Below are positions 1 to 64,000 of a stretch of 64,000 nt of DNA, piece after piece. A program made the translations under genes and the position numbers. The notes beneath the pieces are model-generated. The model was not told the DNA's origin and searched no databases. It was given only the letters and a program-made list of their open reading frames with translations. Origin of the DNA: an uncultured Pelagibacteraceae bacterium (GTDB lineage Bacteria; Pseudomonadota; Alphaproteobacteria; Pelagibacterales; Pelagibacteraceae); NCBI GenBank assembly GCA_902531175.1, contig CACADE010000002.1:62001-126000 (forward strand), read 5' to 3'. Numbering within the stretch: the stretch's first letter is position 1; each line of letters opens with the position of its first letter.

Positions 1-1
1 T

Positions 2-682
2 GTCAAAAAAATCAGACTTTCTACAAATAAAGTGAATTTAAAATATTTAAAAAAAAATTTAAATATTTTGAGAAAATATGATAAAAAATTAAAGCAAATT
101 TTATTTTGTTCCGTTGTACCAAATTGTTACAAAAAAATTAAAAATTATTTTAAATTATATTTTAATACAAGTTGTAATGAGCTAAAAAATCTTAATTTAA
201 GTAAATTATTAAGTATAAAAGTTAATAGAAAACAAATTGGTTCTGATAGACTGGCTAATGCAATATCAGTAATCGACAATAAAAATAATTATATTGTAGT
301 AGATTTTGGAACAGCAACTAATTTTGATGTAATTTCAGCAAATAGTTATAACGGAGGAGTAATTGCTCCTGGAATAAATCTATCATTAGTAAATTTATCT
401 AAAAAAGCATCTTTAATACCTAGTGTAAAACTTAAAAAATCGAACAACGTTTTAGGTAAAAATACTATAAGTGCAATTAATTCAGGATTTTTCTTCGGTT
501 ATACTGGTCTGATTGACAATATAATTCATTCCATTATTAAACAAACCAAAAAAAAATATAAAATAATATTTACTGGTGGACTAGCAAAAATGTTTAAAAA
601 TTCTTTAAAACTTAAAGTAAAAATAAGGACTAATTTAACTACTGATGGAGTTTTAAAGGCTGCTATGTGTTTAAATAGATGA
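2..682 (+). CDS. coaX: Type III pantothenate kinase, 5'-truncated by window edge
   Basis: Phosphorylates pantothenate in the first step of coenzyme A synthesis (cytoplasm). The frame is open from base 2 with no stop, so the GTG at 32 is probably not the start. The family is usually about 255 residues and its N-terminal ATP-binding D-x-GN-T motif is missing here, which fits a gene cut by the window. Visible family motifs: SVVP, GSDRLANA (the GxDR pantothenate-site motif), VVDFGTATNFD, GGVIAPGI and a late TGGLA. The stop overlaps the ATG of the RNase J gene by 4 bases, so the two are probably cotranscribed. coaX-rnj order is common in alphaproteobacteria. Confident of family; the true start lies outside. 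Confidence 0.9.
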   Translation, partial: VKKIRLSTNKVNLKYLKKNLNILRKYDKKLKQILFCSVVPNCYKKIKNYFKLYFNTSCNELKNLNLSKLLSIKVNRKQIGSDRLANAISVIDNKNNYIVVDFGTATNFDVISANSYNGGVIAPGINLSLVNLSKKASLIPSVKLKKSNNVLGKNTISAINSGFFFGYTGLIDNIIHSIIKQTKKKYKIIFTGGLAKMFKNSLKLKVKIRTNLTTDGVLKAAMCLNR

Positions 683-2337
683 AAGATGAATTAATTTTTT
701 GCCCTTTAGGTGGATCTGGAGAAATTGGAATGAATATGAATTTATTCGCCTATGGAAATCCAGATAATAGAAAATGGATAATTGTAGATATAGGAGTTAC
801 TTTTGCAGATGATGCAATTCCAGGTGTTGATTTAATATATCCCGACCCTGGATTTATTGTTGACAAAAAAGATGACTTATTAGGTATTGTTTTAACCCAT
901 GCACATGAAGATCATATTGGTGCAATTGCTCATATATGGCCAAAACTAAGATGTAAAATATTTGCTACTCCATTTACATCGGTTTTAATTTTAGAAAAAT
1001 TTAAGGAAAAAAAAATTGATGTAACAGGATATCTAGAAGTTGTTCAATTAAATAGCATTGTAGATTTAAGTCCTTTTAAAATTGAATTTGTTACATTAAC
1101 ACATTCTATACTAGAACCTAATGGACTAAAAATTGAAACACCTGTAGGAAATATATTACACACTGGAGATTGGAAGTGTGATCCAGATCCATTAACTGGA
1201 GACAATATGAATTCAATAAGACTCAAAGAAATTGGCGAAGAAGGCGTTTTGACAATGATATGTGACTCAACAAATGTGTTTAGTGCAGGAAGAGCAGGAT
1301 CTGAGCTGGATGTAAGAAAAAATATGCTAAAGATAATGGAAAGATTAAAGAAAAGAATAATTATTACGTCTTTTGCTTCAAATGTAGCTAGAATGGAGTC
1401 AGCCTTTTATTGTGCCGAAAAAACAGGTAGGCAAATTTCTTTGGTGGGCCGTTCAATGCATAGAATTTATAAAGCTGCTAGGCAATGTGGTTACTTGCAA
1501 AATGTTATTGAACCACTTGATGCTAGAGATGCAAAAAATATCTCAAGAGAAAAAATTGTTTACTTATGTACTGGTAGCCAAGGAGAGCCAATGGGCGCAA
1601 TGAACCGTATTTCAAATTATACGCATCCAGATGTTTTTGTTGAGAGAGGAGACGCAGTTATATTTTCTTCAAAAATTATTCCAGGTAATGAAAAAAAATT
1701 ATACAAACTTCACAATCAATTAGTCAGAGAAGGTATAGAAGTAATTTCTGAAGATAGTGAATTTATTCATGTATCAGGACATCCGAATAGAGAAGATTTA
1801 AAGGATATGTATGACTGGATAAAACCAAGATCAGTCATACCTGTTCATGGTGAACATAGACATATGATTGAACACATAAATTTTGCTAAAGAAATGCAAG
1901 TACCATATCCTGTTAGAGTAGAAAATGGTGATATAGTTAGAATTTATCCAGGTGATAAACCTGAAGTATATGATAAAGCTCCAAGTGGAAGACTTTACGT
2001 AGATGGTTCCATAAGTGTTGAAGAAGATGCTCAATCTATCAAAGAGAGAAAAAATTTATCTACCAATGGATTAATAGAAGCAACATTAGTTATTACACCT
2101 AATGGCAATATTCATAACAAACCTTTATTAACTTTTAGAGGTTTGCCTATATACGAAAAAGATGAATTTACATTTAATCTTGAAGAGGAGATTGAAAAAA
2201 CAGCAAAAACTTTTTCTTTAAATAATAAAAAGCAAGAATCAAATTTAATTGATGCTCTTAAAATAACTTGTAGAAAGTACACAAAAGAAAAATTAGGGAA
2301 AAGACCTTATACAAATATAAACTTAGTGAGGATTTAA
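679..2337 (+). CDS. rnj: Ribonuclease J (metallo-beta-lactamase RNase)
   Basis: Endo/5'-exoribonuclease of the RNase J family, acting in rRNA maturation and mRNA turnover. The 552-residue length fits the family. The zinc-binding motif HAHEDHIGA begins at residue 74 (H74, H76, D78, H79) and further metal ligands are carried by the motifs LTHSI, HTGDW and CDSTN. The beta-CASP region follows (SFASNVARMES, VGRSMHR, LCTGSQGEP), then the late SGHP and PVHGEHRHM motifs. It starts 4 bases inside coaX and ends directly against the TTG of the next gene. Alphaproteobacteria commonly place rnj beside coaX and proS, as here. Confidence 0.95.
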   Translation: MKDELIFCPLGGSGEIGMNMNLFAYGNPDNRKWIIVDIGVTFADDAIPGVDLIYPDPGFIVDKKDDLLGIVLTHAHEDHIGAIAHIWPKLRCKIFATPFTSVLILEKFKEKKIDVTGYLEVVQLNSIVDLSPFKIEFVTLTHSILEPNGLKIETPVGNILHTGDWKCDPDPLTGDNMNSIRLKEIGEEGVLTMICDSTNVFSAGRAGSELDVRKNMLKIMERLKKRIIITSFASNVARMESAFYCAEKTGRQISLVGRSMHRIYKAARQCGYLQNVIEPLDARDAKNISREKIVYLCTGSQGEPMGAMNRISNYTHPDVFVERGDAVIFSSKIIPGNEKKLYKLHNQLVREGIEVISEDSEFIHVSGHPNREDLKDMYDWIKPRSVIPVHGEHRHMIEHINFAKEMQVPYPVRVENGDIVRIYPGDKPEVYDKAPSGRLYVDGSISVEEDAQSIKERKNLSTNGLIEATLVITPNGNIHNKPLLTFRGLPIYEKDEFTFNLEEEIEKTAKTFSLNNKKQESNLIDALKITCRKYTKEKLGKRPYTNINLVRI

Positions 2338-2583
2338 TTGAGTATTACAGGCTCAATAGTTGTATATGTCTGCTTGTGGTGGATAGTTTTTTTTGCCATT
2401 TTACCAATTGATGTTAATCGTGAAAAAAAAGGAAATATAGAGGGTGTTGACCCTGGGGCACCAGAAAATCCAAAAATAACTAAAAAAATAACTTATTGTA
2501 CTTTAATTACGTCTGTTATTTTTATAGTTATATACTTATTAGTAATTAATGAAATTTTAAATTTACGTAACTTTTTAAATTAA
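2338..2583 (+). CDS. DUF1467-family small membrane protein
   Basis: An 81-residue protein with two predicted membrane helices (about residues 6-24 and 53-74) separated by a short polar loop with a PGAPENP motif. This resembles the DUF1467 family, which sits between rnj and proS in many alphaproteobacteria; its function is not known to me. The start is a TTG immediately after the RNase J stop, and no in-frame ATG lies before the first helix, so TTG is the best choice. Its stop overlaps the proS ATG by one base, so it is translated as part of the same operon. Location: probably inner membrane. Confidence 0.75.
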   Translation: MSITGSIVVYVCLWWIVFFAILPIDVNREKKGNIEGVDPGAPENPKITKKITYCTLITSVIFIVIYLLVINEILNLRNFLN

Positions 2584-3911
2584 TGTTTTTTTCAAAATCA
2601 TTTATTCCGATACTAAAAAATAATCCATCTGAAGCTAAAATTAAATCACATCAGTTAATGTTAAGAGTGGGCATGATTAAACAGTCCTCTGCTGGAATTT
2701 ACTCTTGGTTACCACTTGGATTTAAAGTCATGAAAAAAATAGAACAAATAGTTAGAGAAGAACAAGACCGTGTTGGTGTTCAAGAAATATTAATGCCAAC
2801 AATTCAATCATCCGAAATTTGGAAGGAAAGTGGAAGATATGAAGATTATGGAGAAGAAATGTTAAGAATCAAGGATCGTCAAAATAGAGAAATGTTATAT
2901 GGACCAACTAACGAAGAACTTGTGACAGAAATTTTTAGATCTTCCTTTAAATCATATAAATCTTTACCTCAATTATTATATCATATTCAATGGAAATTTA
3001 GAGATGAATTAAGACCAAGATTTGGAATTATGAGATGTAGAGAATTTTATATGAAAGATGCTTACTCTTTTGATTTAACAGATGATGATGCGATATTTTC
3101 GTACAATAAATTTTTTCTTTCATATTTAAAAACTTTTAAGAGATTAAATTTATCTGCAATTCCCATGGCTGCTGATACTGGCCCTATCGGAGGAAATTTA
3201 TCACATGAATTTATTATTCTTGCTGATACTGGTGAAAGTAAAATTTATACAGATAAAAGAATTTTTGATGTAGACAGCTCTAAAACAATTCTAGAAAAAG
3301 AATCATTGGGTGCATTGAGAAAACAATTTGAAAAGTTTTATTCTGTAACAGATGAAAAATTTAATAAAGATGAATTTGAAAAATCTGTTTCAGAGAAATT
3401 TAGAGTAAATACCAAAGGTATTGAAGTTGGTCACATATTTTATTTTGGAGATAAATACTCAAAACCAATGAATGCTGCTGTTGATTTTAATGGGAAAAAA
3501 GAATTTGTTAAGATGGGATCATACGGAATAGGAGTTTCTAGACTTGTTGGCGCCATAATTGAGGCAAAATATAACGATAAAGAAGGTTTAATGAAATGGC
3601 CCATGTCAGTAACACCTTATGATTGTGCGATTATCCCAATGATAAACAAAAATGATAAATCTAATTTAGAAAAGTCTATTAAAATATATGAGTTTCTAAA
3701 ATCAAAAAATATAGAAACAATCATTGATGATACGGATGAAAATATCTCAGCTAAAATCAAAAAATTTAATTTAATCGGAATACCATATCAATTGATTATT
3801 GGAAGCAAATCCGAAGGAAATTTATATGAGTTTAAGGAAATTGATGGAGAAACTCAAAAATTAAAAGTTGAAGATATAGCTTCACAAATAATTAAAGCTA
3901 AGCAAAATTGA
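2583..3911 (+). CDS. proS: Prolyl-tRNA synthetase, short alphaproteobacterial type
   Basis: Charges tRNA-Pro with proline. Class II synthetase motifs are visible: motif 2 around FRDELRPRFGIMRCREF and motif 3 in GSYGIGVSRLVGAI, with the TNEELVT ATP/proline-site segment. The protein has 442 residues against roughly 570 in E. coli. The difference fits the alphaproteobacterial form, which lacks the large editing insertion between motifs 2 and 3. The C-terminal anticodon-binding domain starts near MSVTPYDCAIIPM. It overlaps the preceding DUF1467 gene by one base and the following lolC-like gene by 4 bases. Confidence 0.96.
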   Translation: MFFSKSFIPILKNNPSEAKIKSHQLMLRVGMIKQSSAGIYSWLPLGFKVMKKIEQIVREEQDRVGVQEILMPTIQSSEIWKESGRYEDYGEEMLRIKDRQNREMLYGPTNEELVTEIFRSSFKSYKSLPQLLYHIQWKFRDELRPRFGIMRCREFYMKDAYSFDLTDDDAIFSYNKFFLSYLKTFKRLNLSAIPMAADTGPIGGNLSHEFIILADTGESKIYTDKRIFDVDSSKTILEKESLGALRKQFEKFYSVTDEKFNKDEFEKSVSEKFRVNTKGIEVGHIFYFGDKYSKPMNAAVDFNGKKEFVKMGSYGIGVSRLVGAIIEAKYNDKEGLMKWPMSVTPYDCAIIPMINKNDKSNLEKSIKIYEFLKSKNIETIIDDTDENISAKIKKFNLIGIPYQLIIGSKSEGNLYEFKEIDGETQKLKVEDIASQIIKAKQN

Positions 3912-5119
3912 TTTCACAACTAGAAAAAGAAATTATATTTAGGTTTTTAAAAGCTAGAAAAAAAGACGGCTTTTTAAATGTAATCTCTATTTTTTCCTTT
4001 ATTGGTATTGGCTTGGGAGTAGCTGTCCTAATAATTGTTATGTCAGTAATGAACGGCTTTAGATCAGAGTTGATAAATAAAATTGTAGGTTTTAATGCTC
4101 ATGCTGTTGTAAAACCTTACGACAAAACTTTAGTTTTTAAGACTAATGAAGATTTTGCAAAAGGAGTTGCTTCAAATGATGGAGAAGCGGTAATTCTTTC
4201 AAAACTATATACAAAGGGTCTACTTTTAAAGGGATATTTGAAAAATGATTTTAAGAAACTAGAAATATCAAATAATCAAAAATATTTTGGATCAACAGAT
4301 TTAAAAAATAATTCAATTTCAATTGGAAAGGATTTAAGTTTTTCACTTAATATAGATATTGGTGATCAAATAACAATAATGTCACCAGCCGGGGTTCAAA
4401 CAATTGTTGGATCTTTTCCTAGACAAGATAAATTTGAAGTAATTTCAATATTTGATAGTGGTATAGGTGAATTTAATGAGAGTGTAGCATATATTAATCT
4501 TAATACATTAGAAGATTTTTTTGATAAAAATAAAGACAAAAGATTTATTGAGTATTATTTTAAAGATCCAAGAAATATTAAATATTATAAAAAAAAATTA
4601 GTAGATCTATTTCCTGATGCATATGTTTATACATGGGCAGATTTAAACGAGTCATTATTTTCTGCTTTAAAAGTCGAAAGAAATGTGATGTTTATAATTT
4701 TATCTTTAATAATAATTGTTGCTGCATTTAATATTATATCAGGCTTGACTATATTAGTTAAAAATAAAACAAGAGATATAGGAATTTTAAAATCTATTGG
4801 AGTGACAAATACATCAATTAAAAAAATTTTCTTTTTTGTTGGATTTATTATTGGTACTTCAGCAACTTTATTTGGTATTTTACTAGGAACTTTATTTTCA
4901 TACTATATTGAAGATATTAGGAAATTTATCTCTAATACTTTTGATATAATGTTATTTCCAGAAGAAATTTACTTTTTAAGCACTCTTCCATCAGAAATAA
5001 ATGTAAATTCAATTATCTTAATCACATTATGTTCAATAATAATTACTTCTATTGTATCAATTTATCCAGCTTCTAGAGCTGCAAAATTAGATACAATACA
5101 AACTTTAAAATATGAATAA
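3908..5119 (+). CDS. lolC: Lipoprotein-releasing ABC transporter permease, LolC/LolE type
   Basis: Inner-membrane permease that, with LolD, extracts lipoproteins from the inner membrane and passes them to LolA. Layout: one N-terminal helix (about residues 22-47), a long periplasmic domain, then three helices in the C-terminal FtsX-like region, with GLTILVKNKTRDIGILKSIG as the family's conserved segment. Start is a TTG that overlaps the proS stop. No ATG precedes the first helix, so the TTG is accepted. Alphaproteobacteria often have a single LolC/E-type permease, so this one may form a homodimer (inference). lolD follows with an 8-base overlap. Confidence 0.9.
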   Translation: MISQLEKEIIFRFLKARKKDGFLNVISIFSFIGIGLGVAVLIIVMSVMNGFRSELINKIVGFNAHAVVKPYDKTLVFKTNEDFAKGVASNDGEAVILSKLYTKGLLLKGYLKNDFKKLEISNNQKYFGSTDLKNNSISIGKDLSFSLNIDIGDQITIMSPAGVQTIVGSFPRQDKFEVISIFDSGIGEFNESVAYINLNTLEDFFDKNKDKRFIEYYFKDPRNIKYYKKKLVDLFPDAYVYTWADLNESLFSALKVERNVMFIILSLIIIVAAFNIISGLTILVKNKTRDIGILKSIGVTNTSIKKIFFFVGFIIGTSATLFGILLGTLFSYYIEDIRKFISNTFDIMLFPEEIYFLSTLPSEINVNSIILITLCSIIITSIVSIYPASRAAKLDTIQTLKYE

Positions 5120-5798
5120 TTTTTTAAAATTAAATAATTTATCAAAAAAGTACAAAAAAAATAAATCTCTTAAAGTTTTGAACAATATAAATTTTAAATT
5201 TGAGTCAGGAAAAGTATATTCAATTATAGGACCTTCAGGATCTGGTAAATCAACATTATTAAATTTATTGTCATTGATTGACAATCCTTCATCAGGTTTT
5301 ATTGAGTTTAATACAACGAAAATTGATACAAATAGTTCAATTGAGAATGACTATATAAGATCAAAAAATATAGGTATAATTTATCAAGACAAAAATTTAT
5401 TGCCCGATTTTACAGCGCTTGAAAATGTATTTCTTCCAAATTTGTTAATTTCCAATAATAAATCAAAATCAATAAAATTAGCAAAAGTATTGATAAAAAA
5501 ATTTGATTTAACCTCAAGACTAAATCATTATCCATCAGAGCTTTCAGGTGGAGAAAACCAAAGAATAGCAATTGCTAGGGCTTTAATTAATGAGCCAAAT
5601 ATTATTCTAGCTGATGAACCAACTGGTAGTTTAGATTTTGAAAACGCTAAACAAATATTTAAAATCCTATTTAATCTAAAGGAAAAAAATAGAATTATAA
5701 TTTTTGCAACCCACAATAGATATTTTGCAAATATGGCAGATTGTAAAATTAAAATGATTGGTGGTAAGATGAACATCACCAATGAAAGAATCAGTTAA
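5112..5798 (+). CDS. lolD: Lipoprotein-releasing ABC transporter ATPase LolD
   Basis: ATPase that powers the LolC/E permease. Walker [10 protein letters not shown] at residues 40-48, Q-loop Gln near 92, ABC signature LSGGE at 144-148, Walker B ILADEP at 165-170 and the switch His in FATHNR. Length 228 fits LolD. The start overlaps the permease gene and the stop overlaps dnaE by 17 bases, so the three are translationally linked. Its neighbour identifies it as LolD rather than another MacB/FtsE-like ATPase. Confidence 0.93.
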   Translation: MNNFLKLNNLSKKYKKNKSLKVLNNINFKFESGKVYSIIGPSGSGKSTLLNLLSLIDNPSSGFIEFNTTKIDTNSSIENDYIRSKNIGIIYQDKNLLPDFTALENVFLPNLLISNNKSKSIKLAKVLIKKFDLTSRLNHYPSELSGGENQRIAIARALINEPNIILADEPTGSLDFENAKQIFKILFNLKEKNRIIIFATHNRYFANMADCKIKMIGGKMNITNERIS

Positions 5799-8700
5799 TA
5801 AAACATTTAATCAATTTAAAATACATACCCAATATTCTATTTGCGAAGGTGCTGTAAAAATAGATCAATTAAAAGATTTCTGTAAAAAAAATAAAATTAA
5901 ATCATTAGGCTTATCAGACACTTATAATATATCAGGTGCATTAGAGTTTTCAGAAAATTTATCATCTGTAGGTACGCAACCAATAATTGGAACTCAGATA
6001 TTATTTAAATATAAAGAATTTGAGGGTTTAATACCTCTTATAGCTAAAAACTTTGATGGATATAAAAATATAATTAAACTTTCATCAAAATCTTATTTGG
6101 ATAATTCAGAAACAAACAAACCGCACTGTAAATTAGATGACTTATTAAATAATTTTGAAGGCATAATAATTTTGACAGGTTCTATTAAATGTTTTTTCGG
6201 TTCACTATTTAACAAAGGTTTATTCAATGAAATTGAAGAAATACTTACTAGGTTAAAAGAAAGATTTGAAGATAATATTTATATAGAAATTCAAAGACAT
6301 AATGACGTGAATGAAAAAGACTTTGAAAATTATAATCTTAAAGTTTCAGAAAAATTAGAATTACCAGTTATAGCTTCCCATGAAATTTATTACCTAGATA
6401 AAGATATGTTTGATGCTCATGATGCTTTAATGTGTATAGGTGAAAAAACTTACGTGAATGATTCAAATAGAATAAAACTTACAAATCAACATTATTTTAA
6501 ATCTTCAGATGAGATGATTGAGCTTTTTAAAGATTTGCCCGAAGCGTTAGAGAATAACTTTAATTTACCCTTAAGATGTTCGTTCAAACCAAATTTTTCT
6601 AAACCTGTTTTGCCAAATATTTCGTCCTCCAAAGAAGATCCAAATGATATGTTGAGACAATTATCCTTGGACGGTCTTAAAGAAAAATTTAGAGTAGTTT
6701 TTAATATAGATCATTTAAATATTGAGAAAGATGAAAAATATTTAGAATATAAAAAAAGACTAGATCATGAAATACGAATAATAATTGAAATGAATTATTC
6801 AGGTTATTTCTTGATTGTTTCAGATTACATTAAGTGGGCTAAACAGAATAAAATACCTGTCGGACCTGGTAGAGGGTCAGGTGCGGGCTCTTTGGTAGCT
6901 TGGTGTTTATCCATAACAGACATAGACCCAATAAAATTCAATCTTATTTTTGAAAGATTTTTAAATCCTGATAGAATTTCAATGCCTGATTTTGATATAG
7001 ATTTTTGTGAGGAAAAAAGAGATTTAGTTTTTGAATATTTGACTACTAAATACAAAGATAGTGTGGCTCATATAATTACTTTTGGCAAACTTAAGGCAAG
7101 AATGGTAATTCGAGATGTTGGTAGAGTTTTAGGATTGCCATATGGTTTTATCGATAGTATTTGTAAAATGATACCATTTGATCCATCAAGACCTATGTCT
7201 TTACAGGAATGTATTAATGTTGAACCTAGATTACAGAATTTAATAAAAGAAGATAAAAGAGTAGATCGATTAGTCAATTTATCACTTAAATTAGAAGGTT
7301 TAAATCGTAATGTGGCTACCCATGCAGCAGGTGTAGTTATAGCAGATAAAAAATTAACAGAAACTGTTCCATTATACAAAGATAATTCATCCGACTTACT
7401 ACTACCTTCAACTCAGTTTGATATGTACTCAGCAGAAAATGCGGGACTCATAAAATTTGATTTTTTAGGTTTAAAAACACTTACAATTATTGATAAAGCA
7501 CAAAAATTGATTAATAAAAATTATTCTGAATTTAAAATTGATAAAATTAATTATGAAGATCAAAAAGTATATGAATTGCTATCAAGTGGTAAAACAGTAG
7601 GATTGTTTCAACTTGAAAGTTCTGGGATGAAAGATGCTCTTATTAATATGAAACCAAACAGATTAGAAGATATAATTGCATTAGTAGCTTTATATAGGCC
7701 TGGACCAATGAGCAATATCCCTATTTATAATGAATGTAAGCATGGCAAAAGAGAACCAGACTATCTTCACCCAAAATTAGAGCAAATTTTAAAACCTACT
7801 TATGGAGTAATAATTTACCAAGAACAAGTTATGCAGATTGCTCAAGCTCTGTCAGGATTTACAGCTGGAGAGGCTGATATTTTGAGAAGAGCAATGGGAA
7901 AAAAAAAGAGGGCAGAGCTGGAAAAGCAAAAACAAAGATTTGTTGATGGTGCTTTTTTAAATGGAATTAGTAAAGATATTGCTGCAGGAATATTTTTGAA
8001 AATTGAGCCATTTGCTGAATATGGATTTAACAAAAGTCACGCAGCTGCGTATGCTGTGATAGCATATCAAACAGCATTTCTTAAAACCTATTACCCTCAT
8101 GAATTTTTTGTAGCATCAATGTCTATGGAATTATCAAATCAAAAAAAATTAAGTGAGTTTCATGAGGAGTTAAAAAGACTTAATATTACAACTATAAGAC
8201 CAGACATAAATAAGTCATTTGCAGATTTTTCATCTGATGGTGCTAATTTTTACTATGCTTTAGGTGCAATAAAAAATGTAGGTTATGAGGCAGTAAACAA
8301 TATTGTTCAGGAAAGAACAATGAATGGAGAATTTAAAAATATAACAGACTTTATAAACAGAGTTAGTCCTAAAGATATAAATAAATTACAACTCGAAGGT
8401 CTAGTTCAAGCAGGAGCTTTTGATAGCTTATTTGATAATAGACAGGCTTTATTCAATTCAATACCAAGTATTATTTTAAAATCAAAAAATGTTAATGAAA
8501 ATAAATTAATAAATCAAATTGATTTATTTAAGGAAGAGGATAGTCAAGATATAAATTATATTTTAAAAATAGACGACTGGGACAATGATAGCAAATTAGC
8601 CAAAGAATTCGAAGCTCTTGGTTTTTATATTTCAGATCATCCTTTAAACCAATTTAAGTTTATTTTTAATCAATATAGTATTTTAAATTATGAAGTTTTT

Positions 8701-9192
8701 CAGAATAACAATGAAAATATTACATCAAATATTGCTTGTACTGTTTTAAAGGTTCAAGAAAAAAAAACTCAAAAAGGGAATTCATATGCAATTGTTAAAT
8801 TTTCTGATTTAACAAGTGTATTTGAACTCTTTATTTTCTCAGATGTTTTTGATGCTAATAGAAAATTGTTATACGAGGGAAATTCTTTGATAATTACTCT
8901 TACAAAAAATTTTATAGATGAAGCAAAAACACAAAAGAAAATTAATGTTAGAAGAATAGTATCAATTAAAGATTTTCTTAATAAAACTATAGATAATATC
9001 GTATTTGATTTCAGCTCTTTAGATGAGTTAAAAAAAATTAAAAATATTTCAAAAGTAGATGGAAAAACAAAAGTTAAAATAAAACTATCAATCGAAAATA
9101 AAAAATTAACTTTTGATCTTAAAGAAAAGAGAAAAATCGACGATAATACAATTAATACATTAAATTTAAGAGAAAATATCAGCGTTGAATAA
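5782..9192 (+). CDS. dnaE: DNA polymerase III alpha subunit
   Basis: Replicative polymerase catalytic subunit, 1136 residues (E. coli 1160). The N-terminal PHP domain begins FKIHTQYSICEGA. The polymerase core has GPGRGSGAGSLVAW and the catalytic PDFDID at about residues 402-407 (D403 and D405). Later come the helix-hairpin-helix region (INKLQLEGLVQAGAFDSL) and an OB-fold segment near YAIVKFSDLTSVFELFIF. The gene starts 17 bases inside lolD. lolC-lolD-dnaE order is typical of alphaproteobacteria. A weak AT-rich hairpin with a T-run follows directly. Confidence 0.97.
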   Translation: MKESVNKTFNQFKIHTQYSICEGAVKIDQLKDFCKKNKIKSLGLSDTYNISGALEFSENLSSVGTQPIIGTQILFKYKEFEGLIPLIAKNFDGYKNIIKLSSKSYLDNSETNKPHCKLDDLLNNFEGIIILTGSIKCFFGSLFNKGLFNEIEEILTRLKERFEDNIYIEIQRHNDVNEKDFENYNLKVSEKLELPVIASHEIYYLDKDMFDAHDALMCIGEKTYVNDSNRIKLTNQHYFKSSDEMIELFKDLPEALENNFNLPLRCSFKPNFSKPVLPNISSSKEDPNDMLRQLSLDGLKEKFRVVFNIDHLNIEKDEKYLEYKKRLDHEIRIIIEMNYSGYFLIVSDYIKWAKQNKIPVGPGRGSGAGSLVAWCLSITDIDPIKFNLIFERFLNPDRISMPDFDIDFCEEKRDLVFEYLTTKYKDSVAHIITFGKLKARMVIRDVGRVLGLPYGFIDSICKMIPFDPSRPMSLQECINVEPRLQNLIKEDKRVDRLVNLSLKLEGLNRNVATHAAGVVIADKKLTETVPLYKDNSSDLLLPSTQFDMYSAENAGLIKFDFLGLKTLTIIDKAQKLINKNYSEFKIDKINYEDQKVYELLSSGKTVGLFQLESSGMKDALINMKPNRLEDIIALVALYRPGPMSNIPIYNECKHGKREPDYLHPKLEQILKPTYGVIIYQEQVMQIAQALSGFTAGEADILRRAMGKKKRAELEKQKQRFVDGAFLNGISKDIAAGIFLKIEPFAEYGFNKSHAAAYAVIAYQTAFLKTYYPHEFFVASMSMELSNQKKLSEFHEELKRLNITTIRPDINKSFADFSSDGANFYYALGAIKNVGYEAVNNIVQERTMNGEFKNITDFINRVSPKDINKLQLEGLVQAGAFDSLFDNRQALFNSIPSIILKSKNVNENKLINQIDLFKEEDSQDINYILKIDDWDNDSKLAKEFEALGFYISDHPLNQFKFIFNQYSILNYEVFQNNNENITSNIACTVLKVQEKKTQKGNSYAIVKFSDLTSVFELFIFSDVFDANRKLLYEGNSLIITLTKNFIDEAKTQKKINVRRIVSIKDFLNKTIDNIVFDFSSLDELKKIKNISKVDGKTKVKIKLSIENKKLTFDLKEKRKIDDNTINTLNLRENISVE

Positions 9193-9213
9193 AAAAACTT
9201 CTTGTTTTTTTTT
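9191..9213 (+). terminator. Weak AT-rich hairpin with T-run after dnaE
   Basis: An A-run ending in C (to 9198), a 5-base loop TTCTT (9199-9203), then G and a run of nine T (9204-9213). The stem is about 8 bp with one G-C pair. The shape is that of a Rho-independent terminator, but stability would be low. It overlaps the dnaE stop and precedes the rpsB leader, where a transcription boundary is expected. Confidence 0.4.
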
Positions 9214-9218
9214 AAATT

Positions 9219-9242
9219 GTTAGTATTTTCCAGAAAATTAAC
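9219..9242 (+). ncRNA. Hairpin upstream of the rpsB leader
   Basis: GTTA, a GT bulge, then ATTTT pairs with AAAATTAAC across the loop CCAG (9230-9233). This gives a 9-bp stem with a 2-base bulge. It sits 27 bases before the GC-rich rpsB leader element and may be its 5' domain, or a chance AT-rich fold. Confidence 0.3.
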
Positions 9243-9266
9243 ACGCACACAATTAATGGTTTTATA

Positions 9267-9310
9267 CCTCCGGTCCCTATGGGGCAGATATTGTGGTGGC
9301 ACAACCGGGA
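9267..9310 (+). ncRNA. rpsB 5' leader element: three-way-junction RNA
   Basis: A GC-rich island in a very AT-rich genome, directly before rpsB. Outer stem: CCGGT (9270-9274) with ACCGG (9304-9308). Inner hairpin 1: CCC (9275-9277), loop TAT, GGG (9281-9283). Inner hairpin 2: TTGTG (9291-9295), loop GTGG, CACAA (9300-9304). A9304 can belong to either the outer stem or hairpin 2. The 3' strand ends 8 bases before the rpsB ATG (9317), so folding could cover the ribosome site. A cis-regulatory RNA before ribosomal protein S2 genes has been reported from comparative work on Candidatus Pelagibacter ubique; I take this as that element. Autoregulation by S2 is inference. Confidence 0.75.
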
Positions 9311-9316
9311 AAAAAT

Positions 9317-10096
9317 ATGAAGATACCTAAACTTACTATAGAGCAATTATTAGAAGCTGGCGTACACCTAGGCCATAAAACACTTAGATGGAACCCAAAA
9401 ATGAAAAAATATATTTTTGGTAAAAGAGATTCTATACATATAATTGACTTAACTCAGACTTTAGAATTAACAAATGTAGCTCTTGAAAAAGTTTATTCTA
9501 CTATTTCATCAGGCGGTAAAATTTTATTCATTTCTACAAAAAAACAAGCTTCTGAAGCAATTGCAAATTTAGCAAAAGAAACTGATCAATATTTTGTTAA
9601 TTATAGATGGTTGGGCGGCATGTTAACTAACTGGGGCACTATCTCAAACTCAATTAAAAAATTAAATAAAATTAAATCAGATTTAACTTCAGAAAATAGG
9701 GGATTTACCAAAAAAGAATTATTAAAAATGAGCAGTCAAAGAGACAAGTTGCAAAGATCTTTAGGTGGAATTATGGAAATGAAAAAAATACCAGATTTAG
9801 TTTTTATAATTGATACAAACTATGAGTCATTAGCAATTAAAGAATCTATTAAATTAGGAATTCCTATAATAGCAATCCTAGACACGAATTCTGATCCTGA
9901 GGGAATAAATTTTCCAATTCCAGGAAATGATGATGCTAGAAGATCTATAGATTTGTATTGCAATCTTATGAAAGAAACTATTACTGATGCAAAAAAAAAT
10001 TTTAATCAAATTCAAAGTGACAATAATAAAAATGATAATAAGATTGATGATAAAAATCATGTAGTCCAAAAAAAAATAGATAAAAATTTAAATTAA
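9317..10096 (+). CDS. rpsB: 30S ribosomal protein S2
   Basis: Small-subunit ribosomal protein. Starts MKIPKLTIEQLLEAGVHLGHK, the usual S2 opening with the LLEAGVHxGH signature; YRWLGGMLTNW and PDLVFIIDTN are further S2 hallmarks. The frame is open upstream to 9293, but those codons lie inside the structured leader and do not resemble S2, so I chose the ATG at 9317 (259 residues). The C-terminal tail is rich in Asn, Lys and Asp. It heads a long plus-strand run (tsf, frr, uppS and on) and is probably controlled by the leader RNA. Confidence 0.96.
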   Translation: MKIPKLTIEQLLEAGVHLGHKTLRWNPKMKKYIFGKRDSIHIIDLTQTLELTNVALEKVYSTISSGGKILFISTKKQASEAIANLAKETDQYFVNYRWLGGMLTNWGTISNSIKKLNKIKSDLTSENRGFTKKELLKMSSQRDKLQRSLGGIMEMKKIPDLVFIIDTNYESLAIKESIKLGIPIIAILDTNSDPEGINFPIPGNDDARRSIDLYCNLMKETITDAKKNFNQIQSDNNKNDNKIDDKNHVVQKKIDKNLN

Positions 10097-10108
10097 TCAA
10101 AAATATTA

Positions 10109-10960
10109 ATGAGTGATATTAATAAGGTAAAAAAATTAAGACAATCTACTGGCGCAGGTTTTAAAGATTGTAATTCAGCATTGAAAGAAGCAAATGGGGA
10201 TTTAGAAAAGGCTGCAGAAATCCTAAGGGTTAAAGGTATAGCAAAAGCGTCGAAAAAAATGTCAAGAGATGCAAAAGAAGGAGTAATAGTAATAAGTGGA
10301 GATATTAATAAGACATCTTTAATAGAGATTAATTGTGAAACAGATTTTGTAGCAAAAAATGAGGATTTTATAGAATTCACAAAAGAATTAAGTGAATTAA
10401 ATTATTCATGCTCATCTAATTTGGAAAATTTAAATAAAGCTAAGATGTCAAATGCTAAATCTGTAGAGGAAAATTTATTAGCTTTAATAGCTAAAATAGG
10501 TGAAAAAATAACTATCGGAAAAATAAAAACTATCGAAAATTCAAATGCTCATAATTTTATTTATCAACATTCAGTTATTAAAGATAATGTTTCTAAATTA
10601 GGTGTTATAGTTTCATTAGAAGCTCAAGAAAAAAATGATAAGTTTAATTTATTTGGCAAACAATTATCCATGCATATTGCAGCATCAAATCCATTAGCTT
10701 TAAATACAGAAAATATTAATAGTGAGATAATTGATAAAGAAAACGAGCTAATCTCAGAGGAATTAAAAAATTCTGGAAAACCTGATAATATTGTTAAAAA
10801 AATTGCAATTGGAAAGATTAATAAATTTAAAGAAGATAATAGTCTTTTAACACAAGATTGGGTCATGGAACCCAAGAAAAAAGTTAAAGATATTTTGAGT
10901 GAATTAAATATTCAAGGTTTGCAAATAAAGGAATTTGTAAGAATTAAAATTGGTGAATAA
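10109..10960 (+). CDS. tsf: Elongation factor Ts
   Basis: Nucleotide exchange factor for EF-Tu. The N-terminal UBA-like domain holds [22 protein letters not shown], followed by the core with [12 protein letters not shown]. 283 residues. It lies 12 bases after rpsB, the usual pairing, and its stop overlaps the frr ATG by one base. In most alphaproteobacteria pyrH (UMP kinase) sits between tsf and frr; here there is no room for it. Confidence 0.96.
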
Positions 10961-11511
10961 TGTTTGATCAAAATTCATACAAAAATAAAATGGTAAAAAC
11001 ACTAGATGTTTTTGCAAATGAATTAAATTCTTTAAGAACAGGTAGAGCAAACGCTAGCATGTTAGACATAGTAAGAGTTGACGTATATGGTCAAAAAATG
11101 CCAATAAACCAACTAGCAACAATTACAACTCCAGAGCCAAGAACTATAAATATTCAAGTTTGGGACCTGAATAATGTTCCTTTAATTGATTCTTCGATAA
11201 AAAAATCTGAATTAGGATTAAATCCACAAATAGATGGGCAATTAATTAGATTACCTGTGCCAGATTTAAGTGAAGAGCGAAGAATTGAAATGAAAAAAAT
11301 AGTAAGATCAATGGGAGAAAAGTGCAAAATTTCTATAAGAAATATTAGGCGCGAAGGAAATGATGAATTAAAAAAATTATTAAAAACAAAACAAATATCA
11401 GAAGATGATGAATTGAAATTTGAAAAGATTATTCAAGAATATACTGATAGTAATATAAAATTAATAGATGATAAAGTATCAGTAAAAGAAAAAGATATAA
11501 TGACAATATGA
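10960..11511 (+). CDS. frr: Ribosome recycling factor
   Basis: Splits post-termination ribosomes together with EF-G. 183 residues, the usual RRF length. Typical features: LNSLRTGRANASMLD near the N terminus, PEPRTINIQVWD, and the long helical C-terminal region KKIVRSMGEKCKISIRNIRR. It overlaps tsf by one base and uppS by four, so it lies inside the translation/lipid operon. Confidence 0.96.
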   Translation: MFDQNSYKNKMVKTLDVFANELNSLRTGRANASMLDIVRVDVYGQKMPINQLATITTPEPRTINIQVWDLNNVPLIDSSIKKSELGLNPQIDGQLIRLPVPDLSEERRIEMKKIVRSMGEKCKISIRNIRREGNDELKKLLKTKQISEDDELKFEKIIQEYTDSNIKLIDDKVSVKEKDIMTI

Positions 11512-12191
11512 TTCCACCTAAACATGTTGCCATTATAATGGATGGAAATGGTCGATGGGGAATTAAAAAAAAAAAATCTAGAAATTATGGTCACTCAAAA
11601 GGAATAGAAGTTGTTCAAGAAATAATAAAAGCTTCAATTACAAAAAAAATAAATTATCTTACACTTTTTGCATTCTCAACAGAAAATTGGAAAAGGCCAA
11701 TAAGCGAAATATCCTTTTTAATTAAACTATTGTCTTTTTATATTGATGAAAAAAGTAATGAAATAATTAAGCAAGGAATTAAAATTAAAATTATCGGAAA
11801 TATTTCAAAGTTTCCAAAAAAACTACAAAATAAATTAAATAAACTTCAAATTAGAACTATTTCAAATAACAAAATTCAAATAAATATTGCATTAAATTAT
11901 GGTTCAAGAGAAGAAATTTTGTTTGCTTTAAAAAAAATTAATAAATTAAAATTAAATGTTTCAAAAAAAAATTTGGAAAAATTTCTTTATACTTACAAAA
12001 TGCCAGATCCAGATATTTTAATTAGAACAGGAAATACTAAAAGAATAAGTAATTTTTTATTATGGCAATCAATATATACAGAAATATTTTTTGAAAAAAA
12101 ACTATGGCCTGATTTTAATAAGTATGATTTTTATAAAATTATTAATAAATTTAACAAAATAAATAGAAATTTTGGTGGTTTAAATGAGTGA
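11508..12191 (+). CDS. uppS: Undecaprenyl diphosphate synthase
   Basis: cis-Prenyltransferase that makes the C55 lipid carrier for peptidoglycan and surface polysaccharides. MDGNGRWG near the N terminus contains the catalytic Asp (D12); FAFSTENWKRP and the late RTGNTKRISNFLLWQ are family motifs. 227 residues. It overlaps frr by 4 and cdsA by 8 bases. Next to dxr, it links isoprenoid precursor synthesis to wall-carrier synthesis. Confidence 0.94.
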   Translation: MIPPKHVAIIMDGNGRWGIKKKKSRNYGHSKGIEVVQEIIKASITKKINYLTLFAFSTENWKRPISEISFLIKLLSFYIDEKSNEIIKQGIKIKIIGNISKFPKKLQNKLNKLQIRTISNNKIQINIALNYGSREEILFALKKINKLKLNVSKKNLEKFLYTYKMPDPDILIRTGNTKRISNFLLWQSIYTEIFFEKKLWPDFNKYDFYKIINKFNKINRNFGGLNE

Positions 12192-12825
12192 GCTTAATAA
12201 AAGAATTTTAACATCTTTATTTTTGATTTTTATTCTATATTTATCGATAACAAATATTTATTTGCTTACTCTTTTTTTGATATTAATTTTTTTTGAAACA
12301 CTATTTGAATTTTATAAAATACAAAAAAAAATAATTAAAAATAATTTATATTTATATTTATCTATTCTAATGTTAATAATTATTATTTTTAATATATTAT
12401 TTCAAATCTGGATAATAATATTTAACAATGATTTAATTGGAAAATTACATTTAACTTTTATAATTAGTATATGTATTTTAACTGATATTGGTGGATATAT
12501 TTTTGGAAAAATATTTAAAGGAAAAAAACTTACAAAAATTAGTCCAAAAAAAACATATTCTGGTATGATTGGTTCCTTTAGTTTATCAATAATAATTACT
12601 TTATTTTTGTTTCAAAACTTTTTCTCAACTATCGAAATAATAGTCTGCTCATTTATAATTTCTGCAATATCACAATTTGGTGATTTGTTAATTTCATTTA
12701 TCAAAAGAAAAGCAAAAATTAAAGATACAGGCAATATTTTACCTGGTCATGGTGGTGTTTTAGATAGATTAGACGGTATATTTTTTGCTATCCCAATTGG
12801 AATTATGATTTTAAATATTTTATGA
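12184..12825 (+). CDS. cdsA: Phosphatidate cytidylyltransferase
   Basis: Makes CDP-diacylglycerol from phosphatidic acid and CTP, the branch point of phospholipid synthesis. A polytopic membrane protein of 213 residues (shorter than the roughly 280 of E. coli). The C-terminal signature is clear: LPGHGGVLDRLDGIFFA, with the Asp residues of the catalytic motif, after TDIGGYIFGKIFKGKKLTKISPKKT. It overlaps uppS and dxr. Confidence 0.92.
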   Translation: MSELNKRILTSLFLIFILYLSITNIYLLTLFLILIFFETLFEFYKIQKKIIKNNLYLYLSILMLIIIIFNILFQIWIIIFNNDLIGKLHLTFIISICILTDIGGYIFGKIFKGKKLTKISPKKTYSGMIGSFSLSIIITLFLFQNFFSTIEIIVCSFIISAISQFGDLLISFIKRKAKIKDTGNILPGHGGVLDRLDGIFFAIPIGIMILNIL

Positions 12826-13994
12826 AAAAAAAGATTATAATTTTAGGTTCAACAGGCTCTATTGGGACGACAACTCTTAAAATTTTAAAAGCTCAAAAAA
12901 ATTTTAAAATAATTGCATTAACATCTAACAAAAATGTTGAGCTTCTTTATAAACAGTCCATTGAACATAAAGTAAAATCTGTGATTGTAGAAGATGAAAA
13001 TAATTTTTCATTATATAAAGATAAATTTTTAAAAAAAAATATTAAAATTTATCTGGGATTACATAACATTAAAAAATTGATAAAAAATAAAGTCGATTAT
13101 TGTATAAATTCTATTTCAGGAATTGAAGGTTTAGATCCTACTTTAAAAATGATACCACTTACTAAACATTTACTGATTGCAAATAAAGAGGCTATTATTT
13201 GTGGCTGGTCTATTATTAAAAGCTCCCTTAAAAAGCATAATACTAAGTTTATACCTTTAGATTCTGAACATTTTTCAACATGGACACTAATAAAAAATGA
13301 AAAAATTAAAATGGTAGATCATATAATTCTAACCGCATCAGGTGGACCATTTCTAAATATTCCTTTGAAGAAGCAAAAAAATATAAATCTAAACATGGCT
13401 TTAAATCACCCAACTTGGAAAATGGGAAAAAAAATTACAATAGATTCATCAACATTAATGAATAAGATCTTTGAGTTTATAGAAGCAAAAAAAATATTTA
13501 ATCTAACGAAAAATCAAATTTCAATATTAATCCATCCAAAATCATTCTTACATGCAATTGTTTTTATGAATGGTGAAACAATAAGAATTTTAGCTCATGA
13601 CACAAATATGATAATACCAATATCTAACGCATTAGGAATAAAACAAAGCAAAATTAATATTAAATTTAAAATAAAAAAATTGACAGATATGGCAAATTTT
13701 AAAATGATTGAGCCTGATAAAAAAAATTTTCCATTAATCACAACATTAAAATTATTACCAAATAAAGACTCATACTTTGAAACGATTTTAATTACTTTAA
13801 ATGATGAATTAGTAGATATGTATTTAAATAAAAAAATTAGTTATGTGTCTATTCACTATAATTTATTAAAATTTATAAAAAAACCATATTTTCGCAAATT
13901 TTATAGATCAAAACCAAAAAATATTAATAATATTAAAAATATGATAGAGTTAACAAAAAAATACTTAAGAGCTAATTATATAAACTATGAATAA
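12822..13994 (+). CDS. dxr: 1-deoxy-D-xylulose 5-phosphate reductoisomerase
   Basis: Second step of the MEP isoprenoid pathway, NADPH-dependent. NADPH-binding LGSTGSIGTTTLKIL at the N terminus, metal/substrate motif LDSEHFSTW, SGGPF, and HPTWKMGKKITIDSSTLMNK. 390 residues, normal length. It overlaps cdsA by 4 bases and bamA by 8. In most proteobacteria rseP (site-2 protease) lies between dxr and bamA; here it is absent. The pathway partner ispDF is also in this window. Confidence 0.96.
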   Translation: MKKKIIILGSTGSIGTTTLKILKAQKNFKIIALTSNKNVELLYKQSIEHKVKSVIVEDENNFSLYKDKFLKKNIKIYLGLHNIKKLIKNKVDYCINSISGIEGLDPTLKMIPLTKHLLIANKEAIICGWSIIKSSLKKHNTKFIPLDSEHFSTWTLIKNEKIKMVDHIILTASGGPFLNIPLKKQKNINLNMALNHPTWKMGKKITIDSSTLMNKIFEFIEAKKIFNLTKNQISILIHPKSFLHAIVFMNGETIRILAHDTNMIIPISNALGIKQSKINIKFKIKKLTDMANFKMIEPDKKNFPLITTLKLLPNKDSYFETILITLNDELVDMYLNKKISYVSIHYNLLKFIKKPYFRKFYRSKPKNINNIKNMIELTKKYLRANYINYE

Positions 13995-16251
13995 ATCTTT
14001 AAAATTTAAATATTCAATTTTAATTTTGTTGATTTCAAATTTGTTATTGATTTGCAGTTATTCAAAAGCTGATGAAATAAAAAAAATTATAATTAATGGC
14101 AATGATAGAGTTTCCGATGAAACAGTAATCATGTTTAGCAAACTTAAAATTGGTGATCAAGCAAATGATAAAATTTTAAATATTGCTTTAAAAAATCTTT
14201 ATGAAACAAATTATTTTGAACAAATAAATATTAAATTTAATGATGGTTTATTTGTTATTAATGTAACAGAAAATCCTATTATTCAAGAGATTAAGGTAAT
14301 AGGAATTGATAATAAAAAAATTTCAGAAGGTATAAGTAAAATTACAAAAAAATTAGAAAAATATCCATTTATCAAAGATAAAGTTAATGACCAAACAAAG
14401 TTGTTAAAAAATATGTTAAAATCATACGGGTATTATTTCGTGAAACTTAATACTGAGTACATTGAAAATGATAATAATTCAATAAATCTTATATATAATT
14501 TTGATTTAGGAGAAATTGCAAAAATAAAAAAAATTACATTTATAGGAAATAAGATTTTTAAAGATAGCACTTTGCGTAATATTATAATTTCTGAGGAAAC
14601 CAAATTTTGGAAATTTTTAACTAGAAATAAATTTTTAGATACTGAAAGAATAAATCTAGATAAAAATCGCTTGCTAAATTATTATCAAAATAATGGATAT
14701 TATAACGTTCAAATTAAATCTTCTTCAGGTATATTAGTAGATAATAATCAATTTGAATTAATTTTTAATATCAATGCTGGAGAAAAATATAAATTTGGAA
14801 ATATAAAAATAAATTCAATTGATAATATTCCAGATGAAACATTTAACGATATAAAAAAAAAATTAAATAAATTAGAAGGTAAGACCTATTCACAAAAAAT
14901 TTCAGATAAGTTATTGTCAGATATTAATGAAAAAACATTACTAAATGAATTTGTATTTTTGAATGCAAAATATAAAAGTATAATTAGAGACACAGTTATT
15001 GATTTAATTGTAGAATTTGATGAGTTGGATAAAATTACTACAGGTAAAATTTATAGTGATAGAATTAATGTATATGGAAATTATATAACTGATGAAAAAG
15101 TCGTTAGAAATACTTTAATAGTTGATGAGGGTGATGCTTATAATGAAATATTATTCGATAAATCTATTCAAAATTTAAAAAAAAGAAATATTTTTAAGGA
15201 AGTTAAATATACAAAGACTTCTAATGATGACAACAAACAAGTAATAGATATAACAGTTGAAGAAAAACCAACTGGTGAAATATTTGCTGGAGCTGGAACA
15301 GGAACAAGTGGCACAAATTTATCTGCTGGTATAAAAGAAAATAATTATTTAGGTCTTGGAATAAAACTAGATACTGACGTCACAATAACTGAAGACTCTA
15401 TAAAAGGAAAATTTACAGTAATTAATCCAAATATAAATAATTCAGATAAATCACTAAAAACTGCTTTTGAAAATTCTACAACTGATAATTTATCAACTGG
15501 TGGATACAAAACCAGCAGAACTGGAATAAGTATAGGTACAGAATTTGAACAATACAAAGATTTATATGTAAATCTTGAACAATCAAATTTTTATGAAAAT
15601 CTTGAAACTTCAGATACCGCAAATAGCATAGTAAAAAAACAAGAAGGAGATTATTTTGAAAATTTATTGTCATATAATATTTCATTTAACAAGTTAAATA
15701 ACAATTTTAAACCTACTGACGGATTTATTACAAATTTTTCGCAAACATTACCAATCTACTCAGAAGATTGGTCATTTGAAAATTCTTTTTCAACATCCAA
15801 GTATATGTCTTTAAATGATAATTTAACTTTATCTGCGAGATTTCTTCTTAAGACTATAAATTCACTAGATGATGATGTTAGAGTTTCAAAAAGAATAAAT
15901 ATACCAGGCAGATATTTAAGAGGTTTTGAAAACGGCAAAATTGGCCCTAAAGATGGTACACAATTTATAGGTGGTAATTATGCTTCATCTTTAAATTTAA
16001 ATTCAACTCTGCCTAATGTTTTCTTTGAGAACGAGAATATTGATCTAAATTTTTTTATAGATTTAGCAAATGTTTGGGAAGTAGATTATGATAGTTCACT
16101 AGACTCAAATAAGATTCGATCTGCAACTGGTATAGCTTTAAATTGGTTCAGTACTATAGGGCCACTATCTTTCTCATACGCAATACCTTTATCTGAGGCA
16201 AATACTGATGTTACAGAAAAATTTAGATTTCAAATAGGCACATCATTTTAA
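13987..16251 (+). CDS. bamA: Outer membrane protein assembly factor BamA
   Basis: Central component of the outer-membrane barrel insertion machine. 754 residues: signal peptide to about residue 28 (ending near YSKAD), POTRA domains over roughly residues 30-425, then the C-terminal barrel. The conserved RGF motif of the barrel lies near residue 645 (RYLRGFENGKIGP), and the protein ends in Phe (QIGTSF), as outer-membrane barrels do. It overlaps dxr by 8 bases and the Skp-like gene by one. Known neighbours skp, lpxD and fabZ follow. Confidence 0.96.
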   Translation: MNKSLKFKYSILILLISNLLLICSYSKADEIKKIIINGNDRVSDETVIMFSKLKIGDQANDKILNIALKNLYETNYFEQINIKFNDGLFVINVTENPIIQEIKVIGIDNKKISEGISKITKKLEKYPFIKDKVNDQTKLLKNMLKSYGYYFVKLNTEYIENDNNSINLIYNFDLGEIAKIKKITFIGNKIFKDSTLRNIIISEETKFWKFLTRNKFLDTERINLDKNRLLNYYQNNGYYNVQIKSSSGILVDNNQFELIFNINAGEKYKFGNIKINSIDNIPDETFNDIKKKLNKLEGKTYSQKISDKLLSDINEKTLLNEFVFLNAKYKSIIRDTVIDLIVEFDELDKITTGKIYSDRINVYGNYITDEKVVRNTLIVDEGDAYNEILFDKSIQNLKKRNIFKEVKYTKTSNDDNKQVIDITVEEKPTGEIFAGAGTGTSGTNLSAGIKENNYLGLGIKLDTDVTITEDSIKGKFTVINPNINNSDKSLKTAFENSTTDNLSTGGYKTSRTGISIGTEFEQYKDLYVNLEQSNFYENLETSDTANSIVKKQEGDYFENLLSYNISFNKLNNNFKPTDGFITNFSQTLPIYSEDWSFENSFSTSKYMSLNDNLTLSARFLLKTINSLDDDVRVSKRINIPGRYLRGFENGKIGPKDGTQFIGGNYASSLNLNSTLPNVFFENENIDLNFFIDLANVWEVDYDSSLDSNKIRSATGIALNWFSTIGPLSFSYAIPLSEANTDVTEKFRFQIGTSF

Positions 16252-16772
16252 TGAAAAAATTTTTTTTTTTAATTTTATTGTTTTTTTATAGTTCAAATTT
16301 AAACGCAAATATAAATATTGTATTTATAGATATGAAGTTCATTATAAATAATTCAGAACTTGGAAAACATTATAATAAAATACTCAAAAAAAAGGAAGAT
16401 AATATTAGAGATAGTTTAAAAAAAACACAAACCTCATTAAAAAAACAAGAAACAGAAATTAAAAATCAAAAGAATATATTAAGTGAAGATCAATTAAATA
16501 CAAAAATTTCATCTTTAAATAAATCATTACTAGAATATCAAGAAGAAAAACAAAATATTACTAAAAAATTTAATGACGAAAAAAATCAGTATACAGAAAA
16601 ATTGCTTGGTTATTTAAATCCCATAATTACCAACTACGTTGAAGAAAAAAAAATTGATCTGGTGATAGAGAAAAAAAATATATTAATTGGTATAAGAACT
16701 TTAGAAATTACTAAAGAAATTTTAAATAACTTTAATTTATATACAAAAAAAAACAATCTTATAAATGAATAA
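16251..16772 (+). CDS. skp: Skp/OmpH-family periplasmic chaperone
   Basis: Probable periplasmic holdase that carries unfolded outer-membrane proteins to BamA. 173 residues with a signal peptide of about 19 residues (ends near SSNLNA), then VVFIDMKFI-type strand (here NIVFIDMKFIINNSE) and long charged coiled-coil arms, roughly residues 35-110. Position between bamA and lpxD is the standard location. It overlaps bamA by one base and lpxD by 8. Confidence 0.88.
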   Translation: MKKFFFLILLFFYSSNLNANINIVFIDMKFIINNSELGKHYNKILKKKEDNIRDSLKKTQTSLKKQETEIKNQKNILSEDQLNTKISSLNKSLLEYQEEKQNITKKFNDEKNQYTEKLLGYLNPIITNYVEEKKIDLVIEKKNILIGIRTLEITKEILNNFNLYTKKNNLINE

Positions 16773-17763
16773 TTATATGTTTTTTAAAAAAAAAAAAAAT
16801 ATTTTCATTTCTGAAATTTTTGATTTACTGAATATAAACAAAATTAAGATTAAAGCCAAAATTAATGATATAAAAGATCTTTCAACAGCTGATATAAATG
16901 ATGTTTCTTTTTTTAATTCAGCTAAATATTTAGAAGTTTTAAAAAAATCCAAAGTTAAATTTGTTATTACTAATGATAAATATAAAACACTTATTGAAAA
17001 ATATTGTTTCCCAATAGTTGTAAAAGATGTTTTCGTTTCAGTTGCTCAGGTTACAAAATTATTTTATCCAGACTCTTTGAATGACAGTATAGATTACAGC
17101 CTATCGAAGCCGAATTTGAAAAAACTTAAAAAAATAGTGGTAGGAAAGAATGTTTTGTTTGGAAAAAACGTTTCTATTGGAAAAAATACACATATTGGTC
17201 ATAATACAATAATTGAAAGCAATGTAAGAGTTGGATCAAATTGTATTATTGGTAGTAATGTTTTAATAAAATATTCTATCATTGGAAATAATGTTAGAAT
17301 TTTAGATGGTGCTGTAGTTGGAAAAAAAGGTTTTGGTTTTTTGCCTCAAAACAATTTAAATTATAGATACCCTCATATTGGTTTAGTTATAATTGAAGAT
17401 AACGTTGAGATAGGTTGTAATAATACTATCGATAGAGGTTCTTTATCAAATACAATAATAGGGAAAAATACTTTTTTAGATAATCAAGTGCATATTGCAC
17501 ATAATGTTAATATTGGAAAAAATTGTGTAATAACTGCTCAAGTAGGTTTTGCAGGCAGTGCAGTTATAGGAAATAAAGTAATGATTGGAGGTCAGGCAGG
17601 AATTTCTGGTCATTTAAAAGTGGGAGATAATGTTCAAATTGGTGGAGGAAGTGGAGTATTAAAAAATATTCCTGACAATTCGAAAGTCATGGGCTATCCT
17701 GCTAAAGATATAAGAATTTTTTTAAGAGATAATAAAAAAAAAAATGACAAACGAACTAAATAA
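16765..17763 (+). CDS. lpxD: UDP-3-O-acylglucosamine N-acyltransferase
   Basis: Third step of lipid A synthesis. An N-terminal substrate-binding domain (to about residue 110) precedes a left-handed beta-helix of hexapeptide repeats (VGKNVLFGKNVSIGKNTHIG and onward). The catalytic-His region is DNQVHIAHNVNIGKN. 332 residues, normal. It overlaps the Skp gene by 8 bases and fabZ by 20. FabZ, LpxA, LpxI and LpxB follow, forming the lipid A block. Confidence 0.95.
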   Translation: MNNYMFFKKKKNIFISEIFDLLNINKIKIKAKINDIKDLSTADINDVSFFNSAKYLEVLKKSKVKFVITNDKYKTLIEKYCFPIVVKDVFVSVAQVTKLFYPDSLNDSIDYSLSKPNLKKLKKIVVGKNVLFGKNVSIGKNTHIGHNTIIESNVRVGSNCIIGSNVLIKYSIIGNNVRILDGAVVGKKGFGFLPQNNLNYRYPHIGLVIIEDNVEIGCNNTIDRGSLSNTIIGKNTFLDNQVHIAHNVNIGKNCVITAQVGFAGSAVIGNKVMIGGQAGISGHLKVGDNVQIGGGSGVLKNIPDNSKVMGYPAKDIRIFLRDNKKKNDKRTK

Positions 17764-18196
17764 AGATCAAATTAAAAATTTATTACCACATAGAGAGCCT
17801 ATGCTATTAATCGACCAATTAATTAACATCAAAAAACTAAAATCAGCAACAGCAATAGTAAATGTAAAAAAAGATAGTTTTTTTGTACAAGGTCATTTTC
17901 CTGGGGAACCTGTAATGCCTGGTGTATTAATTGTTGAAGCTTTTGGTCAGGCTGCAGCAGCACTGACAGCTGCTGGTATTGATAAGAAAACTTATGAAAA
18001 TAAATTAGTTTTTTTAATGACAGTAGACAAAGCAAGATTTAGGAATCCTGTAATACCAGATTGCAGACTTGAGCTTAACATAGAAGCTGTTAGATCTCAC
18101 GGTAGAGTTTGGAAGTATAAAGGTGAAGCCGTGGTGGATGGTAAAAAGATGGCCGATGCACAATGGGCAGCCACAATAGTAGATAGAAAGAAATAA
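17744..18196 (+). CDS. fabZ: 3-hydroxyacyl-ACP dehydratase FabZ
   Basis: Dehydrates 3-hydroxyacyl-ACP in fatty acid synthesis. 150 residues; LPHREPMLLIDQL at the N terminus and the active-site segment GHFPGEPVMPGVLIVEAFGQ with catalytic His and Glu. The start is 20 bases inside lpxD, a longer overlap than the neighbours, but MTNELNKDQI aligns with typical FabZ openings. It competes with LpxA/LpxD for the same 3-hydroxyacyl-ACP pool, which explains the pairing. Confidence 0.96.
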   Translation: MTNELNKDQIKNLLPHREPMLLIDQLINIKKLKSATAIVNVKKDSFFVQGHFPGEPVMPGVLIVEAFGQAAAALTAAGIDKKTYENKLVFLMTVDKARFRNPVIPDCRLELNIEAVRSHGRVWKYKGEAVVDGKKMADAQWAATIVDRKK

Positions 18197-18248
18197 TTAG
18201 TAGTAATTCTTGATAAGTATTTAAATAATAATTTGTTATCTATAAGCT

Positions 18249-19034
18249 GTGATACATCCTACAGCAATTATTCATAGTAGTGCAAAAATTTCATTAGACA
18301 CTGAAATTGGTCCATATTGTGTAATTGGATCTGATGTAGAAATAGGTTCAAACACTAAATTACATTCGCACGTTAGTATAAAAGGAAACACTAAAATTGG
18401 AAAAAATAATGAAATTTTCCCTTTCGTATCGCTTGGTACTTCTCCTCAAGATTTAAAATATAAGGGTGAGAAAAATTCTATTATAATTGGAGATAATAAT
18501 AAGTTGAGAGAATATGTAAATATTAATCCAGGTACATCTCAGGGAGGTACAATTACTAAAATAGGAAATAATAATTTATTGATGGTTTACTGTCATGTAG
18601 CCCATGATTGTAATCTTGGAAATGATATAGTTTTGGCAAACAATGTGCAAGTTGGAGGCCATGTAACAATAGAAGATAATGCTATAATTGGAGGTAGTTG
18701 TGCTATACACCAATTTTCTAGGATAGGGAGTCTAGCAATGATTGGTGGAATGACTGGGGTTTTAAGTGACGTAATTCCATTTGGTCTTTCACTGGGAAAT
18801 AGAAATAATTTAGTCGGTCTTAATCTTATTGGTCTTAGAAGAGCAAAAATTTCTAACGAAGATATTAAAACTTTACAAACATTTTATAATATAGTTTTTA
18901 GTGACCAAAATTATAGATCGAATATAGAAAATCTAGATATAGACATAACAGAAAATAAATATGTGAAGATTATTATTGATTTTATAAATTCTGATAAAAA
19001 GCGACCAATATCACTTCCAGAAAATATTAAATGA
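18249..19034 (+). CDS. lpxA: UDP-N-acetylglucosamine acyltransferase
   Basis: First step of lipid A synthesis. Starts at GTG giving MIHPTAIIH, the standard LpxA opening. The left-handed beta-helix repeats run through most of 261 residues, with the catalytic His in MVYCHVAHDCNLGN. It is 52 bases after fabZ, the largest gap in this operon, and overlaps lpxI by 4 bases. I see no clear promoter in the gap. Confidence 0.95.
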   Translation: MIHPTAIIHSSAKISLDTEIGPYCVIGSDVEIGSNTKLHSHVSIKGNTKIGKNNEIFPFVSLGTSPQDLKYKGEKNSIIIGDNNKLREYVNINPGTSQGGTITKIGNNNLLMVYCHVAHDCNLGNDIVLANNVQVGGHVTIEDNAIIGGSCAIHQFSRIGSLAMIGGMTGVLSDVIPFGLSLGNRNNLVGLNLIGLRRAKISNEDIKTLQTFYNIVFSDQNYRSNIENLDIDITENKYVKIIIDFINSDKKRPISLPENIK

Positions 19035-19822
19035 TTGGATTATTTTTAGGGGAAAAAAAGCTACCATTAGAAATTTTAAAAAGTTTAAAAAAGAAAAAAA
19101 TTAAATATTTCATAATAGATTTATCAAAAAATAACAAATTCAAAAAAGATAAAAACTCTTTTTTTATTAATATAGGAAAATTTGGTAAAATTTTAGAATT
19201 AATAAAATCAAAAAAATGCAAAAAAGTTTTATTTGCGGGAAATATTGTTAAACCAAGATTATCAAAATTAAAATTAGATCTTAAAGGTATTTATTATATT
19301 CCTAGAATTTTAAAAGCATCTAAATTAGGAGATGCAGCTATATTAAAAGAATTGATTAAAATTTTATCAGAAAACAAAATAAAAGTTATAAAATTAAATA
19401 CTTTTAATCCAGAATTAACTCTAAATAAAGGATGCTATACAAAATTAAAACCTAGTATGATTGATAAATTAACAATTAAAAAAGGTATTCAAATATTAAA
19501 TAAATCAAATTCATTTGATCACGTTCAAGCCTTAGTAATTAATAATAGAAAGATTGTTTCTCTTGAAAAAAGAAAAGGTACAAGAAATATGTTAAAGTCG
19601 ATTAGAAACAATAATTTAATGAATAAACTCCTATTAAAGATGCCTAAATCTAAGCAAGATTTGCGTGTTGATTTACCAACTATTGGTTTAGATACGCTTA
19701 AAGATTGTAAAAAAGCAAATATTAGAGGGATTGTTGTAAAAGCAGGTCAAAATATATTTTTAGATAAAAATAAAGGACTTAGATTTGCTAATAAAAACAA
19801 CATTTTTGTAATAGCCAAATGA
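19031..19822 (+). CDS. lpxI: UDP-2,3-diacylglucosamine pyrophosphatase LpxI
   Basis: Hydrolyses UDP-diacylglucosamine to lipid X; the DUF1009 enzyme that replaces LpxH in many alphaproteobacteria. 263 residues starting MIGLFLGEKKLP. Typical segments are ASKLGDAAILKELI in the N-terminal half and KSKQDLRVDLPTIGLDTL in the C-terminal half. It lies between lpxA and lpxB with 4-base overlaps on both sides, which fixes the role. Its presence bears on the metallophosphoesterase at 56201, which is then unlikely to be LpxH. Confidence 0.9.
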   Translation: MIGLFLGEKKLPLEILKSLKKKKIKYFIIDLSKNNKFKKDKNSFFINIGKFGKILELIKSKKCKKVLFAGNIVKPRLSKLKLDLKGIYYIPRILKASKLGDAAILKELIKILSENKIKVIKLNTFNPELTLNKGCYTKLKPSMIDKLTIKKGIQILNKSNSFDHVQALVINNRKIVSLEKRKGTRNMLKSIRNNNLMNKLLLKMPKSKQDLRVDLPTIGLDTLKDCKKANIRGIVVKAGQNIFLDKNKGLRFANKNNIFVIAK

Positions 19823-20946
19823 AAAAGATTTTTATTTTAACTGGTGAACCATCAGGCGATAAATTAGCTGCAGAGGTTATTAAAGAATTAAAAAAAGCAA
19901 AAAAAGATATTGAATATTTATCTGTAGGTGGTCAACATTTAGGTTCAATAGGCATTAAGTCAATATACGATCAAAAAGATATTACTTATATAGCTTTTAC
20001 AGACATTTTATTAAATATTTTTAAGATAAAAAAAAAAATAAATGAAACTGTAAAAAAAATTTTAGATTTTAATCCTGATATTTTATTTAGCGTTGATAGT
20101 CCTGATTTTACTCTTCGTGTTTCAAAAATTATTAAATTAAAAAAACCCAATGTTAAAACTATTCATTTTATTGCTCCAAAAGTCTGGGCTTGGCGAGAAA
20201 GCAGGGTAAAAAAAATGAAAAGTTTTTTAGATCATATTATTTTATTATTCGATTTTGAAAAAAAATATTTTGATAAAGAAAAACTAAAAAATACATTTGT
20301 TGGTCATCCAATATTAGATAATACAAATCACGAAAAGATTGAAATTAATGAATTATTAAAGGGTAAAATAATTTCAATTTTTCCTGGTAGCAGATTATCA
20401 GAATTAAAATCTCATTTACCTATACTCATTGAATTTATTAAAAAAATGAATAAAGATAAGATTAAATATAATTTTATTTTTCATACAACTCAAGGGTCAA
20501 AAGAATATTTATCACAAATCATAAAGAAAAATGATTTAGATAACATCGATATCGTTTCAAACGAAAATATAAAAATTGCTACAATTAAACAATCTATTTT
20601 TGCAATTGTTAAATCTGGAACAGTCTCACTTGAAGTTTGTAAATATGGAGTACCATCAATAATAATTTATAAAATGAATTTTCTAAATTTTTTTATAGCC
20701 AAATTTTTTTTAAAAATAAAATTTGCCAACATGATAAATATTATTAATAATAAAGAAATTATCCCTGAACTTTTACAAAAAGAATGTAACTCAGATGAAA
20801 TATATAAAACTGTAAATTATTTTTTGAAAAAACCTGATCTTATAAACGAACAATTAAAACAAGTTAAAAAAACTATTGATAAATTAAGATCCAATACTTC
20901 ATCTAGCACTGGAGCTTCAAATGTATTGCTATCTTATTTGAGTTAA
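19819..20946 (+). CDS. lpxB: Lipid-A-disaccharide synthase
   Basis: Condenses lipid X with UDP-diacylglucosamine. 375 residues; opens with LTGEPSGDKLAAEVI, with SVDSPDFTLRVSK and HFIAPKVWAWRESRVKKMK as family motifs and FPGSRLSELKSHLP at the nucleotide side. It ends the plus-strand block. Its last 18 bases overlap the 3' end of the convergent gltX gene. Confidence 0.95.
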   Translation: MKKIFILTGEPSGDKLAAEVIKELKKAKKDIEYLSVGGQHLGSIGIKSIYDQKDITYIAFTDILLNIFKIKKKINETVKKILDFNPDILFSVDSPDFTLRVSKIIKLKKPNVKTIHFIAPKVWAWRESRVKKMKSFLDHIILLFDFEKKYFDKEKLKNTFVGHPILDNTNHEKIEINELLKGKIISIFPGSRLSELKSHLPILIEFIKKMNKDKIKYNFIFHTTQGSKEYLSQIIKKNDLDNIDIVSNENIKIATIKQSIFAIVKSGTVSLEVCKYGVPSIIIYKMNFLNFFIAKFFLKIKFANMINIINNKEIIPELLQKECNSDEIYKTVNYFLKKPDLINEQLKQVKKTIDKLRSNTSSSTGASNVLLSYLS

Positions 20947-22323
20947 TCTTTTAGTAACTTCATCTTTTCCCAATGAACACAATATATCATAAATACCTGG
21001 TCCAAACTTTGATCCTGTAAGGCATATTCTGAGAGGTTGTCCTAAACCTTTGAAATTCATATTATTTTTTTTTATTAAATTATTAATAATAGGCTCTAGA
21101 TCCTTTCTATTAAAACTAGGAATTTTACTTATCTCATCAATAAATAAATTAATAATTTTTATTGCTTTTTCGTCTAAAAGTTTTTTATCTTCATTTTTGA
21201 TTTGAACTTTGTCATTTATTAAAAACATTGAATTTTTATAAATATCTTCTAACGTTTTTGCTTTATTTTTTAAGAAATGTAATGAATTTTTAATTTTTTT
21301 CTTTGCTGAGTCAGGTATCTTTTCTTGAAAAGTTTCACAATAAGTTATTAAAAAATCAAATAGATCATTTTCATCAATATTTTTTATATAATGCTCATTC
21401 ATAGAATAAATTCTGCTAATATCTAATTTTGAGGGTGATTTTCCAATTCCTTCTAAATTGAAGTATTTTATACTTTCCTTTAAATCAAAAATTTCTTTAT
21501 CTTTGTATGACCATCCTAATCTAAGAAGATAGTTCCTAAGAGCATTAGGCATTATGCCAATTTTTGAGTAATCATCTAATGTTGATGCATTATCTCTTTT
21601 TGATAATTTTTTTCCATCAATAGTATGAATTAGTGGTATGTGAGCAAAAGATGGTACTTTCCAATTCATAGCATCATAAATTTGTATTTGTTTGAATGTA
21701 TTTATTTTATGATCATCACCTCTAATTATATGTGTCATTCCCATTAAATGATCATCTACTGATGCTGACAAATTATATGTGGGTGATCCATCTGCTCTTA
21801 ATATAATAAAGTCTTCTATAGTATTATTTTCAATTTCTATATTTCCCTGGACCAAATCTTTTAAAATAGAATTTCCCTCAACTTTACTTTTAAATCTTAT
21901 TACAGGTTCAATGCCTTTTGGAGCATCAGTTTCACTCTTATCTCTCCATTTTCTATTATAAATATATGGTATTTTTTTTTGCTTTGCCCTTTTTTTTTGC
22001 TCTTCGATTTCATCATTAGAACAATAACATTTATAAGCCAAACCTTTTTTTAATAATTCACCAGCTACATTTATATGATCATTTATTTTAGTTGATTGAA
22101 TATATTCACTGTCTTCGTAATTAATTCCTATCCATTTTAAGGAATTAACTATTTGAGTTTTGAATTCGTCTTTAGACCTTTCTTTATCTGTATCTTCTAT
22201 TCTTAGATAAAATTTACCCCCTTTATTTTTTGAATAAAGCCAATTGAATAATGCTGTTCTTACTCCTCCAATGTGCAAGGGTCCAGTTGGTGATGGAGCA
22301 AATCTAGTTGCTACAGTTTTCAT
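20929..22323 (-). CDS. gltX: Glutamyl-tRNA synthetase
   Basis: Charges tRNA-Glu (possibly also tRNA-Gln if the indirect pathway is used; not visible here). Class I signatures: FAPSPTGPLHIGGVRTALFN (HIGH motif) and KLSKRDN (KMSKS motif). 464 residues. It follows lexA by 19 bases on the minus strand, so is probably cotranscribed with it. In many alphaproteobacteria comEC lies between lexA and gltX; it is absent here. The last codons overlap lpxB tail to tail. Confidence 0.96.
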   Translation of the reverse strand: MKTVATRFAPSPTGPLHIGGVRTALFNWLYSKNKGGKFYLRIEDTDKERSKDEFKTQIVNSLKWIGINYEDSEYIQSTKINDHINVAGELLKKGLAYKCYCSNDEIEEQKKRAKQKKIPYIYNRKWRDKSETDAPKGIEPVIRFKSKVEGNSILKDLVQGNIEIENNTIEDFIILRADGSPTYNLSASVDDHLMGMTHIIRGDDHKINTFKQIQIYDAMNWKVPSFAHIPLIHTIDGKKLSKRDNASTLDDYSKIGIMPNALRNYLLRLGWSYKDKEIFDLKESIKYFNLEGIGKSPSKLDISRIYSMNEHYIKNIDENDLFDFLITYCETFQEKIPDSAKKKIKNSLHFLKNKAKTLEDIYKNSMFLINDKVQIKNEDKKLLDEKAIKIINLFIDEISKIPSFNRKDLEPIINNLIKKNNMNFKGLGQPLRICLTGSKFGPGIYDILCSLGKDEVTKRLTQIR

Positions 22324-22342
22324 CAGATTTATTTAGACTATT

Positions 22343-23029
22343 TTAGGAAAAGTTTCTATATAAAGATACTAGAATTCCTTGAACTTTAACTCTATCAGGA
22401 CCAAATATTTTAGTTTCGTAATTTCTATTAGCACTTTCCAAAGCTACGGTCTTACCTTTTCTTCTTATTCTTTTTAACATTGCTTCATGATCATCAATTA
22501 ATGCAACTACTATTTTTCCATTTTCAGCTGTATCAGCTTTTTTTACAATTACTGTATCACCATCATTTATTCCAGCTTCAATCATTGAATCTCCTTGTAC
22601 TTTTAGTCCAAAAAATTCTCCATTTTTCTCAATATTAGATGGCAAAGGTATTCTAGAAACTTCGTTTTGAATTGCTTCAACAGGTGTACCTGCAGCAATT
22701 TTACCTAATACAGGTATTTCATTTTCATCTGAATTATTTCGATTTGAGCTTTCATCAAGTCCACCTTTAATTACACTTGGTGAAAAACTGTTATAAATAT
22801 CATTCGCTGATGCTGTTTCTGGCAACTTAATTACCTCTAAAGCTCTTGCTTTATGAGCCAATCTTTTAATAAAGCCCCTTTCCTCAAGAGCACTGATTAA
22901 CCTATGAATTCCAGATTTAGACTTTAAATTAAGCGACTCTTTCATTTCTTCATAAGAAGGAGATACGCCACTAGACCTCAACTTTTTGTTGATAAATATA
23001 AGCAGATTTTTTTGTTTTTTAGTTAACAT
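22343..23029 (-). CDS. lexA: LexA repressor (SOS regulator)
   Basis: Represses SOS genes and self-cleaves when RecA is active. I chose the ATG at 23029 ([13 protein letters not shown], the usual LexA opening; 228 residues). The frame is open to an ATG at 23047, but that start lies within 5 bases of a LexA box, leaving no room for a leader. The winged-helix domain covers about residues 1-65, the Ala-Gly cleavage site is in KIAAGTP (A113-G114), catalytic Ser in GDSMIEAG (S148) and Lys in EAMLKR (K186). Autoregulation is supported by the box upstream. Confidence 0.96.
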
Positions 23030-23030
23030 A

Positions 23031-23066
23031 GAACAAACTGTGTACATGAATGTTCTATAAAAGTTC
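23031..23066 (-). promoter_or_regulatory. LexA operator region: one perfect and one near-perfect SOS box
   Basis: On the plus strand 23052-23066 reads GTTC-TATAAAA-GTTC, an exact match to the alphaproteobacterial LexA box GTTC-N7-GTTC. A second site at 23031-23045 reads GTAC-N7-GTTC on the minus strand, one mismatch from consensus. Both lie just before the lexA ATG at 23029 and would overlap its promoter, so LexA autoregulation is expected. Confidence 0.8.
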
Positions 23067-23112
23067 TTTCAATTAAACAAGAGTTAAAACCCTAATAAAT
23101 TCAACACTTTTT

Positions 23113-23904
23113 TTATAAAATGGAAAAAATATTATTATTTTTTAAATTTTTTAAAATTGATTCACCAATTAGAAATGTTTTTATTTTTGTTTTAGTAACT
23201 ATTTTTAGGACATCTTCTTTATTTTTTATTCCACTCTCTGAAATTAATGGTCCGTCATGATTAATTAAAATATTATGAATATCATAAGTTGTATTTATAT
23301 CTGTTTTAAGTGTTTTTAAATTTCTATTGTTTATTCCTATCAACGCATCTTTGTACTTTAAAGATTTTTTGGCCTCTTCAACAGTGTGAACTTCGACAAT
23401 AACTGACATTTTAAGTTTTTCGGCTTCTTCATACAACTCATCTGCAGTTTTTTCATCAACGGCTGCTAAAATTATTAAAATAGCATCTGCACCATAACTT
23501 TTAGAAAGATGAACTTGAAATTTATCAACAAAAAAATCTTTACATAAAATAGGTAAATTTATTTTTTGTTTAATTTTACTAATATGAATTAAATTTCCTA
23601 AAAAAAAATCTTCCTCGGTTAAAACAGATAAGCAAGTTGCATTATTTTTTAAATATACATTTGCAATTTCAACAGGATTATAATCTTCAATAATTATACC
23701 AGCTGATGGACTAGCTTTTTTAATCTCCGCAATAATAGAGATTTTATCACTATTTATATTATTCAGTATTTTTTCTTTAAAATTTATATAATTTTTTAGA
23801 CCTGAAATTTTATAATTTAGAGAACTTATTGAAATATTTTTTTTTAAAATTCGAATTTTATCTTTTTTGTTATTAATAATTTCTTCAAGTATATTTTTAG
23901 ACAT
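23113..23904 (-). CDS. trpC: Indole-3-glycerol-phosphate synthase
   Basis: Converts CdRP to indole-3-glycerol phosphate in tryptophan synthesis. 263 residues, TIM-barrel: IIAEIKKASPSAGII near residue 55, ILCKDFFVD, VIVEVHTVEEAKKSL, IGINNRNLKTLKTD and LISESGI. It overlaps trpD by 8 bases. The 83-base gap to lexA contains the lexA promoter and operators. trpF is not fused and not in this window. Confidence 0.95.
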   Translation of the reverse strand: MSKNILEEIINNKKDKIRILKKNISISSLNYKISGLKNYINFKEKILNNINSDKISIIAEIKKASPSAGIIIEDYNPVEIANVYLKNNATCLSVLTEEDFFLGNLIHISKIKQKINLPILCKDFFVDKFQVHLSKSYGADAILIILAAVDEKTADELYEEAEKLKMSVIVEVHTVEEAKKSLKYKDALIGINNRNLKTLKTDINTTYDIHNILINHDGPLISESGIKNKEDVLKIVTKTKIKTFLIGESILKNLKNNNIFSIL

Positions 23905-24889
23905 TTCTCAAATCTTCTAAATGTGCATATGTTTTTTTTGATAGTAAATGATCTCTTGCTTTTTCATAAGCATGTTTAAAATTATCTTCTCTTTCGGATA
24001 TTATTAAACCAGCTGCAGCATTTAATGATACTGCTTTAGAAAAGTCATCATCATTACCTTTAAATATATCTATAATTTTTTGTGAATTAAATTTTGCATC
24101 TTTTCCAATTATCCTATTGAAACCCTCGGCATTTACATTCAATTCTTTGGGGTCAATAATTATTTCACTAATTTCTCCATTTCTTAATTGTTTAACAATA
24201 GTTTTATCGTATGGTGATATTTCGTCTAAACCATCATTACTATTAACAATCCAGGCAAATTTTATATTCAGGTCTTTTAAAGCATTAGCAAATATATCAA
24301 GGAGCTTTTTATCAAAAACTCCCACAACTTGTCTTTCTACATTAGCTGGACTACTCAAAGGTCCAATCATATTAAAAATAGTTCTCTTCCCAATTTTTTT
24401 TCTTGTTGGCCCGACATATTTCATTGCACTATGATAATTTGGGGCAAACATAAATCCAAAATGATTTTTTTTAATCTGATTTTCAATATCTTTTGGTTCT
24501 AAGTTGATATTTATATTTAATGCTTCCAAAACATCTGCAGATCCACATTTTGAAGACACTGCTTTATTACCATGTTTTGCAACATTAATTCCCATACTTG
24601 ATAGTAATAATGCAGAAGCAGTTGATATGTTTAGTGTATCCTTGCCATCACCGCCTGTTCCACATGTGTCTATACAGTCATTCACATTTACTTTTTTCGC
24701 TTTATTTCTAAGTACTGAAACACCACCAGCTATTTCTGTTGAAACTTCACCTTTTTTAGATAGCAGAGTTAAAAATTTATAAATTTCATTATCATTAGCT
24801 TTACCATTCATCAAAATTTCAAAAGCACCAACACTTTCTTGTAATGTTAAATTTTCGCTTACTTCAAGTTTTTTTAAATATTTTTCCAT
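23897..24889 (-). CDS. trpD: Anthranilate phosphoribosyltransferase
   Basis: Transfers phosphoribose to anthranilate. 330 residues; PRPP-binding DTCGTGGDGKDTLNISTAS near residue 80 and HGNKAVSSKCGSADVLEALN. Starts directly after the trpG stop with no gap and overlaps trpC. Separate from the glutaminase (trpG), unlike the fused TrpGD of enterobacteria. Confidence 0.96.
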   Translation of the reverse strand: MEKYLKKLEVSENLTLQESVGAFEILMNGKANDNEIYKFLTLLSKKGEVSTEIAGGVSVLRNKAKKVNVNDCIDTCGTGGDGKDTLNISTASALLLSSMGINVAKHGNKAVSSKCGSADVLEALNININLEPKDIENQIKKNHFGFMFAPNYHSAMKYVGPTRKKIGKRTIFNMIGPLSSPANVERQVVGVFDKKLLDIFANALKDLNIKFAWIVNSNDGLDEISPYDKTIVKQLRNGEISEIIIDPKELNVNAEGFNRIIGKDAKFNSQKIIDIFKGNDDDFSKAVSLNAAAGLIISEREDNFKHAYEKARDHLLSKKTYAHLEDLRNV

Positions 24890-25453
24890 TTATTTGATAA
24901 AATTTTTTAAAATTTTTAAACCGTCTTTAGTTTTTATACTTTCAGGATGAAATTGTACTCCATGAACATCATAAATTCTATGTTTAACACCCATAATTAT
25001 TCCATCTGAAGTCATGGCGGTAATTTCTAAATCTTTAGAAAGTGTTTTTTTATCTATTATTAAGCTATGGTATCTAGTTGCCTCAAATATTTTTGGTATG
25101 CCTTTTAAAATACCTATATTCTTTGAAACAATTTTACTTGTTTTACCATGAACTAATTCTTTAGCTTGAATAATCTTAGATCCAAATATTTGACCTATAA
25201 TTTGATGACCTAAACAAACTCCAAGTATTGGAATTTTTTTATATAATTCATTTACTATTGATAAACAGTTTCCAGCTTGATCAGGATTACCTGGTCCAGG
25301 TGAAATCACAATTTTATGATATTTTTTTTTTAAAATTTCTTTTGTATTAATTTTATCATTTCTTACTACGTCTACATTTGAACAAAACTTAGATATGTAA
25401 TGATACAAATTAAAAGTAAAACTATCATAGTTGTCAATTAAAATTATCTTCAT
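24890..25453 (-). CDS. trpG: Anthranilate synthase glutamine amidotransferase subunit
   Basis: Class I glutaminase that supplies ammonia to TrpE. 187 residues; SPGPGNP, the nucleophile motif GVCLGHQIIGQ and the triad His/Glu in QFHPESI. It lies 2 bases after trpE and abuts trpD. Such proteins may also serve aminodeoxychorismate synthase (PabA role), which cannot be decided from sequence. Confidence 0.93.
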   Translation of the reverse strand: MKIILIDNYDSFTFNLYHYISKFCSNVDVVRNDKINTKEILKKKYHKIVISPGPGNPDQAGNCLSIVNELYKKIPILGVCLGHQIIGQIFGSKIIQAKELVHGKTSKIVSKNIGILKGIPKIFEATRYHSLIIDKKTLSKDLEITAMTSDGIIMGVKHRIYDVHGVQFHPESIKTKDGLKILKNFIK

Positions 25454-25455
25454 AA

Positions 25456-26913
25456 TTATTCAATTGCTTTTAACAGAGCCTTTGCCTTATTAACTGTTTC
25501 AAGATATTCGTTTTGTGGTTTGCTATCTGCAACTATTCCAGCTCCAGATTGAACATAAAATTTCTTGTTTTTAGCTACTGCCGTTCTAAGTGCAATACAT
25601 GTATCAAATTCACCATTTGCTGAAAAATATCCAATTCCACCGGCATAAACTTTTCTTTTAGTTGTCTCTAGCTCATCAATTATCTCCATTGCTCTAATTT
25701 TCGGAGCACCAGATACAGTTCCAGCTGGAAATCCAGATAACATAGTTTCAAATTTTGAATATTTATTATTAAATACTCCTTCGACATTCGATACTATATG
25801 CATGACATGCGAGTATTTTTCTATAGAAAAACTTTCAGTAACTTTTACAGTATTGATCTTTGATACTTTTCCAGTGTCGTTTCTTCCTAAATCAAGAAGC
25901 ATTAAATGTTCTGACAGTTCTTTTTTGTCATTGAGTAAATCTTTTTCAAAAAATAAATCTTGTTTTTTATTTTTTCCTCTTGGTCTTGTCCCAGCAATTG
26001 GTCTTATCGTAACTTTATTATTTCTTAACCTTACAAGTATTTCTGGACTCGCACCAATAATCTGAAAATCTTTAAAATTAAAAAAATACATAAATGGTGA
26101 AGGGTTTGTTTTCCTTAATTTTTTATAAATCTCTATAGGTTTTTTACTTAATTTAGTTTCAAATCTTTGACTTAGAACTACCTGAAATATATCTCCAATT
26201 TTAATATATTTTTTTGCCTTTTTTACATTTGATAAAAATTTTTGTTTTGAAATATTTGATTTTACTTTTGTTTTAATTTTTTTATTAATTTTATCTAAAT
26301 ATAAATTATTATAATTGGATAAAAAAATTAAATTTTCAATTTGATTAATTATTTGTTCATACCTTATTTTATAATTATTTATTCTTTCATCACAAAAAAC
26401 GTTAATTATAAAATATAATTTTTTTTTTACATTATCATGTATTATTAATTCTCTTGGTCTCATAATTCTAGCATCAGGTAATTTTAAATCGTCTTTATTT
26501 TTATTTGGAATATTTTCTAAATACCTAATTATATCGTATGAAAAGTATCCAGATATTAAAGAGCTAATTGAGGGTAATTCTCTAGGAATTTTAAATTTAA
26601 AACTTTCAATAACATTTTCTATATTTTTCTTAGCACTACCTTTTAAAATTTTAACTTTGTTATTAAAGTATATCTTGCTAACATTATTATTAAATTCCCA
26701 AATTTTATCAGGATTTTTTCCAAAAATTGTATATCGACCTTTAATAAATCCTTTTTCTACCGACTCGAATACAAAAGTATTTTTCTCGGTAAAAAAATTA
26801 TTTATTAAATTTACTATTTCTTTAGAGCCATTACTGTCTAAAGATAAATAGAGAATTTGATTTAATTTTTTTTTATGATTAATCCTAAATTGTTTAAGAC
26901 TTATATTAAGCAT
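25456..26913 (-). CDS. trpE: Anthranilate synthase component I
   Basis: Makes anthranilate from chorismate. 485 residues; the chorismate-binding core has PSPFMYFFNFKDFQIIGASPEILVR-type segments, GTRPRGKN, LDLGRNDTGKVS, FPAGTVSGAPKIRAMEII and GGIGYFS. N-terminal region holds the putative tryptophan-feedback site (LSLDSNG, related to the family LES element). It overlaps the upstream chaperone gene by one base. I see no leader peptide or attenuator, and such a short junction leaves no room for one. Confidence 0.95.
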   Translation of the reverse strand: MLNISLKQFRINHKKKLNQILYLSLDSNGSKEIVNLINNFFTEKNTFVFESVEKGFIKGRYTIFGKNPDKIWEFNNNVSKIYFNNKVKILKGSAKKNIENVIESFKFKIPRELPSISSLISGYFSYDIIRYLENIPNKNKDDLKLPDARIMRPRELIIHDNVKKKLYFIINVFCDERINNYKIRYEQIINQIENLIFLSNYNNLYLDKINKKIKTKVKSNISKQKFLSNVKKAKKYIKIGDIFQVVLSQRFETKLSKKPIEIYKKLRKTNPSPFMYFFNFKDFQIIGASPEILVRLRNNKVTIRPIAGTRPRGKNKKQDLFFEKDLLNDKKELSEHLMLLDLGRNDTGKVSKINTVKVTESFSIEKYSHVMHIVSNVEGVFNNKYSKFETMLSGFPAGTVSGAPKIRAMEIIDELETTKRKVYAGGIGYFSANGEFDTCIALRTAVAKNKKFYVQSGAGIVADSKPQNEYLETVNKAKALLKAIE

Positions 26914-28331
26914 TATTTAAAATAATCTTTTATTCGATCTATATTATTATTAAAAATTTTTACTTCATACTTTGTGTTAAGTGATGTGTCGTAAGAGCTA
27001 TAAATATCATCAATCAAGTTAATATTTGTTTTCGCTAAATATTCTTGAATATTTTCATTTGTACTTTTTAAATTTTCATGAGTTATTTGATTAATCTTTG
27101 CTAAAAATATATTATTATCTTTATTTGAAACCATAACAAAACTATTTTTTGGCAATTCATAAATAAGCTTTAAAGATGTCTCATCAAATAAACTATCATC
27201 ATTAATTGAATTAATAATTCCTGAATTTATATTTTCTTTATTTTTTACTAGATTGCCAAAGTCAGATTCATTGAAATCTTTATTTTGAATTTTTTCAAAT
27301 AAATTTTTATTAAGATCAAATTTTTTCTTTAATAACATTCTATTTTTAACTTTATCTCTGAAGGATGTATTATTTTTATTTGGTAGTAAGTTATTTATTT
27401 TTGTAACTTGATATAGTAAAAAGTAATTGTCTTTTTCTTTTAAAACTATTTCTTTTTTATCTTTATTTTCGTAAATTTCTTTAAATACATCATCCTCATT
27501 TAAAAACTTAAAATTGTTTCTTTTTTGCAATTTTAATTCATTTTTTTTAGCGATATCTTCTAAAGAAACTTCATTTAATATATCATTTTCGATTTCATCA
27601 ATTTTTTTGTAAAAATCTTCATTAAATTCGTTGATTTCAATTAGATTTGAAGGTTCAACTTTAGCATAACTAAAATCAATGTATGCTTCTTTTAAGTTTT
27701 CCTCATTTTCGATTATATAATTATTAATATCAACGTCTGAAATATCTTTATCGTAAGCATATTCAAGATCATAGTATTTAATACTTATTTTTTTGTTTTC
27801 ATTTATATAAATCTTATTTTGTAAATAATATGGTGATTTAATACCACCACCAATATAATCAAATAGTCTTTTTCTTAACTGAGAATTTTTTAGTCTATTT
27901 TCAAATTCAGCTGCAATAATATTATTTTCTAAAAGAAATTTTTCATATTTTAATCTTGAAAAATTTTTGTCATCATCAAGAAAATTTATATTGTTCTGTA
28001 AATTTAATTTTAATGATCGATCTGAAACTTTTACATTTAAATCTTTATACTCCATTGACATTAAATCTTTTGATATAAGGTCGCTCAAAATTTTTTCTAA
28101 GATATTGTTGTCTAAATTTTCTTTTATATAATCAGGATTAATTCTTGATCGGTTTATATGATCGATGAAGTCTTTCGTTGAAATTGAATTATTATTTATC
28201 TTAGCAATATTATTTGTGTTTCCACCACTAAAGACACTTCCCATTCCCCAAAAAACAAAAGGAACAATTATTATAGCTACGAGGACACCTGCCAATTTAC
28301 TATTTGTAAAACCTCTTAATTTTCCCAACAT
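26913..28331 (-). CDS. PpiD/SurA-like membrane-anchored periplasmic chaperone
   Basis: 472 residues with one N-terminal membrane helix (about 12-34, AGVLVAIIIVPFVFWGMGS) and a large periplasmic part resembling the SurA N-terminal domain (ISTKDFIDHINRSR and onward). Alphaproteobacterial PpiD-type peptidyl-prolyl isomerases of about 630 residues occupy this place before trpE. Here I cannot find a convincing parvulin isomerase domain, and the protein is about 150 residues shorter. It is therefore probably a chaperone without isomerase activity (inference). It heads the minus-strand run; 57 bases separate it from the divergent tpiA. Confidence 0.75.
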   Translation of the reverse strand: MLGKLRGFTNSKLAGVLVAIIIVPFVFWGMGSVFSGGNTNNIAKINNNSISTKDFIDHINRSRINPDYIKENLDNNILEKILSDLISKDLMSMEYKDLNVKVSDRSLKLNLQNNINFLDDDKNFSRLKYEKFLLENNIIAAEFENRLKNSQLRKRLFDYIGGGIKSPYYLQNKIYINENKKISIKYYDLEYAYDKDISDVDINNYIIENEENLKEAYIDFSYAKVEPSNLIEINEFNEDFYKKIDEIENDILNEVSLEDIAKKNELKLQKRNNFKFLNEDDVFKEIYENKDKKEIVLKEKDNYFLLYQVTKINNLLPNKNNTSFRDKVKNRMLLKKKFDLNKNLFEKIQNKDFNESDFGNLVKNKENINSGIINSINDDSLFDETSLKLIYELPKNSFVMVSNKDNNIFLAKINQITHENLKSTNENIQEYLAKTNINLIDDIYSSYDTSLNTKYEVKIFNNNIDRIKDYFK

Positions 28332-28388
28332 GAGTAATTCTTTATATATTGATTATAAAAAACAAACCTATAAATTAAATTATCTAAG

Positions 28389-29138
28389 ATGACAAATAAT
28401 AATATGATCTTTATAGCTAATTGGAAGATGAATGGAGGAAAAAGTCACATCTCTGGCATTAATAAAACCATAAAATTTTTAAGAAAATCAAAAAATAAAA
28501 ATATTCAAATTATTTACTGTCCACCATTTACTCTAATTTCATTGATTAAAAATAAAGTAAAAAACACTAAAATTAAAGTAGGTGCTCAGAACCTTTCCCA
28601 ACTAAATGATTATGGAGCATTTACAGGATCTGTAAATTCTAAATTAATTAAGTCAGCAGGAGGTGAGTATGTAATTGTTGGTCATTCTGAAATTAGAAAT
28701 CAAGAAAATGATATACTAATAAATAAAAAAATTCATTCAGCACTTAAAGAAAAATTAAAAGTAATTCTTTGCATTGGGGAAACATATAAAGAAAAAAAAA
28801 ATAATAAAACTCTCTCAGTACTTAAAAGACAAATAACCATTGCATTAAAGAATATAAAAAAAGTCAATAATATTATTTTTGCATATGAACCTAGATGGTC
28901 CATCGGAACTGGAAAAATACCAAAATCATCTGAGTTAAGAAAAAACTTTAGAAACATAAATAATATAATTAGCAAATTAAAAAAAAATCAAAAATACAAA
29001 ATTATCTATGGAGGATCCGTTAATTCTAAAAATGTATCAGAGTTAAAAAAAATTAATGATTTAAAAGGATTTTTAATAGGAAGCGCTTCTTTGAGAGCAA
29101 AAAATTTTATTGATATAATTAAAAAATCAACTAATTAA
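28389..29138 (+). CDS. tpiA: Triosephosphate isomerase
   Basis: Interconverts dihydroxyacetone phosphate and glyceraldehyde 3-phosphate. Catalytic elements: IANWKMNG (Lys), VGHSEIR (His), AYEPRWSIGTGK (Glu) and the phosphate loop YGGSVN. 249 residues from the ATG at 28389; the ATG at 28404 is a possible alternative, five codons in, as both fit the family. No clear Shine-Dalgarno before either. First gene of the conserved tpiA-secG-pyrG-kdsA-eno run. Confidence 0.95.
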   Translation: MTNNNMIFIANWKMNGGKSHISGINKTIKFLRKSKNKNIQIIYCPPFTLISLIKNKVKNTKIKVGAQNLSQLNDYGAFTGSVNSKLIKSAGGEYVIVGHSEIRNQENDILINKKIHSALKEKLKVILCIGETYKEKKNNKTLSVLKRQITIALKNIKKVNNIIFAYEPRWSIGTGKIPKSSELRKNFRNINNIISKLKKNQKYKIIYGGSVNSKNVSELKKINDLKGFLIGSASLRAKNFIDIIKKSTN

Positions 29139-29143
29139 ACCTC

Positions 29144-29443
29144 GTGGAAAATATACTTTTAATAATTAATATTATTCTTGCAGCTATTTTGGTTGTTTTA
29201 GTTTTATTTCAAAAATCTGAGGGTGGTGCATTAGGTATTGGGGTGTCCCAAGATAATTTTATGCTTTCAAGATCTGCAGGAAATTTTTTAACTAAAGCTA
29301 CAGCAATAATTGCTACTTTATTTATAATATGTAGTCTGTGTTTAACGATTCTTTCCAGAGGTGAATTAACACCCACAACATCAGTTTTAGATAAAATAGA
29401 GGAAACTGATGATGCTCCAAAGGTTCCAGATAGCAATAATTAA
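29144..29443 (+). CDS. secG: Preprotein translocase subunit SecG
   Basis: Small membrane subunit of the Sec channel. 99 residues starting at GTG (MENILLIINIILA), two membrane helices (about 2-22 and 50-70) with the typical loop QKSEGGALGIG between them, and an acidic C-terminal tail. It follows tpiA by 5 bases, as in other alphaproteobacteria. Confidence 0.92.
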   Translation: MENILLIINIILAAILVVLVLFQKSEGGALGIGVSQDNFMLSRSAGNFLTKATAIIATLFIICSLCLTILSRGELTPTTSVLDKIEETDDAPKVPDSNN

Positions 29444-29483
29444 CACTTTAAATTTTTAAGTTTTAGGTCTATAAGATACTTCC

Positions 29484-31106
29484 ATGGCGCGATATATTTT
29501 TGTCACTGGCGGCGTGGTTTCATCACTTGGAAAAGGTTTATCCTCAGCATCTCTTGCATATTTATTAAAGTCACAAGGTTATAAAGTCAGGATACGTAAA
29601 ATGGATCCATATTTAAATGTTGATCCAGGAACAATGAGTCCTTTTCAACATGGAGAGGTATTTGTTACTGATGATGGTGCAGAAACTGACTTAGATTTAG
29701 GACATTACGAAAGATTTACAAATATTTCATCAAAACAATCGGATAACATTACTACAGGTAAAATTTATAGTGATGTAATCAAAAAAGAGAGACAAGGGGG
29801 TTATCTAGGTAAGACAGTTCAAGTCATTCCACACATAACAGATAGAATAAAAAAATTTATTAGCAAAGACATTAGTAATGAAGATTTTGTAATTTGTGAA
29901 ATTGGTGGAACTGTTGGTGACATAGAAAGCTTACCGTTTCTAGAAGCTATAAGACAATTCTCAAATGATCATGGAAGGTCTAGAACATTATTTGTTCATT
30001 TAACTTTAGTACCATTTATGAAATCTTCTGATGAGATAAAAACTAAACCTACACAACATAGTGTTAAAGAATTAAGAAGTATCGGTATACAGCCAGATAT
30101 TGTGATATGTAGATCCGAGCAGCATATACCCTTAGAACAAAGAAAAAAAATATCTTTATTTTGTAATGTAGATATTAAAAATGTTATTGAGACTGTTGAT
30201 GTTAGGACAATTTATGAAGCTCCAATTAGTTTTTTTAACCAAAAATTAGATAAACAAGTCTTAAAATATTTTAAAATAAAATCAAAAAAGAAACCCAATT
30301 TAAATCCATGGAAAAATATCACCTCTACTGTTCTTAAAAATAATAAAGTAATTAACATTGGAATAATAGGCAAATATGTAAACTTGAAAGACGCATATAA
30401 ATCTTTAGATGAAGCATTAACGCACGGTGGCATAGCAAATAATGTAAAAGTTAATTTGGTAAGAATTGAATCTGATAAACTAAAAAAAAATGAAATAAGC
30501 AAAAAACTTAAAAGTGTTTCTGGAATTTTAATACCAGGTGGATTTGGCAAAAGAGGAACAGAAGGGAAGATTGCAGCAATTAAATATGCAAGAGAAAAAA
30601 AAATACCCTTTTTTGGTATTTGTTTTGGAATGCAAATGGCAATCATTGAATTTGCCAGAAACAAATTAAATATTAAAAATGCTGGATCCACAGAGCTTGA
30701 TAAAAAATGCTATCCTGTTATTGGATTAATCAATGAATGGAACAGAAATGGAAAAGTCTTTAAGGGCACAGAAAAAAACTTAGGTGGAACAATGAGATTA
30801 GGGCTTTATACAGCTAAACTAAAAAATAATTCTGCCATAAAAAAGATTTATAAATCAAATGAAATAAAAGAAAGACACAGACATAGATATGAAGTTAATA
30901 ATAACCAAAGATCGAAATTTGAAAAAAAAGGATTAATATTTTCGGGCATGTCTCCAGATAACAAATTACCTGAAATAATTGAGCTAAAAAATCATCCTTG
31001 GTTTGTTGGTGTTCAATTTCATCCAGAGTTTAAATCAAGACCATTATCACCACATCCATTATTTAAATCATTTATAAAAGCTTCAAAAAATTACCATGGA
31101 AAATAG
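29484..31106 (+). CDS. pyrG: CTP synthase
   Basis: Makes CTP from UTP, ATP and glutamine. 540 residues. N-terminal synthetase domain with FVTGGVVSSLGKGLSSASLA and MDPYLNVDPGTMSPFQHGEV; C-terminal glutaminase with nucleophile motif FFGICFGMQ and triad motif VQFHPEFKSRP. Forty bases separate it from secG, and it overlaps kdsA by 11 bases. Confidence 0.97.
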   Translation: MARYIFVTGGVVSSLGKGLSSASLAYLLKSQGYKVRIRKMDPYLNVDPGTMSPFQHGEVFVTDDGAETDLDLGHYERFTNISSKQSDNITTGKIYSDVIKKERQGGYLGKTVQVIPHITDRIKKFISKDISNEDFVICEIGGTVGDIESLPFLEAIRQFSNDHGRSRTLFVHLTLVPFMKSSDEIKTKPTQHSVKELRSIGIQPDIVICRSEQHIPLEQRKKISLFCNVDIKNVIETVDVRTIYEAPISFFNQKLDKQVLKYFKIKSKKKPNLNPWKNITSTVLKNNKVINIGIIGKYVNLKDAYKSLDEALTHGGIANNVKVNLVRIESDKLKKNEISKKLKSVSGILIPGGFGKRGTEGKIAAIKYAREKKIPFFGICFGMQMAIIEFARNKLNIKNAGSTELDKKCYPVIGLINEWNRNGKVFKGTEKNLGGTMRLGLYTAKLKNNSAIKKIYKSNEIKERHRHRYEVNNNQRSKFEKKGLIFSGMSPDNKLPEIIELKNHPWFVGVQFHPEFKSRPLSPHPLFKSFIKASKNYHGK

Positions 31107-31929
31107 AGTTGTTAAATGTCAGGATTTAAATATTTCTAACTCAAATAAAATTTGTTTAATAGCAGGACCATGCCAACTAGAAACTGAGCAACATGCTTTG
31201 GACATGGCAGGGGAAATAAAAAATATTACTGACAAATATAAAATTGGATTTATATACAAAACATCATTTGATAAAGCCAATAGAACAAGTCTTAAAGGTA
31301 AAAGAGGAGCTGGATTAGAAAAATCTTTACCAGTTTTTGATAAAATAAAAAATCAAATAAAAGTCCCTGTCCTTACTGATATTCACAATGAGGAGCAATG
31401 CTCAATTGTTGCGCCACATGTTGACGTTTTACAAATTCCTGCATTCTTATGTCGACAAACAGATTTATTAGTTGCCGCTGCAAAAACAAAAAAAATCATC
31501 AATGTGAAAAAGGGTCAGTTTTTAGCTCCATGGGATATGGTAAATGTAACAAAAAAAATATCTGAATCAGGAAATAATAATATTCTTGTAACAGAGAGAG
31601 GGGCTAGTTTTGGATATAATACTTTAGTAACAGATATGAGATCAATACCCATAATGGCAAAAAATGGTTATCCGATTGTTTTTGATGCCACTCATTCAGT
31701 TCAGCAACCAGGTGGTCAGGGAGATAAAAGTGGTGGACAAAGAGAATTTGTTGAACATTTATCTAGAGCAGCTGTAGCAGTGGGTGTTGCTTCAATTTTT
31801 ATAGAAACACATCAAGATCCTGATAATGCTCCTTCTGATGGTCCAAATATGGTTCCACTTTATAAATTAGATAATCTTATTAATCAGATTGTAGAAATAG
31901 ATAATCTAGTAAAAAAAAATAATGTCTAA
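31096..31929 (+). CDS. kdsA: 3-deoxy-8-phosphooctulonate synthase
   Basis: Makes KDO 8-phosphate for lipopolysaccharide core. 277 residues; LIAGPCQLETEQHALDMA, YKTSFDKANRTS, LTDIHNEEQC, QIPAFLCRQTDLL and VFDATHSVQQPGG are family signatures. It overlaps pyrG by 11 and eno by 8 bases. With the lipid A genes at 16765-20946 it shows that this organism makes a KDO-containing outer leaflet. Confidence 0.96.
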   Translation: MENRVVKCQDLNISNSNKICLIAGPCQLETEQHALDMAGEIKNITDKYKIGFIYKTSFDKANRTSLKGKRGAGLEKSLPVFDKIKNQIKVPVLTDIHNEEQCSIVAPHVDVLQIPAFLCRQTDLLVAAAKTKKIINVKKGQFLAPWDMVNVTKKISESGNNNILVTERGASFGYNTLVTDMRSIPIMAKNGYPIVFDATHSVQQPGGQGDKSGGQREFVEHLSRAAVAVGVASIFIETHQDPDNAPSDGPNMVPLYKLDNLINQIVEIDNLVKKNNV

Positions 31930-33181
31930 AATTTCTAAAGTTATTGCAAGACAAGTTTTTGATAGTAGAGGAAATCCAACTATAGAAACGGAAGTATTTG
32001 TAAAAGATATTAGTGCATCAGCAATTTGTCCATCTGGAGCATCAACTGGAACTTACGAAGCTTTCGAAAAAAGAGATATTAAAAATAAAAAATATCTTGG
32101 AAAAAGTGTTTTAAAACCTGTTGAATTTATAAATAAGGTAATATCGAATAAGTTAAAAAATTTTAATGTTCATCAACAAGAAAAAATAGATAATTTATTA
32201 ATAAGACTTGACGGTACAAAACAAAAAAAAAGAGTTGGAGCTAATGCAATTCTATCAGTTTCAATAGCTGTTAAAAAATTATCATCTAAAATTAAAAAAA
32301 TTCCAATTTATAAAAATTTATTAATAAATAAAAATTTTAAATTACCTTACCCCTTAATGAATATAATTAATGGAGGTGCACACGCAAATAATGGTCTCAG
32401 AATCCAAGAGTTTATGATAAGACCAGATAAAGCTAAATCTTTTTCTGAAGGTGTTAGAATGTGTTTTATTGTGATTAATAAATTAAGACATTTGATTAAA
32501 AAAATGGGCCATTCCACTTCTGTAGGAGATGAAGGTGGGTTCGCTCCAATGATAAATGATAATGAAAGCGCACTTAAACTTATTGTAAAAGCTATAAATT
32601 TATCAGGTTTTAAAAATGGAAAAGACGTAGTTATTTGTCTGGACGTTGCAGCGAATGAGTTACTTAAAAATAAAAAATATTCAATTCACTCTAAAAAATA
32701 CACCAGTGTAGATGAATCTATAAAAAATTATCTTAGACTTGTGCAAAAATACAAAATTATGTCTATTGAAGACCCATTTGGTGAAAACGATTGGTCAGCT
32801 TGGACAAAGCTTTTAAATAAAACAAATAATAAATTACAAATTGTTGGAGATGATCTGTTTGTTACAAATTTAGAACGATTGAAAATTGGTTTTTTAAATA
32901 TTTCAGCTAATTCAATATTAATTAAATTAAATCAAATTGGTACTGTCACAGAAACACTAGAGGTTATAAAATTTGCAAAATTAATTGGTTATAAAACCAT
33001 AATTTCACATAGATCCGGTGATAGCGAGGATACATTTATTGCAGATTTTGCTGTAGGAACTGATTCTAATCAGATTAAAACTGGGTCATTAGCGAGATCT
33101 GAGAGAGTTTCAAAATATAACCAATTATTAAGAATTGAGCAAGAACTTGGAAAAAAATCAAAAATGCATAGTCTTAATTAA
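31922..33181 (+). CDS. eno: Enolase
   Basis: Converts 2-phosphoglycerate to phosphoenolpyruvate, the KdsA co-substrate. 419 residues. ARQVFDSRGNPTIE at the N terminus, PSGASTGTYEA, GDEGGFAP (catalytic Glu), metal ligands in the CLDVAANE, EDPFGENDW and GDDLFVTN segments, and SHRSGDSEDTFIADFAVG. It overlaps kdsA and touches the ftsB-like gene by one base. Confidence 0.96.
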   Translation: MSKISKVIARQVFDSRGNPTIETEVFVKDISASAICPSGASTGTYEAFEKRDIKNKKYLGKSVLKPVEFINKVISNKLKNFNVHQQEKIDNLLIRLDGTKQKKRVGANAILSVSIAVKKLSSKIKKIPIYKNLLINKNFKLPYPLMNIINGGAHANNGLRIQEFMIRPDKAKSFSEGVRMCFIVINKLRHLIKKMGHSTSVGDEGGFAPMINDNESALKLIVKAINLSGFKNGKDVVICLDVAANELLKNKKYSIHSKKYTSVDESIKNYLRLVQKYKIMSIEDPFGENDWSAWTKLLNKTNNKLQIVGDDLFVTNLERLKIGFLNISANSILIKLNQIGTVTETLEVIKFAKLIGYKTIISHRSGDSEDTFIADFAVGTDSNQIKTGSLARSERVSKYNQLLRIEQELGKKSKMHSLN

Positions 33182-33486
33182 TGTTTGAAAAAATAAAAAA
33201 AAATTATTTTATTTTAATTATTACATTTCTATTTATTTATTTTTTTTTTAATTTATTAGGTGGTGATAGAGGACTAATTTCTTATTTAAAAAAAAAAGAA
33301 ATTTATGAAGAATTAAAGTTAAAACAAACAGATTTAAATTTTAAAATTCAAGAATTGGAACACAAAAACTCTTTATTAACCAAAGATATAGACCTTGATT
33401 TTATTGAAGTTTTGATACGAGACAAATTTTTGTTTGGAAAAGACGGAGAGACTACTTATATACTAATAGATGATGGACAAAATTAG
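33181..33486 (+). CDS. FtsB/DivIC-like septum formation protein
   Basis: 101 residues: short cytoplasmic start, one membrane helix (about 10-27), then a coiled coil (about 40-70, ending near [12 protein letters not shown]) and a short acidic tail. This is the layout of the FtsB/DivIC family, which bridges FtsL and FtsQ in the divisome. The position after eno is the usual alphaproteobacterial one. The pyruvate dehydrogenase genes that normally follow are absent; lipA starts 17 bases inside this gene. Confidence 0.8.
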
Positions 33487-34396
33487 ACCTAGACACCCTG
33501 AAAAAGTTAAAAATCCAGTTAATCCAATTAAAAAGAAACCTGCTTGGATTAGATCTAAACTATCAGACAGTAAGGAATTTTTTCTAACCAAAACTGTTGT
33601 TAATCAAAATAACTTAGTCACTGTTTGCCAAGAAGCAAACTGTCCAAATATCACCGAATGTTGGAGTAAAAGGCACGCAACATTTATGATAATGGGTGAC
33701 ACTTGCACAAGAGCTTGTGCGTTTTGCGATGTAAAAACTGGGAAACCAGAAAAATTGGATCAATTTGAACCAGTAAAAATTGCAAATGCAGTAAAAAAAT
33801 TAAACTTAAGACATGTAGTAATTACATCAGTTGATAGAGATGATTTACCTGACGGTGGATCTACTCATTTTAAAGAAGTTGTAGAAATTACCAGAAAAAA
33901 AAATCCAAATACTACTATAGAAGTCTTAACGCCAGATTTTCTTAGAAAAGGCGAATCTTATAAAATTATTTTAAGCGCAAACCCTGACGTTTTTAATCAT
34001 AATATTGAAACTGTTCCAAGGTTATACGTAAAGGTTAGACCTGGTGCTAGATATTTTTCATCTTTAGAACTTCTTAAAAATGCAAAAAAAGATAATAATC
34101 AAGTTTTTACTAAGTCAGGCATAATGGTTGGTTTGGGTGAGGAAAAAGATGAAGTAATCCAAGTAATGGATGATTTAAGATCTGCAGATGTTGATTTTTT
34201 AACAATCGGTCAATACCTTCAACCAACAGTAAAACATCATCCTTTAGATAGATATTATCATCCAGATGAATTTAAAGATTTAGAAATAATAGCAAAGTCA
34301 AAGGGTTTTTTATTAGTTTCATCTTCTCCATTAACTAGATCTTCATATCATGCCGATGAAGATTTTGCCAAATTAAAACAAAACAGACATAATTAA
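33470..34396 (+). CDS. lipA: Lipoyl synthase
   Basis: Radical-SAM enzyme inserting two sulfurs into octanoyl groups on lipoyl domains. Both clusters are visible: the auxiliary-cluster Cys residues in [12 protein letters not shown] and the SAM-cluster CTRACAFC. 308 residues. Two adjacent ATGs (33470, 33473) are possible starts. The overlap with the ftsB-like gene suggests one operon. The enzymes that use lipoate are not in this window. Confidence 0.96.
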
Positions 34397-34400
34397 TTGA

Positions 34401-34838
34401 ATGCCAAAAGCATCTGTAACGCGATTAATAGAACGCGATAAAAAAACACTTATTAATTTTGTTTTAGATATTGAAAAGTATCCTGAATTTATTCCCTTTT
34501 GTATAGATTCTAAGGTTTATGAGAAAAAAGAAGTTAAAGATTGTATAAAAATTATTGCAGATTTAACTATTGGTAAAAAACCTTTTACTGACACTTATAA
34601 AAGTGATGTTATATATGATAAAAAAAATGATCATATCCATGTGACTAATATTGATGGTCCTTTGAATTATTTAGAAAATAATTGGAGATTTGTCGAGAAA
34701 GATAATTTTACAGAAGTTCATTTTGATGTCGATTTTGAAATTAAGAATAAATTTCTTAATATTATAATGTCAAAATCCTTTCAATATGGGCTTGATAAAA
34801 TAGCTGATGCATTTCAAAAAAGAGCTGAAAGTTTGTAA
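34401..34838 (+). CDS. START-like polyketide cyclase/dehydrase protein, RatA/Coq10 type
   Basis: 145 residues with the opening VTRLIERDKKTLINFVLDIEKYPEFIPFC, typical of the Coq10/RatA family, which binds ubiquinone-like lipids or (E. coli RatA) acts on ribosomes. It lies 4 bases after lipA, a placement seen in many alphaproteobacteria. Ubiquinone-related function is the more likely, but this is inference from the family. It ends 7 bases from the convergent pncC-type gene. Confidence 0.82.
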   Translation: MPKASVTRLIERDKKTLINFVLDIEKYPEFIPFCIDSKVYEKKEVKDCIKIIADLTIGKKPFTDTYKSDVIYDKKNDHIHVTNIDGPLNYLENNWRFVEKDNFTEVHFDVDFEIKNKFLNIIMSKSFQYGLDKIADAFQKRAESL

Positions 34839-34845
34839 TTTATAA

Positions 34846-35310
34846 CTAAATAATTTTTATCAACAAATTAATACATTTTTTAACTGTATTACTTTGTATT
34901 ATTGATCTATTCTTTTTTCCAAATAAATTTTTTATAATAAAAATTTTATTTCCCGCCTTAATTCCAATAAATACAAGACCTATAGGTTTATATTTTGTAC
35001 CACCTTTAGGACCAGCAACACCTGTAATTGATACGTTGATTTTACTTTTTGATAATTTTGATAAATTTTCTACCATTGCTCTACAACATTCTTGACTTAC
35101 AGCTCCATACTTATCAATTACTTTTTTGTTAACATTCAGAATATTTATTTTTGCATTATTTGAGTATGTAATTAATCCCATTTTAAAATACTTTGACGAA
35201 CCACTTAATGTAGTTAATTTACTTGATAATAAACCACCTGTACAAGATTCTGCTACAGATATAGTGATTTTATTCTTTATCAATTTTTTGTGCAATTTAT
35301 TAATACTCAT
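34846..35310 (-). CDS. pncC: CinA C-terminal-type nicotinamide-nucleotide amidase
   Basis: Deamidates nicotinamide mononucleotide to recycle NAD by-products. 154 residues, comprising only the C-terminal CinA domain: SVAESCTGGLLSSKLTTLSGSS at residue 18 onward and SITGVAGPKGGTKYKPIGLVFIG. No N-terminal molybdopterin-binding domain. It touches pgpA by one base, so these minus-strand genes form an operon with ispDF. Confidence 0.88.
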   Translation of the reverse strand: MSINKLHKKLIKNKITISVAESCTGGLLSSKLTTLSGSSKYFKMGLITYSNNAKINILNVNKKVIDKYGAVSQECCRAMVENLSKLSKSKINVSITGVAGPKGGTKYKPIGLVFIGIKAGNKIFIIKNLFGKKNRSIIQSNTVKKCINLLIKII

Positions 35311-35801
35311 TAAAACTTAAATGAAATAAGATATATGATTAACATTGTATATAGCCCAGCCATTATATCATCCATAATAATACCAAAAAAATTTTTATGC
35401 TTTTTATCAAAATAACTTACAGGAAATGGTTTAATAATATCAAAAAATCTAAAAACAACAAAAGATAAAAGATAATATATTTCTACTGGAATATTAATCA
35501 GATTTTTTGACGACAAATATACTATAAGTATAAGCGGCAATGCTTGACCTAACACTTCATCAATTACAATTTGTCTAGGGTCTTTATTTTCAAACTCAGT
35601 TTCTGAGTCCATGACAGCATAAAATGAATAAAAGAAAATTATAGAATATAATATTAATATATAATTTAGGTTTTTAAATTGTAATATTTCAAAAAATACA
35701 TAAAGAATTATCGTTGTACTTAATGATGTAAATGTCCCAGGTATTTTAGAAATATAACCATTACCAAAAAAGGTTGAAATTAATATATTGATCTTTTTCA
35801 T
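35310..35801 (-). CDS. pgpA: Phosphatidylglycerophosphatase A
   Basis: Dephosphorylates phosphatidylglycerol phosphate to phosphatidylglycerol, the substrate the PlcP-like enzyme at 56201 would later break down. 163 residues, polytopic membrane protein; FGNGYISKIPGTFTSL at the N terminus, DPRQIVIDEVLGQALPL and FFDIIKPFPVSYFDKKHKNFFGIIMDD are family motifs. A TTG at 35816 is in frame, but the ATG at 35801 gives MKKINILI and a classic ATGA overlap with the ispDF stop, so I prefer it. Confidence 0.92.
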   Translation of the reverse strand: MKKINILISTFFGNGYISKIPGTFTSLSTTIILYVFFEILQFKNLNYILILYSIIFFYSFYAVMDSETEFENKDPRQIVIDEVLGQALPLILIVYLSSKNLINIPVEIYYLLSFVVFRFFDIIKPFPVSYFDKKHKNFFGIIMDDIMAGLYTMLIIYLISFKF

Positions 35802-36898
35802 TTTGATAATGAGCAAATAACTTCACATGCAATGGCTTGCTCTTTCCCAATTATACCTAATTTTTCAACTGTTTTCCCTTTTAAATTTAAAAAATTTTTG
35901 TTTATAGAAAGCAATGTTGACAATGATTTTATTATTTTATTTCTGATTTTAGAAACTTTTGGATTTTCACATATTAAATTTATGTCTATGTTATTTATCG
36001 AAAAATTATTATCATTTAGCAATTTAATTACTGGCGTAAGCATATTCTTAGATCTGATGTTTTTAAATTTATTAGAATTACTTGGGAATAGAGTACCAAT
36101 ATCACTTTTTCTCATCGCACCTAATAATCCATCAATAATTGCATGCAGAATTACATCTCCATCAGAATGGCCTTTAAGACCTGAATGAAAAGGAATTTCC
36201 ACCCCTCCAAGAAAAAGTTTTTTATTTTTAACTAACCTATGTATATCGAAACCAATTCCATAATAGGTTTCTGATTTTAAGTATTTTAAATCTTCAACTG
36301 TTGTTATTTTAAAATTATTCTTATCCCCGAGGACAAACTTAATTTTCTTATTGTTATTTAAGTAAAGACTGGCTTCATCTGTAATTTTTTCTTTATTATT
36401 TTTATATAAATGAAAAAGTTCACTAAAATTAAAACACTGAGGTGTTTGAGTTAATAAGACTTTTTCACGATTTAAATTATTTATTTTAATATTATTTTTA
36501 TATTTTACTGAATTTTCTGAATTTAAATAAGGAACTACAGCACTATTTTTTTTTAAATTATTCTTTAATTTCTTCAATAAACTTATTGATAAATTTGGTC
36601 TTGCAGCATCATGAATATATACATTTTTAATTTTTTTATTCTTTAAATAATTGAGTGCATTTTTTGTAGAATTATGTCTCTCTATTCCTCCTTTTATTAC
36701 ATCTACACTTTTGTATTTTGTTTTTTTTATTTTTTTGTTTGTGACAACTAAAATTCTTTTAAATAATTTTGAGTCTTGAGCAATTTTTAATGAATGCTCA
36801 AATAAAGGCTTATTTTTATACGTTATAAATTGTTTATTAATTTTTGATTTAAATCTCTTACTTTTTCCTGCACTTAATAATATAAAGCAATCACTCAT
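35798..36898 (-). CDS. ispDF: Bifunctional MEP cytidylyltransferase / MECDP synthase IspDF
   Basis: Fusion of two MEP-pathway enzymes, typical of alphaproteobacteria. The IspD part (about residues 1-210) has FILLSAGKSKRFKSKINKQF, IHDAARP and TQTPQCF. The IspF part (about 213-366) has GIGFDIHRL (metal Asp 218 and His 220), LGGVEIPFHSGLKGHSDGDV and the late GKEQAIACEV. 366 residues. It heads the ispDF-pgpA-pncC operon. Only 37 AT-rich bases separate it from divergent ntrY, so the two promoters must overlap. Confidence 0.95.
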   Translation of the reverse strand: MSDCFILLSAGKSKRFKSKINKQFITYKNKPLFEHSLKIAQDSKLFKRILVVTNKKIKKTKYKSVDVIKGGIERHNSTKNALNYLKNKKIKNVYIHDAARPNLSISLLKKLKNNLKKNSAVVPYLNSENSVKYKNNIKINNLNREKVLLTQTPQCFNFSELFHLYKNNKEKITDEASLYLNNNKKIKFVLGDKNNFKITTVEDLKYLKSETYYGIGFDIHRLVKNKKLFLGGVEIPFHSGLKGHSDGDVILHAIIDGLLGAMRKSDIGTLFPSNSNKFKNIRSKNMLTPVIKLLNDNNFSINNIDINLICENPKVSKIRNKIIKSLSTLLSINKNFLNLKGKTVEKLGIIGKEQAIACEVICSLSK

Positions 36899-36935
36899 GT
36901 ATTTATTTATAAATTTTTATATATATTCATAGTTT

Positions 36936-38708
36936 ATGACAGCTTTTATAAAAAGAAATTTATTTATAATAATATTATTTCTTCTAACTGTATTTTTATC
37001 TTTTATTACCTTTTTAACATTTATTGGAAGAAGTTTTATTGAGTTAAATCAACAAAATTTGCAATTCGTCCTAATTTTAAACATTGCTTTTTTATTACTA
37101 TTTTTTGTCATAATTTTTATTGATATTAAAAATTCAATTAAAAATAACATAAATGTAAGAGGATCAGTTGCAAATAGAAAATATATAATTTCTTTTGGTT
37201 TATTTACACTAATTCCATCATTACTTATTGCAATATTTTCTTTATTTATTTTTTCATTTGCTCTTGAAAAATACTTTGATAAAAAAATTACTACTGCTGT
37301 TAACAATTCATATGAAATTGCAAAAAATTATGTTGATGAAAAAAGAAATAAAATCCAATCAGAAATCGTTTTAATTGCTTTTGATTTAAATAAATATTAC
37401 AACGTATACAAAAATGATTTAGATAGATTTAAATCTTTTTTAAATACCCAAAATTTAATTAGAGATATAGATCAACTTTATCTTATTAATTCTGATGGTG
37501 AATTAATTATTTCAGCAAATAATTCTAAATATATTAAAATAGAAGACCAGGCTATTGAAATGGTAAGATCGGATGACAGGCCTCTGAAGATTATAAATGC
37601 CCCTGAAAATAGATCTTCTGCTGTAATAAGATTACAAAATTTTGAAGATACTTTTTTATATGTTGTGAAAAGTTTGGATAAAAATATTTCCAATTATTTA
37701 ATAGAATCTGAAGAAGCGGTAAATTTTTATTATACTGTAGAAAATCAAAGTTTAGGTATTAGAATTTCATTTGCTATAATTTATATTTCTTTGGTAACAC
37801 TATTGTTGTTTTTATCTATAACAATAGCAATACGATTTTCTTCAAGATTTTTCATTTCTATTAATAACTTAATATCAGCATCGGAGAGAATAGGAAAAGG
37901 AAATTTAAATGTAAAAGTTCCCGAACTTAAAGCTGATAGAGAAATGGAATTATTAAACAAAAATTTTAATTCTATGATTGAAAAATTAAAGAATCAACAA
38001 GATAAGCTATTATCTAATGAGAGACATGAAGCTTGGGAAACTGTTGCAAGAAAAATGGCGCATGAAATTAAAAATCCATTAACTCCAATCCAATTAACAA
38101 TTGATAATCTAAATTCAAAATATTTACCTGAATTAAACAATGAAAAGAAAGAAAAATTTCAAGAAAATTTAAAAACAATCTTAAAACAGATAAAACAAAT
38201 AGAAAATTTAATTAATGAATTCTCTGATTTTGCTAGAATGCCCAAACCTCTTATTAAAAATAATGATTTAATAAAAGTATTAGATGAAAATATTAATCTA
38301 TTAAAAAAATTAGATAATTCTATTAATTTTAATATTAATAATAAAACAGGAAAAAAAATATTAACTAATTTTGATAACGAACAATTTAATAGATTATTTT
38401 TTAATTTGATTAAAAATTCTATTGAAAGTATTCAAGAGAAAGCCAAAAAAACCAATAAATTATTGAAAAATATTGATATAGAAATAGATCAAAGAAGAGA
38501 CTATATAACAATTAATTTACTAGATACAGGTGAAGGTTTTAAGGATAAAAAGACCAAGGATATTATTAAACCATATTATACAACTAAAGAAAAAGGTACA
38601 GGCTTAGGATTATCAATTGTAGATAAAATAATAAATGACCATAATGGATCAATTAAATTCTTAAACACAAATAATGGAGCTAAAGTTCAGATAATACTTC
38701 CAAAGTAA
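36936..38708 (+). CDS. ntrY: NtrY-like membrane sensor histidine kinase
   Basis: Sensor partner of NtrX. 590 residues: three N-terminal helices (about 9-31, 42-64, 87-110), an external domain to about 275, a fourth helix (276-300), HAMP (300-352), then the kinase. H376 lies in HEIKNPLTPIQL, N-box in FNLIKNSIESI, G-boxes in DTGEGF and GTGLGLSIV. Typical NtrY is above 700 residues with a PAS domain between HAMP and the kinase; here HAMP runs straight into the H-box, so the PAS is missing. The gene lies 3 bases before ntrX. ntrB, ntrC and dusB, often upstream, are absent. Confidence 0.9.
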   Translation: MTAFIKRNLFIIILFLLTVFLSFITFLTFIGRSFIELNQQNLQFVLILNIAFLLLFFVIIFIDIKNSIKNNINVRGSVANRKYIISFGLFTLIPSLLIAIFSLFIFSFALEKYFDKKITTAVNNSYEIAKNYVDEKRNKIQSEIVLIAFDLNKYYNVYKNDLDRFKSFLNTQNLIRDIDQLYLINSDGELIISANNSKYIKIEDQAIEMVRSDDRPLKIINAPENRSSAVIRLQNFEDTFLYVVKSLDKNISNYLIESEEAVNFYYTVENQSLGIRISFAIIYISLVTLLLFLSITIAIRFSSRFFISINNLISASERIGKGNLNVKVPELKADREMELLNKNFNSMIEKLKNQQDKLLSNERHEAWETVARKMAHEIKNPLTPIQLTIDNLNSKYLPELNNEKKEKFQENLKTILKQIKQIENLINEFSDFARMPKPLIKNNDLIKVLDENINLLKKLDNSINFNINNKTGKKILTNFDNEQFNRLFFNLIKNSIESIQEKAKKTNKLLKNIDIEIDQRRDYITINLLDTGEGFKDKKTKDIIKPYYTTKEKGTGLGLSIVDKIINDHNGSIKFLNTNNGAKVQIILPK

Positions 38709-38711
38709 TTC

Positions 38712-40067
38712 ATGACAACAGAAATATTAATTATTGATGATAATGCGGATATTAGAAATATTCTTAATGAGTTAATACAAGACGCTGGCTATAAAACAAG
38801 ATTAGCAGCAAATTTCAATCAAGGACTTTCAGAAATAGATAAAAAATTACCAGACGTTGCGATTATTGATGTAAAATTAGATAAAGGTGATAATGATGGT
38901 ATTCAATTGCTTGAACACATCAAAACTAAAAATACCGACATTCCAGTCATTATAATCTCAGGACATGCAAATATTGAAATGGCTATAAATTCACTCAGAT
39001 CTGGAGCCTTTGAATTTATTCAAAAACCTTTTGATAAAGAAAGATTATTAAATTTTGTTAAAAGAGCTGTTGAAAATTTTAATCTAAAAAAAGAGAATAA
39101 ATCTTTATCTAACAAGTTATTTCATTCCTTCGAAATTATCGGCAAAAGTACAAATATTTCTTCCATAAAAGAACAGATACAAAAACTTTCACTATCTGAA
39201 AGTAGAGTTTTTATAAGTGGACCAACTGGATGTGGAAAAGAATTGATTTCAAGAAAAATTCACAAAAATTCTAAACGTTCGAAAGGACCATTTATAATCA
39301 TTAATGGTGCATTATTGGACTCGAAAAAATATGAGCTAGAACTTTTTGGTGAAGAAAGAAAAGATGGTTCAATTGTCTATGGTGCATTAGAAAAAGCATC
39401 TGGAGGAGTTTTATTAATAGATGAAGTAACTGAAATTCCATTAGAAACACAGTCAAAAATTTTAAGAGTTGTAATAGACCAAAAGTTTAAGAGAATTAAT
39501 AGTAATCATGACATAAAAGTTGATGTTAGAATTATTTGTGCTTCTAGTAAAAATATTAATTACGAGATAAAAAATGGAAATTTTCGTGAAGACTTATTTC
39601 ATAGATTAAATGTATTTAATATTGAAATAGAACCATTAAACAAGAGAATAGAAGACATACCATTGCTAGTTGAATATTTTATAAAAAATATTTGCGAAAC
39701 TTATAATTATAAAAAATTTGAAATTAAAGATGAAAATTATCTATTAAATTATGATTGGCCGGGAAATGTAAGAGAATTACGTAATCTTATTGAAAGAATT
39801 GCAATTCTCTCGCCAGGAAATGATGAGGAAAAAATATTAAACATAATTAAAGAATCTCTATCTAAATCAGCAAATGAAACATTTTCGGTTACTGAAAATT
39901 TATCTATACCATTACGAGAAGCGAGAGAAAATTTTGAAAAAGAATATTTAATATCTCAAATAAAAAAATTTGGTGGAAATATATCAAAAACTGCAAAATT
40001 TGTTGGCATGGAAAGATCAGCACTTCATAGAAAGCTAAAATTGTTAGGCGTTAAGGATCTTAACTAA
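38712..40067 (+). CDS. ntrX: NtrX-like response regulator with AAA+ domain
   Basis: 451 residues. Receiver domain with D9/D10 and phosphoacceptor D53 (IIDVKLDKGD), AAA+ domain with Walker A GPTGCGKE (about 170-177) and Walker B GGVLLIDE (231-238), and a Fis-type helix-turn-helix at the C terminus (NISKTAKFVGMERSALHRKL). The sigma54-contact loop GAFTGA expected near residues 215-222 is replaced (ELFGEERKDGSIVYGALE), as in other NtrX proteins known to act without sigma54. The targets are unknown here. It abuts trkA with a one-base overlap. Confidence 0.92.
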   Translation: MTTEILIIDDNADIRNILNELIQDAGYKTRLAANFNQGLSEIDKKLPDVAIIDVKLDKGDNDGIQLLEHIKTKNTDIPVIIISGHANIEMAINSLRSGAFEFIQKPFDKERLLNFVKRAVENFNLKKENKSLSNKLFHSFEIIGKSTNISSIKEQIQKLSLSESRVFISGPTGCGKELISRKIHKNSKRSKGPFIIINGALLDSKKYELELFGEERKDGSIVYGALEKASGGVLLIDEVTEIPLETQSKILRVVIDQKFKRINSNHDIKVDVRIICASSKNINYEIKNGNFREDLFHRLNVFNIEIEPLNKRIEDIPLLVEYFIKNICETYNYKKFEIKDENYLLNYDWPGNVRELRNLIERIAILSPGNDEEKILNIIKESLSKSANETFSVTENLSIPLREARENFEKEYLISQIKKFGGNISKTAKFVGMERSALHRKLKLLGVKDLN

Positions 40068-41440
40068 TGAATATAATAATTTGTGGTGCTGGTAGAGTAG
40101 GTTTTACTATTGCTAAACTACTAACTGAGCAAAATCATTCTATAACTGTTATAGATCAATCAAGTGAGGATATTCAAAAAATCAATGAGTCTCTTGATGT
40201 AAAAGCAATTGTAGGTAAAGCTACTTCCCCTGAAATTCTAGACAGGGCCAATACGGCAGAAGCTGATATGTTAATAGCTGTAACAAGGAATGACGAAATA
40301 AATATGCTTATTTGTCAAATAGCATATTCATTGTTTAAAGTACCAAAAAAAATTGCAAGAATAAGATCTCAAGAATATTTAGATCCAAAATTTTCTAAAT
40401 TATTTAACAAAGAAAATTTACCAATAGATTATGTTATTTCTCCAGAGCTAGAAATTGCTAAATCTCTTCAAAGAAAGCTAGAAGCACCAGGAGCTTTAGA
40501 TAATGTACCATTTGCAGAAAATAAACTTAGACTATTAGAAATTCTAATTGATGAAAAATGTCCAATTCATGAAACTAAATTAAAAGAATTAACAAATAAA
40601 TTTCCAAGTTTAAATGCGTATATATTAGGTGTTATTAGAGAAGAAAGTTTTAAAATATTAAAGAAAGACGATAAACTTCAACATAACGACAAAGCTTATG
40701 TTATTGTTAACTCAAATCAAATGGAGGAAACTCTTAAAGTCTTTGGACATAATGAAAAAATTGCAAATAAGATACTTATTATTGGTGGTGGTAATATTGG
40801 ATTTAATCTTGCCTCAAAAATAGAAAACAACTTTGAAGAAGCTAGAGTAAAAATTATTGAGAAAGATAAAAATAGAGCCGAATATATTGCAAATTATTTA
40901 AATGATACAATTGTTATTAATGGAAATGGTTTGGATGAAGATGTATTAAATGAAGCTAATTTAGATGAAGTTGAAACTGTATTAGCTTTAACAAATGACG
41001 ATGAAGATAATCTTATGGTAAGTGTTCTTGTTGAAAAGTTTTCAAAAAATAAAAGAACTATGGCATTAGTTAATAAACCCAATTATTCACTTTTACAATC
41101 ATCTTTAAAAATTGATGATTTAATTGACCCTAGAATGAGTACAGTTTCTAGTATATTGAAACATGTTCATAAAGGTACAATAGAGAATGCTTATACAATC
41201 TTAAACGGTGAATACGAAGTTATTGAAGCTGACATTTTAGAGTCGTCAGAATTAGTAAATAAAGAGTTAAAAAATGCGGATTTACCAGATGAAATTCGTG
41301 TGGGGGCAATTTTAAGAGATAATAAGTTTATACTTCCTTCATCTAGATATATCTTTCAGAAAGATGATACAGTTGTGTTGTTAGCCAAAAGAGACCAATT
41401 ACCTTTAGTGGAAAATTTATTTAGAATTAGCTCTATCTAA
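40067..41440 (+). CDS. trkA: Trk potassium uptake regulatory protein TrkA
   Basis: Cytoplasmic NAD(H)-binding subunit gating TrkH. 457 residues as two RCK repeats: GAGRVGFTIAKLL at residue 5 and GGGNIGFNLASKI near 240, each followed by a TrkA-C segment. It overlaps ntrX by one base and precedes trkH by 3 bases. trkA following ntrX is a known alphaproteobacterial order. Confidence 0.94.
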   Translation: MNIIICGAGRVGFTIAKLLTEQNHSITVIDQSSEDIQKINESLDVKAIVGKATSPEILDRANTAEADMLIAVTRNDEINMLICQIAYSLFKVPKKIARIRSQEYLDPKFSKLFNKENLPIDYVISPELEIAKSLQRKLEAPGALDNVPFAENKLRLLEILIDEKCPIHETKLKELTNKFPSLNAYILGVIREESFKILKKDDKLQHNDKAYVIVNSNQMEETLKVFGHNEKIANKILIIGGGNIGFNLASKIENNFEEARVKIIEKDKNRAEYIANYLNDTIVINGNGLDEDVLNEANLDEVETVLALTNDDEDNLMVSVLVEKFSKNKRTMALVNKPNYSLLQSSLKIDDLIDPRMSTVSSILKHVHKGTIENAYTILNGEYEVIEADILESSELVNKELKNADLPDEIRVGAILRDNKFILPSSRYIFQKDDTVVLLAKRDQLPLVENLFRISSI

Positions 41441-41443
41441 TAA

Positions 41444-42853
41444 ATGAATATTTTCAGCCTAAAATATTTTGGCATTTTTTTTCTAATTATAAGTTTTTTC
41501 TCATTTTTTAATATTATTTATTCTTATTATTTTAATCTTTTAAATAATCTTAGCAGTTATATTTTTACGTTTTCAATATCTCTGATAATTGGACTTTTTC
41601 TTATTCTATTTAAAAAATACAAATATGAGAAAATCAACTTGTTTGAAAGAATACTAATTGTATTAACTGGCTATCTAATCCTACCTGTCGTAATATCTTT
41701 ACCTTATTACTTTAATATAGATAATTTAGGTTTAATTAACTATTATTTTGAGGCTATTTCTGGTTTTACTTCTACAGGATTTACAATTTTTAATGATTTG
41801 AATCAATTAGATCAAACATTAATTTTGTGGAGATCTAGTTCACAATGGATTGGTGGTTTATATTTTTTATTTTCAATATTATTACTGATAGACATATTTG
41901 ATGAAAATTTAAAAAGATCTTTGACAAATTATATATCGTTGAATTCTTCAGAAATATTTAAACAAGTATTTAAAATAATAGTTATCTACTTATCTATGAC
42001 AATTTTAATATTTTTAATGTTAAAATTAGTTAATATAAGATCTTATGATGCTTATAACTATTCTCTTACAATAATATCTTCTGGCGGATTTTTACCTAAT
42101 AATAATTTTGATACTACATTTACCACTGACATAAGTAAAATTATTCTATCTATATCAATGTTATTTTCTTTTTTTAGTCTTTTTTTCATTTTTAATCTAA
42201 TTTTTTTTAAAAAAAAAAATATTAATTATTTAAGTGAAGATATTAATATTCTAATTTATCTTTTAATTGTAATTGTATTATCATTTATTTTTTTTAATTA
42301 TAATAATAATTTTTTGAATGTACTAGTTTCTATTTCGAGCAGTGTTTCAAATATAGGAATTTCATTTGAACAAGTTCCTAAAAATCTTGTTTTTGTTTTT
42401 CTTATTCTTGTAATTCTTGGTGGTTCATTCTTTTCAACAAGCTCTGGTTTAAGAGTAATAAAAGTTTTAACTTTAATCAAATTTTCTTTAAATAATTTGT
42501 TATCTCATTCAAAACCAAACCAAATCTATTCAAATAAATTATCATTAAATAAAATTAGTGCTGATATTAATGATATTAATAAATATTTTTTTGCAATAAT
42601 CATTTTTATATTTTCTTTATTCTTAATAACTATATTGTTAACTGTTTCTAACTTAGATTTTGAAGCATCTTTTAAATTAGGTATTTTAACTATAATGAAT
42701 ACTGTTAATTCTGAAATGTATAATCTAGCTAACATCGATTTTTATAATTTTAATATATTCAGTAAAATTTCATTAATTATTTTTATGATTATTGGAAGAA
42801 TTGAACTATTAACTGTGATTATTTTATTAAAAAAATTTCTTTTCAAAAATTAA
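41444..42853 (+). CDS. trkH: Trk potassium uptake transmembrane protein TrkH
   Basis: Potassium channel-like membrane subunit. 469 residues, about ten membrane helices; selectivity-filter segments SGFTSTGFTIF, ISSGGFLPNN, SVSNIGISFE and MNTVNSEM recur as expected for the four-repeat TrkH/KtrB fold. FFSTSSGLRVIKVLTLIK is also typical. It ends the ntrYX-trkAH run, 24 bases before the tRNA-Arg gene. Confidence 0.92.
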   Translation: MNIFSLKYFGIFFLIISFFSFFNIIYSYYFNLLNNLSSYIFTFSISLIIGLFLILFKKYKYEKINLFERILIVLTGYLILPVVISLPYYFNIDNLGLINYYFEAISGFTSTGFTIFNDLNQLDQTLILWRSSSQWIGGLYFLFSILLLIDIFDENLKRSLTNYISLNSSEIFKQVFKIIVIYLSMTILIFLMLKLVNIRSYDAYNYSLTIISSGGFLPNNNFDTTFTTDISKIILSISMLFSFFSLFFIFNLIFFKKKNINYLSEDINILIYLLIVIVLSFIFFNYNNNFLNVLVSISSSVSNIGISFEQVPKNLVFVFLILVILGGSFFSTSSGLRVIKVLTLIKFSLNNLLSHSKPNQIYSNKLSLNKISADINDINKYFFAIIIFIFSLFLITILLTVSNLDFEASFKLGILTIMNTVNSEMYNLANIDFYNFNIFSKISLIIFMIIGRIELLTVIILLKKFLFKN

Positions 42854-42877
42854 ATTAGTATTATAAATCACCTTTGT

Positions 42878-42954
42878 GCGCTCTTAGCTCAGCTGGATAG
42901 AGCAACGGTTTTCTAAACCGTAGGTCGAAGGTTCGAATCCTTCAGAGCGCGCCA
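42878..42954 (+). tRNA. tRNA-Arg (anticodon TCT)
   Basis: Complete cloverleaf: acceptor GCGCTCT with AGAGCGC, D-stem GCTC/GAGC, anticodon stem ACGGT/ACCGT around loop TTTCTAA (anticodon TCT, reads AGA/AGG), T-stem GAAGG/CCTTC with TTCGAAT, discriminator G and an encoded CCA. AGA is the preferred Arg codon in this AT-rich genome. Confidence 0.96.
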
Positions 42955-43026
42955 AAACCAAATAAAGCATAAATTTTGCGATTAATTTAATATTGATGAG
43001 TTTCTTTGTTTCTGCTTTACTTGGAC

Positions 43027-43064
43027 AATTCAAAAATTAATTTGAATTATTTGTTAACAAATAA
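43027..43064 (+). promoter_or_regulatory. Dyad-rich region before aapJ, candidate operator
   Basis: Two adjacent symmetrical sequences. AATTCAAA (43027-43034) pairs with TTTGAATT (43041-43048) across six bases. TTATTTGTTAACAAATAA (43047-43064) is an 18-bp perfect palindrome centred on GTTAAC. It ends 20 bases before the aapJ ATG, with a purine-rich AAGAGGAA ribosome site between. The position fits an operator for a dimeric regulator; which one is unknown. Confidence 0.45.
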
Positions 43065-43084
43065 ATAAACAAGAGGAATAAATA

Positions 43085-44125
43085 ATGTTTAAATTAGTAA
43101 AACGATTGACTTCAGTTGTTGCTATGTTTGCTGTTCTATTTACTTTTACAACAGAAACTATGGCTGCAAAAAAGTCAAAAACTCTTAAAAACACTCAGAA
43201 AAAAGGTTTTGTGAGATGTGGTGTTTCGCAAGGTCTACCAGGATTTTCTAATGCTGATGCTGCAGGTAACTGGACTGGTGTTGACGTTGATGTATGTAGA
43301 GCTGTAGCTGCTGCTGTACTTGGTGATGCAAGTAAAGTTAAATTTACTCCACTAAGTGCTAAAGAAAGATTTACTGCATTAACATCTAACGAGATAGATA
43401 TTCTATCTAGAAATACAACTTGGACTCTTTCAAGGGATGCGGATATCGGTCTTACTTTCGTTGGAGTAAACTTCTATGACGGTCAAGGTTTTATGGTTAG
43501 AAAAAATTCAGGAATTTCGTCAGTTAATGATTTTAAAGCTGGTGTTTCTGCATGTACTAACCTTGGAACTACAACAGAGCTTAATATGAGAGATTTCTTT
43601 AATTCAAAAGGAATTAAATATGAGCCGGTCACTTTTGAAAAAGCTGACGAAGTTGTTGCTGCATATGATGCAGGAAGATGTGACACATACACAACAGATA
43701 AATCTGGTTTAGCTGCTCAAAGAATTAAATTGAGCAACCCAGATGACCACATGGTATTACCTGAAACTATTTCAAAAGAGCCATTAGGCCCAGTTGTTAG
43801 ACAAGGTGATTCTGTTTGGGAAGATATCGTAAGATGGTCACTAAATACTATGATCGAAGCTGAAGAGTATGGTGTAACATCAGCAAATGCTGATATGATG
43901 AAAACTTCAGATAATCCAGCTGTAAAAAGACTTGTTGGTGCTGAAGGTGAATTAGGAGCTGCTCTAGGTTTAGATAATGAGTGGAGCTTAAGAATAATCA
44001 AGCAAGTTGGTAACTACGGTGAAAGTTATAAAAGAAATATAGCTGACACTGGAATTCTACCTGATAGAGGTCCAAACCAATTATGGACAAAAGGTGGAAT
44101 ACTTTACGTACCACCAGCAAGATAA
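43085..44125 (+). CDS. aapJ: General L-amino acid ABC transporter, periplasmic binding protein
   Basis: Captures amino acids in the periplasm for AapQMP. 346 residues with a signal peptide of about 28 residues (ends ETMAA). Family segments: RCGVSQGLPGFSNADAAGNWTGVDVDVCRA, LSAKERFTALTSNEIDILSRNTTWTLSRD, CTNLGTTTELN and YDAGRCDTYTTDKSGLA. GC content is visibly higher than in the neighbours, as is common for highly expressed SAR11 binding proteins. A ribosome site (AAGAGGAA) precedes the start. A strong terminator follows, so aapJ should be made in excess over the permeases. Confidence 0.95.
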   Translation: MFKLVKRLTSVVAMFAVLFTFTTETMAAKKSKTLKNTQKKGFVRCGVSQGLPGFSNADAAGNWTGVDVDVCRAVAAAVLGDASKVKFTPLSAKERFTALTSNEIDILSRNTTWTLSRDADIGLTFVGVNFYDGQGFMVRKNSGISSVNDFKAGVSACTNLGTTTELNMRDFFNSKGIKYEPVTFEKADEVVAAYDAGRCDTYTTDKSGLAAQRIKLSNPDDHMVLPETISKEPLGPVVRQGDSVWEDIVRWSLNTMIEAEEYGVTSANADMMKTSDNPAVKRLVGAEGELGAALGLDNEWSLRIIKQVGNYGESYKRNIADTGILPDRGPNQLWTKGGILYVPPAR

Positions 44126-44145
44126 TTCTTTTAAAAAGAATATAA

Positions 44146-44176
44146 AGAGGGCTAGATTTTTCTAGCCCTTTTTTTT
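44146..44176 (+). terminator. Rho-independent terminator between aapJ and aapQ
   Basis: GGGCTAG (44149-44155), loop ATTTTT, CTAGCCC (44162-44168), then eight T (44169-44176). Strong 7-bp GC-rich stem. Its place inside the transporter operon suggests partial termination, giving more binding protein than permease. Confidence 0.9.
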
Positions 44177-44192
44177 ATAAATCAAACTAACA

Positions 44193-45338
44193 GTGAATTT
44201 TAAGAAAATATTACCCCAGTTACTTACGCTAGTAGTTGTAATTCTAGTTTTTGGTTTTTTTTCATATAACGCACAAGTTAATATGGAAAATAGGGGTATC
44301 ACATTTGGTTATGGTTTTTTATCTCAAGAATCTTCATTTGATGTTCAGTTTTCTTTAATAGAATATGATGGTTCACATTCTTATTTTAGAGCCTATCTAG
44401 TTGGATTATTAAATACTATTTTAGTTTCAGTTATTGGAATTGTATTCGCAACTATAATTGGAGTTGTGGTTGGTATAGCTCGATTATCAAACAATTATCT
44501 TATTGAACGAACTGCAGCAATTTATGTAGAATTTTTCAGAAACATTCCTTTGTTATTGCAGATATTTTTTTGGTATTTTGCTGCCTTAAGAGCATTACCT
44601 TTACCCGAAAAAGCAGAGCCTATCTTTGGGGTTTTCTTTTTAACAATAAAAGGTTTTTTTGTTCCAGCTTTTGTTTGGAATAATCTAGATATTTTTATTT
44701 ATTCAGTGATTGCGGCAATCATCTCAATAGTTTTTGTTAGATTATACGCAAAAAAAAAACAGGAAAATCAAGGTATTCAAACACCAGTTTTATCAATATC
44801 TATTGGTCTTTTAATTATTTTACCATTACTAAGCTTTTTACTTGGCGGAGTTAATGCATCAGTTGAAATACCTGTTATTGAACAATTATCGCAAACTTCC
44901 TTTACTTTTAAAGGTGGTCTAAAATTACCACCTGAATTAATATCTCTAGCATTAGCCCTATCTTTGTACACAGCAACATTTATCGCTGAATGTGTAAGAG
45001 CAGGTGTTCAAGGTGTAAGCAAAGGTCAAAAAGAAGCTGCAGCTTCAATTGGTTTAACTCCTAACCAAGTTCTTAAATTAGTTGTAATGCCACAAGCTTT
45101 GAGGATTATAATTCCTCCAACAACCAACCAATATTTAAATTTAACAAAGAATTCATCACTTGCTGCTGCTATTGCATATCCAGACTTAGTACTTGTTTTT
45201 GCAGGAACAGCTTTAATGCAAACAGGAAGAGCAATTGAAATTGTTTCCATTACAATGTTAACTTATTTAACTTTAAGCATAACAATCTCAATATTTATGA
45301 ATTGGTATAATAAAAAAATAGCTATTAAAGAAAAATAA
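44193..45338 (+). CDS. aapQ: General L-amino acid ABC transporter permease AapQ
   Basis: Inner-membrane permease of the HisM/GlnP family. 381 residues starting at GTG (MNFKKILPQ). N-terminal helix, a periplasmic segment, then the transporter core; YVEFFRNIPLLLQIFFWYFAALRALPLP and the ATPase-contact EAA loop KGQKEAAASIGLTPNQVLKLVVMPQALRIIIPP-type region are visible. It overlaps aapM by one base. The aapJ terminator lies 17 bases upstream. Confidence 0.93.
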   Translation: MNFKKILPQLLTLVVVILVFGFFSYNAQVNMENRGITFGYGFLSQESSFDVQFSLIEYDGSHSYFRAYLVGLLNTILVSVIGIVFATIIGVVVGIARLSNNYLIERTAAIYVEFFRNIPLLLQIFFWYFAALRALPLPEKAEPIFGVFFLTIKGFFVPAFVWNNLDIFIYSVIAAIISIVFVRLYAKKKQENQGIQTPVLSISIGLLIILPLLSFLLGGVNASVEIPVIEQLSQTSFTFKGGLKLPPELISLALALSLYTATFIAECVRAGVQGVSKGQKEAAASIGLTPNQVLKLVVMPQALRIIIPPTTNQYLNLTKNSSLAAAIAYPDLVLVFAGTALMQTGRAIEIVSITMLTYLTLSITISIFMNWYNKKIAIKEK

Positions 45339-46780
45339 TGAATAAATTAAATTTTTTATCACCAGACAAAAATAATCTATACGCATATTTGTATTCAGGT
45401 ATTGGTTTATTTTCTCTAAGTATATTAATTGTATTCTTGAATTCTTTTTTCAGTTTAGATTTGACTAGCTTTCTACCAGGAACAATAAGTTACTTTTTGC
45501 CTTTAATAATAGGTTTTACGGGTCTGCATTTAATTAGAATTGAATATTCAGGTATAAAATTTTTAGACATTATTAACAAAAATATTAATACAAATAAATT
45601 TAACGCCCTTTTATCATTATTAATTATTTTTGCGGTTATAAAATCACTTCCACCGCTTTTAAGTTGGTTCATAATTGATGCAAATTTTGCTGGTGATTCA
45701 AAAGACGCTTGCTCAGGATCTGGTGCGTGTTGGGCTTACATAAAAACTTGGTTTAATAGATTTATGTATGGCATGTATCCAAATGCAGAACAGTGGAGAA
45801 TAAATTTATCATTTATTGCTCTTGCTTTTCTTGGAGGTGTTGGTTTTTTTGCAACAGAAAAATTCAAAAAATATCTAACATTATATTATGTAATTATTTA
45901 TCCAATAATTGCATTTTTATTTATATTCTTTTTTATTTCTGGTGGCCCAATATTTTTTGATTTTTCATATGGAATCATTGCAGCAGTGATCTCTATTATA
46001 ATTGGTTTCTTTATCCCTTCGAAATTTAAAATGTATTATTTTTTAATAATACCGATTACGATTTACATATTATTAAAGTATGTATTTTTTTATGAAGAAC
46101 TAATTGAATTAGGAAAGATACAAGCTTTCGAATGGGTTGAAACTGGAGCTTGGGGAGGTTTATCATTAACTTTTATAGTTTCATTTTTCTGTTTAATATT
46201 CTGTTTTCCAGTAGGATTATTCCTATCTTTAGGGAGAAGATCTGATCTACCAATAATTAAATACATTTCTATTGGATTTATAGAATTTTGGAGAGGTGTT
46301 CCTTTAATAACAGTTTTATTTATGTCGTCTGTTATGTTTCCAATGTTTCTACCAGAGGACATGTTTATTGATAAACTAGTAAGAGTTATAATTGCTATAT
46401 CTTTGTTTGAAGCTGCTTATGTAGCTGAAGTAATAAGAGGCGGTCTACAGGCTTTACCTAGAGGGCAATATGATGCTGCAAAATCCTTAGGAATGGGTTA
46501 CTGGAAAATGCATATATTTGTTATTTTGCCTCAAGCTCTTAAATTAGTCATACCAGGTATAGCAAATACATTCTTAGCTCTTGTCAAAGATACACCTTTA
46601 ATATTTGTTGTAGGTCTTCTGGAGATTGTAGGAATGCTTAATTTAGCAAAAACAAATCCTGAATGGTTAGGTTTTGCAATGGAAGGGTATGTGTTTGCGT
46701 CAATAGTATTTTTTATTATTTGCTATGCAATGAGTAAATATAGTTATAATTTAGAGCAAAAATATAAAACTGAGAGATAA
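45338..46780 (+). CDS. aapM: General L-amino acid ABC transporter permease AapM
   Basis: Partner permease of AapQ. 480 residues, longer than AapQ, with extra N-terminal helices, a periplasmic loop holding the Cys pair in [14 protein letters not shown], and the C-terminal permease core: [20 protein letters not shown]-type motif and the EAA loop [18 protein letters not shown]. It overlaps aapQ and aapP by one base each. Confidence 0.93.
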
Positions 46781-47514
46781 TGTCAGATAAAATAATTCAA
46801 ATAAAGGAAATGAATAAATGGTTTGGAGATTTCCAAGTCTTAAAAAACATTAATTTAGACGTTGAAAAAAACAAAAAAATTGTTGTTTGTGGTCCCTCTG
46901 GTTCAGGTAAATCGACATTGATTAGATGTATTAATAGACTTGAAGAACACCAAGAAGGATCAATTGTCGTTGATGGCACTGAATTAACTGAAGAGACAAA
47001 AAATATAGAACAAATAAGAGCTGAGGTTGGAATGGTATTTCAACAATTTAATTTATTTCCTCATTTATCAATATTAGATAATTGTACTCTTGCTCCTATA
47101 TGGGTAAAAAAAATGCCTAAAAAAGATGCTGAAGCATTAGCTTTAAAACATTTAGAAAAAGTTCAAATAGCCGATCAAGCATATAAATATCCAGGTCAAC
47201 TTTCTGGTGGTCAACAACAAAGATGTGCAATAGCGAGAGCGTTATGTATGGAGCCAAAAATAATGCTTTTTGATGAACCCACATCAGCATTAGATCCTGA
47301 AATGATTAAAGAAGTTTTAGATGCAATGGTCAATTTAGCTAAGGCTGGTATGACTATGATTGTTGTAACACACGAAATGGGGTTTGCAAAAGAAGTTGCA
47401 GATGAAGTTATTTTTATGGATGAAGGTATGATTGTAGAACAGGCAGAAACAAAAGAGTTTTTTGCTAACCCAAAAAGCGATAGAACAAAGCTTTTTTTGA
47501 GCCAAATATTATAA
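46780..47514 (+). CDS. aapP: General L-amino acid ABC transporter ATPase AapP
   Basis: ATPase driving amino acid uptake. 244 residues: Walker [10 protein letters not shown] (38-46), Q-loop in [10 protein letters not shown], signature LSGGQQQR (141-148), Walker [15 protein letters not shown] and switch His in VVTHEMGFA. Last gene of the aap operon; about 145 bases follow before the XRE regulator, with a candidate promoter but no strong terminator that I can see. Confidence 0.95.
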
Positions 47515-47543
47515 AAATTATAACTAAATTGCTAAAAAGTCGC

Positions 47544-47573
47544 TTGACAGGTTTATAAAATCCTAAAAATTAT
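47544..47573 (+). promoter_or_regulatory. Candidate sigma70-type promoter for the XRE regulator
   Basis: A consensus -35 hexamer TTGACA at 47544-47549. At a 17-18 base spacing lies AAATTAT (47567-47573), a poor to fair -10. TTGACA is conspicuous in this AT-rich background. It lies about 110 bases before the regulator's ATG, after aapP. Confidence 0.4.
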
Positions 47574-47658
47574 TATTCTTTTTAAAATTATTTTACTTGA
47601 AATAACTTTTTGATTTCTATTAACTCAACTTATTATTTTAATTAAAGAGGGGTCTTTG

Positions 47659-48030
47659 ATGGAAGAAAATTTCAATAAACATCTAGGTAATAAATTAAAA
47701 CTTAGACGTTTGGCTTTAGGTTTAACTCAAACTAAAGTCGCAAAAGCAATAAATGTTACATTTCAACAAATACAAAAATATGAAAAAGGAACAAATGGTG
47801 TAAGTTCTATTAGATTACTACAACTATCTAATTATCTTAAAGTGCCAATAAATTATTTTTTTGAGGATTTTTCAGAATATTTAATAAATTTAGAAAAATC
47901 TAAAGAAGGTCACATGAACGTAAACTATAATTTTTTAGTAAAAGTTTATTCTGAACTTACTCAAGATCAAAAAATTAAGTTTACTAAAAACATACAGATC
48001 AACCAGGTAAATATTTCTAAAACAGGATAA
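47659..48030 (+). CDS. Small XRE-family helix-turn-helix regulator
   Basis: 123 residues. The helix-turn-helix covers about residues 8-62: LGNKLKLRRLALGLTQTKVAKAINVTFQQIQKYEKGTNGVSSIRLLQLSNYLKVPINYFF. The remainder is a short helical tail with no recognised sensor domain. An in-frame TTG lies just before (47656), but the ATG at 47659 with AAAGAGGGG upstream is preferred. It follows the aap operon on the same strand and may regulate it, but its target cannot be read from the sequence. No toxin partner is adjacent. Confidence 0.85.
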   Translation: MEENFNKHLGNKLKLRRLALGLTQTKVAKAINVTFQQIQKYEKGTNGVSSIRLLQLSNYLKVPINYFFEDFSEYLINLEKSKEGHMNVNYNFLVKVYSELTQDQKIKFTKNIQINQVNISKTG

Positions 48031-48042
48031 ATTAATTTTAAT

Positions 48043-48118
48043 TGGCTCCTCGGGCAGGACTCGAACCTGCGACCAATTGATTAACAGTCAACTGCTCTAC
48101 CAACTGAGCTACCGAGGA
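48043..48118 (-). tRNA. tRNA-Asn (anticodon GTT)
   Basis: Complete cloverleaf on the minus strand: acceptor TCCTCGG pairing with CCGAGGA, D-stem GCTC/GAGC, anticodon loop CTGTTAA (GTT), T-arm GCAGG-TTCGAGT-CCTGC, discriminator G and encoded CCA. It lies 12 bases beyond the convergent XRE regulator gene and about 53 bases downstream of tRNA-Cys on the same strand. Confidence 0.96.
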
Positions 48119-48171
48119 ATGTAAAATCACAACTTACTTTTTTTTTATATTATCTCAACAAAAATATATTG

Positions 48172-48245
48172 TGGAGGCAACGCCCGGAATCGAACCGGGA
48201 TACAAGGATTTGCAATCCTCTGCGTAACCATTCCGCCACGTTGCC
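48172..48245 (-). tRNA. tRNA-Cys (anticodon GCA)
   Basis: Complete cloverleaf on the minus strand: acceptor GGCAACG with CGTTGCC, anticodon stem GAGGA/TCCTT with loop TTGCAAA (GCA), T-arm CCCGG-TTCGATT-CCGGG, discriminator T and encoded CCA. 74 bases. Probably cotranscribed with tRNA-Asn from a promoter in the 48246-48360 spacer. Confidence 0.95.
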
Positions 48246-48308
48246 ATGAATTAAATATTCAATGAGGACATATATAATTAATTTTATAATTTAGTCTATA
48301 AATTTAAC

Positions 48309-48360
48309 GGATAATTTCATTGTTGTTTATTGATATGATTAATTTATAAAATAATTATCC
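48309..48360 (+). repeat. Inverted repeat ending at the valS start codon
   Basis: GGATAATT (48309-48316) and AATTATCC (48353-48360) form a perfect 8-bp inverted repeat with a 36-base AT-rich loop; the second arm touches the valS ATG. It may be an operator or leader stem, or chance. Confidence 0.3.
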
Positions 48361-50988
48361 ATGAGTTCGGACAAATATATTCACGAAAATGTTGAAAATA
48401 AGATTTATTCTTATTGGGAAGAAAAAAAATTATTTAAACCAAAATCTAACAAAAAACAATTTTCTATAGTTATCCCACCACCAAATGTAACAGGTAGTCT
48501 TCATATGGGACATGCATTAAATAATTCTATTCAAGACTTATTAACTCGATATCATCGAATGAATAATTTTGAGACTTTATGGCAACCTGGAACTGACCAT
48601 GCAGGTATTGCTACACAGGCATTAGTAGAAAAAAAACTAAAATCTGAAGGTATCGATAAAAATGATTTGGGTAGAGAAAAATTCATCGAAAAAGTTTGGG
48701 AATGGAAAGGTCAGTATGGCGATATTATTATTAATCAATTAAAAAAATTAGGTTGTTCATGTGATTGGTCTAGAAATGCATTCACCATGGACGATAATCT
48801 ATCAAAATCTGTATTAAAAGTTTTTGTTGAAATGTACAAAAATGGTTTAATTTACAAATCAAAAAAATTAGTCAATTGGGACACTGTATTAAAAACGGCA
48901 ATATCCGATTTAGAGGTAGATCAAAGAGAAGTTAATTCAAAACTATACCACATCAATTATCCAATAGAAGGGACAGATAAATTTATAACTATTGCAACTA
49001 CTAGACCAGAAACCATGTTAGGAGATACAGCGGTTGCAGTTAATCCATCAGATAAAAGATTTAAATCATTAGTAAATAAAAATGTAATAGTTCCAATAGT
49101 TGATAGAAAAATAAAAATTATAGAAGATGATTATGCAGATCCTGAACAAGGTACTGGAGCTGTTAAAATTACTCCAGCACATGATTTCAATGATTATGAA
49201 GTAGGGGAGAGAAACAATTTAGAAATCATAAATGTTTTTACACCAGATGGTAAAATTAATGAAAATGCACCTGATAATTATGTTGGACTTGATAGATTTG
49301 AAGCTAGAAAAAGAATTTTAAAAGAACTTTCTGATAAAGAATTATTTGTTAAAGAAGAAAAAATTAAAAATAAAGTTCCTTATGGTGATAGATCTAATTC
49401 TATAATTGAACCTTATTTAACTGAACAATGGTTTGCAGATGCAAAGAAACTTTCAATAAAAGCAAAAGAAATAGTAAATAATAAAACAACTAATTTTTTT
49501 CCAGTTAATTGGACAAAAACTTATTTTCAATGGATGGATAATATAGAACCATGGTGTATTTCAAGACAGCTTTGGTGGGGACATCAAATACCTGCATGGT
49601 ATGGACCTGATGGAGAGATATTTGTAGATGAAACAGAAGAAGGTGCAAAAAAATTAGCTAAAGAACACTATAAAAAAGATGTTGAATTAATTAGAGATCC
49701 AGATGTTCTTGATACATGGTTTTCATCTGGTTTATGGCCTTTTGCAACTCTAGGATGGCCAGAAAAAAATGAATATTTAGAAAAATTTTATCCAACCTCA
49801 GTATTGGTTACAGGATTTGATATCATTTTCTTTTGGGTCGCAAGAATGATTATGTTTGGAATGGAATTTCAAAACAAAGAACCTTTTAAGAATATTTATG
49901 TTCATGCTTTAGTTAGAGATGAAAAAGGTCAAAAAATGTCAAAGTCTAAAGGTAATGTTATTGACCCATTAGAGTTGATAGAAAAATATAGCGCTGATGC
50001 TTTAAGATTTACACTTTTGTCAATGGCATCTCCTGGACGAGATGTAAAGTTATCAGAGGATAGAGTTAAAGGTTATCGAAATTTTTTAAACAAAATATGG
50101 AACGCTAACAATTTTCTAATTCAAAATGATTGTAAATTTGAAAATATAGAAACGCCCAATGATTTAAAACTAAATATTAATAAATGGATTTTTGTTGAAT
50201 TCACTAACACTAATGAAAAGATTAAAAAATCAATAGATAGTTATCGATTTGATGAGGCTGCAAGAATTGCATATCAATTTGTATGGCATTCGTTCTGTGA
50301 TTGGTATTTAGAATTATCTAAAACTGTTTTTTATTCAGAAAATAATGAAAATATCGAAGAAACAAGAAATGTAGCTAGCTTCATATTTACTCAAATTCTA
50401 GTTATTTTACACCCATTCATACCTTTTCTAACCGAGGAAATATGGTTGAAAAATAAATTGGATAAAGATGGAAAAGACTTTCTTATGTTAAAAAACTGGT
50501 CTGAGGCTAGTTCTGATAAAGATAAAGATTCTGATGAAGTAAATGAAATAATTGAATTTGTCTCATCTATAAGGTCTTTTAAAAATGAAATAGAAATAAG
50601 CCCTGGATCATTTGTTAAAATACTAGTGAATAAAATAAATCCTGAAATTAAGAAATTTATTGAAAATAACTCTAATACATTAAAAAAAATTGGCAGAATT
50701 AATGAATTTGTAACTGAAGATATTAAAAAACCTTCTGCAAACTTGGTCATTAAAGGTGAAATATTTAAAATTTACTTTGATGAAGATGTAGATTTGTCAA
50801 AAATTAAAGAAACATTATTAAATAAAAAGAATAAAATTGAGAAAGAGATGGAAAAAATTAATACAAGGCTAAATAATAAAAGTTTTATTGAAAGAGCCCC
50901 AAATGATATTGTTGAGCAAGAAAAGTCTAACTTTATTAATTTAGAAAAAGATGTTAATAAATTAAATTATACTTTAGAAAGTCTATAA
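48361..50988 (+). CDS. valS: Valyl-tRNA synthetase
   Basis: Charges tRNA-Val. 875 residues, class [19 protein letters not shown] (HIGH motif), [17 protein letters not shown] in the editing domain, [29 protein letters not shown] (KMSKS motif), and a C-terminal coiled coil (about 810-875) that grips the tRNA. The 115-base spacer before it also serves the divergent tRNA genes. Its stop overlaps the ilvD ATG by one base. Confidence 0.97.
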
Positions 50989-52706
50989 TGCGGAAATTTA
51001 ATAAAAAAAAACTACCAAGCAGATATACAACTGTAGGTGCTGATAGAGCACCACAAAGATCCTTTTATTATGCAATGGATTTAACGGAAAAAGATGTAGC
51101 AAAACCTTTTGTAGGTGTTGTTTCAACATGGAATGAGGCTGCACCTTGTAATATTAATTTAATGAAACAAGCTCAATTTGTAAAACAAGGAGTAAATTCA
51201 TCAGGAGGTACTCCTAGAGAATTTTGTACAATAACAGTTACTGATGGTATTGCTATGGGTCATGAAGGAATGAAATCCTCATTGATTTCAAGAGATGTAA
51301 TTGCAGACTCTACTGAATTAACTGTAAGAGGTCATTGTTATGATGCTTTAGTTGGTTTAGCAGGATGTGATAAATCTTTACCAGGACTAATGATGTCTAT
51401 GGTGAGATTAAATATTCCTAGTGTATTTATTTATGGAGGTTCAATACTTCCAGGTAGATTTGAAGGTAAGGATGTTACTGTTGTTGATGTTTTTGAAGGT
51501 GTTGGAAAATATACATCTAAAAAAATGACAGCCCACGCTCTTAGAAAATTAGAATTAAAGGCTTGTCCTAGTGCAGGTGCTTGTGGGGGACAATTCACAG
51601 CGAATACAATGGCATGTGTATCTGAAGCTATTGGTTTAGCTTTACCGTATTCAGCAGGCACTCCTGCTCCTTATAAAGAAAGACATAAGTATGCGATTAA
51701 TAGTGGAAAAGCTGTAATGAAACTTTTAGAGAAAAATATCAGACCAAGAGATATTGTTACAAGAAAAGCATTAGAAAATGCTGCTACAGTTGTTGCTGCT
51801 ACAGGAGGATCTACTAATGCAGGTTTACACTTGCCAGCGATTGCAAATGAAATTGGAATTAAATTTGATTTAATGGATGTTGCAAAAATTTTTAAAAGAA
51901 CTCCTTATCTTGCTGATTTAAAACCTGGTGGAAAATATGTTGCAAAAGATATGTGGGAAGCAGGTGGAGTTCCAATGCTTTTAAAAACTCTTTATGATGG
52001 TGGATATATTCATGGTGATTGTATGACCGTTACAGGAAAGACAATGAAAGAGAATTTAAAAAATGTGAAATTTAATCCAAAACAAAAAGTAATGAGAAAT
52101 TATAAAAACCCAATTACACCAACTGGTGGAGTTGTTGGATTAAGAGGTAATTTAGCTCCAGAAGGTGGAATTGTTAAAATTGCAGGTTTGAAAAAATTAC
52201 AATTTACTGGAAGAGCAAGATGTTTTGACTCTGAGGAAAAAGCTTACAAAGCTGTAAAAGAAAGAAAATACAAAGACGGTGATATAATTATAATTAGATA
52301 CGAAGGTCCAAAGGGTGGTCCAGGAATGAGAGAAATGTTGCAGACAACAGCTGCAATTTATGGTCAAGGAAAAGGGGAGAAAGTAGCTCTTATAACAGAC
52401 GGCAGGTTCTCTGGGGCTACAAGAGGCTTCTGTATCGGTCATGTGGGTCCTGAGGCCTCTATAGGCGGCCCAATAGCCCTTTTAAAGAACGGAGATATAA
52501 TTGATATAGATGCAAAAAAGGGGACTATTAACGTTAGATTAAGTAAAAAAGAGCTTAGTTTGAGAAAAAAGAAATGGAAACAAAGAAAAATGAACTTTGG
52601 AAACGGAACTCTTTGGAAATATGCTCAAACAGTAGGACCAGCTTATTTAGGTGCACCCACACATCCAGGTGGTAAAAACGAGGTTAAAACTTACGCAGAT
52701 ATTTGA
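50988..52706 (+). CDS. ilvD: Dihydroxy-acid dehydratase
   Basis: Fe-S enzyme of branched-chain amino acid synthesis; it makes the 2-oxo acid precursor of valine. 572 residues. Cluster Cys residues are in [10 protein letters not shown] and [18 protein letters not shown], with an early [29 protein letters not shown] is the C-terminal signature. Overlap with valS is notable, since valS uses the pathway's product. GC rises locally around 52380-52480. Confidence 0.96.
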
Positions 52707-53908
52707 TGAAAATTAGACCTGTAATACTTTGTGGTGGTGCAGGAACACGACTTTGGCCCAATTTAAAAAATACTCAAGCAAAACAATTTATTGATTTTGG
52801 TGGTTGGACTTTATTACAAAAAGCTTTTGAAAGAATAAATAATAACTCTTACGATTTTCCAATTATCAGCACAAATCTGAAGTATTTAAAAGATGTTAAG
52901 AAAACATTGAAAAAATCTAAAATAAAAAGATATAAAATAATATTAGAACCAGCCAAAAAAAATACAGCACCAGCTATCTTAGTAAGTGCTTTAATTAAAG
53001 AAATTCCATCTGATCAGCCAATAATGTTTTTTACTTCAGATCATTTGATTGAAAATCCAAGTATTTTAACAAGATCTTTAAAAACTAATGTTAAAAATTT
53101 AAGTGATGAAAATATATTTATTTTTGGAATTAAACCAATTAGACCATCCAATGAGTACGGATATCTCAAAACAAAAAGTATAAATAAGTTAAATAAAGTA
53201 ACTAAATTTATAGAAAAACCAACGGAGCAAAAAGCCAAAAGGATAATTAAATCTGGAGGCTACTGGAATTCTGGTATGTTTTACTTAAAAAAATCATCAA
53301 TAATTAATAACTTCAAAAAGTATCAGCCTAGTATTTATAAGGCATGTCTAAAATCTTTAGAAAAATCAAAGATTAGAAATAATACATATTTTTTGAGTAA
53401 AAAATTCTTTGATAAATGTAAGGAAATTTCTTTTGATTATGCAATTCTTGAAAAATCAAAAGATATAAATGCAATAAAACTTAGTATTCAATGGTCAGAC
53501 CTTGGAAATTGGTTTGAAATATCAAAAATATATAAAAAAAATAAAAATAAATATTTCAAGAAAAAAAATGTTTTTCATAGACCATGGGGCAGGTACACCA
53601 ACCTATATGAAGGTAAAAACTTTCTAGTAAAGGAATTAGTAGTTAATCCTAAGTCTAAATTAAGCTTACAAAAGCATTTTCATCGATCTGAATATTGGAC
53701 TATTACTGATGGAAAACCTCTAATTACATTAAACAAGAAAAATTTCTATAAAAAACCAGGTGAAAAAATATTCATACCAATAGAAGCAATTCATCGAATA
53801 GAAAATAAATTTAAGAAAAAAGTAAAAATTATTGAAATACAAACTGGACCTATTTTAAAAGAGACAGATATAGTTAGATATCAAGATATTTACGGTAGAG
53901 TGAATTAA
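52706..53908 (+). CDS. manC: Mannose-1-phosphate guanylyltransferase / mannose-6-phosphate isomerase
   Basis: Makes GDP-mannose for surface glycans. 400 residues from the ATG at 52706, which overlaps the ilvD stop as TGATG; an in-frame TTG one codon earlier is less likely. The nucleotidyltransferase part has VILCGGAGTRLWP and FTSDHLIENP. The C-terminal cupin has HRPWGRYTNLYEG and the metal-type HFHRSEYWTITDG motif. It is shorter than the roughly 470 residues of typical type II enzymes, mostly through loop trimming. Confidence 0.9.
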   Translation: MKIRPVILCGGAGTRLWPNLKNTQAKQFIDFGGWTLLQKAFERINNNSYDFPIISTNLKYLKDVKKTLKKSKIKRYKIILEPAKKNTAPAILVSALIKEIPSDQPIMFFTSDHLIENPSILTRSLKTNVKNLSDENIFIFGIKPIRPSNEYGYLKTKSINKLNKVTKFIEKPTEQKAKRIIKSGGYWNSGMFYLKKSSIINNFKKYQPSIYKACLKSLEKSKIRNNTYFLSKKFFDKCKEISFDYAILEKSKDINAIKLSIQWSDLGNWFEISKIYKKNKNKYFKKKNVFHRPWGRYTNLYEGKNFLVKELVVNPKSKLSLQKHFHRSEYWTITDGKPLITLNKKNFYKKPGEKIFIPIEAIHRIENKFKKKVKIIEIQTGPILKETDIVRYQDIYGRVN

Positions 53909-53916
53909 TACTCTTT

Positions 53917-54756
53917 ATGGATACATTAGTATTTTCTGTCGTTTTATTGGCAGCACTACTTCATGCCACTTGGAATGGCATGGTCAAAAAGCACTCGGAT
54001 AAAGCAGTTGCTCTAGCAGGTATAATTTTAGGTCATATACCTTTTTCAATTATCGCAATCATTTTGTTACCAGCACCTTCATTAGAAAGTATACCTTATA
54101 TCTTTGCAAGTATTGTTGTTCACATCGGTTATCAATGGTTTTTGCTTAAATCATATGAAATTGGAGATTTGACAAAAGTCTACCCTATAGCAAGAGGCAC
54201 AGGCCCTTTATTTGTAACTGTAGTTTCAATTTTATTTTTAGGCGTTGTTTTAAATAAATTTATACTTATCTCTATTTTCTTAATATGTTTTGGAATTTTT
54301 TTTCTTGGTATTTCTGATTATACAAACAGTAGCTTAAATGTTATTAAATTTTCGATAATTACAGGTTTGTTTATTGGATCATACTCACTTGTAGATGGAT
54401 ATGGAGCAAGAATAAGTAATTCTGCAATATCTTTTGTCAGTTGGTCTTTCATATTAAATGCTATGATTTTCCCATTTATTCTTAGTTTAAGAGGTCAAAA
54501 GGATATTATTAAAAAGGTTTATAGAGACGGTAAGATGATATTTTTTTATGGTGTAACATTATCATATGCTAGTTATGCCTTGGCTGTATGGGCATTTACA
54601 AAAGCTCCAATACCTGTTGTTACATCCTTAAGAGAAACAAGTATTTTATTATCAATATTTATTGGATATTTTTTATTAAAAGAAAGTATCAATTTAAAAA
54701 AAATTATATCAATTTTATTTATTTTAATAGGTGTGATTGGGATTAAATTATTTTAA
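53917..54756 (+). CDS. EamA-family (DMT superfamily) transporter
   Basis: 279 residues, about ten membrane helices as two EamA repeats: LLAALLHATWNGMVKKHSDKAVALAG opens the first and GLFIGSYSLVDGYGARIS the second. IARGTGPLFVTVVSI and TSLRETSILLSIFIGYFLLKE are typical repeat ends. It exports or imports small metabolites; the substrate is not readable. It lies 8 bases after manC, but a functional link is not evident. Confidence 0.82.
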   Translation: MDTLVFSVVLLAALLHATWNGMVKKHSDKAVALAGIILGHIPFSIIAIILLPAPSLESIPYIFASIVVHIGYQWFLLKSYEIGDLTKVYPIARGTGPLFVTVVSILFLGVVLNKFILISIFLICFGIFFLGISDYTNSSLNVIKFSIITGLFIGSYSLVDGYGARISNSAISFVSWSFILNAMIFPFILSLRGQKDIIKKVYRDGKMIFFYGVTLSYASYALAVWAFTKAPIPVVTSLRETSILLSIFIGYFLLKESINLKKIISILFILIGVIGIKLF

Positions 54757-54816
54757 TTAAATTGTAACAATCTATAAATATTTTTGTCATTAAAGTTTAC
54801 TAAAAATGACTAACAG

Positions 54817-54863
54817 AAATCTTAAATAATAAAACATCTTCATTTCCTCTTTGTTTAAGATTT
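54817..54863. repeat. Inverted repeat in the EamA downstream spacer
   Basis: AAATCTTAAA (54817-54826) and TTTAAGATTT (54854-54863) form a perfect 10-bp inverted repeat with a 27-base pyrimidine-rich loop. No T-run follows, so it is not an ordinary terminator. Confidence 0.35.
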
Positions 54864-54876
54864 TGTTGATTAACTA

Positions 54877-54908
54877 CCTTCCCCTTTTTGTTATAAAAGA
54901 GGGGAGGG
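54877..54908. terminator. Strong GC-rich hairpin between convergent genes, probable terminator
   Basis: CCTTCCCCTTTTT (54877-54889) pairs with AAAGAGGGGAGG (to 54908, two G-U pairs) over a short loop GTTATA. ACAATTTTT follows on the plus strand. It lies between the EamA gene (+) and the lysine-rich protein gene (-), so it could end transcription from the plus strand and perhaps from both. Confidence 0.55.
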
Positions 54909-54922
54909 ACAATTTTTATATA

Positions 54923-55132
54923 TTAATTATTTACAGACGCAGGACTCTCACTGGTTTTCTTTTTAGCTATTTTTTTTGCTTTTTTTTCGGCAACTTTTTT
55001 TTCAATACCTGCGATTTTTATATTAATTTTAGCTAGTTTTTTTTCCTTTAAATTAATTTTATTTTTAAGTTTATCTATTGATTTGATAAACTTTTTTTTT
55101 CTTCTTTCATTTTTCTTTAACTTCTTACCCAT
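54923..55132 (-). CDS. Small lysine-rich coiled-coil protein, unrecognised
   Basis: 69 residues from the ATG at 55132, about 40% lysine, with heptad-like spacing (KLKNKINLKEKKLAKINIKI) and a Ser/Ala/Pro tail (TSESPASVNN). No signal peptide or membrane helix. I do not recognise a family; a nucleic-acid- or ribosome-associated role is only suggested by charge. The ribosome site AGGAGG (minus strand, 55143-55138) is a full Shine-Dalgarno 5 bases before this ATG. In-frame GTG (55138) and ATG (55135) are too close to it. The gene follows the diacylglycerol-kinase-like gene by about 80 bases on the same strand, so cotranscription is possible. Confidence 0.7.
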   Translation of the reverse strand: MGKKLKKNERRKKKFIKSIDKLKNKINLKEKKLAKINIKIAGIEKKVAEKKAKKIAKKKTSESPASVNN

Positions 55133-55137
55133 CATCA

Positions 55138-55178
55138 CCTCCTATGAAAATTTAAATTATTATATTTAATTTAAATTT
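55138..55178 (-). promoter_or_regulatory. Perfect Shine-Dalgarno with upstream AT-only hairpin
   Basis: On the minus strand, AAATTTAAATTA (55178-55167) and TAATTTAAATTT (55159-55148) form a 12-bp perfect stem over 7 bases, then TCAT, then AGGAGG (55143-55138). The ribosome site is the strongest in the window. The stem is pure A/T and may be chance. Confidence 0.5.
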
Positions 55179-55216
55179 ATAAGTAAAATAATTTGTCTAA
55201 AATTTTGTTATTTAAA

Positions 55217-56101
55217 TTATAGTAAAAAATTTACTTTTTTTTTTGAAAATTCAATATCAATCTTATTGTGACATCCAAAATTATCTCCATCAACCTGAAC
55301 GGGAATTTCAAAATTATTGCAATTAATTTGGATACTTTTTGAATAGGTAGTTATAACAGATTTGTTTCTTGATAAATCTCCATAAATAATTATCAAAATA
55401 ATATAATACATTAGTTTTAGCCTACTTAAATCTTTAAAGACATAAGTTATTAATCTATCATCAAAAATGTTTGACTTATTTATCTTATGATGACCAGCAT
55501 AATATTTGGTATTAGAACTTAATATCCAATCAGCTTGATGTTTTTGACCATCAAAGAAAACATCAAGTTTATTATTTTTCATAAATAAAAAATGCTGAAA
55601 CCCTTTTAAACCAAATATTATCTTACCAAGTATTTTTTTTATACGTGTATCAATAGAGTGAACAATTTTAGCATCCCAACCAATACCAGCCATTAAAAAA
55701 AAATAATTTTTATTAATTTTTATAAGATTAGATTGTTTATAGTTATTTGATGTTAAAATATTACAAATATCATCTACTTTTTTATTTATCGATAACTCTG
55801 CTTGAAGTAAATTGGCTGTTCCAGCTGGTATATACCCAATTGCAAATTTATCATTAAAATCAAAGTCATTTTTTATCAATTCATTGATTGCAAATGATAC
55901 TGATCCATCTCCACCAGCAACTATCAATCTATCATAATTTTTATTTTTAAATTCCAAAAATATTTCTTTCGCCTCTTTTTCAGATTTAGTTTTGAAATAA
56001 TCTACAGAGTTGTTAATTTTTAATTTTTCATAAATCTTATTTACAAATTTTATTTTTTTCCCTGTTGAAGAATTAAGGTTATAAATCAAACAATAATGCA
56101 T
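55217..56101 (-). CDS. Diacylglycerol kinase-like lipid kinase (YegS/DagK family)
   Basis: 294 residues with the DAGK catalytic domain: the nucleotide motif VAGGDGSVSFAINEL near residue 60, IPAGTANLLQAELS, and AGIGWDAKIVHSID. The C-terminal domain ends in VDGDNFGCHNKIDIEF. It would phosphorylate diacylglycerol or a similar lipid at the inner membrane face. It is divergent to the PlcP-like gene, whose reaction releases diacylglycerol, so it may recycle that product. A Pho-box-like repeat oriented toward this gene lies upstream, suggesting phosphate control (inference). Confidence 0.85.
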   Translation of the reverse strand: MHYCLIYNLNSSTGKKIKFVNKIYEKLKINNSVDYFKTKSEKEAKEIFLEFKNKNYDRLIVAGGDGSVSFAINELIKNDFDFNDKFAIGYIPAGTANLLQAELSINKKVDDICNILTSNNYKQSNLIKINKNYFFLMAGIGWDAKIVHSIDTRIKKILGKIIFGLKGFQHFLFMKNNKLDVFFDGQKHQADWILSSNTKYYAGHHKINKSNIFDDRLITYVFKDLSRLKLMYYIILIIIYGDLSRNKSVITTYSKSIQINCNNFEIPVQVDGDNFGCHNKIDIEFSKKKVNFLL

Positions 56102-56132
56102 AATTTTTTCGTAACTAATTTTTAATAAATCT

Positions 56133-56186
56133 TTAACATTTCAATGACATAAGAATTAAATGATTCGAGTTACAGTTGTGTTACAA
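56133..56186 (-). promoter_or_regulatory. Pho-box-like direct repeats in the kinase/plcP divergent spacer
   Basis: On the minus strand 56186-56169 reads TTGTAAC-ACAA-CTGTAAC, two 7-mers with an 11-bp period, close to the box before pstS. A weaker copy, ATGTCAT-TGAA-ATGTTAA, lies at 56150-56133. Both point toward the kinase gene. The first ends 14 bases from the plcP ATG, so PhoB bound there should affect both genes. Confidence 0.55.
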
Positions 56187-56200
56187 AATAGGTTTTTTTA

Positions 56201-57007
56201 ATGCCTCCGTTATTAAAATATAAGAGTATATTTATATCTGATGTGCATCTTGGTACCAAAGGTTGTCAAGCTAACAAGCTTTTAGAATTTTTTAAGAATT
56301 CAAGATCCGAGAACCTTTATTTAGTTGGAGATATAATCGACGTTTGGGCAATGCAAAAGAATTTCTATTGGCCTCAAGAGCATAATGATGTCATACAAAA
56401 AATATTGAGAAAAGCCAGGCACGGGACAAAAGTATTTTACATAATTGGAAATCATGATGAGATATTTAGAAAATTTATTCCAATGCATTTAGGTGATATT
56501 AAAATAGTAAATAGAGTTATTCATGAAACGCAGTTAGGAAAAAAATATTTAGTTGTTCATGGTGATGCTTGGGACGGAGTAATGAAATATGCTAAATGGC
56601 TTTCTAAATTAGGAGCCATTGCCTATGAATTATTACTTAAAATTAATGTTATTATAAATTTTTTTAGAAAATTGAGAGGTAAAGACTATTGGTCATTAGC
56701 AAAATTTTTAAAATATAAGGTAAAAAATGCTGTAAAATTTATAGGTGAATATGAAAACACACTTTCTTCATATGCAAAAAGTAAAAAATTTGATGGAATA
56801 ATTTGTGGACACATACATCATGCTGAAAATTTAAATCTTGATGGTGTTAATTATTTAAATTGTGGCGATTGGGTTGAGTCATGTACAGCCTTGGCAGAAA
56901 AATATGATGGAACTTTTGAGATAATTTATTGGGATAAAAAAAGAAACGAATATATTTCAGAAAATATTGATAATAACAGGATCGGTTCATTCAAAAAAGC
57001 ATCTTAA
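56201..57007 (+). CDS. plcP: PlcP-like phospholipase C metallophosphoesterase (COG2908)
   Basis: 268 residues, calcineurin-like fold with all metal motifs: ISDVHLG (D14, H16), GDIIDVW (D44), GNHDE (N84, H85), VVHGDAWDG (H120) and CGHIHHA (H204, H206). The family includes LpxH, but lipid A synthesis here has LpxI, and the next gene is a glycosyltransferase. That pairing matches PlcP-Agt, reported to replace phospholipids by glycolipids in phosphate-starved SAR11 and other marine bacteria. PlcP would split phosphatidylglycerol to diacylglycerol. No other start is possible before the first metal motif. It precedes the agt-like gene by 3 bases. Confidence 0.85.
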   Translation: MPPLLKYKSIFISDVHLGTKGCQANKLLEFFKNSRSENLYLVGDIIDVWAMQKNFYWPQEHNDVIQKILRKARHGTKVFYIIGNHDEIFRKFIPMHLGDIKIVNRVIHETQLGKKYLVVHGDAWDGVMKYAKWLSKLGAIAYELLLKINVIINFFRKLRGKDYWSLAKFLKYKVKNAVKFIGEYENTLSSYAKSKKFDGIICGHIHHAENLNLDGVNYLNCGDWVESCTALAEKYDGTFEIIYWDKKRNEYISENIDNNRIGSFKKAS

Positions 57008-57010
57008 AGA

Positions 57011-58018
57011 ATGAAAATATTAATTGTTACCGATGCTTATTACCCTCAAGTTAATGGTGTTGTAAGAACTCTCCACGAAACTGGTGAAATTCTTAAATCA
57101 CAAGGTCAAACTATTGAATATATTACTCCTCAACAATTTCTTACCGTGCCAATGCCAAAATATAATGAAATTAGATTGTCCTTAAATGTTTGGCCCCGTG
57201 TAAGTAATTTAATTAATTCAATTAAACCTGATGCAATACATATTGCAACAGAAGGACCCTTAGGGTTTATGGCACGAAGACATTGCATTAAAAATGGCTT
57301 AAAATTTACCACAAGTTTTCACACAAGATTTGATAAATACATGAAACTTTATATGCCTATCATTCCAGCTAAATGGTCAGAAAAATTTTTATGCAATTTT
57401 CATAATAAAGCTGAAAGAATTTTAGTGACAACAGAATCCATGCGTGAAGAGTTAATTTCTTTAGGTATTGATAACAATAAAATGGTTACATGGACCAGGG
57501 GAGGTAATCATGGCGCGTTTAAAAACCCCATTAAGAGAGACTTACCTTATAAAAGACCTATATGGATATATGTTGGTAGGATTGCAGTTGAAAAAAATAT
57601 TAAAGCATTTTTAGATCTCGATCTTGAAGGTACTAAAGTTATTATTGGAAAAGGTCCAGACCTAAACAATTTGAAAAAAAAATATCCAAATGATATTTTT
57701 TTAGGTGAAAAGACTAATGGAGAATTAGCATCTCATTTTGCATCATCTGATGTTTTTGTATTTCCAAGTAAAACTGATACATTTGGTATTGTTGTTTTGG
57801 AATCATTAAATTGTGGTACACCAGTTGCAGCTTACCCTGTGCCGGGACCTAAAGATATATTAGGGGGTACTAATATTGATACTTTAGATGATGATTTGAA
57901 GGCTTCTGCTTTAAAAGCTTTGAAGGTAAGTCGCCAAGATTGTCTTGATTTTGCAAAAAAATATTCATGGGAAGAAACAGCAAAAATATTTTTTGAAAAT
58001 ATTTCACCTAATTATTAA
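57011..58018 (+). CDS. agt: GT4-family glycosyltransferase, Agt-like (glycolipid synthesis)
   Basis: 335 residues. N-terminal acceptor domain starting MKILIVTDAYYPQVNGVVRTLHETG; C-terminal nucleotide-sugar domain with IYVGRIAVEKNIKAFL, IGKGPDL and the donor motif FVFPSKTDTFGIVVLESLNCGTP. It follows plcP by 3 bases and probably glycosylates the diacylglycerol that PlcP releases, giving phosphorus-free membrane lipid. Whether the sugar is glucose, galactose or glucuronate cannot be read. Assignment rests on the plcP neighbour; GT4 enzymes of this subfamily also do other work. Confidence 0.82.
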   Translation: MKILIVTDAYYPQVNGVVRTLHETGEILKSQGQTIEYITPQQFLTVPMPKYNEIRLSLNVWPRVSNLINSIKPDAIHIATEGPLGFMARRHCIKNGLKFTTSFHTRFDKYMKLYMPIIPAKWSEKFLCNFHNKAERILVTTESMREELISLGIDNNKMVTWTRGGNHGAFKNPIKRDLPYKRPIWIYVGRIAVEKNIKAFLDLDLEGTKVIIGKGPDLNNLKKKYPNDIFLGEKTNGELASHFASSDVFVFPSKTDTFGIVVLESLNCGTPVAAYPVPGPKDILGGTNIDTLDDDLKASALKALKVSRQDCLDFAKKYSWEETAKIFFENISPNY

Positions 58019-58052
58019 AGACAATATTCATTACATTTGTTAAAACATATCC

Positions 58053-59201
58053 ATGTTTTGGACAGAGTTGATACTCATAGTTGTAATAATTATTTTATTA
58101 TATTTTTTATTTAAAAAAAATATTAAGCCAGAAAATACAGCTCCAGTTGTAAATAAGACCAATAAGGATGATTTAGGAAAAAGAGTAATTATTGAAGAAT
58201 TAGAAGATCAATTCTTTGCTTTAGATAAATATAATTTAATCAAATATCTAAACAAAAGTGCAAAACAACGTTTTGGAGAAAACTTAATTGATAAAAATAT
58301 TTCAAGTGTAATAAGAGATACAAAATTATTAGAAACGATTGAAGAGGCTATCAAAGATCAAACTACAAAAAATGTCAATGTAGAAATAAATTTACCATCT
58401 TATCAACTTTACAAAATCTATGTTATTCCTGGTCCGACCTATTTGTTTCCAGAAATAAACTCTGTCGTATTGTTTCTAAAAGATTTTACAGAAATAACAA
58501 AAGCACAAAAACTAAAAACTGATTTTGTTGCAAATGTGAGTCATGAATTAAGAACACCTTTAGTTTCGATTAAAGGTTCTTTAGAAACTATTCTTGGACC
58601 AGCTTCAAAAGACCAAGAGGCGCAAAAAAAATTTATGTCTATCATGTCTGATCAAGTATTAAGAATGGAAAACCTAATCAATGATTTATTGATTTTAAGT
58701 AGAATAGAATTGGAAGAACATATCAAGCCTAATAAAATTGTGAGCTTAAATGATCTTTTTACAAATATTAAAAGTAACTTTGAATTAATTCTTAAAAAAA
58801 AGAAAATCAATTTACATATTGAACTTATGGAACCAACCTTAGTTTTTGGTGATAATGATAAATTGTTAACTGTATTTTCAAATTTAATTGATAATTCAAT
58901 TAAATATTCACAAGATGGAAAAAATATATACGTAAAAAGTCAAAATAGTGAAGGTAAATTAATTGATAAAAATATTGCCATTAGCATTAAAGATGAAGGT
59001 GTCGGAATACCTCACCAGCTAATTCCAAGAATAACTGAGAGATTTTTTAGAGTAGATTCAGAAAAAAGTAAAAAGGTTGGTGGTACAGGTTTAGGTTTAG
59101 CTATAATGAAACATATTATATCTCAACACAGAGGTGACTATGAGATTCTCAGTAAAGTTAATGAAGGTACTGAAATTAAGATATATCTTCCAACAAAATA
59201 A
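58053..59201 (+). CDS. phoR: Phosphate regulon sensor histidine kinase PhoR
   Basis: 382 residues: one N-terminal membrane helix (about 4-21), a PAS-like domain (about 45-145), then the kinase with H164 in NVSHELRTPLVSIKG, N-box FSNLIDNSIKYS and G-boxes DEGVGIP and GGTGLGLAIMKHI. Few membrane parts and a PAS fit PhoR, which senses phosphate via PstSCAB-PhoU rather than directly. The partner phoB is not in this window and is probably beyond pstB. It is 34 bases after the agt-like gene. Confidence 0.88.
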   Translation: MFWTELILIVVIIILLYFLFKKNIKPENTAPVVNKTNKDDLGKRVIIEELEDQFFALDKYNLIKYLNKSAKQRFGENLIDKNISSVIRDTKLLETIEEAIKDQTTKNVNVEINLPSYQLYKIYVIPGPTYLFPEINSVVLFLKDFTEITKAQKLKTDFVANVSHELRTPLVSIKGSLETILGPASKDQEAQKKFMSIMSDQVLRMENLINDLLILSRIELEEHIKPNKIVSLNDLFTNIKSNFELILKKKKINLHIELMEPTLVFGDNDKLLTVFSNLIDNSIKYSQDGKNIYVKSQNSEGKLIDKNIAISIKDEGVGIPHQLIPRITERFFRVDSEKSKKVGGTGLGLAIMKHIISQHRGDYEILSKVNEGTEIKIYLPTK

Positions 59202-59236
59202 TTAATTTAAAAAATTGTTTAAAATTAACTCTTATT

Positions 59237-59264
59237 CAACCAAGATTTAACAAATCTTTTGTTG
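59237..59264 (+). terminator. AT-rich hairpin after phoR, weak terminator or leader
   Basis: CAAC (59237-59240) and AAGATTT (59242-59248) pair with AAATCTT (59252-59258) and GTTG (59261-59264), loop AAC. An 11-bp stem with a small internal loop. No long T-run follows. It lies 35 bases after phoR and 31 before the secreted unknown. Confidence 0.4.
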
Positions 59265-59295
59265 ATTCGTATCTTAGTTTATTTAAAATTAGTTT

Positions 59296-59904
59296 ATGAT
59301 TAAGATATTTCATAGTATTTTAATTATTATTTTTTTTTTAATGTCGATCATTACTAAAAGTAATGCATCTGATATTTCTACAATTTTAAGAAACCAGCAA
59401 TTAACTGTTTTTGATATTGGTATCTTTAGATTACAGGAAGACTTAAAAAGTGCATATCCTGAAATAAAAAAACATAAAGATGTACCATACGAAGATATAT
59501 ATATAGATGTTCTCAGTTCCTATTGGAGAAATACAGTAGATTTAATTGTTTCAATTCCAGTAAATGAAAATTTAAAAAAAGAGAACTACATGTCAGATTC
59601 ATTGAGATGTCGAAACATATTTAATTCTGTTAGAGATCATTTACTGAGAAATGAAAATATGAGTAATTATAGGTTTACTATGGCGACAAGCTATTTAACA
59701 TCTATTTTTTCTACTCCTACTAGTTGGCCAAAATGGCGTTATGACCAAAGTGTTCTTGAGGAATTAGTTAATTTGGTAAAACTGGAAGTTGTCTTAAGAC
59801 CAACCCCAGATCTTGCTTTTAAGGATAACGTAAATCCAGTTTCATGCAAAGGTGGTCTAGAAACTGAAAATAGTGAGATTATTGTCTCAATGAAATACAA
59901 CTAA
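59296..59904 (+). CDS. Secreted protein of unknown function between phoR and pstS
   Basis: 202 residues, not recognised. The N-terminal signal peptide (about 1-24: ILIIIFFLMSI, ending KSNA before SD) predicts export to the periplasm. The mature part has mixed helix/strand character, two Cys residues (C104 in SLRCRNIF and one in PVSCKGGL) that may form a disulfide, and Trp-rich segment SWPKWRYD. No lipobox, membrane anchor or enzyme motif that I can name. Position inside the phosphate locus, 94 bases after phoR and 109 before pstS, suggests a role in phosphate stress (inference). Confidence 0.8.
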   Translation: MIKIFHSILIIIFFLMSIITKSNASDISTILRNQQLTVFDIGIFRLQEDLKSAYPEIKKHKDVPYEDIYIDVLSSYWRNTVDLIVSIPVNENLKKENYMSDSLRCRNIFNSVRDHLLRNENMSNYRFTMATSYLTSIFSTPTSWPKWRYDQSVLEELVNLVKLEVVLRPTPDLAFKDNVNPVSCKGGLETENSEIIVSMKYN

Positions 59905-59925
59905 AAAGTTAGGTTTTTAACAAAA

Positions 59926-59943
59926 CTGTAATAATTCTGTAAT
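59926..59943 (+). promoter_or_regulatory. Pho box upstream of pstS
   Basis: CTGTAAT-AATT-CTGTAAT: two identical 7-mers separated by 4 bases, the PhoB-binding geometry. AATAAA at 59955-59960, 11 bases downstream, is a candidate -10, giving a leader of about 45 bases before the ATG at 60014. Confidence 0.8.
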
Positions 59944-60013
59944 ATTAAAGATTCAATAAATTTATACGAGTCAGGCATCTTTTAATTAATAAATAACGAA
60001 AGGATTAAAGATA

Positions 60014-61045
60014 ATGAAAAAACTAACTATAGTGATTGCTTCTTTAGTTGCTCTATCAATAGCAACTGTTGCTCAAGCAAGAGATCAAATTAAGATAGTT
60101 GGTTCGTCTACAGTATTCCCTTACGCGACTGTTGTTGCTGAAAGATTTGGTGGTTCAGGATTCAAAACTCCTGTAATCGAGTCGACTGGTACTGGTGGAG
60201 GAGCTAAACTATTCTGTGCTGGTGTTGGTGAGCAACATCCAGATATTACAAATGCATCAAGAGCTATGAAAGACAAAGAGAAAGCCCTATGTAAGAAAAA
60301 TGGTGTAAATGATATTGTTGAGATCGTAATTGGTAACGATGGTATTACATTAGCTTACAGCAAAGATGCAAAACCAGTAAACTTTACTAAAGAACAATTA
60401 TATTTAGCATTAGCTGCTCATACAGTAGTTGATGGTAAGTTAGTTCCAAATATTTATAAAACTTGGGACCAAATTGACCCTAGCTTACCAAAACAAAAAA
60501 TTTCAGTAATGATCCCACCAGGAACATCAGGAACTAGAGATGCTTGGAATTCTTTAGTAATGAAAAAAGGTATGACTAAAGAAGCTAAAGCTCTTTATAA
60601 AGCTGGTTATGAGGCTGGAAATAAAAAATACAAAAAACCACAAAAACTTTACAGAGAAGATGGAGCTGCTATTGAAGTAGGAGAAAACGATAGTTTAATC
60701 ATCCAAAAGTTAACTCAAGATAAAGATATGTTTGGTTTCTTTGGTTTCAGCTATTTCTTAGCTGCTAAAGATAAATTACAAGCTGCTAGCATAGATGGTG
60801 GACAACCCTCTCTAGCGAGTATTCAAGACTACAGTTATGCAGTTGCAAGACCATTATTTTTCTATGTGAAAAAAGCTCACGTTGGAGTAATCCCAGGATT
60901 ACATGAGTTTGTGAAAGAATTCACAACTAAGAAAGCTATTGGAAAAGGTGGTTACTTAGCAGATATTGGTTTAGTTCCATTAGACTCTAAGTTATATAAA
61001 ACAACTAGAACTAATGCTACGAAGCTAGTTGCTATGGGTAATTAA
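60014..61045 (+). CDS. pstS: Phosphate ABC transporter, periplasmic binding protein PstS
   Basis: 343 residues with a signal peptide of about 22 residues (ends VAQA). Phosphate-binding elements: IVGSSTVFPYATVVAE, TGTGGGAKLFCAG, TNASRAMKDKE and PPGTSGTRDAWNS. GC is raised relative to neighbours, as for aapJ. A ribosome site (GAAAGGA) lies before the ATG. A Pho box lies upstream and a strong terminator follows, so pstS should be induced by phosphate limitation and made in excess over the permeases. Confidence 0.96.
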   Translation: MKKLTIVIASLVALSIATVAQARDQIKIVGSSTVFPYATVVAERFGGSGFKTPVIESTGTGGGAKLFCAGVGEQHPDITNASRAMKDKEKALCKKNGVNDIVEIVIGNDGITLAYSKDAKPVNFTKEQLYLALAAHTVVDGKLVPNIYKTWDQIDPSLPKQKISVMIPPGTSGTRDAWNSLVMKKGMTKEAKALYKAGYEAGNKKYKKPQKLYREDGAAIEVGENDSLIIQKLTQDKDMFGFFGFSYFLAAKDKLQAASIDGGQPSLASIQDYSYAVARPLFFYVKKAHVGVIPGLHEFVKEFTTKKAIGKGGYLADIGLVPLDSKLYKTTRTNATKLVAMGN

Positions 61046-61070
61046 TTATTACTCTGTTAACAAATAATTA

Positions 61071-61101
61071 AAAAAGGGGTCTTTTTAGACCCCTTTTTTT
61101 T
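61071..61101 (+). terminator. Rho-independent terminator between pstS and pstC
   Basis: GGGGTCT (61076-61082), loop TTTT, AGACCCC (61087-61093), then eight T (61094-61101), preceded by an A-run. Stem of 7 bp, strong. It sits within the pst operon, so partial read-through to pstC is expected, as in the aap operon. Confidence 0.92.
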
Positions 61102-61136
61102 GAAATAAGAGTAAAGTCCTCAATAAAGGAGATTCT

Positions 61137-62522
61137 TTGAACTTAATATTGTTTACATTTATTGTTCTTCTGGGTTTCACAAGTTATTATTTTGGACGTA
61201 GAAAAGCATATACAATTCAATCTACAAATAAAAGATTAACTGCATTACCACAATTTTATGGTTATTATCTTGCAATTTGGTGTGCAATACCAGCTTTTAT
61301 AATTTTTTCTTTATGGGCAATTTTTGAGCCCACAATTGTAAAATTATTAATCTTAAGTGATTATTCAAATCAAGGCTATCTTGATGATGAATTAAATTTA
61401 ATTTACGAAAAAACAAAAGCATTGTCTCGAGGACAATTTACCGGAGAAATTACACCTTTTATTGAGGCTTCAGCTGAAAAATATTTAAGTCTTCGATCAA
61501 TAGCTCAAAGTTCAAAAGCTGTTATAGTATTATCTATAATTATTGCCTCTGTTGCTTACGCTTATAAAAAAATTTCATCTAACTCTAGAACAAGAGAACC
61601 AGTTGAAAAATTTTTGAAAGCAGTTTTATTTACAGCTTCTTTAGCTGCAATATTAACTACTGTTGGAATAGTATTTTCACTTATATTTCAAACTATAGAT
61701 TTTTTTAAAGTAATTCCATTATTTGATTTTGTCTTTGGAACTCATTGGTATCCTGCAAAAGCTTTTGTTAGAGATTCTTCAGAGGCTTTAGATCCGACAA
61801 TGTACTCCGATACTTTTGGAGCAGTCCCTATTTTTGCTGGTACTTTTTTTATTGCTTTCATAGCTATGTGTGTTGCTATTCCTATTGGACTAATGAGTGG
61901 AATTTATTTGGCTGAGTATGCATCAGTTAAAGTTAGACAATACGCAAAACCTTTAATTGAAATTTTAGCTGGTATACCAACAGTTGTTTATGGATTTTTT
62001 GCTGCTCTAACAGTTGGACCTTTTTTAAAGGAAATAGGTAATAGCATGGGTTTAGACGTTTCAGCTGAAAGCGCTTTAGCGGCAGGCGGAGTAATGGGCA
62101 TTATGATTATACCATTCATTTCAAGTTTAAGTGACGATGTGATTACAAGTGTACCTCAAAGTTTAAGAGATGGAAGTTATGCCATGGGAGCAACCAAATC
62201 AGAAACAATAAAAAAAGTTATTTTTCCTGCAGCATTGCCTGGTATAGTTGGATCTATTTTGCTTGGTGTTTCAAGAGCAATTGGAGAAACAATGATAGTT
62301 GTTATGGCCTCTGGTTTAGCTGCTAATTTAACTTTAAATCCATTAGAATCTACTTCAACAATTACAGCGCAAATTGTTGTAATATTAATTGGAGATCAAG
62401 CTTTTGGCGACCCAAAAACGCAAGCTGCATTTGCTTTAGGTATGTCATTATTTTTAGTAACGCTCTGTTTGAATATTGTGGCCTTAAGAGTAGTTAAAAA
62501 ATATAGAGAAAAATATGAATAA
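61137..62522 (+). CDS. pstC: Phosphate ABC transporter permease PstC
   Basis: 461 residues. TTG start with AAGGAG six bases ahead gives MNLILFTFIVLLGF. Extra N-terminal helices and a periplasmic stretch (to about 225) precede the core: GIYLAEYASVKVRQYAKPLIEILAGIPTVVYGFFAA-type region and the ATPase-contact loop RDGSYAMGATKSETIKKVIFPAALPGIVG. Longer than E. coli PstC (319), as is usual for alphaproteobacterial forms. It overlaps pstA by 8 bases. Confidence 0.94.
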   Translation: MNLILFTFIVLLGFTSYYFGRRKAYTIQSTNKRLTALPQFYGYYLAIWCAIPAFIIFSLWAIFEPTIVKLLILSDYSNQGYLDDELNLIYEKTKALSRGQFTGEITPFIEASAEKYLSLRSIAQSSKAVIVLSIIIASVAYAYKKISSNSRTREPVEKFLKAVLFTASLAAILTTVGIVFSLIFQTIDFFKVIPLFDFVFGTHWYPAKAFVRDSSEALDPTMYSDTFGAVPIFAGTFFIAFIAMCVAIPIGLMSGIYLAEYASVKVRQYAKPLIEILAGIPTVVYGFFAALTVGPFLKEIGNSMGLDVSAESALAAGGVMGIMIIPFISSLSDDVITSVPQSLRDGSYAMGATKSETIKKVIFPAALPGIVGSILLGVSRAIGETMIVVMASGLAANLTLNPLESTSTITAQIVVILIGDQAFGDPKTQAAFALGMSLFLVTLCLNIVALRVVKKYREKYE

Positions 62523-63783
62523 AAATAAAGAACAATTATTAAATAAAAGATATAAAGCTGAAAAGAGATTTCGATTATACGGTCAAAGTGCAATTTTTAT
62601 GGCACTTTTATTTTTAACAATCTTTATTTTTAAAATTTTTTCGACAGGCTATTCAGCCTTTCAAAAAACTTGGCTTATTGTTCCAGTTACTTTTGATGCT
62701 GAATTAATGATGTTAGAGCAAAATCCTTCTAAAGAGGATTTAAAAGATGCTGATTATTACGATATAGCATTAAAATCAATGGCTGATTTGGATCCAAATG
62801 CTAATGAGGATCAAGAAAATGAGCTGAAGAGAATGGTCTCTTACTTTTTCGAAAGAGAGATTAAAAGGGAACTTTTAAACGACCCTTCATTAATTGGAAA
62901 AACTAAAGATGTTTATTTAACTGCCTCAGATGATTTAGATCAAGTATTTAAAGGCAATTATCCAAGAGATTTACCTGAAGATCAAAGAAGAGTTACGGAT
63001 TATCAATTAAAGATTTTTGATCAACTTGTAGAACTAGGAAAAGTTGAAAGTAAATTCAATTTAAGTTTTTTTACATATCCTGATTCAAGAGAAGCTGAAT
63101 TAGCTGGTATAGCAAGTTCATTTATGGGATCAATATTTTCTATACTTGTTTGTTTAATGATAGCTTTTCCTGTAGCAGTTCTAGCAGCTATTTATTTAGA
63201 GGAATTTGCTCCTAAAAACAGATTTACTGATTTTATTGAGGTAAATATAAATAATTTAGCAGCAGTACCTTCAATTGTTTTTGGTCTTTTAGGACTGGGT
63301 ATTTTACTTGCTGTATTTCAATTACCTAGGTCAACACCTCTAGTCGGTGGAATAACTTTATCGTTGATGACTTTACCAACAATTATTATTGCTTGTAGAG
63401 CATCTTTAAAAGCAGTTCCTCCAAGTATAAGAGAGGCAGCACTTGCAATGGGTGCTAGTAAAATGCAAACTACAATGCATCATACAGTTCCGTTATCTAT
63501 GCCAGGGACTTTATCCGGTACAATAATTGGTTTGGCCCAAGCTTTAGGCGAAACTGCACCTTTGATATTGATTGGCATGGTGGCTTTTGTAAATACAATA
63601 CCAGGATCTCCCTTAGATCCAGCTGCAAGTTTGCCAGTGCAAATTTATATTTGGGCAGAGAGCGCTGAAAGAGGTTTTGTTGAGAAAGTTTCTGCCTGTA
63701 TTATGGTTCTATTAGGATTTTTAATTATAATGAACTTATTTGCACAAATAATTAGACATAAATTTGAAAAAAAATGGAGTTAA
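62515..63783 (+). CDS. pstA: Phosphate ABC transporter permease PstA
   Basis: 422 residues. The first helix (about 24-44) is followed by a long charged periplasmic insertion (about 60-190), then the core: [38 protein letters not shown] and the ATPase-contact loop [27 protein letters not shown]. coli PstA has 296 residues; the insertion accounts for the difference and parallels that of PstC. pstB begins one base after the stop. Confidence 0.94.
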
Positions 63784-63784
63784 G

Positions 63785-64000
63785 ATGATAAAGATAAATT
63801 CAAAAAATGTAGATGTTTTCTATGGAAAAAAACAAGCTCTATTCAATATAAATTTAGATATTGAAGAAAATCAAGTTACAGCACTGATTGGGCCTTCAGG
63901 TTGTGGTAAATCTACTTTTTTAAGATGTCTAAACCGAATGAATGACGTTATTGATATATGTAGAGTAAAAGGGCAAATTATAATTAATGATTTTGATATC
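63785..64000 (+). CDS. pstB: Phosphate ABC transporter ATPase PstB, 3'-truncated by window edge
   Basis: The first 72 codons are present, starting [20 protein letters not shown]. The Walker A motif GPSGCGKST is visible, followed by [10 protein letters not shown], which is characteristic of PstB. The frame runs to the window's last base. It begins one base after pstA, completing pstSCAB. phoU and phoB would be expected next. Confidence 0.93.

Follow-up and report, generated by a model that had tools for sequence, protein, structure and literature searches.

The closest described relatives of the element considered here are the rpsB motif (RF01815) and the operator of the rpsB-tsf operon in E. 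coli. The rpsB motif was described in 2009 by Meyer et al. in the dnaE-rpsB gap of 'Ca. Pelagibacter ubique', where very short P2 and P3 helices are reported (PMC2704228). According to a review and to PMC2704228, the E. coli rpsB leader region responds to S2 in trans with the assistance of S1, and control by S2 may be lost when a conserved bulge is removed. In these sources, the E. coli leader is the one for which S2 binding and repression of rpsB are reported. The review places the E. coli start site outside the S2 operator, and tsf is reported to be controlled in E. coli through coupling. The E. coli leader scores 83.5 bits against RF00127 (t44). Its counterpart of P1 pairs CAC-A-CGUAUC with GAUACGUGGAG, and its pseudoknot pairs GGGGU with ACCCC, where GCAUAACCCC follows P1 and pairs with GGGGU.

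Identity of the rpsB leader

The locus analysed here lies in a stretch of 64,000 nucleotides from an uncultured Pelagibacteraceae bacterium, which is referred to in its full length as the window. A sensitive Rfam scan of the window matches RF01815 at 9244-9326 with 34.1 bits (E=1.8e-5), and RF00127 is absent from the matches up to E=10. The leader 5' of rpsB is the known rpsB motif, and an earlier note on this DNA was right that the class had already been described in Pelagibacter (PMC2704228). The element is placed directly 5' of rpsB, a long P1 closes a junction with P2 and P3, and a pseudoknot joins J2-3 to the 3' extension of P1 in 50 of 50 leaders. A structural difference from the published motif was looked for and none was found; the dnaE-rpsB site, the P1/P2/P3 plan, the 5-bp pseudoknot and the very short P2 and P3 are all shared.

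The match in the window stays below the 40-bit gathering cut-off of RF01815, a rule for database annotation rather than part of the motif's structure. For SAR11 this cut-off is set too high, and falling short of it does not argue against membership, as it is passed by 0 of 61 SAR11 relatives and misses seven further loci too. One of the Pelagibacter genomes, L134, is presumably HTCC1062, the organism of the motif's discovery, an assignment that draws on the published position of the gap. The motif in L134 itself scores 33.3 bits against RF01815, and so a score below the threshold, as in the window, is what the clade normally shows. The rpsB leader of L134, at 873203-873286, falls in the published gap at 873155-873283 (PMC2704228). 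The Rfam cut-off thus misses the tested SAR11 members even though the motif was discovered in SAR11, and the cut-off or the seed of the family may need revision. With a model built from Pelagibacter leaders, the source genome yields one strong copy of the motif and, beyond this, weak matches only (E=1.6 and 9.6).

Fold and conservation of the leader

The element occupies 9244-9308 on the + strand, which also carries the probable promoter, rpsB and tsf. The span first drawn, 9267-9310, started about 23 nt too far downstream and left out the 5' half of P1 as well as P2. P1 is the predicted closing helix, in which CGC(A)CACAAU (9244-9253), with A9247 bulged, pairs with AUUGUGGUG (9290-9298), the 3' strand that begins the conserved GUGGNGG core. 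Between the two strands lie the P2 hairpin GGU-UUUAU-ACC (9258-9268), the CCGGU of J2-3 (9270-9274) and P3, a short CC/GG hairpin (9275-9284). ACCGG (9304-9308) stands 3' of P1, and the ATG (9317) follows G9308 after a spacer of 8 nt (9309-9316). The earlier note had correctly seen that CCGGT and ACCGG can pair and that the stems end 8 bases before the start codon. Its view that this helix encloses a nested junction as an outer stem has to be replaced, as CCGGU and ACCGG are read from the alignment as the pseudoknot of the motif, between J2-3 and the 3' extension, and P1 closes the structure instead. The element coincides with a local GC peak (0.46, against about 0.2 around it) in an AT-rich genome, and the 64 kb window holds a single instance of CCGGT-N20-40-ACCGG, where 0.01 are expected from shuffles.

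The genes 3' of the leader are, in order, rpsB, tsf and frr. The controlled gene, rpsB (9317-10096; TIGR01011, 311 bits), encodes 30S ribosomal protein S2, and the second gene of the operon, tsf (10109-10960; TIGR00116), encodes EF-Ts and has a stop codon that overlaps the start of frr (10960). On the other side of the leader, TTGTTT (9202-9207) and TATTTT (9224-9229), separated by a 16-nt spacer, form a probable promoter (9202-9229). Of 75 Pelagibacter leaders, 69 have a site of the TTGN3-N16-18-TAN4 type 5' of P1, compared with a mean of 16 in shuffles. Since this promoter-like pair is kept in relatives and lies just upstream, the transcript probably starts near 9236, in which case the motif would fill the 5'-UTR.

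Conservation of the fold is evident from 50 distinct Pelagibacter leaders, in which 98.9% of the cells in P1, P2, P3 and the pseudoknot are paired, whereas slid versions of these helices reach 27-52% (at most 51.8%). Double-change cells number 31 in this set of helices versus 9.1 in shuffles, with 0 of 500 shuffles as high, and the compensatory changes fall on three pairs of P1 and on one of the pseudoknot. The inner six pairs of P1 form in all 50 leaders, as do all five pairs of the pseudoknot, which in two leaders (L080 and L084) carries a double change from G-C to U-A, giving CCTGT/ACAGG. P2 is paired in 98.7% of cells and the outer two pairs of P3 in 98%. P3 corresponds to the first hairpin of the earlier note, for which CCC (9275-9277) does pair with GGG (9281-9283) in the window, but the inner pairs are variable and form in 28% and 40% of relatives. 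More distant SAR11 genera have different P1 and P2 sequences in which, as judged by eye, pairing is kept, for example CGAAGAAA/UUUCUUCG in P1 and GGGU/ACCC, GGGC/GCCC, GAGC/GCUC or GGC/GCC in P2. For the sister family f2, automatic alignment to the SAR11 model blurs P1, and its stems were therefore read by eye and kept outside the statistics.

By folding energy the leader does not stand out from shuffles (z-scores of 0.42 and, for the nested three-way junction, 0.30), and hence this measure proves nothing by itself. In energy-based folding of the window sequence, P1 has a probability of about 0.45 and the fold of the earlier note is of similar energy.

Probable control by S2 and alternative readings

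A leader whose fold, conservation, position and homology are observed in this way most probably serves as an operator of the pseudoknot type in the 5'-UTR, through which surplus ribosomal protein S2 represses rpsB-tsf. The E. coli counterpart responds to S2, and by analogy the SAR11 leader is very likely under S2 control as well. The likeness between the two leaders extends to the bulged A of P1, which lies between CNC/GNG and the inner helix, to the GUGGAGGCAUAACC core, which is the E. coli counterpart of GUGGNGG, and to the five-pair pseudoknot (GGGGU/ACCCC in E. coli, CCGGU/ACCGG in SAR11). The E. coli operator differs in having a much longer P2/P3 region, and in placing 24 nt and a separate Shine-Dalgarno (SD) sequence between the pseudoknot and the AUG where SAR11 has 6-10 nt.

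In the proposed mechanism, the leader of about 80 nt would fold into P1 with its bulged A, and P2 and P3 would form the cap. The CCGGU of J2-3 would pair with ACCGG just 3' of P1, so that in the closed form a GC helix would end 8 nt short of the rpsB start codon. S2, probably with S1, when in excess of free 30S subunits would bind and stabilise the pseudoknot fold, and the stabilised fold would block loading of the 30S subunit or initiation, so that expression of rpsB falls. Expression of tsf may fall with it through coupling, by analogy with E. coli, and control could conceivably reach frr.

How the closed form might block initiation is suggested by its spacing from the start codon. The pseudoknot arm ends 6-10 nt before the AUG in SAR11, and of 80 Pelagibacter leaders 73 have 8 nt. 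In 18 other alphaproteobacterial leaders the distance is 9-23 nt and mostly lies between 13 and 19 nt. The description of the element as a structured leader of the translation-control type, with a CCGG helix at the ribosome site, holds. Sequestration of an SD sequence is a weakened candidate, because SAR11 genes in the window hardly use such sites: an SD-like four-mer precedes 5 of the 55 predicted window genes of at least 120 aa, versus 3 in shuffles. SD-led initiation looks rare in the source genome, and occlusion by position is the form of the idea that remains. It is tentatively proposed that the SAR11 operator has become so compact that its pseudoknot arm covers the place where the ribosome lands, usually without a separate SD, and that S2 binding there would block initiation by direct occlusion, unlike in E. 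coli. Direct occlusion is more plausible in SAR11 than in E. coli because the spacing is 6-10 nt rather than 24 nt; it cannot be transferred from E. coli, as the start site there is outside the operator. The compact SAR11 form would offer a small and clean test system for autoregulation by S2, the mechanism of which is reported to be unclear in E. coli.

It is improbable that the conserved structure serves mRNA stability or standby loading without any control by S2. In its favour, SD sites are missing from most SAR11 genes, so that structure in the leader could aid loading, and S2 control in Alphaproteobacteria is unproven in the sources consulted. This explanation is set against the near-exclusive association of the motif with rpsB and the plan that SAR11 shares with an E. 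coli leader that responds to S2.

Two further readings turn on the second hairpin of the earlier note, in which TTGTG (9291-9295) can indeed pair with CACAA (9300-9304). Quite improbably, the lineage could possess a two-state switch of its own in which P1 forms when S2 is bound and hairpin 2 when the RNA is free, with the CCGG helix present in both states. Both P1 and hairpin 2 draw on the strand 9291-9295 and have near-equal probabilities in the window sequence, but the full four pairs of hairpin 2 form in 18 of 50 Pelagibacter leaders and are missing in the other 32, so it is not a general mechanism. Hardly any credence can be given to a nested three-way-junction switch, in which CCGGU/ACCGG as outer stem encloses hairpin 1 and competes for A9304 with hairpin 2 (UUGUG-GUGG-CACAA): this junction can form in the window (together with P2, at -14.4 kcal/mol versus -15.5 kcal/mol for the best predicted fold), but it excludes P1, which forms in 50 of 50 leaders with compensatory changes, its pairing overall (82.3% of cells) barely exceeds that of shuffles (81.9%), and hairpin 2 shows no double change and has its 9294-9301 pair broken in 26 of 50 leaders. 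The nested junction with hairpin 2 was rejected on covariation. What endures of the three-way-junction claim is that the leader is structured and that its helices can be drawn; across the Pelagibacter leaders, compensatory changes are seen in one pair of CCGGU/ACCGG and in none of hairpin 2. A9304 is common to the outer stem and hairpin 2 as had been stated, but a switch at this base is without comparative support because hairpin 2 competes with P1 and is not conserved.

Operon neighbours and distribution

The region 10109-11511, which includes the tsf-frr junction at 10960, lacks pyrH (UMP kinase), and the gene is likewise missing from the operon in the genome that is probably HTCC1062 (L200). 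The sister family f2 has pyrH between tsf and frr (G037, L201), and three f2 genomes score above 300 bits against TIGR02075. Seven Pelagibacteraceae genomes and the source genome give weak matches only to TIGR02075, in longer frames (369-415 aa) that are probably other genes of the amino-acid-kinase family.

The leader is a widely conserved control element of the S2 type. A search of 197 Pelagibacterales genomes with the model built from Pelagibacter leaders (R1) matches 160, and rpsB is detected in 164 of the 197. Two genomes that possess rpsB and are unmatched by R1 (G050 and G111) have an element that is visible by eye. Of 144 genomes from across the Alphaproteobacteria, 93 have an RF01815 match at E<=0.001.
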